Shown here piece after piece: positions 1 to 20,057 of a stretch of DNA of 20,057 nt; the stretch's first letter is position 1, and each line of letters opens with the position of its first letter. Source of the DNA: a virus. Location: the IMG/VR virus record IMGVR_UViG_3300046009_015361, positions 1 to 20,057 of that record; one strand, given 5' to 3'. The notes below the pieces were generated by a model. That model was not told the DNA's origin and did no database searches. It saw only the letters and a program-made list of their open reading frames with translations. A program made the position numbers and the translations under genes.

Positions 1-67
1 AATCTATGTCACGTTTAATTTTGGTTTGTACTTCTTTTACAACAGATGGTATTTTCTTTTTAGCCAT
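1..67 (-). CDS. Start of an unrecognised protein, cut by window edge
   Basis: An ATG at 67-65 opens a reading frame that runs off the left edge without a stop. The 22 visible codons give a lysine-rich start (MAKKKIPSVVKEVQTKIKRD). The gene begins four bases after the TATCTTTA box of a promoter-like site at 72-103, exactly as three other genes in the window do, which supports this start and predicts an almost leaderless mRNA. No Shine-Dalgarno sequence is visible. The fragment is too short to assign a function. Confidence 0.6.
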   Translation of the reverse strand, partial: MAKKKIPSVVKEVQTKIKRDID

Positions 68-71
68 AATG

Positions 72-103
72 TAAAGATACAAAAAAAGCCTGCCAAAGGC
101 AAG
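72..103 (-). promoter_or_regulatory. Promoter embedded in a terminator hairpin (copy 1)
   Basis: On the minus strand CTTG (103-100) is followed by exactly 20 bases and then TATCTTTA (79-72). This resembles the Bacteroidota housekeeping promoter TTTG-N(~20)-TAnnTTTG. The hairpin at 81-107 lies inside the spacer. The next ATG (67) is four bases beyond the second box. Confidence 0.6.
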
Positions 104-107
104 CTTT
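81..107 (-). terminator. Intrinsic terminator hairpin (copy 1)
   Basis: On the minus strand GCTTGCC, a TTT loop and GGCAGGC form a 7-bp stem (one G-U pair) extended by A/T pairs and followed by seven T. It sits downstream of the 77-aa gene at 182-415 and of a structured stretch at 111-173. Confidence 0.75.
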
Positions 108-110
108 CTT

Positions 111-173
111 GAGAATATCTTGATAGCGATAAAAGTATTCTCTTGCTATAACTAGCAAACGGTCCTAAGCCGT
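111..173 (-). other. Three abutting stem-loops, possible structured RNA
   Basis: Between the stop of the 77-aa gene and terminator copy 1 there are three inverted repeats with no spacer between them: GAGAATA (111-117) with TATTCTC (136-142); TTGCTA (143-148) with TAGCAA (153-158), loop 4; and ACGG (159-162) with CCGT (170-173), loop 7. Bases 123-129 can pair instead with 143-149 (one mismatch in the minus-strand RNA), which would exclude the second stem. It is not a tRNA: the arms do not fit a cloverleaf. The order structured RNA, terminator, gene start is that of a cis-regulatory leader, but no known riboswitch class was recognised. Confidence 0.4.
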
Positions 174-181
174 ACTTTGAA

Positions 182-415
182 TTACTTTATAATGCCGGCT
201 CTTAACTGCCAACGTTTAATTTCTTCAATGTTTTCTTGGGGTCCGATTATGTTTTCGTAATCGATCATCCCTAATGTTCCTGCAAAACGAGACAAATCAA
301 TTGCATTTTCTGCTACGCGGTGTAGGTCCATATCATCTTTTGCATCCTCTCTAGCATATTCGAGTAAACGAATAAATAGAGGAACATCTAGTTTGATTGT
401 GTCTCTTGGGTTCAT
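182..415 (-). CDS. Hypothetical small phage protein, 77 aa
   Basis: A compact, mainly helical and acidic small protein (LDVPLFIRLLEYAREDAK near residues 9-26, then a D-M-D-L-H-R-V-A-E-N stretch). I associate the LLEYARED...DMDLH pattern with uncharacterised proteins of T4-like environmental phages, from memory only. There is no signal peptide or membrane segment. Its last residues, RAGIIK, closely match the end of the 308-aa protein at 3639-4565 (RAGIVK). It follows the gene at 429-1049 after a 13-base gap and is followed by the structured stretch 111-173 and terminator copy 1, so it is probably the last gene of its transcript. Function unknown. Confidence 0.7.
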   Translation of the reverse strand: MNPRDTIKLDVPLFIRLLEYAREDAKDDMDLHRVAENAIDLSRFAGTLGMIDYENIIGPQENIEEIKRWQLRAGIIK

Positions 416-428
416 TGTTTTTATTTTT

Positions 429-1049
429 TTATGAAAATACCTCTATTTCTTCTTCTAAGTCACCTTTTATACTGTCAGTTTTACCATCTGTATTTTCTAA
501 TTCTAAAACAACTTCTGCTCCTAAATTGCGAATGTTATCAACAAGTACTTTATCTCCTTTTTTAAAAATACCAAAATCTGTAGTTGCAGTATATGTTCTA
601 CCTTCTTCTACATTTTTGAATTTTATACTAAATACTTCTTCATTTAATTTATATTTTTCTCCAAGAAAATGTTCAAAAGCATCTTCATACTTTTCTTTTT
701 TACGTTCTGGGAATGGGTTGTTGATTGCACTCATTCCAACAAAATTTTCTTTTAAAGATTTTTTGTTTTTAGGTTGGGCTCTAGTTATATCTTCTAAATC
801 ATCCCATTCCCAATTTCCTCCTCCCCCATCAACACCATCAGCATATGCTTCAAATTCTTCTCCAGTACTAGGACTATACCCAGACATATACAGTGTTCTT
901 GTATATGGTGGATCTACCCAATCTCCAATATCTTCAACTTCCCATTCTATATCATTAGGGATATCTTGGTTTTCCTGCAATTTGATTTTATATTGGCCTT
1001 CTGTGATTACACCTGAAAGGAATTGCATGCGTAGTGTTTCTTGGTTCAT
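429..1049 (-). CDS. Leader-family acidic protein, 206 aa
   Basis: Residues 1-24 match the leader shared with the genes at 2036, 8022 and 9353: ETLRMQ, then F-L-S-G-V, then ITE, then G-QYK and L-Q-E. The I-T-E (about residues 15-17) and L-Q-E (24-26) triplets fit the T4 gp21 prohead protease rule (I/L)-x-E, so the leader could be a capsid-targeting peptide removed during head maturation. This is inferred, not shown. The body is acidic and differs from the other members: a tryptophan/aspartate-rich part with GVDGGGGNWEWDDLED near 73-88, and a C-terminal part from about 145 with a small beta-barrel look (GIFKKGDKVLVDN). This is the most divergent leader of the four. No promoter was recognised; it lies 23 bases downstream of the gene at 1073 and is probably cotranscribed. 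Confidence 0.8.
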   Translation of the reverse strand: MNQETLRMQFLSGVITEGQYKIKLQENQDIPNDIEWEVEDIGDWVDPPYTRTLYMSGYSPSTGEEFEAYADGVDGGGGNWEWDDLEDITRAQPKNKKSLKENFVGMSAINNPFPERKKEKYEDAFEHFLGEKYKLNEEVFSIKFKNVEEGRTYTATTDFGIFKKGDKVLVDNIRNLGAEVVLELENTDGKTDSIKGDLEEEIEVFS

Positions 1050-1072
1050 TTTTAAGTATTTTATTATAAATA

Positions 1073-1291
1073 TTATGGAGTTTTTGATTCACGCAGTGTT
1101 TTTAGAGCTTTCTGGATATATAGAATATCGTCCATTTTTTCTTGTAAGCTATGTTCAAGCCAATCCTCTAAGGATAAGTCTTGTCTATCTAAATCTGTGC
1201 CATATTTTTCTCTTCCTATAGTAGCTCTTTCAACGAATTTGTCTATAATTGAATCTACAACTGAATCTGTAACCTTAATTTCTCTGTTCAT
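1073..1291 (-). CDS. Small helical protein, possibly MazG-like, 72 aa
   Basis: A short, charged, helical protein with the pattern REKYGTDLDRQDLSLEDWLE (residues about 27-46) followed by HSLQEKMDDILYIQKAL. The KYGT..DR..L...EWL/DWL...QEE..D layout occurs in many phage small proteins that are sometimes labelled MazG-like or nucleotide pyrophosphohydrolase-related. The acidic residues around EKMDD could be the remains of such a metal site, but the full E-x-x-E...E-x-x-D set is not evident, so function is left open. The start overlaps the end of the gp62-like gene by four bases (ATGA), indicating translational coupling. Confidence 0.7.
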   Translation of the reverse strand: MNREIKVTDSVVDSIIDKFVERATIGREKYGTDLDRQDLSLEDWLEHSLQEKMDDILYIQKALKTLRESKTP

Positions 1292-1719
1292 TTCTTTAAT
1301 AGTTTTTCTGCTTCTTTTTCTTCTATTCCCATATCGTATAGAACTTTTCTAGTTCCATTTTCACGGAGTATGTCAATGTATTCTTCAGCTTCCCCTAAGC
1401 TGCATTCGAAATATTTTGCTACATATTCTACTAATGTAGCAGGTTGTTTCTTTGTTTTTGACTTGATATACTTCAAGAACGTTTTTTGTTTTGGAATCAT
1501 CTCTCTATAAATTTGATATATTTGTTGTTTGTTATCGTAAGGTATAGTTTGAATATAATTTGCTAATTCAATATAGCGTATATCCATCGATACGTATCGA
1601 TTAACCATGTAAGAGTTCCATTTATCCCACGATTCCTCTGAGATGTTTTCAATAGGGGTTTTATAGAGGGTGATTTCATTTAACCACCCCCAAATATCTT
1701 TTATTTGTTTTTTAGACAT
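1288..1719 (-). CDS. 62: Sliding-clamp loader small subunit, gp62-like
   Basis: A 143-aa protein that I read as the T4 gp62 type small subunit of the clamp loader, which forms a complex with four gp44 subunits and helps load the gp45 clamp onto primer-template DNA. The clues are: the N-terminal WGWLNEIT followed by a W-x-x-YMVNRYVSM stretch (about 30-45), NYIQTIPY (about 53-60), MIPKQKTFLKYIK (about 74-86), and a C-terminal helical part (about 95-125) with the same spacing as the T4 gp62 end (L-x-x-x-AK-x-x-x-x-x-x-x-A-x-x-Y-x-x-IL-x-x-NG). T4 gp62 is longer (187 aa). The gene overlaps the upstream gene by 8 bases. It is separated from the gp44-like gene by three small genes, whereas 44 and 62 are adjacent in T4. 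Similarity is judged by eye, so confidence is moderate. Confidence 0.7.
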   Translation of the reverse strand: MSKKQIKDIWGWLNEITLYKTPIENISEESWDKWNSYMVNRYVSMDIRYIELANYIQTIPYDNKQQIYQIYREMIPKQKTFLKYIKSKTKKQPATLVEYVAKYFECSLGEAEEYIDILRENGTRKVLYDMGIEEKEAEKLLKK

Positions 1720-1954
1720 CTAAAGAAATATCTTTATATTCGTCACGGATTTCTTTTGGAAGTGAATCTGGTAGGATTTTTTTACTTTCCAAATCGTAAA
1801 ATACTGGGATAGGCATGAGCATATCTTCTTCTGATCCAACTATAAATTTGGATACTTTACGGATGATAACTGCTTGTCCGAATAATTTACCTCCATCAAA
1901 TCCTTCAACGGATGTTGTGTTGGTAAAGTCAATGTTCATTTGTGGTTTTTCCAT
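1712..1954 (-). CDS. Hypothetical small protein, 80 aa
   Basis: Unrecognised 80-aa protein with a central stretch GQAVIIRKVSKFIVGSEED (about 27-45) followed by MPIPVFYDL. From memory this resembles small phage proteins of the form RKVSRFLTG...D...PIPV that carry two CxxC zinc-ribbon pairs; here there is no cysteine at all, so if related, the metal site is lost. Low certainty. The gene starts 22 bases after the TATCTTTA box of a terminator-promoter element and overlaps the gp62-like gene by 8 bases, so it probably leads the 1712-1288-1073 transcript. Confidence 0.65.
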   Translation of the reverse strand: MEKPQMNIDFTNTTSVEGFDGGKLFGQAVIIRKVSKFIVGSEEDMLMPIPVFYDLESKKILPDSLPKEIRDEYKDISLDV

Positions 1955-1976
1955 TTTATTTGTTTTTATATATTGT

Positions 1977-2008
1977 TAAAGATAAGAAAAAGCCTGCTGG
2001 TAGGCAAG
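1977..2008 (-). promoter_or_regulatory. Promoter embedded in a terminator hairpin (copy 2)
   Basis: CTTG (2008-2005), exactly 20 bases, TATCTTTA (1984-1977) on the minus strand. It serves the gene starting at 1954. This is the only one of the five copies with a longer (22-base) leader before the ATG. Confidence 0.6.
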
Positions 2009-2015
2009 CTTTTTT
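1987..2015 (-). terminator. Intrinsic terminator hairpin (copy 2)
   Basis: GCTTGC pairs with GCAGGC (one G-U pair) around loop CTACCA, flanked by A- and T-tracts. It lies just after the stop of the leader-family gene at 2036. Confidence 0.75.
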
Positions 2016-2035
2016 ATGAGAGTTTTTATTTAAGG

Positions 2036-2428
2036 TTATTTAATATATTCAGGAAAGGCAGATTTAAAATCTTCCAAATTTACCGTAATTTCAATTTCAT
2101 CACCAGCTATATCAAATTCTGCAGTTACATCTCCATCCTCATCTTCTGTTTTAAGAACTAGCTGAGTAAAGAAATGGTCTGGGCCTAAGTAATCCAAAAC
2201 ATCTGGGAGGGTAAAATTATCAAATTCTCCTTCATATTCATTATTATCATCTAGTAAAATGGAACGAAATGTAATTTTATCACCATTTATGTATCCTACA
2301 TAATCACCACTTGGATGTTCTACATCAATAATATTGTTATCTTCATTTAATTTAGCTTTATATTGGCTTTCAGTAATGATACCAGCCAACATTTGCATTC
2401 TAAGTGTTTCCTTGTTAGTTTTTTTCAT
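2036..2428 (-). CDS. Leader-family acidic protein, 130 aa
   Basis: The N-terminus carries the shared leader almost in consensus form: NKETLRMQMLAGIITE (residues 5-20), then SQYKAKLNE. I-T-E at 18-20 and L-N-E at 27-29 fit the (I/L)-x-E rule of the T4 prohead protease. The body (about 30-130) is strongly acidic, with a predicted beta-rich pattern (GDYVGYINGDKITFRSILL; DVTAEFDIAGDEIEITVNL) and no homolog that I recognise. Promoter and leader DNA are nearly identical to those of the gene at 8022-8354, while the bodies are unrelated. It is monocistronic by appearance: its own promoter lies at 2445-2476 and a terminator directly follows its stop. Possible packaged or ejected protein; inferred. Confidence 0.8.
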   Translation of the reverse strand: MKKTNKETLRMQMLAGIITESQYKAKLNEDNNIIDVEHPSGDYVGYINGDKITFRSILLDDNNEYEGEFDNFTLPDVLDYLGPDHFFTQLVLKTEDEDGDVTAEFDIAGDEIEITVNLEDFKSAFPEYIK

Positions 2429-2477
2429 TTTTTTTTTATATTAATAAATATATGAAGAGATAGTAAGATTGCCAAAT
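2356..2477. repeat. Duplicated promoter-leader cassette, copy A
   Basis: This stretch is nearly identical to 8282-8404. It covers the promoter, the T-rich stretch just upstream of the ATG (10 versus 11 T) and the first ~24 codons. The 40 bases upstream of the T run differ at one base. Similarity stops where the protein bodies begin. Confidence 0.8.
2445..2476 (-). promoter_or_regulatory. Bacteroidota-type promoter, TTTG-N20-TATATTTA
   Basis: TTTG (2476-2473), 20 bases, TATATTTA (2452-2445) on the minus strand. It drives the leader-family gene starting at 2428. An almost identical copy is at 8372-8403. No hairpin is embedded in this type. Confidence 0.65.
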
Positions 2478-2484
2478 TATTTTA

Positions 2485-2688
2485 TTATTTATTGGTTTTT
2501 TCTTTTCTATATTCTATAAAATCATGTATGAATCCTGCTGCCACTATCAAATTCATACCCAATGACATTAATATCTCATGTATGTCAGCATAAATTGATG
2601 TCATCAAATGTATATGACCTACTGTCCAGAAAGGTACGGCTAAATTATTTGATACCCAAGATAAACTGTATTTTATAAAATGTTTCAT
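2485..2688 (-). CDS. Small hydrophobic, probably membrane protein, 67 aa
   Basis: The start is placed at the ATG at 2688, which overlaps the clamp-loader stop as ATGA; this is preferred to an upstream start inside that gene. GAGGTAAT just before the ATG gives an unusual Shine-Dalgarno-like sequence. The protein is aromatic and hydrophobic, with one clear membrane-like segment (about 38-56, ILMSLGMNLIVAAGFIHDF) and a weaker one near 13-30 (NNLAVPFWTVGHIHLMT), ending in a charged tail (EYRKEKTNK). No family recognised. It may sit in the host inner membrane. It is translationally coupled to the clamp loader gene. Confidence 0.6.
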   Translation of the reverse strand: MKHFIKYSLSWVSNNLAVPFWTVGHIHLMTSIYADIHEILMSLGMNLIVAAGFIHDFIEYRKEKTNK

Positions 2689-3593
2689 ATTACCTCTATA
2701 ATTTTTGCTATACAAGAAGCTATATTAATTTCTTTATCTATTCTAAAATTTGCTTGATATAAATGCTCGTTTAATATAATTGCAACCATACCTTCTTTTC
2801 CAGGTGCGTACTTTGAAGCATAGTCAAATAAGTTGCGATATAGTTCCTCAAAGTCTTTAACGTTTGAATCTGCTATAATTTGTCTAATGGTAAGCCAATT
2901 TTTTTTACCTGCTAGTTCTTTTAATACCTCTTTAATATAACTGTTTGAGGTTACAACTGTTTCATCTAATTCAATGTTATCATCTTTTACAGACATTTGT
3001 AAAACATTTAACATTTTACGCATATCGGGATAATATTTTACAATAAGTGATTTAATATCTTCAGGTGTATAGGATAAATTTAATTGATCAGCTAATATCC
3101 AGGTTAAATGGTTATATACATCCATTTTAGTTGGTGGTACAATTTTAAGTACCTGACATCTGGATTGTAAAGGATCAATGATTCGCTCTATAAAATTACA
3201 AGTTAAAATGAAACGTGTTGAGCGGGAAAATGTTTCAATTACATTACGTAAAGCGGCTTGTCCCTGAATGGTAATGAAATCTGCTTCATCTAGAATTACT
3301 ACTTTAATTCCTTTCCAAGAGGCAGCACTAGCAAATCCCTTTACTTTTTCTCTAATAGTATCAATTCCGTTTTCATCTGATGCGTTTATATAAAGGTAAT
3401 CGCAATCTAGGTTTTTAACTATGATTTTAGCTAATGTAGTTTTACCTGTTCCTGCGGGGCCGTAAAATATAAAGTTTTGAATATCACCTTGATCAAGGTA
3501 TTTTTGGATTGTGTCTTTAACGTTTTCGTTTCCAACATAGTATTTTAGTTCGGTAGGGCGAAAACGCTCTACATATAACGTATTTTCTTTCAT
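2685..3593 (-). CDS. 44: Sliding-clamp loader large subunit, gp44-like AAA+ ATPase
   Basis: A 302-aa AAA+ ATPase that opens and loads the sliding clamp onto DNA using ATP, like T4 gp44 (319 aa). Walker A is FYGPAGTGKTTLAK (about 43-56), Walker B is VVILDEAD (about 99-106), sensor 1 is TCNF, and the SRC motif (SRCQ) near 145 carries the arginine finger. The N-terminal VERFRPTEL box is typical of clamp loaders and RFC. The start is taken at the ATG at 3593 rather than a TTG five codons upstream, because this ATG lies four bases after the TATATTAA promoter box. The stop overlaps the small membrane gene. gp45- and gp62-like partners are both in the window. Confidence 0.93.
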   Translation of the reverse strand: MKENTLYVERFRPTELKYYVGNENVKDTIQKYLDQGDIQNFIFYGPAGTGKTTLAKIIVKNLDCDYLYINASDENGIDTIREKVKGFASAASWKGIKVVILDEADFITIQGQAALRNVIETFSRSTRFILTCNFIERIIDPLQSRCQVLKIVPPTKMDVYNHLTWILADQLNLSYTPEDIKSLIVKYYPDMRKMLNVLQMSVKDDNIELDETVVTSNSYIKEVLKELAGKKNWLTIRQIIADSNVKDFEELYRNLFDYASKYAPGKEGMVAIILNEHLYQANFRIDKEINIASCIAKIIEVI

Positions 3594-3597
3594 TACC

Positions 3598-3629
3598 TTA
3601 ATATACAAAAAAAGCTTGTCATAGACAAG
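3598..3629 (-). promoter_or_regulatory. Promoter embedded in a terminator hairpin (copy 3)
   Basis: CTTG (3629-3626), exactly 20 bases, TATATTAA (3605-3598) on the minus strand; the clamp-loader ATG follows after four bases. The hairpin arms differ in sequence from the other copies but the spacing is kept. Confidence 0.6.
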
Positions 3630-3633
3630 CTTT
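3607..3633 (-). terminator. Intrinsic terminator hairpin (copy 3)
   Basis: GCTTGTC, loop TAT, GACAAGC: a perfect 7-bp stem extended by A/T pairs and followed by seven T on the minus strand. Compared with copies 1 and 4, a C-G pair is replaced by U-A, a compensatory change. It follows the stop of the 308-aa gene. Confidence 0.8.
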
Positions 3634-3638
3634 CTAAA

Positions 3639-4565
3639 TTATTTTACAATACCTGCTCGTCTTTGGAAATTACGTTTCAATTTACTTTCCATCAAATCAG
3701 TTAACATTTTACTAGCCTCACTTTGTACCGCTGCTCTTTCACTGTTATTTTTAAATCCTTTAATTCTTAAAACAGTTAAATCAGATTCTTCAGATGTAAA
3801 TATTGAGATGGATAAGTTGGGGTATTTTTGAGATAAAGCATCTTTAATATCTTCCGCTACATAATTATCTACATCTTTAAACTCAATTGGTTTAAGTGTT
3901 TTAACTTCAGGTGAGACAGTTGATGGTTTTGTATCGTCTGTTTTTTCAACATTGACGATTTCAAATCCAACATTGGCATTATCCATGATGGTGGTAAGTA
4001 CTTTTTCTAAATATGCTTTAGAGTTAAATGGGCTGTTCTTTTGTGGAAATATAATTTTATCTCCATCTACTACATAATGTGTTCCCTCAATCATTACACC
4101 ACCTAAATTTTTCATATTTTCTCCGGTTTTGGGAGGAAAATATAAATTTGATTTAGGTCCAAATATACCTGTAGTTTTGGCTTGGTCAAATGTTAGATAA
4201 GCTAATTCATCAATAGCTTCATCATTATCTTCAATTTCTAATTTAGTTTTAACACTATCCCAGTTTGGGTGACGTGTAATAATGTCTTTTATTTTTACTC
4301 TTCTAGCTGTAGGGTCTAAAGCTATCCACATTTTTCTAGCAACTCCTTCTCTTTGATTTGGGTTTACAGGACCAAAAACTTTTTCAATATTAGATCTATC
4401 ACTTAAATTTTTAGAATAGATACCATAATTTTCTTTATTCTTTAAAGCATCTACTGCTGCTTGTAAATCTGTAGGCTGGATAGCTAAGTCATATTGGAGG
4501 TAGGTTCTTTTCATTCCATCCCCATCTTGGTCTTCTATTTCACGTAATATATCTCTAAATTTCAT
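3639..4565 (-). CDS. Unrecognised 308-aa protein, possible head protein
   Basis: No family recognised. The first residues, MKFRDILREIED, resemble T4 capsid-targeting peptides (MKTYQEFIAE in T4 internal protein I), and L-R-E at 7-9 fits the prohead protease rule, so a packaged or core protein is possible. The middle contains QREGVARKMWIALDPTARR (about 72-90), then FGPKSNLYFPPKTGENM. A charged linker near 210-225 (KTDDTKPSTVSPEVK) separates a C-terminal part (about 230-308) of alpha/beta character, ending in a helix rich in basic residues and RRAGIVK. That ending is shared with the 77-aa protein at 182-415. The gene stands between two terminators and so may have its own promoter, but none matching the window's consensus was found. 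Confidence 0.7.
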   Translation of the reverse strand: MKFRDILREIEDQDGDGMKRTYLQYDLAIQPTDLQAAVDALKNKENYGIYSKNLSDRSNIEKVFGPVNPNQREGVARKMWIALDPTARRVKIKDIITRHPNWDSVKTKLEIEDNDEAIDELAYLTFDQAKTTGIFGPKSNLYFPPKTGENMKNLGGVMIEGTHYVVDGDKIIFPQKNSPFNSKAYLEKVLTTIMDNANVGFEIVNVEKTDDTKPSTVSPEVKTLKPIEFKDVDNYVAEDIKDALSQKYPNLSISIFTSEESDLTVLRIKGFKNNSERAAVQSEASKMLTDLMESKLKRNFQRRAGIVK

Positions 4566-4579
4566 AATTATAAATATTT

Positions 4580-4608
4580 AAAAAAAGGGACCCGTTACAT
4601 CGGATCCC
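4580..4608 (-). terminator. Intrinsic terminator containing a stop codon in its loop
   Basis: On the minus strand GGGATCCG pairs with CGGGTCCC (one mismatch) around the loop ATGTAA, followed by seven T. The loop holds the last Met codon and the TAA stop of the 87-aa gene. It ends the transcript carrying groES and groEL. It is unrelated in sequence to the GCTTG hairpins. Confidence 0.8.
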
Positions 4609-4858
4609 CATAAATGTTAAAGCGTCTAACTGGCTCGGGTTGGATCTCTTGTTCTTCGTTTCGTATAGCATATAATTTGCTATCTAAAGGGGCTAAACGA
4701 AATTCAACTTTTTCTTGATTTACCTCAAACCATGCCTCCAAAGCATCCGTAAGTGAAGGATGAATTGTATTTGTTTTATCTCCAACTAGAAGCCACCTGT
4801 CTCCAGGGGCTTGTCTAGTTGCGATAAGTTCGTTATATTCTACTACTTGTGTTTCCAT
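4595..4858 (-). CDS. Hypothetical small protein after groEL, 87 aa
   Basis: An 87-aa soluble acidic protein with no recognised domain. The beginning METQVVEYNELIATRQAPGD and the part around SLTDALEAWFEVNQEKVEFR (about 35-54) suggest a small alpha/beta fold. The ATG follows the groEL TAA after one base, so it is almost certainly cotranscribed and possibly coupled with groEL. Its final codons form one arm of the terminator. Being the last gene of the chaperonin operon it might act with it, but nothing in the sequence shows this. Confidence 0.7.
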   Translation of the reverse strand: METQVVEYNELIATRQAPGDRWLLVGDKTNTIHPSLTDALEAWFEVNQEKVEFRLAPLDSKLYAIRNEEQEIQPEPVRRFNIYGDPM

Positions 4859-4859
4859 A

Positions 4860-6788
<1,929 letters not shown>

Positions 6789-6792
<4 letters not shown>

Positions 6793-7145
6793 ATTTCTAT
6801 TTTATTTAACATTGATTCCATTCCTTCTTTAACTACATTCCAAGTGTTAATATATTCTTGGATAGTTTCGTATTCACCTTGATTTTGATGAAATTTTTCT
6901 TTTGCGATACGATTTAGAGCATTTCTAAAGCTCGTATAATACCCTACAACATTTTCTCTTTCTTTACCAGAAGCTTCACCACCTCTAAATCCTTTTTCAG
7001 CAATTTTTTTCTCTATTACTGTAAAGTTAGATGAATCTTTTACAATATAATAAGGTTCAATTGTAGGATCTTTAATAGTGCAGTAATTTGATTGTGTGTC
7101 ATTTTCGTCCCTAGCCGGACGACCTTTTGTTTTTGTTTCTTGCAT
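6789..7145 (-). CDS. Hypothetical protein at head of groES-groEL operon, 118 aa
   Basis: A 118-aa protein with an N-terminal basic KTKGRPARDEND stretch (an AT-hook-like GRP), then PYYIVKDSSNFTVIEK (about 31-46), a glycine/charged turn (GFRGGEASGKERENVVGYY), and helices NALNRIAKEKF and EYINTWNVVKEGMESML. The YYIVKD..NFTV...GYY.S..NAL.RIA layout recurs in uncharacterised phage proteins, from memory. It might bind DNA, but only the GRP tripeptide suggests it. It is the first gene of the chaperonin transcript, with a promoter-like site at 7168-7199, and it overlaps groES by four bases. Confidence 0.7.
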
Positions 7146-7167
7146 AACTAAATTTAAATTTATAACT

Positions 7168-7199
7168 ATAATATACGATAACTAATTTGAGTATCCAAA
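7168..7199 (-). promoter_or_regulatory. Promoter-like site for chaperonin operon
   Basis: TTTG (7199-7196), 20 bases, TATATTAT (7175-7168) on the minus strand. The second box matches TAnnTTTG at four of its six fixed positions. It lies in the 77-base gap between the sliding clamp gene and the 118-aa gene, the right place to drive the groES-groEL unit. Confidence 0.45.
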
Positions 7200-7222
7200 C
7201 TCTATTATAAATACTGTAAAAT

Positions 7223-7957
7223 CTAAAAAGCTGATTGTTCTTTACGTACCATATAATATTCGCTTGTAGTATCTTCTGTTTTGAATTCCAGTTTCATTAA
7301 ACCCTGATAGCTCAAATATATATTTCCACTCTCTAAATCTTTATTTGCTTGTAAGATATTTTTGAATATGTCTGAATTGAATGGTAATTCTGTTTTTTCT
7401 GATTTGATTGTACCGTACATTTGATATGTTATTTTGTTGTTGTGGCCTTGCTCGTCTCCAAATGTGAATACACACATGTTATCGTCGTTTAAGTCTTTGT
7501 CAACAGAAACTGTTAACAAGCCAATACCTGCTAAAGCAGATTTTGCTTTAACTAGATTATCAACGTATTCTTTTTCTAGAGGTAAAACAGCATCCCATTC
7601 TGGTTCTGTTACAGCACCTACTTTTCCAATTAAAAGTGGGTCTGCTAAAGCATATGTTAAGTTAAATGCACTATCTTGAAAATGCATTTTAGTGTAAATT
7701 GAACGTGTTTTTTCCAAGCTAAAGAGCAGGTCACCGGAGGTTATGCCTATTAAGTTTAAGAGTTTTTTAGTGTCAAATATAGCTAATTCACTATCCTCTA
7801 CATCAAATCCTATGTGAGTGATTTTGCCTATAACCTCTTTTGATATTGACATAAAGTCAATAGTAAGTGTTTTGTCTTTGATTTTCCACTTGACGGATTC
7901 GTTTTCGCCCAAGTAGTATTTGTTTATAACCGATTGTAGAACTAATTTATTTACCAT
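7223..7957 (-). CDS. 45: DNA polymerase sliding clamp, gp45-like
   Basis: A 244-aa protein (T4 gp45 is 228 aa) with the composition and layout of the T4 clamp: a ring-forming trimer that tethers the polymerase to DNA and also serves late transcription in T4. Visible similarities: TLTIDFMSISKEVIGKI (about 30-46), ELAIFDTKKLLNLIG (about 57-71), a centre around YALADPLLIGKVG (about 102-114), and a C-terminal MKLEFKTEDTTSEYYMV (about 221-237), the closing strand typical of clamps. The start lies four bases after a TATCTTTA promoter box. The gp44/gp62-like loader genes lie about 4-6 kb downstream, on the far side of the chaperonin operon. Confidence 0.88.
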   Translation of the reverse strand: MVNKLVLQSVINKYYLGENESVKWKIKDKTLTIDFMSISKEVIGKITHIGFDVEDSELAIFDTKKLLNLIGITSGDLLFSLEKTRSIYTKMHFQDSAFNLTYALADPLLIGKVGAVTEPEWDAVLPLEKEYVDNLVKAKSALAGIGLLTVSVDKDLNDDNMCVFTFGDEQGHNNKITYQMYGTIKSEKTELPFNSDIFKNILQANKDLESGNIYLSYQGLMKLEFKTEDTTSEYYMVRKEQSAF

Positions 7958-7961
7958 GTGT

Positions 7962-7993
7962 TAAAGATAAGAAAAAGCCTGCCGGTAGGCAAG
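7962..7993 (-). promoter_or_regulatory. Promoter embedded in a terminator hairpin (copy 4)
   Basis: CTTG (7993-7990), exactly 20 bases, TATCTTTA (7969-7962) on the minus strand; the sliding clamp ATG follows after four bases. Confidence 0.6.
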
Positions 7994-7998
7994 CTTTT
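7972..7998 (-). terminator. Intrinsic terminator hairpin (copy 4)
   Basis: GCTTGCC, loop TACC, GGCAGGC (7 bp with one G-U pair) followed by five T, C, TT on the minus strand. It lies after the stop of the leader-family gene at 8022. Confidence 0.75.
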
Positions 7999-8021
7999 CT
8001 TTAAAAGAATTTATTTATTGA

Positions 8022-8354
8022 TTAACGATAATCATTATAATAAATAGTTTTGCCAGCTATATCTGTTGATTTTACTTCATTGTATGGATCCCCTTCAGGG
8101 AAAAGTTCTAACATATGTTCTTTATCAAAAGAAATATCTATACCTTCTTCTCCATCACCAGCAGTTGCTACTTTTGGATCACCCATGGTTTCAAAGTTAG
8201 AAAAAACATCACCTAATTTAGATGTGATTTCATCCATATTTTGATTTAAAAAATCAGCTATGTTTTCTTCATTCAACATTTCTTTGTATTGACCTTCAGT
8301 AATAATACCAGCCAACATTTGCATTCTAAGTGTTTCTTTGTTTACTTTTTTCAT
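8022..8354 (-). CDS. Leader-family acidic protein, 110 aa
   Basis: The start is set at the ATG at 8354, giving MKKVNKETLRMQMLAGIITE; a TTG 16 codons upstream lies inside the promoter and is rejected. The leader is identical to that of the 2036-2428 protein at residues 5-20 (NKETLRMQ onward), then GQYKEMLNE. I-T-E (18-20) and L-N-E (27-29) are candidate prohead-protease sites. The body (30-110) is acidic, with helices (ADFLNQNMDEITSKLGDVF) and no recognised family. It has its own promoter and terminator. A packaged or ejected role is an inference from the leader. Confidence 0.8.
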   Translation of the reverse strand: MKKVNKETLRMQMLAGIITEGQYKEMLNEENIADFLNQNMDEITSKLGDVFSNFETMGDPKVATAGDGEEGIDISFDKEHMLELFPEGDPYNEVKSTDIAGKTIYYNDYR

Positions 8355-8404
8355 TTTTTTTTTTATATTAATAAATATATGAAGAGATAGTAAGGTTGCC
8401 AAAT
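8282..8404. repeat. Duplicated promoter-leader cassette, copy B
   Basis: Second copy of the cassette at 2356-2477, in the same orientation and about 5.9 kb away. It covers the promoter, T-run and leader codons; the downstream coding parts are unrelated. Confidence 0.8.
8372..8403 (-). promoter_or_regulatory. Bacteroidota-type promoter, TTTG-N20-TATATTTA
   Basis: TTTG (8403-8400), 20 bases, TATATTTA (8379-8372) on the minus strand. It begins just after the stop of the polymerase C-terminal gene and drives the gene starting at 8354. Confidence 0.65.
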
Positions 8405-8407
8405 TTC

Positions 8408-9301
8408 CTAGCCAAAGCTAAAAAACTTTGAAATATGTTCGTTTAAAGTTAACTCCCAACCTATATCATTATATAATGTCTCTAATTTGTTTCGCATGAT
8501 GCTATCAAACAGTCCCTCTCTATCAATGTATTTCTCTACAATTTCAACTATTTCAGGTGAATCGTTGTAACCATTTAATCCAACTACTGTAAGTTGATAT
8601 GGGTTTGGTTTTAAAATCGCAACATACATTTTATCTCCAATTGTAAACTCTGTATATTTTTTGGTTAACCCTTTAAAACGTAATATATCGTTAGTTGCAA
8701 TTGCTGCTTTTGTGTTTACTGGACATTTTAATTTGAGTTTTGAGAATATTTCTCCAGCCATTGGTTTACGTTCAATATATTCTCCAATTTTCTTTAATCC
8801 GGTTGGTTTTAACAATTTGATCCAATCTATTGTGTTTACCATTTTCTTGAACTCCATTACGTCTTTGTCTATTTCGGTTTTGGATTTTCCAAATAGGATA
8901 TTTTTGATCAAATCTTCTCCAAAGTTTCTAAACAAATCGGGGAAATTTGATTTCATGATATCCAAACCTTTCATCTCCAATTCCTCAAGTGCTACACCTT
9001 CTTTGTTTACAATATACATGGCGTAACGGCGTTTACCAGACCAATATGCTTTTTCAGCGATTACCTCTTGTTTTAATACGAAGTGGTGTTTTGATTGTAT
9101 GTTGAAGAATTGCTGGGATATTTGGTTAAGGTTAGTATTGGCTTTTTCTTGGATTTTGTCTGTAATTTTGAGTAAAGCTTCTATGCGTTTTTCTCTAGGC
9201 CAAGAGTCTGAATCTGGGTAGAGTTTTTGGAGGAGTTTGGTAAGGGTAAAATAGGCACTGTCAGTATCCGAGGCTATAACATGATGAACTTTTATTTCCA
9301 T
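8408..9301 (-). CDS. 43B: DNA polymerase family B, C-terminal half (gp43B-like)
   Basis: A 297-aa palm/thumb part of a T4-type DNA polymerase. The start is the ATG at 9301 (MEIKVHHVIASDTDSAYF); a TTG 12 codons upstream lies within the terminator hairpin. SDTDS (11-15) is motif C with both catalytic aspartates. Further on are EKAYWSGKRRYAMYI (about 83-97), matching the KKRY motif of family B enzymes, and the thumb. With the 625-aa N-terminal piece the total is 922 aa, against 898 for T4 gp43, so nothing large is missing. The two pieces are separated by 1.4 kb holding two other genes and a terminator, so they are probably made as separate polypeptides that assemble. Confidence 0.92.
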   Translation of the reverse strand: MEIKVHHVIASDTDSAYFTLTKLLQKLYPDSDSWPREKRIEALLKITDKIQEKANTNLNQISQQFFNIQSKHHFVLKQEVIAEKAYWSGKRRYAMYIVNKEGVALEELEMKGLDIMKSNFPDLFRNFGEDLIKNILFGKSKTEIDKDVMEFKKMVNTIDWIKLLKPTGLKKIGEYIERKPMAGEIFSKLKLKCPVNTKAAIATNDILRFKGLTKKYTEFTIGDKMYVAILKPNPYQLTVVGLNGYNDSPEIVEIVEKYIDREGLFDSIMRNKLETLYNDIGWELTLNEHISKFFSFG

Positions 9302-9306
9302 AACAT

Positions 9307-9338
9307 TTAATATAAGAAAAAGCCTGCGGGTAGGCAAG
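9307..9338 (-). promoter_or_regulatory. Promoter embedded in a terminator hairpin (copy 5)
   Basis: CTTG (9338-9335), exactly 20 bases, TATATTAA (9314-9307) on the minus strand; the ATG of the polymerase C-terminal half follows after five bases. It gives the split-off half its own transcription start. Confidence 0.6.
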
Positions 9339-9347
9339 CTTTTTTTT
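9317..9347 (-). terminator. Intrinsic terminator hairpin (copy 5)
   Basis: GCTTGC, loop CTACCC, GCAGGC (one G-U pair) with eight A before and five T after on the minus strand. It follows the stop of the leader-family gene at 9353. Confidence 0.75.
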
Positions 9348-9352
9348 AGATT

Positions 9353-9934
9353 TTAAGAATTTATAACGTCGTTTAAATCATCTAAAAATATATTTAACCA
9401 TATATTTTCTATATTTTCATCAAAAAGTATGAGCATATTTTGAGCAAAATTTTCTCTTGGTGAATTCCAATACATGAATTGTAATTCTGGTTTAGCAAAG
9501 TCATCAAAAAATCCATCATAACGTTTTGGATATTGTTGATAAAAAAGATCTGCTGCTTGTTTTAAATTATCGTCGGTTATTTGGTCTTGATCCCAATTTC
9601 CCCCACTACTGTTCCATAATTTTTTAATTTTATCTTTATGGGTAAGAATATAATCGGTAAATATGTCTTTATCTATTTCAAGATCTTCATCTCCACTAAC
9701 AAAAAAAGCATCCCTCAATGTTCCGTTATCTAAAAATTCAACAGGAGGTAATTCTTTTTCTTGGGCATATGCATCTAGATATTCTTTTTCATATGGGGAT
9801 AAACTATCTATTCCTTTAGAGGATATTTTATCTAAAATACGATTTACAATTTCTATATCTTCTAAAAGTTGTTTATATTGACTTTCTGTAATTATACCAG
9901 CCAACATTTGCATACGTAATTGCTCTTGTGTCAT
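9353..9934 (-). CDS. Leader-family acidic protein between polymerase halves, 193 aa
   Basis: The N-terminus MTQEQLRMQMLAGIITE then SQYKQLLED carries the shared leader; I-T-E at 15-17 and L-L-E at about 23-25 fit the (I/L)-x-E prohead protease rule. The body is acidic and aromatic, mostly helical (VNRILDKISSKGID, EKEYLDAYAQEKELP, DDFAKPELQFMYWNS), and not recognised. It sits between the homing endonuclease and the polymerase C-terminal half, an insertion not seen in T4. It lacks the promoter cassette of the copies at 2036 and 8022 and probably depends on upstream transcription. It is closed by terminator copy 5. Confidence 0.8.
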   Translation of the reverse strand: MTQEQLRMQMLAGIITESQYKQLLEDIEIVNRILDKISSKGIDSLSPYEKEYLDAYAQEKELPPVEFLDNGTLRDAFFVSGDEDLEIDKDIFTDYILTHKDKIKKLWNSSGGNWDQDQITDDNLKQAADLFYQQYPKRYDGFFDDFAKPELQFMYWNSPRENFAQNMLILFDENIENIWLNIFLDDLNDVINS

Positions 9935-9963
9935 TTTATACTTTATTATACATATGGAAATTT

Positions 9964-10662
9964 TTATTTATACTTCCATATAAATCCATTAGTTTGGGAA
10001 AAAATACCTCTACATACCTTTGAAATAGTAGAACAATTACTTTTAGTTTTTTCAGCCGCTATCATAGTATTTGGATATTCTGCTATGAAATTCCCATCTA
10101 AATCAAATTGCTGTACTGTTTTTGCTTTTTTAGATGGTTTACCTCTAAGTTTTTCAGATATTCGAGCTCCCATTCCTTCTGGTTTTGGTACACCTTTTCT
10201 AACTTCACGCATCATGTCTCCAAATCCTTCTGGTTTGGGTTTACCTTTAAGTGCTTTGCTTTTTTTCTCCCCTGTACCTTCGGGTTGTTTTTTCCCTTTA
10301 AGGTGTTGGGTAACCCATGGATTTTTTCTTCCTGTAAGTGTATTACTTAATTTTTCTTTGGTTGATTCGCTCATAGTATATCCACCCCATCCATTTTCTG
10401 TTCTAATATTACATAAATTTTCATATCCTATTTGGGTACAAAAATATGATTCTAGTTCAAATGCTTTTTGTTCAGATAAGTTGTTTACAAGAATTTCAGT
10501 TTCAAACCCGTGTTTGTTTACTATGTTCCACCAATATTGGTTTCTACCTGATTTGGATTGGTATCTGTTTTCTTTTCCTTTTCCTATATAAAAACATTTT
10601 CCGTCTGTTTTTTTTCTATGGCAATATATGTAAAAAATATTCTCTTTCATTTTATTATACAT
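9964..10662 (-). CDS. GIY-YIG homing endonuclease with NUMOD repeats
   Basis: A homing endonuclease that would cut a specific DNA site and spread its own gene. The N-terminal GIY-YIG nuclease shows FYIY...CFYIGKGKENRY and the catalytic-type glutamate in KAFELESYF. The middle holds three tandem ~17-residue basic units (KGKKQPEG, KGKPKPEG, KGVPKPEG) plus a partial fourth, i.e. NUMOD3 DNA-binding modules. The C-terminus (VQQFDLDGNFIAEY ... GFIWKYK) is a NUMOD1 helix-turn-helix-like module. The start is taken as the first ATG after the polymerase stop (10662, MYNKMKENIF); the ATG at 10650 is equally possible. It lies exactly where the polymerase gene is split and is probably the agent or relic of the split. 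Confidence 0.9.
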   Translation of the reverse strand: MYNKMKENIFYIYCHRKKTDGKCFYIGKGKENRYQSKSGRNQYWWNIVNKHGFETEILVNNLSEQKAFELESYFCTQIGYENLCNIRTENGWGGYTMSESTKEKLSNTLTGRKNPWVTQHLKGKKQPEGTGEKKSKALKGKPKPEGFGDMMREVRKGVPKPEGMGARISEKLRGKPSKKAKTVQQFDLDGNFIAEYPNTMIAAEKTKSNCSTISKVCRGIFSQTNGFIWKYK

Positions 10663-10696
10663 ATTACCAACTATGGGCAAAGATGACAAGTACTGG

Positions 10697-12574
10697 TCAA
10701 AGATCAAAAATTTCTTTAAGTTCTTCTACATCTATTTCTAGATATTCATCTATCATATCGTTTATACCATCAATACTAGCTTTAACTAACCTTTGACCGC
10801 TGTTGGTTATACCTGCAGAGCAAATTTTAAATCCATCTGTAAAACGCCAAGAATTGATTGCATATGTACCATACAAGGCGTTTTGTAAGATTTTAAATGC
10901 CATCTGGTACAAGTCATATAGTTTATAGTTTGCCCAATCTTCTGCTTTACCAGCAGTTTTCTTAAGTGCTCTGTAATGTTCTCGTTTATCAAACCAATCC
11001 TCCAATACCTCACAGGCAATGCTTTTAATATCGGTTCTAAAAAATGCTCCACTAGCAGAAATTGTCCATTCATTGTCCTCTATGAGTTTGATAAGACTTC
11101 CTATAGGAATATTTGCATCTTTAAGTTGGTATGAGTATTTGTTTAGTTTTTGGATATGGATTTTTTCTTGTGGGTCACGTTGCTTTAATTGCTCTAGCGA
11201 ATTATATTGCTCGTAATTGTCTTTTGTAACAATTCTACCCATCAATGTTTCAACACCCAAATTCAATGATTTGATAATTGAAGGATATAGCGAGGTAAAG
11301 TCAAGGTCGGATACATCTGAGTATAAACCTGGTATAGGGTCAAGTAAATATCCTCCAGCATATGAATCTTTTTTACGAATTGTTTTAGGGTAACGTTGGA
11401 TATATTTGTTGGAGAATGTTTTAACTACAATTGCATCCTTTTCAATACTGTAAACAATACCTTCAATTGTTGGGGTACCTCGTTGATGAATGACATGATC
11501 TCCCAACTCTAATTCTCTAATTGAATTGTTTGTTGTGGTTGGTTTGTTTGGTGCAACTATACCTTTACGTTTCAAGTATGTTAAAATAGCACCCTCATTT
11601 AATGCTGTATTGTAGTAAATTGATTCGTATGGGGTGTGGCATAAATGGGATATCAAAACAGTTAATTCAATGAATTTTAACTTTTCCTCTAATGCCTCTA
11701 TAATCTCAACATCTCGAATGTTATATTCAATAAATTTGATTGGATCTTCTCTAAATAAAGTATCAAGATTACCATTGTACTCTATTTTTCCCATTTTAGC
11801 ATATTTGGTTCCAATATCTCCTAATTTGTAAGATGGTTCTTCCTTCATGATATATTTTCTTAACAATAACATAAAGTCAAGACAATTTACAAGTCCAATT
11901 TTAATTGGAGAGTTTGGTTGGGATGGAACTTCATCAATTTTACCTACAGGAGATAAACGATATACTTCATCTCCTAAACGTTTTTTAATCCTATAGTACA
12001 AATACGGGATATCGAAGAAATCTGAATTCCATCCTACTACAATTGTAGGGTCCATTTGTTCCCATTTCAATAAAAATTTACGTAATAGTGTATTTTCATC
12101 AGGGCAAGATACAATTACTTTTCCATCTGCCTCCAAATCATCAATGTTACCTTGTTTATCTAAGATAAAACATGTTTTTTCTTTTGTGGCAGCATCAATT
12201 AAAGCAATAGCTGTAACTTCAGCATTTGCCTCTTTTATGGTTTGGGGTGTAAGTGCTCCTAAAATTTCAATCTCAATATCCAAATAAACGGTATTGTGAT
12301 AAGAGGGCATATCATCTGTTTCGTAGTACAAGTCTCTTAAAAGTACCAATTCACGGTCAATATCTTTTTCATATATTGTAGGATCTTTTCTATCATATTT
12401 GCCTTGAAAGGCAGAACACCTTTCACCAAATAGTGTAAAGTGTTCTCCCTCTTCATCAAGTTTATATAAAGTAGGCCAATATTGGAATTTATGTATTCCT
12501 TTTTCATCGTCCCTTAGATAGTAATGGTACTGATCCTCGCCGGGTTGTCTTGTATAATGGACTGATTGGTACAA
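10697..12574 (-). CDS. 43A: DNA polymerase family B, N-terminal part (gp43A-like)
   Basis: A 625-aa part of the replicative polymerase with proofreading domain and most of the palm and fingers. Exo I is LDIEIE (98-103; D99, E101), Exo II WNSDFFD (182-188), Exo III YNIRD (284-288), motif A DLDFTSLYPSI (423-433) and motif B KILQNALYG (561-569). It stops at EIFDL, after motif B and before motif C, which is encoded at 8408-9301. Residues about 345-402 look like an extra small beta domain (LGDHVIHQRGTPTIEG) between the usual GIVAPNKP and GGYLLDPIPGLY. The start is a TTG at 12574: an in-frame TAA lies four codons upstream and there is no ATG until residue 89, so a rare start codon is needed. This kind of split is known for gp43 of some Aeromonas T4-like phages. 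Confidence 0.93.
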   Translation of the reverse strand: MYQSVHYTRQPGEDQYHYYLRDDEKGIHKFQYWPTLYKLDEEGEHFTLFGERCSAFQGKYDRKDPTIYEKDIDRELVLLRDLYYETDDMPSYHNTVYLDIEIEILGALTPQTIKEANAEVTAIALIDAATKEKTCFILDKQGNIDDLEADGKVIVSCPDENTLLRKFLLKWEQMDPTIVVGWNSDFFDIPYLYYRIKKRLGDEVYRLSPVGKIDEVPSQPNSPIKIGLVNCLDFMLLLRKYIMKEEPSYKLGDIGTKYAKMGKIEYNGNLDTLFREDPIKFIEYNIRDVEIIEALEEKLKFIELTVLISHLCHTPYESIYYNTALNEGAILTYLKRKGIVAPNKPTTTNNSIRELELGDHVIHQRGTPTIEGIVYSIEKDAIVVKTFSNKYIQRYPKTIRKKDSYAGGYLLDPIPGLYSDVSDLDFTSLYPSIIKSLNLGVETLMGRIVTKDNYEQYNSLEQLKQRDPQEKIHIQKLNKYSYQLKDANIPIGSLIKLIEDNEWTISASGAFFRTDIKSIACEVLEDWFDKREHYRALKKTAGKAEDWANYKLYDLYQMAFKILQNALYGTYAINSWRFTDGFKICSAGITNSGQRLVKASIDGINDMIDEYLEIDVEELKEIFDL

Positions 12575-12593
12575 AACTTTTATTTATTTTAAA

Positions 12594-12920
12594 TTATTTT
12601 TTCTTTGTTGATTTTTTAGCTACAACTGGCTCTTCTACTTCTGTTTCTTCAACAATTTCTTCTACTGTTGGTTCTTCTACTGTTGGTTCTTCTACTAAGG
12701 TAATTTCTTCAAATATACCTTCCTCATTTTTTACCAAAACGTTTTGTTCTGTGTCAACTACTGGTTCCTCCACAACTACTTCTTCAACGATTGCTTCTGA
12801 AGGGAATAATGTGTTTTCTAATTCAGCTACTAAAGAATTTAATTCGTTGAATCTAATGTTTGGTTGTGACCAAATAATTTGGTGTTTTAAATCTGCAATA
12901 ATTGCTTCTACTGTTCTCAT
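12594..12920 (-). CDS. Acidic repeat protein with lysine tail, 108 aa
   Basis: The first ~40 residues form a helical segment (TVEAIIADLKHQIIW; RFNELNSLVAELENTLF). The remainder is a low-complexity acidic run of E/V/P/T with repeated VEEPTVEE-type units, ending in a basic tail (VAKKSTKKK). Such acidic-then-basic tails suit a protein that binds other proteins or nucleic acids in a charge-dependent way, but no function can be assigned. The short repeats are likely to vary in number between relatives. It lies between the MazG-like gene and the polymerase, with gaps of 3 and 19 bases, so it probably shares their transcript. Confidence 0.7.
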   Translation of the reverse strand: MRTVEAIIADLKHQIIWSQPNIRFNELNSLVAELENTLFPSEAIVEEVVVEEPVVDTEQNVLVKNEEGIFEEITLVEEPTVEEPTVEEIVEETEVEEPVVAKKSTKKK

Positions 12921-12923
12921 ATA

Positions 12924-13559
12924 TTATTTGTTAAAAAATTTACTTAAATCTGGTCTAAAATAGTTAATGTTTTTCATTACTTTTCTATCACGTGTTCTAT
13001 AGACGATATAATATTCGCCAACCTTTTCATAGTGACACGGTTCACCTTGCTCTTTGGATCGTAGCTCAACTGTAGACTGTGCTTCCTCCTCACTTGAGCA
13101 AGCCTTGCTAAGATTCGATGCTTGTACTTCTTGATACGCGGGCCATATTTTATCCTTAAGGCCGTGTAGCAAAGTACCATTCCCAAGCGAAACATACGTG
13201 ATGTCACACAAAGCATCAAGAACTTCAACAATGTCCCCTGTTTCACATGCATGTTTATATTCCTCGAGTTCTTCCAAAATGAAATTATAGACAAACATCC
13301 ACTCCTTCTCAGCGGGAATGACCGGGTTATAATTATTTGGTTTTCCCATTATTGCATTGAACTCCTCAACTTCTGATACGAATGGTACATAAGATGATTT
13401 TGAGGTTTCATCTGTAAGATCATAAATTTCATTTTGTAATTCTCTAATTTTAGATACTACATCATCTCCAAACTCAATTTTGGACATCATAGATAAATCT
13501 ATGGCCTGCCCATACAGTACTTTAATTAATTCTTCTTGTTTTTTTTCTAATTGTGTCAT
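12924..13559 (-). CDS. MazG-like nucleotide pyrophosphohydrolase, 211 aa
   Basis: All-alpha NTP pyrophosphohydrolase type, which would hydrolyse (d)NTPs to monophosphates and pyrophosphate. The domain runs from about 60 to 155: VEEFNAIMGKP (about 64-74), ILEELEEYKHACETGD (about 94-109; the E-x-x-E metal motif), then EVLDALCDITYVSLG (about 112-126; the E-x-x-D motif) and a C-terminal SNLSK. N-terminal (1-60) and C-terminal (YYIVYRTRDRKVM) extensions frame it. Phages use such enzymes to adjust nucleotide pools or remove alarmones. The DNA of the core, roughly 13010-13330, is visibly richer in G+C than its surroundings, as if acquired from elsewhere. ATGA overlap with the 59-aa gene upstream. 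Confidence 0.8.
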   Translation of the reverse strand: MTQLEKKQEELIKVLYGQAIDLSMMSKIEFGDDVVSKIRELQNEIYDLTDETSKSSYVPFVSEVEEFNAIMGKPNNYNPVIPAEKEWMFVYNFILEELEEYKHACETGDIVEVLDALCDITYVSLGNGTLLHGLKDKIWPAYQEVQASNLSKACSSEEEAQSTVELRSKEQGEPCHYEKVGEYYIVYRTRDRKVMKNINYFRPDLSKFFNK

Positions 13560-13735
13560 TTTTCTTGTTCTATTAAATGGTAATATAATCTTTCACTGGT
13601 GGTTTTAACCCAAGTGTTTACTCTCTGGTCATTAAAGCTGTCTTTCTTTTTTGGATCTATCAGTATAGATAGATTTCCTTTCATTTCAGCTTTAATCAAT
13701 TCAAGTATTTCTTCTTTAGATCTGGTGTCCATCAT
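13556..13735 (-). CDS. Small charged protein, 59 aa
   Basis: A short frame begins MMDTRSKEEILELIKAEMKG, immediately after the FolE2 stop (ATG at 13735 next to the TAG at 13738-13736), and ends with TGA overlapping the MazG-like ATG (ATGA). It fills the gap exactly, which is strong contextual support. The protein is helical and charged, with ILIDPKKKDSF in the middle and TTSERLYYHLIEQEK at the end. No family recognised. It is presumably translated from the FolE2-MazG transcript. Confidence 0.65.
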   Translation of the reverse strand: MMDTRSKEEILELIKAEMKGNLSILIDPKKKDSFNDQRVNTWVKTTSERLYYHLIEQEK

Positions 13736-14740
13736 CTAACATACTAAACTTCTATATACCTCTACTGGCACATCGGGGGTTAAACCACCAGGTACACCTT
13801 TTACTAGTACTGAAATAGCATCATGTGAGTGCAATGATTCTAAGTGGGAACAAATGATTTTAAAATCTTTAATGGAAGGATTTTTTTCTAATTGTTCGTG
13901 GATTAAACGAGCTGCATCCTCTACAAATTTCAAATTAGCTCCATTCAATTCAGCAAATGCCTGCTCGTCTTCACGTTTAACCATAACTTGTGTTTCTGTT
14001 TGTAACGCTTCAACACACATGTCTCTCAAATCCTCGATCCATACCATCTTGTCAAATTCAATGGTGATACGAGTTTTACTACGTTGAGAGTGGGACACAA
14101 CTGCTTTGTTACGTTCTTCCATCGCTTGCATAGCTAATTCAAATGAACATGGACATGCAGATGAGTATACAAAATCAAAATGGATGAATTTTTTCAATGT
14201 ACCATCTGATTTATGTTGCGCCTCCAATGACACATTGTAGTATTGGTATCCAGATAACCCACTGCGAAGTGAATTTTGGATGATAGGAAAACTAAAATTT
14301 AATATGATGTGGGCATCATATGAACCCAGTTTGTCTTTGTAGCTGGATAAGATGTTTTCTAGTAGGTCGATGGAAAATGTTTGGTCTTTGTACTCGTAAA
14401 ATGAGCGCATGATTCGAGACATGTTGATGCCTTTCTTCTCTGCTTCTAATGATACAGTGCCTGTAACTCCAGTTTCCAATTCAATTGTGCTTCCGTCTTT
14501 TCTACGGAAAGTTAATGGTAAGCGGAAATTGTGGATTCCTACTTGGTGAATTTTAGTATGGGATCCTTGAATATTAGCTGAGGGGCCATTTTGTAAATCA
14601 TGTAGAGTTGAAATATATTCTTCTGTTGCTTTAAAGTTAGTATCGTAAGTGCGATCTAAACGATTACCCAATGAATTCGGATCATCTTTATACGGTAATG
14701 AACCTTCATCACCTAACCATTCATAAGTTGTGTTTTTCAT
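13736..14740 (-). CDS. folE2: GTP cyclohydrolase FolE2 (type IB)
   Basis: A 334-aa FolE2/COG1469 protein: it converts GTP to 7,8-dihydroneopterin triphosphate, the first step toward 7-deazaguanines (and folate). The signature is clear: SSACPCSFELA with the metal/catalytic cysteine region (193-203), SHSQRSKTRI (216-225; the HxQR motif), VMVKREDE (252-259), KFVEDAARLI (271-280) and HLESLHSHDA (299-308). Unlike FolE (type IA), FolE2 does not require zinc and works with other metals such as Mn. It has its own promoter (14756-14787) and lies 3-5 kb from the other preQ0 genes, with virion-type genes between. A ~50-residue N-terminal extension precedes the core. Confidence 0.92.
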   Translation of the reverse strand: MKNTTYEWLGDEGSLPYKDDPNSLGNRLDRTYDTNFKATEEYISTLHDLQNGPSANIQGSHTKIHQVGIHNFRLPLTFRRKDGSTIELETGVTGTVSLEAEKKGINMSRIMRSFYEYKDQTFSIDLLENILSSYKDKLGSYDAHIILNFSFPIIQNSLRSGLSGYQYYNVSLEAQHKSDGTLKKFIHFDFVYSSACPCSFELAMQAMEERNKAVVSHSQRSKTRITIEFDKMVWIEDLRDMCVEALQTETQVMVKREDEQAFAELNGANLKFVEDAARLIHEQLEKNPSIKDFKIICSHLESLHSHDAISVLVKGVPGGLTPDVPVEVYRSLVC

Positions 14741-14755
14741 ATATTTTGTTTTATT

Positions 14756-14787
14756 TAAATGTACGGATAATATTTTAAATATCCAAA
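14756..14787 (-). promoter_or_regulatory. Bacteroidota-type promoter for folE2, TTTG-N20-TACATTTA
   Basis: TTTG (14787-14784), exactly 20 bases, TACATTTA (14763-14756) on the minus strand, in the gap between the sulfotransferase stop and the folE2 ATG at 14740. Only the last position of the second box differs from TAnnTTTG. Confidence 0.65.
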
Positions 14788-14794
14788 TTATTTT

Positions 14795-15613
14795 TTACAA
14801 ATAATTGAATTTGTTAAAGTACCAAGCATAATGTTGTTTAATTTTATCACAATTATGGAATCCTAGAATGCTTATATAATCTTGCGGTACTGGTTTAATT
14901 GGGCTTTGGATCTGGTGGTCTCCAAATATTCCATGTATAACATCATTTTCGTGGGTTAATTGTTCAATGTTGTTAAAGTCGTGCTTGCAGTATGGAATTT
15001 CTAGATAATTGTATATGCGTTGCATTTCTGCCTCTGGGTTTGATGTAAAGTCTTCAAATCGAATGTAAAGAAAATGACTGTCGTATCCTTGTAAATGAGA
15101 GTCATATAGCCACTCTAAAGCAGGTCCAATAGGTGGGGCAACAGAAAAATGTTGTAAACGTGAATCCGTTGTCATGTTTTGAAGTTGAGCTCCGTTTACA
15201 ATTTGAGGGTCTTTGTGTGGGTTCTTTCTGTAATTTTTTTCCATAGAGGCAAATATACCTCTCAAATCTCGAACCATTACAATAGCTTTTGCTCCTGGTT
15301 CAATGAAATTTGCAAAACGAAAATTACCTGTCCATGCTCTACTTTTGTCTATAACGTAAGGACGATCTGTTAGAGCATCAAAGTAACCGTATAAACCAGC
15401 TCTACAAAAACCATGGAATGCTTTTTCCATTTCTTTTACATCTTGTGCTTTAAATGCATCCCCAGTTGAATAAATTGTACGTGCTGTTAATAGAAATTCT
15501 ACTATACCTGAAGTTGGTGTTGCATATATTTCAGGATTCTGCATTAAAACATTTTGTAACAGAGTTGAGCCTGCTCGTGGAAGCGAGGCGTTGAAAAAAA
15601 CCTTTTTTACCAT
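14795..15613 (-). CDS. Sulfotransferase family protein, 272 aa
   Basis: A PAPS-dependent sulfotransferase fold. The 5'-phosphosulfate loop is LPRAGSTLL (11-19), the 3'-phosphate segment is VMVRDLRGIFASM (112-124; R115 and S123 in the expected places), and a downstream RFEDFTSNPEAEMQRIYNYL (about 185-204) is the usual C-terminal helix motif. It would transfer sulfate to a sugar, protein or small molecule. It directly follows the fibre-like gene (21-base gap) with no terminator between, so the two are probably cotranscribed. A role in modifying virion or host-surface glycans is a guess from this position. The catalytic acid/base cannot be fixed by eye. Confidence 0.85.
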   Translation of the reverse strand: MVKKVFFNASLPRAGSTLLQNVLMQNPEIYATPTSGIVEFLLTARTIYSTGDAFKAQDVKEMEKAFHGFCRAGLYGYFDALTDRPYVIDKSRAWTGNFRFANFIEPGAKAIVMVRDLRGIFASMEKNYRKNPHKDPQIVNGAQLQNMTTDSRLQHFSVAPPIGPALEWLYDSHLQGYDSHFLYIRFEDFTSNPEAEMQRIYNYLEIPYCKHDFNNIEQLTHENDVIHGIFGDHQIQSPIKPVPQDYISILGFHNCDKIKQHYAWYFNKFNYL

Positions 15614-15634
15614 ATTATAACTTTTATTTTTTAA

Positions 15635-17143
15635 TTAAGCTTTGTGTAACATCACTTTGTATAAAGATCCGTTTAAGTTTATCTCTAATGTTCTGTTTGA
15701 AGTTAAAGATTCTATTGCAATTGGTCCAAGTGGATGAGTTGTTGAACCTAAAGCAAGTTGTCCATTTGCTGTTGCTGCAGCCCCCGCTCCTAAAATAAGT
15801 GAGTTGGAAAAATCACTCGTTTGAACGTTGTATCCTAATCCTGTATTGTGGGAACCAGTAACATTATTAAGTAAAGCTTTATATCCTAGGGCAACGTTAA
15901 ACATTCCTGTTGTATTGTATTCTAGAGCTTGAGTACCTAAAGCAATATTTTGATATCCTGAATTATTATTGACTAGGGCTCTATATCCTAAAGCAACGTT
16001 AAACATTCCTGTTGTATTGTATTTTAATGATGCATACCCTGCAGCAATATTATTATTTCCTGTTGTATTTGAAAATAAAGAGACTCGGCCTAAAGCAATA
16101 TTATCTGAACCTGAGGTATTAGATTCTAAAGCACCTTCACCTAAAGCAACGTTATAGTTTCCTGTTGTGTTTTGGTTTAGTGAATTTGCTCCTAAAGCAA
16201 TGTTGTTATGTCCTATTGTATTACTATTTAAAGTTAAAAAACCTAAAGCAATATTAGAAGTTCCTGTTGTATTTGCTTGTAAAGCACTGTTACCTAGAGA
16301 AATGTTGTTGTGTCCTTCTATATTTGAATATAATGCTTTGTAACCTTGAGCTATGTTGTGTGAGCCTGAGGTATTTTTATTTAATGCCTCGATACCTAAA
16401 GCAATGTTGTAGTTTCCTGTTGAATTTAAGTATAAAGCCGCATTACCTAAAGCAATATTTTGGTTTCCGGTTATATTGTTTTGCAAAGCACCTTCACCTA
16501 AAGCAACGTTGTTGTTTCCTGTTGTGTTTGAATATAATGCTTTGTAGCCTTGGGCTATGTTATTTGAGCCTGATGTATTGTATTTTAATGTATGTCTACC
16601 TAAAGCAACGTTGTTAATTCCTGTTGAATTGTATTTTAAAGTATTTATACCTAAAGCAACGTTGTAGTTTCCTTCTGTATTATTTAGTAAAGCACTATTA
16701 CCTAAAGCAACGTTGTAGTTTCCTGTTATGTTTGAATATAATGCTTTGTAACCTTGAGCTATGTTGTGGTTTCCTGTTTCATTTGCACGTAAAGCATTAT
16801 TACCTAAAGCAACGTTGTAGTTTCCTGTTGAATTTGTAACTAAAACACCTGCACCTAAAGCAACGTTGTATTGTCCTGTTGAATTGTTAGATAAGGTATC
16901 TGGGCCTAGAGCAATATTACTTGAAATACTACCTGCACCAATCCCTAAATTCAATCCATTAATTGAGCCTGTTACACCTAACGATCCTGTTATTTCAGCT
17001 GAGCCTGTAAATGGGAAAGGTGATCCAGCAGATTGGATAGAGGAAGACAAATATAAAAGGTTATCATCCATTTCCTGGATTGTAAGTTTAGATCCTTTTG
17101 GGTTTGGTCCGTATTGTCTGGTTAAAAGTGGTCCGTATGGCAT
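15635..17143 (-). CDS. Fibre-like repeat protein, 502 aa
   Basis: Residues 1-70 are a non-repetitive head (MPYGPLLTRQYGPNPKGSKL, then EMDDNLLYLSSSIQ and a Gly/Ser/Thr-rich linker), probably a virion attachment region. Residues 71-446 hold 22 tandem units, all but the first exactly 17 residues, with consensus G-N-x-N-(V/I)-A-L-G-x-x-A-L-x-x-N-T-T. Residues 447-502 form a C-terminal cap (LILGAGAAATANGQLALGS ... KVMLHKA). The units resemble the beta-solenoid heads of trimeric adhesins (YadA/Hep_Hag type) and repeats of Bacteroidota surface proteins. I infer a tail fibre or other surface fibre. There is no S74 self-cleaving chaperone domain. Units 4, 8 and 12 share NIAQGYKALYSN, giving a 68-residue higher-order period. 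Confidence 0.85.
   Translation of the reverse strand: MPYGPLLTRQYGPNPKGSKLTIQEMDDNLLYLSSSIQSAGSPFPFTGSAEITGSLGVTGSINGLNLGIGAGSISSNIALGPDTLSNNSTGQYNVALGAGVLVTNSTGNYNVALGNNALRANETGNHNIAQGYKALYSNITGNYNVALGNSALLNNTEGNYNVALGINTLKYNSTGINNVALGRHTLKYNTSGSNNIAQGYKALYSNTTGNNNVALGEGALQNNITGNQNIALGNAALYLNSTGNYNIALGIEALNKNTSGSHNIAQGYKALYSNIEGHNNISLGNSALQANTTGTSNIALGFLTLNSNTIGHNNIALGANSLNQNTTGNYNVALGEGALESNTSGSDNIALGRVSLFSNTTGNNNIAAGYASLKYNTTGMFNVALGYRALVNNNSGYQNIALGTQALEYNTTGMFNVALGYKALLNNVTGSHNTGLGYNVQTSDFSNSLILGAGAAATANGQLALGSTTHPLGPIAIESLTSNRTLEINLNGSLYKVMLHKA
15806..16933. repeat. 51-bp tandem repeats in fibre gene, 22 units
   Basis: Twenty-two consecutive units, 51 bp each except a longer first unit, with strongly conserved words such as the plus-strand CCTAAAGCAA recurring through the array. 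A 204-bp superperiod (4 units) is visible in the first twelve units, and a 102-bp one near the end (units 19 and 21 share GMFNVALGY). Confidence 0.9.
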
Positions 17144-17161
17144 TTTATAAATTTTTTTAAA

Positions 17162-17425
17162 TTATTCAAAGTAGTCTTCTATATAATTATTTTCAACATA
17201 GTTGTTAGATGTGTTATCTTCTTCTTCGGTGGTTGATATTCTTCCACCACCACCTGAAGATTGATGTATGAGCATTTGTTGTTGAGTAACAAAACTCATA
17301 TAATTTTCATATAATAGTTGTTCTCTCAAGTACATATCCCTCACCTCCATCAGTGGTTTTCCAATGTTATTCGGTCGGTTTAAATATTCCTGCCAGGGGC
17401 CAGGTGGGTTTACTGTAAAAAACAT
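17162..17425 (-). CDS. Small probable virion protein, 87 aa
   Basis: Begins MFFTVNPPGPWQEYLNRP and continues with a helical stretch rich in Leu, Tyr, Met and Gln (MYLREQLLYENYMSFVTQQQ, about 31-50), a short GGGG linker (about 58-61) and an acidic asparagine/tyrosine-rich tail (NNYVENNYIEDYFE). The PPGPWQEYL start recurs, from memory, in small uncharacterised proteins of T4-like environmental phages next to structural genes. Its place 18 bases upstream of the fibre-like gene supports a structural or assembly role, but nothing is diagnostic. Confidence 0.65.
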   Translation of the reverse strand: MFFTVNPPGPWQEYLNRPNNIGKPLMEVRDMYLREQLLYENYMSFVTQQQMLIHQSSGGGGRISTTEEEDNTSNNYVENNYIEDYFE

Positions 17426-17462
17426 AAAAATAGTTATCTATTATACGTATTCAACTTTACAA

Positions 17463-17864
17463 TTATAATTTGTAATCTTGGATAGTATTTGAATCTTCTC
17501 TCTCCCAAGGATATACAATCCAATCATCTAAGAAAAATTTATTGGCTGAAAAATCTGGGTTAAAGTCAGATGTATGAGGTTTAAAATGTAAACAAGCAAA
17601 TATAGAATTAGGGTATTCAAGGAAAAATTCTTTAAATGTTTCTCCACTGTCACAAATATCATCTACAATTAAAACATTTTGTCTGGTTGGGTCTTGTGTC
17701 ATTGGAATACCTAACTTATATGAAAGCATAACAGCAGGTATAAGTCCTCCACGTTGTAAACCAAATATATATTCAATTTGGGTTCCTGATTGAACAATTT
17801 GTTTTGCTAGAAGATCAACTAGTTTTTCTACTTCATCCCATGTAACATAAAACTTTTCCATCAC
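17463..17864 (-). CDS. Phosphoribosyltransferase (purine type), 133 aa
   Basis: A type I phosphoribosyltransferase: the PRPP-binding loop VLIVDDICDSGETF (64-77) is canonical, and FGLQRGGLIPAVMLSYKLGIP (34-54) matches the N-terminal PPi-loop region of xanthine/hypoxanthine (Gpt-like) enzymes. It would join a purine-like base to PRPP to make a nucleotide. The ATG overlaps the queE stop as ATGA, so it is coupled to 7-deazaguanine synthesis. This suggests, without proof, that its base could be preQ0 or a host purine. It is short (133 aa) but holds the core fold. The last gene of the que group. Confidence 0.82.
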   Translation of the reverse strand: MMEKFYVTWDEVEKLVDLLAKQIVQSGTQIEYIFGLQRGGLIPAVMLSYKLGIPMTQDPTRQNVLIVDDICDSGETFKEFFLEYPNSIFACLHFKPHTSDFNPDFSANKFFLDDWIVYPWEREDSNTIQDYKL

Positions 17865-18643
17865 ACACCTCTTTTAGTATCAAATGCTATGATGTGGTCA
17901 CGTCCTGTCATATTGTATCCCTTTTCAGCACACATATCAAATACAAGTGGGTACATTTTGATTAGTTCCTCTCTTGTATCTCCAGCTGGCATAATATATG
18001 TTTTATGTTTTGGGATTTCTAGAGCTAATCTAAATGTTTCTATTTCGTTTAAGTTTTCCTCTGTACCATCCCATACTGGTTTATAATGGTAATCGAAATG
18101 ATATTCTAGAGTTTGTTTGATAGTGTCTAATTTTAAACGAAATTTATTGTGTTGGTCAATCATTTTTTGGTCCACAATCGCTCCTTGAGGCGTAGAAACA
18201 CCAAGTACGGGTACAGAATTACTAAACTTTGGACTGAGAGATATAAGATCAATAGGGTAGTCTGTAGCGAGGAAATGAGAACCTTCGGTTTCAATAGTGA
18301 TAAGAATATTTCTTTCATGAGCAAAATGGGTTAGTTCGTTTACTAGTTTTGGATGCATCGATGGACTCCCTCCGGTAAGCATCATTTCTTTGATGTGTGG
18401 GTTCTCGTCATATATTTTTATAATATCGTTAAAAGTAAACGTGCCCTTTTCTGGGTGGATTGAAGTATACCATGAATCGCACCATCCACCTTCACCAAAA
18501 TAACACCTATGCGTGCAACCCGTAGTTCTTACAGCTATGGTTGGTCTGCCAAATCTCGAACCTTCACTTTGAACACATCGATATAATTCTACTATAGGTA
18601 AAACCTTGTTATAGTCTTCTATTCTTCCTAATTTTGATTCCAT
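17861..18643 (-). CDS. queE: 7-carboxy-7-deazaguanine synthase QueE
   Basis: A radical SAM enzyme (260 aa) converting 6-carboxytetrahydropterin to 7-carboxy-7-deazaguanine. Start PIVELYRCVQSEGSRFGRPT (16-35) is the typical QueE opening (substrate-binding QSEG). The cluster motif is C43-x3-C47-x7-C55 (GCTHRC...WCDSW), with five more residues between the second and third cysteines than the usual C-x3-C-x2-C; the family tolerates such insertions. MLTGGSPSMHP (88-98) is the SAM-binding GGE/GGSP region, and TIETEGS (136-142) follows. It overlaps the thioredoxin gene by 16 bases and the phosphoribosyltransferase by four. Confidence 0.93.
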   Translation of the reverse strand: MESKLGRIEDYNKVLPIVELYRCVQSEGSRFGRPTIAVRTTGCTHRCYFGEGGWCDSWYTSIHPEKGTFTFNDIIKIYDENPHIKEMMLTGGSPSMHPKLVNELTHFAHERNILITIETEGSHFLATDYPIDLISLSPKFSNSVPVLGVSTPQGAIVDQKMIDQHNKFRLKLDTIKQTLEYHFDYHYKPVWDGTEENLNEIETFRLALEIPKHKTYIMPAGDTREELIKMYPLVFDMCAEKGYNMTGRDHIIAFDTKRGV

Positions 18644-18876
18644 AAATTTCTTACCTGTGATTCTGTTAAAACTCCGGCTTGCTTTCCTACAGCTTGCCCA
18701 TTATTTACTACAACGATTGTTGGAACGTTTCTAATTCCATATTCAGCAACCAATTGCGGGTTTGCATCCACATCAATGAATTGAACTGTCATTTCATTAC
18801 TTAGTGATTCCATAATTGGTTTAAAATTTTTGCACGGGCCACACCACGCAGCAGAGAAGTATAGTATTTTTTTCAT
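18628..18876 (-). CDS. trx: Small thioredoxin, 82 aa
   Basis: A short thioredoxin with active site WCGPC (11-15), the cis-proline loop NVPTIVVV (50-57) and the terminal helix. At 82 aa it lacks the first strand and helix of E. coli thioredoxin (~108 aa), like other short phage thioredoxins and glutaredoxins. It is a disulfide reductant, for example for ribonucleotide reductase. Its stop lies inside queE (16-base overlap), so it belongs to the que transcript; it might reduce an enzyme of that path. A promoter-like site lies in the 57-base gap upstream. Confidence 0.93.
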   Translation of the reverse strand: MKKILYFSAAWCGPCKNFKPIMESLSNEMTVQFIDVDANPQLVAEYGIRNVPTIVVVNNGQAVGKQAGVLTESQVRNLWNQN

Positions 18877-18882
18877 TTTGTT

Positions 18883-18911
18883 AAAATATATTTAAATTTA
18901 ATATTGCCAAA
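18883..18911 (-). promoter_or_regulatory. Promoter-like site upstream of thioredoxin
   Basis: TTTG (18911-18908), 17 bases, TATATTTT (18890-18883) on the minus strand. The first box shares the wider word TTTGGCAA with the promoters at 2445 and 8372, but the spacer is three bases shorter, so it is less certain. Confidence 0.4.
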
Positions 18912-18933
18912 TGTAGTTGTTATGAACCAGTAA

Positions 18934-19536
18934 TTATTCTCCATAACTTGCTGAGTTTCTTTCGTGTTCGTATACTTCAACTTTAATTGCTTTAACTCTA
19001 CCATCTGTTTCGACTAATAAAAAGTTATTTATTATATTGTATAAGTATTCTGCAAATCGTTCACATCCGGTAGCAGGTAGAATTCTTAGTCGGATAATAC
19101 CATCAGTATCCATCTGTCTAAATTGTTCTAGGTATGGATCATCTTCAGCTATAATTGTTGTATGGTCTAAAAGGTATGTAAAATAATCTTTTGGTGGAAC
19201 ACCTCTAATATTATTTTTAGCTCTTTTCATACCTCCAAAATCCCATACCCAATTTCTTTCATCTAATTCACCCTCAAACCATACTCTAAATGATACTGCG
19301 TAACCATGTAAAAATTTGCAATGAGTATCTTCTGCTTTCCATTGACGAAAACATGTTGAGTAACCGTCAAATAATTTTGTTGATGTGAATTTTTTCATTT
19401 TATTTTTCTTTTCCATAATTTTTTGATGTAGTTCCCAATCTAATATACAACTATTTTTCCAATTTATCCAATCTTCTTGAGTCATTGAATCCAAAGCAGA
19501 ATCTAGTTCTTCATTTAGTTTGTCCCAATTAGCCAT
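18934..19536 (-). CDS. queD: QueD-like 6-carboxytetrahydropterin synthase, N-terminally extended
   Basis: A 200-aa protein whose residues ~47-200 match QueD, which makes 6-carboxy-5,6,7,8-tetrahydropterin from dihydroneopterin triphosphate. FRQWKAEDTHCKFLHGYAVS (63-82) contains the catalytic Cys (C73) and one zinc His (H77), but HGH is HGY (Y79) and the upstream zinc His (AAHR in E. coli) is replaced in TCFR (61-64). LDHTTII (123-129) keeps the catalytic Asp-His. VYEHERNSASY (188-198) is the usual end. FRQW...HCKFLHGY seems typical of a marine/phage subfamily, from memory. Residues 1-46 (EELDSALDSMTQEDWINWKN) are an added acidic helical segment of unknown role. It overlaps queC by eight bases. 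Confidence 0.87.
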   Translation of the reverse strand: MANWDKLNEELDSALDSMTQEDWINWKNSCILDWELHQKIMEKKNKMKKFTSTKLFDGYSTCFRQWKAEDTHCKFLHGYAVSFRVWFEGELDERNWVWDFGGMKRAKNNIRGVPPKDYFTYLLDHTTIIAEDDPYLEQFRQMDTDGIIRLRILPATGCERFAEYLYNIINNFLLVETDGRVKAIKVEVYEHERNSASYGE

Positions 19537-20057
19537 TGTGTGTTTCTAAAACTTTTGTTACTTCATTTACTACATGTTCCCATGTTACAGGGCCTGTTTC
19601 GTCTGCATATTCAACAGGATCTTTACGTCCCAATTTAATGAATGCTTCTACACGTTCAACAGATGAAGCTGATTTATAGTCGGAAAACCAAATTTCAGAG
19701 ATAACATTGATTTCATTTTCTGTTCCTTCAAATCTTTTTTCTTCTTTTAATTTTTTAATTGGTTTGTATGAAGTGTTTGTACGTGAATATACTTCGTTAA
19801 AATCTAAACCTAATTCTTCACACAATACTTCTCCATCTTGTAGGATAGTAAATTTATCACCTTCAAGGTATGGTGTAAAGTAACCTACTTTTTCAGATCC
19901 CCAATTACCTACTCTAAATGCATGATCGTCTGCATCTCTAAATTCTTGTCTGCAATCTGGATAAATTGCATGATCACCTGCATGAATCCCAAGTGCGATA
20001 TCACAATTTTCACCTGTTTTATCTGCAATTGAAAGTGCAACTGCTTGAACAATATCT
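19529..20057 (-). CDS. queC: 7-cyano-7-deazaguanine synthase QueC, partial, zinc cysteines lost
   Basis: The frame is open from the right edge to the stop at 19529 (175 residues seen). The N-terminal part, with the SGGxDS ATP loop, is outside the window. GIHAGDHAIYPDCRQEF is the QueC signature, followed by TPYLEGDKFTIL and LCEELGLDFNEVYSRTNTSY. QueC would convert 7-carboxy-7-deazaguanine to preQ0. In known QueC a zinc ion is held by WSCY and CGxCxxC; here these read NTSY and DYKSASS before VERVEAF, so all four cysteines are replaced (Ser, Asp, Ser, Ser). The surrounding VERVEAF...DPVEYAD is otherwise conserved, so this is not decay. An insert (about 20 residues) lies between the two half-sites. 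Confidence 0.88.
   Translation of the reverse strand, partial: DIVQAVALSIADKTGENCDIALGIHAGDHAIYPDCRQEFRDADDHAFRVGNWGSEKVGYFTPYLEGDKFTILQDGEVLCEELGLDFNEVYSRTNTSYKPIKKLKEEKRFEGTENEINVISEIWFSDYKSASSVERVEAFIKLGRKDPVEYADETGPVTWEHVVNEVTKVLETHNG

Follow-up and report, generated by a model that had tools for sequence, protein, structure and literature searches.

A QueC without zinc-binding cysteines was confirmed to be fixed in a large phage family, as a conserved protein and not as a single odd gene. We consider it, with a probability of about 75%, to be a putative phage preQ0 (7-cyano-7-deazaguanine) synthase that has the QueC fold and works without structural zinc.

Replacement of the zinc ligands in the window QueC

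The source window is a virus record of 20,057 bases, and the last gene on its minus strand is queC-like and of the zinc-free type; only the 3′ part of this gene (19529-20056, C-terminal 175 codons) is included, and its 5′ end lies beyond the window. The assignment was based on PF06508, TIGR00364, and the relatives. The 175-residue fragment scored 34.3 bits against the QueC domain PF06508 (threshold 22) and 34.4 bits against TIGR00364, and 80 viral relatives shared 67-83% identity with it. The N-terminal part of about 110 residues, which carries the P-loop, YGQxH, and VPNRN, is outside the window and visible in the relatives only. The original prediction had described an intact, long frame; the frame is long, and since it runs off the window end, the gene is presumably rather than visibly intact.

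The zinc-site positions were taken from the alignment with mycobacteriophage QueC (TWSCY...CGRCGTCVERAEAF), other phage QueC, and E. coli QueC. The window QueC reads TSYKP and SDYKSASSVER, while the usual QueC has TCY and CGxCxxCxxR. All four ligands were indeed replaced, as had been claimed, and both the alignment with phage and bacterial QueC and the codons gave Ser, Asp, Ser, and Ser. The first ligand is Ser (TCA, 19769-19771) in the TSY motif (19766-19774, minus strand), in which the next Tyr is kept. The second is Asp (GAC, 19679-19681), the third Ser (TCA, 19670-19672), and the fourth Ser (TCT, 19661-19663), all three within SDYKSASSVER (19652-19684, minus strand), which stands in place of CGxCxxCxxR. 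Between the two motifs lies an insertion of variable length, KPIKK...SEIWF (19685-19765, minus strand), predicted to be a β-hairpin from the loop lengths in relatives and a structure model. The substrate-pocket motif YPDC (19952-19963, minus strand; located, like TSY, by alignment and codon positions) is kept, and aligning phage and E. coli QueC shows that the ER.EAF...DP..YAD tail is kept as well; VERVEAF and DPVEYAD follow the replaced site just as the original prediction had stated. In E. coli QueC, key residues in motifs of the SGGxDS, YGQxH, VPNRN, YPDC, and TSY types are essential, including the Tyr of YPDC, as shown by mutagenesis, and Y189, the Tyr beside the first zinc ligand (PMC13329287).

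Conservation of the cysteine-free motif in phage relatives

More than 500 relatives were found in viral contigs, of which 80 were kept; together with the cultured Flavobacterium phage immuto (QueC, NC_055915 gp028, YP_010114440), 81 relatives were compared (phage group 1). SD(Y/F)KSASSVER was present in the window and in every one of them, immuto included, giving 82 copies in 56 DNA spellings, and the sole amino-acid exchange in the 11-residue motif was Y/F. So many spellings with only one kind of exchange indicate strong purifying selection rather than chance. Cysteines at these positions were found in none of the 81 close relatives, which ruled out a sequencing or strain error as the cause of their loss; they occurred only in more distant sequences, such as the zinc-bearing loci L209 and L216 (43-48% in alignment A4). 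No conserved Cys or His that could act as a substitute ligand was present near the former zinc site in the window and the 81 relatives.

In the full-length relatives, SGGMDSS, YGQKH, VVPNRN, YPDC, and TSY were all kept. The insertion between TSYKP and SDYKSASS was 5-38 residues long in the relatives, and the canonical spacing is much shorter. Against TIGR00364, locus L004 scored 122.8 bits and immuto 122.1 bits; group-1 phage and archaeal QueC were generally below the NCBI QueC equivalog cut-off (122-134 versus 150.3 bits). Given this score and the missing zinc motif, the apt label for the present is "zinc-free QueC variant".

Structure model and a proposed metal-free arrangement

The AlphaFold2 model of L004, calculated from alignment A4 (55 loci sequences), was confident, with a mean pLDDT of 93.8 and values of about 86-98 by blocks in the former zinc region, and its best PDB matches were the QueC structures 2pg3 (E 4e-10) and 3bl5. 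In the model, the insertion forms two strands (residues 226-233 and 239-247), and the helix of residues 252-264 begins in SASS. Because AlphaFold2 is blind to metals, the model supports an ordered site and is not proof of an absent metal.

According to the proposed mechanism, the four-cysteine C-terminal knuckle would be replaced by a metal-free arrangement in which Ser and Asp side chains occupy the former ligand positions. The final three of these positions would lie at the start of the helix as a helix cap, with the β-hairpin of variable length inserted before it. Via hydrogen bonds, the Ser and Asp side chains may hold the loop and the essential Tyr of TSY next to the active site, and the enzyme would then catalyse both of the usual ATP-dependent reactions, from CDG to ADG to preQ0, for phage DNA modification. 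The absence of metal, the activity, the product, and its use in DNA are what we infer for the cysteine-free QueC.

The replacing residues are strictly conserved oxygen donors, as would be expected if a metal other than zinc, such as Mg, Ca, or K, were bound at a re-tuned Asp/Ser site. However, other cysteine-free groups have SGKSGAD or TGKDHAS there, with no common pattern of oxygen ligands, and the adjacent variable insertion argues against a tight cage, so that such a metal site is unlikely. With a low probability, the invariant SDYKSASS may do more than substitute for zinc and add a function, for example by contacting another protein such as QueD, thioredoxin, or an ammonia donor, or by altering the second, nitrile-forming step, and the zinc-free QueCs would then be a distinct catalytic class. 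Decay of the gene, or a new role in modifying proteins as in QatC or Cap9, is very improbable. There are precedents for repurposed QueC scaffolds (PMC13329287, PMC13279940), but QatC and Cap9 keep the zinc cysteines, and the window gene is under strong purifying selection on its sequence with pathway genes adjacent. No qat or CBASS partner genes were found near the window queC; its neighbours are queD, queE, and folE2.

Cysteine-free QueC in archaea and planctomycetes

When one genome of each prokaryote species was scanned, the nearest cellular relatives turned up in archaea of the Poseidoniia (Marine Group II) and in a small number of Pirellulaceae/planctomycetes, with an identity in the best segment of mostly 40-46%. 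The cysteines were absent from these proteins too, which read TSYNPDxxGRSSGKSGADVERILAF; the best-scoring Pirellulales QueCs otherwise retain them. In a PF06508 search of 20 genomes, the cysteine-free gene was usually the sole strong QueC match, the exceptions being a MAG that also had a canonical copy, another that had two cysteine-free copies, and the Bacteroidetes genome G029, which is zinc-bearing. Exactly one QueC gene was found in 92 of the 119 Poseidoniia genomes, and the four-Cys site was absent in 27 of 28 newly read Poseidoniia loci, one of the 27 retaining a single Cys and the 28th being canonical. An in-frame fusion of QueC with a SelR domain (MsrB, methionine sulfoxide reductase) occurs in many Marine Group II archaea, one example being L187 (5001-6089).

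The genes folE, queE, queC, and queD were consecutive in most archaeal loci, and a search of 13 archaeal genomes detected arcTGT in 11 of them. QueF, TGT, and QueA were present in all five planctomycete genomes with a cysteine-free QueC as the only QueC. Since QueF reduces preQ0, cells of this kind need preQ0. Salvage of preQ0 from hosts or surroundings is possible, which makes the co-occurrence with QueF and QueA indirect evidence, but a conserved queC would then be without purpose in these cells. The suggestion of the original prediction that this QueC folds without zinc was well supported by the conserved replacement, the other catalytic motifs kept, the confident model, and its position as sole QueC in archaeal and planctomycete genomes that have the full pathway.

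A second cysteine-free phage lineage

All four ligands were also gone in the QueC of Rhizobium phage RHEph06, Pseudanabaena phage Pan1, and Pseudomonas virus Pa-V (Iggyvirus), which carry the signature T[AS]YDGxYPPxGxDHAxxLRAxGF (phage group 2). Scanning viral contigs for this group, we found the ligands absent in 70 of 80 relatives, while the other 10 retain TCYAGEYPPCGKCHSCVLRA. The trees, computed without the zinc-site columns, placed group 2 far from the group of the window, and a single origin of all cysteine-free QueC was rejected (AU p = 8.3e-7), so at least two zinc losses have occurred. A single loss for phage group 1, archaea, and planctomycetes was compatible with the data (AU p = 0.205). 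In free trees, the zinc-bearing L209 and L216 fell inside this clade, by which two losses are possible there. Within group 2, the zinc-bearing QueCs of L153, L170, L171, and L177 were nested in the cysteine-free sequences (L122 and others); repeated loss, regain, or recombination with swapping of the C-terminal part may explain this nesting.

The product of the cysteine-free QueC

The most likely product is the usual one, preQ0, predicted to be made without zinc. A stop at a different 7-deazaguanine had also been suggested for the window gene. In the form considered here, the cysteine-free QueC would go no further than 7-amido-7-deazaguanine (ADG), or would leave CDG as it is, and this base would then be the one in the phage DNA. 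The window, a 20 kb fragment, has neither QueF nor DpdA, and 6 of 10 larger phage relatives yielded no QueF, although their records are possibly fragments. In addition, dADG phages exist (PMC8306585). However, QueF, which needs preQ0, occurs beside the cysteine-free QueC in immuto, Pan1, and the five planctomycete genomes. QueF was also present in the other four of the 10 larger relatives and in 17 of 73 group-2 loci. Besides DpdA and a formyltransferase-like protein, the immuto genome encodes a QueF with two domains, which scored 262.9 bits against TIGR03138, somewhat below the cut-off of 293.45, with PF14819 and PF14489 above theirs; in Pan1, QueF lies two genes downstream of QueC with 132.5 bits against TIGR03139, above the cut-off. 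The guanines of phage CP220 are replaced by dADG, as cited in PMC8306585, and its QueC still has all four cysteines (SCY...CNVCPTC). From CP220 and the QueF genes, zinc loss and a stop at ADG are not linked in the available data; a dADG link was likewise rejected for MED16, which encodes DpdA only. The full-length relatives keep every residue needed for preQ0 formation, and a changed product is unsupported and improbable.

Among phages with measured DNA, Rosebush, a member of the zinc-bearing group and a relative of Godines, is nearest in motif style, and its DNA carries dPreQ0 (PMC6884629). DpdL, a known dDG-type decarboxylase, has no part in the present reading.

Pathway neighbours and other genes of the window

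The minus strand of the window carries further pathway genes. The queD gene (6-carboxytetrahydropterin synthase type; 18934-19536) matched PF01242 with 56.4 bits and phrog_2389, and its frame overlaps that of queC by 8 bases. The overlap had been called normal; it does exist, but the queD frame there begins with about 46 additional residues (19390-19536) that are absent from the immuto QueD. The conserved start is further in, and the true start may be internal. A thioredoxin-like protein (18628-18876; PF00085, 66.7 bits) is encoded between queD and queE, the latter (17861-18643) being of the radical SAM 7-carboxy-7-deazaguanine synthase type with 165 bits against phrog_2076 and 56 bits, below the cut-off, against TIGR03365. 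A phosphoribosyltransferase-like protein (17463-17864; PF00156, 41 bits) is also found by the pathway genes in immuto (L082, 31931-32326). The first pathway enzyme is encoded by folE2 (GTP cyclohydrolase IB; 13736-14740) with 236 bits against PF02649 and 272 bits, above the cut-off, against NF010200.

FolE2 is a zinc-independent GTP cyclohydrolase. The window QueD is a variant with FRQW(K/R)A..HC..LHGY (FRQWKA in the window), in which two of the three zinc-binding His are gone while the catalytic Cys, the Asp-His, and the Glu are kept; the variant is common to the window, L082, L098, L099, L100, L094, L187, and L195, and to many phages and some Poseidoniales. With FolE2 in place of FolE, and QueD and QueC without zinc ligands, sparing of zinc throughout the pathway could have driven the loss. 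However, FolE1, a zinc enzyme, is present in most relatives, the variant QueD occurs beside zinc QueC and the His QueD beside cysteine-free QueC, most Poseidoniales loci keep the HGH QueD, and the Poseidoniales QueC is often fused with SelR (MsrB), a domain in which Cys pairs are present. As FolE1 is usual and the QueD and QueC types are freely combined, zinc sparing is unsupported as a rule, and we regard it as quite improbable.

Other genes were observed on the same strand. A sulfotransferase-family protein (14795-15613; PF13469, 59.8 bits) lies between a repeat-rich frame (15635-17143) and folE2. The family B DNA polymerase seems split (8408-12574), with an N-terminal part (12574-10697) and a polymerase-like part (9337-8408), between which lie a frame resembling a NUMOD3 homing endonuclease (10707-9964) and a further leader protein. 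Four otherwise different proteins (1034, 2404, 8330, and 9919) share an N-terminal leader of the LRMQMLAGIITE(G/S)QYK type, possibly a capsid-targeting peptide cut by a phage prohead protease.

Comparison with known QueC and significance

Canonical QueC (PF06508 cluster 1; B. subtilis 3bl5, Erwinia 2pg3) and the window type have in common the fold, SGGxDS, YxQxH, VPxRN, YPDC, the Tyr after the first ligand, and the queD/queE operon context. The window type differs in the replacement of the four zinc cysteines, the variable insertion before the helix, and a score below the TIGR00364 cut-off. The mycobacteriophage Rosebushvirus (Godines) QueC shares the C-terminal ER.EAF..G..DP..YAD region and the VPxGHYAEDNM..TVVPNRN stretch, but keeps TWSCY and CGRCGTC and is about 33% identical. 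The QueC of Poseidoniia and some Pirellulaceae is likewise without zinc ligands, with TSY, 44-52% identity in alignment A4, and a pathway operon in archaea; it differs in having SGKSGADVER for SDYKSASSVER, no long insertion, and in archaea often the MsrB fusion. In RHEph06, Pan1, and Iggyvirus, the four cysteines are also lost and the other motifs kept, with a different motif and a separate origin. Our literature search, which did not extend to a study of additional 7-deazaguanines in phages (NAR, 2023), found no report of a zinc-free phage or Poseidoniales QueC.

The annotation of group-1 phage and archaeal QueC, which fall under the NCBI cut-off, would be corrected by this finding, and phage group 2 offers matched pairs with and without zinc at about 55% identity for direct comparison. 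The zinc motif is regarded as a hallmark of QueC, and the role of zinc in the reaction is unsettled. A natural zinc-free QueC, lost of its zinc at least two times and serving as the sole QueC of most examined Poseidoniia, would show that the zinc is structural and dispensable.
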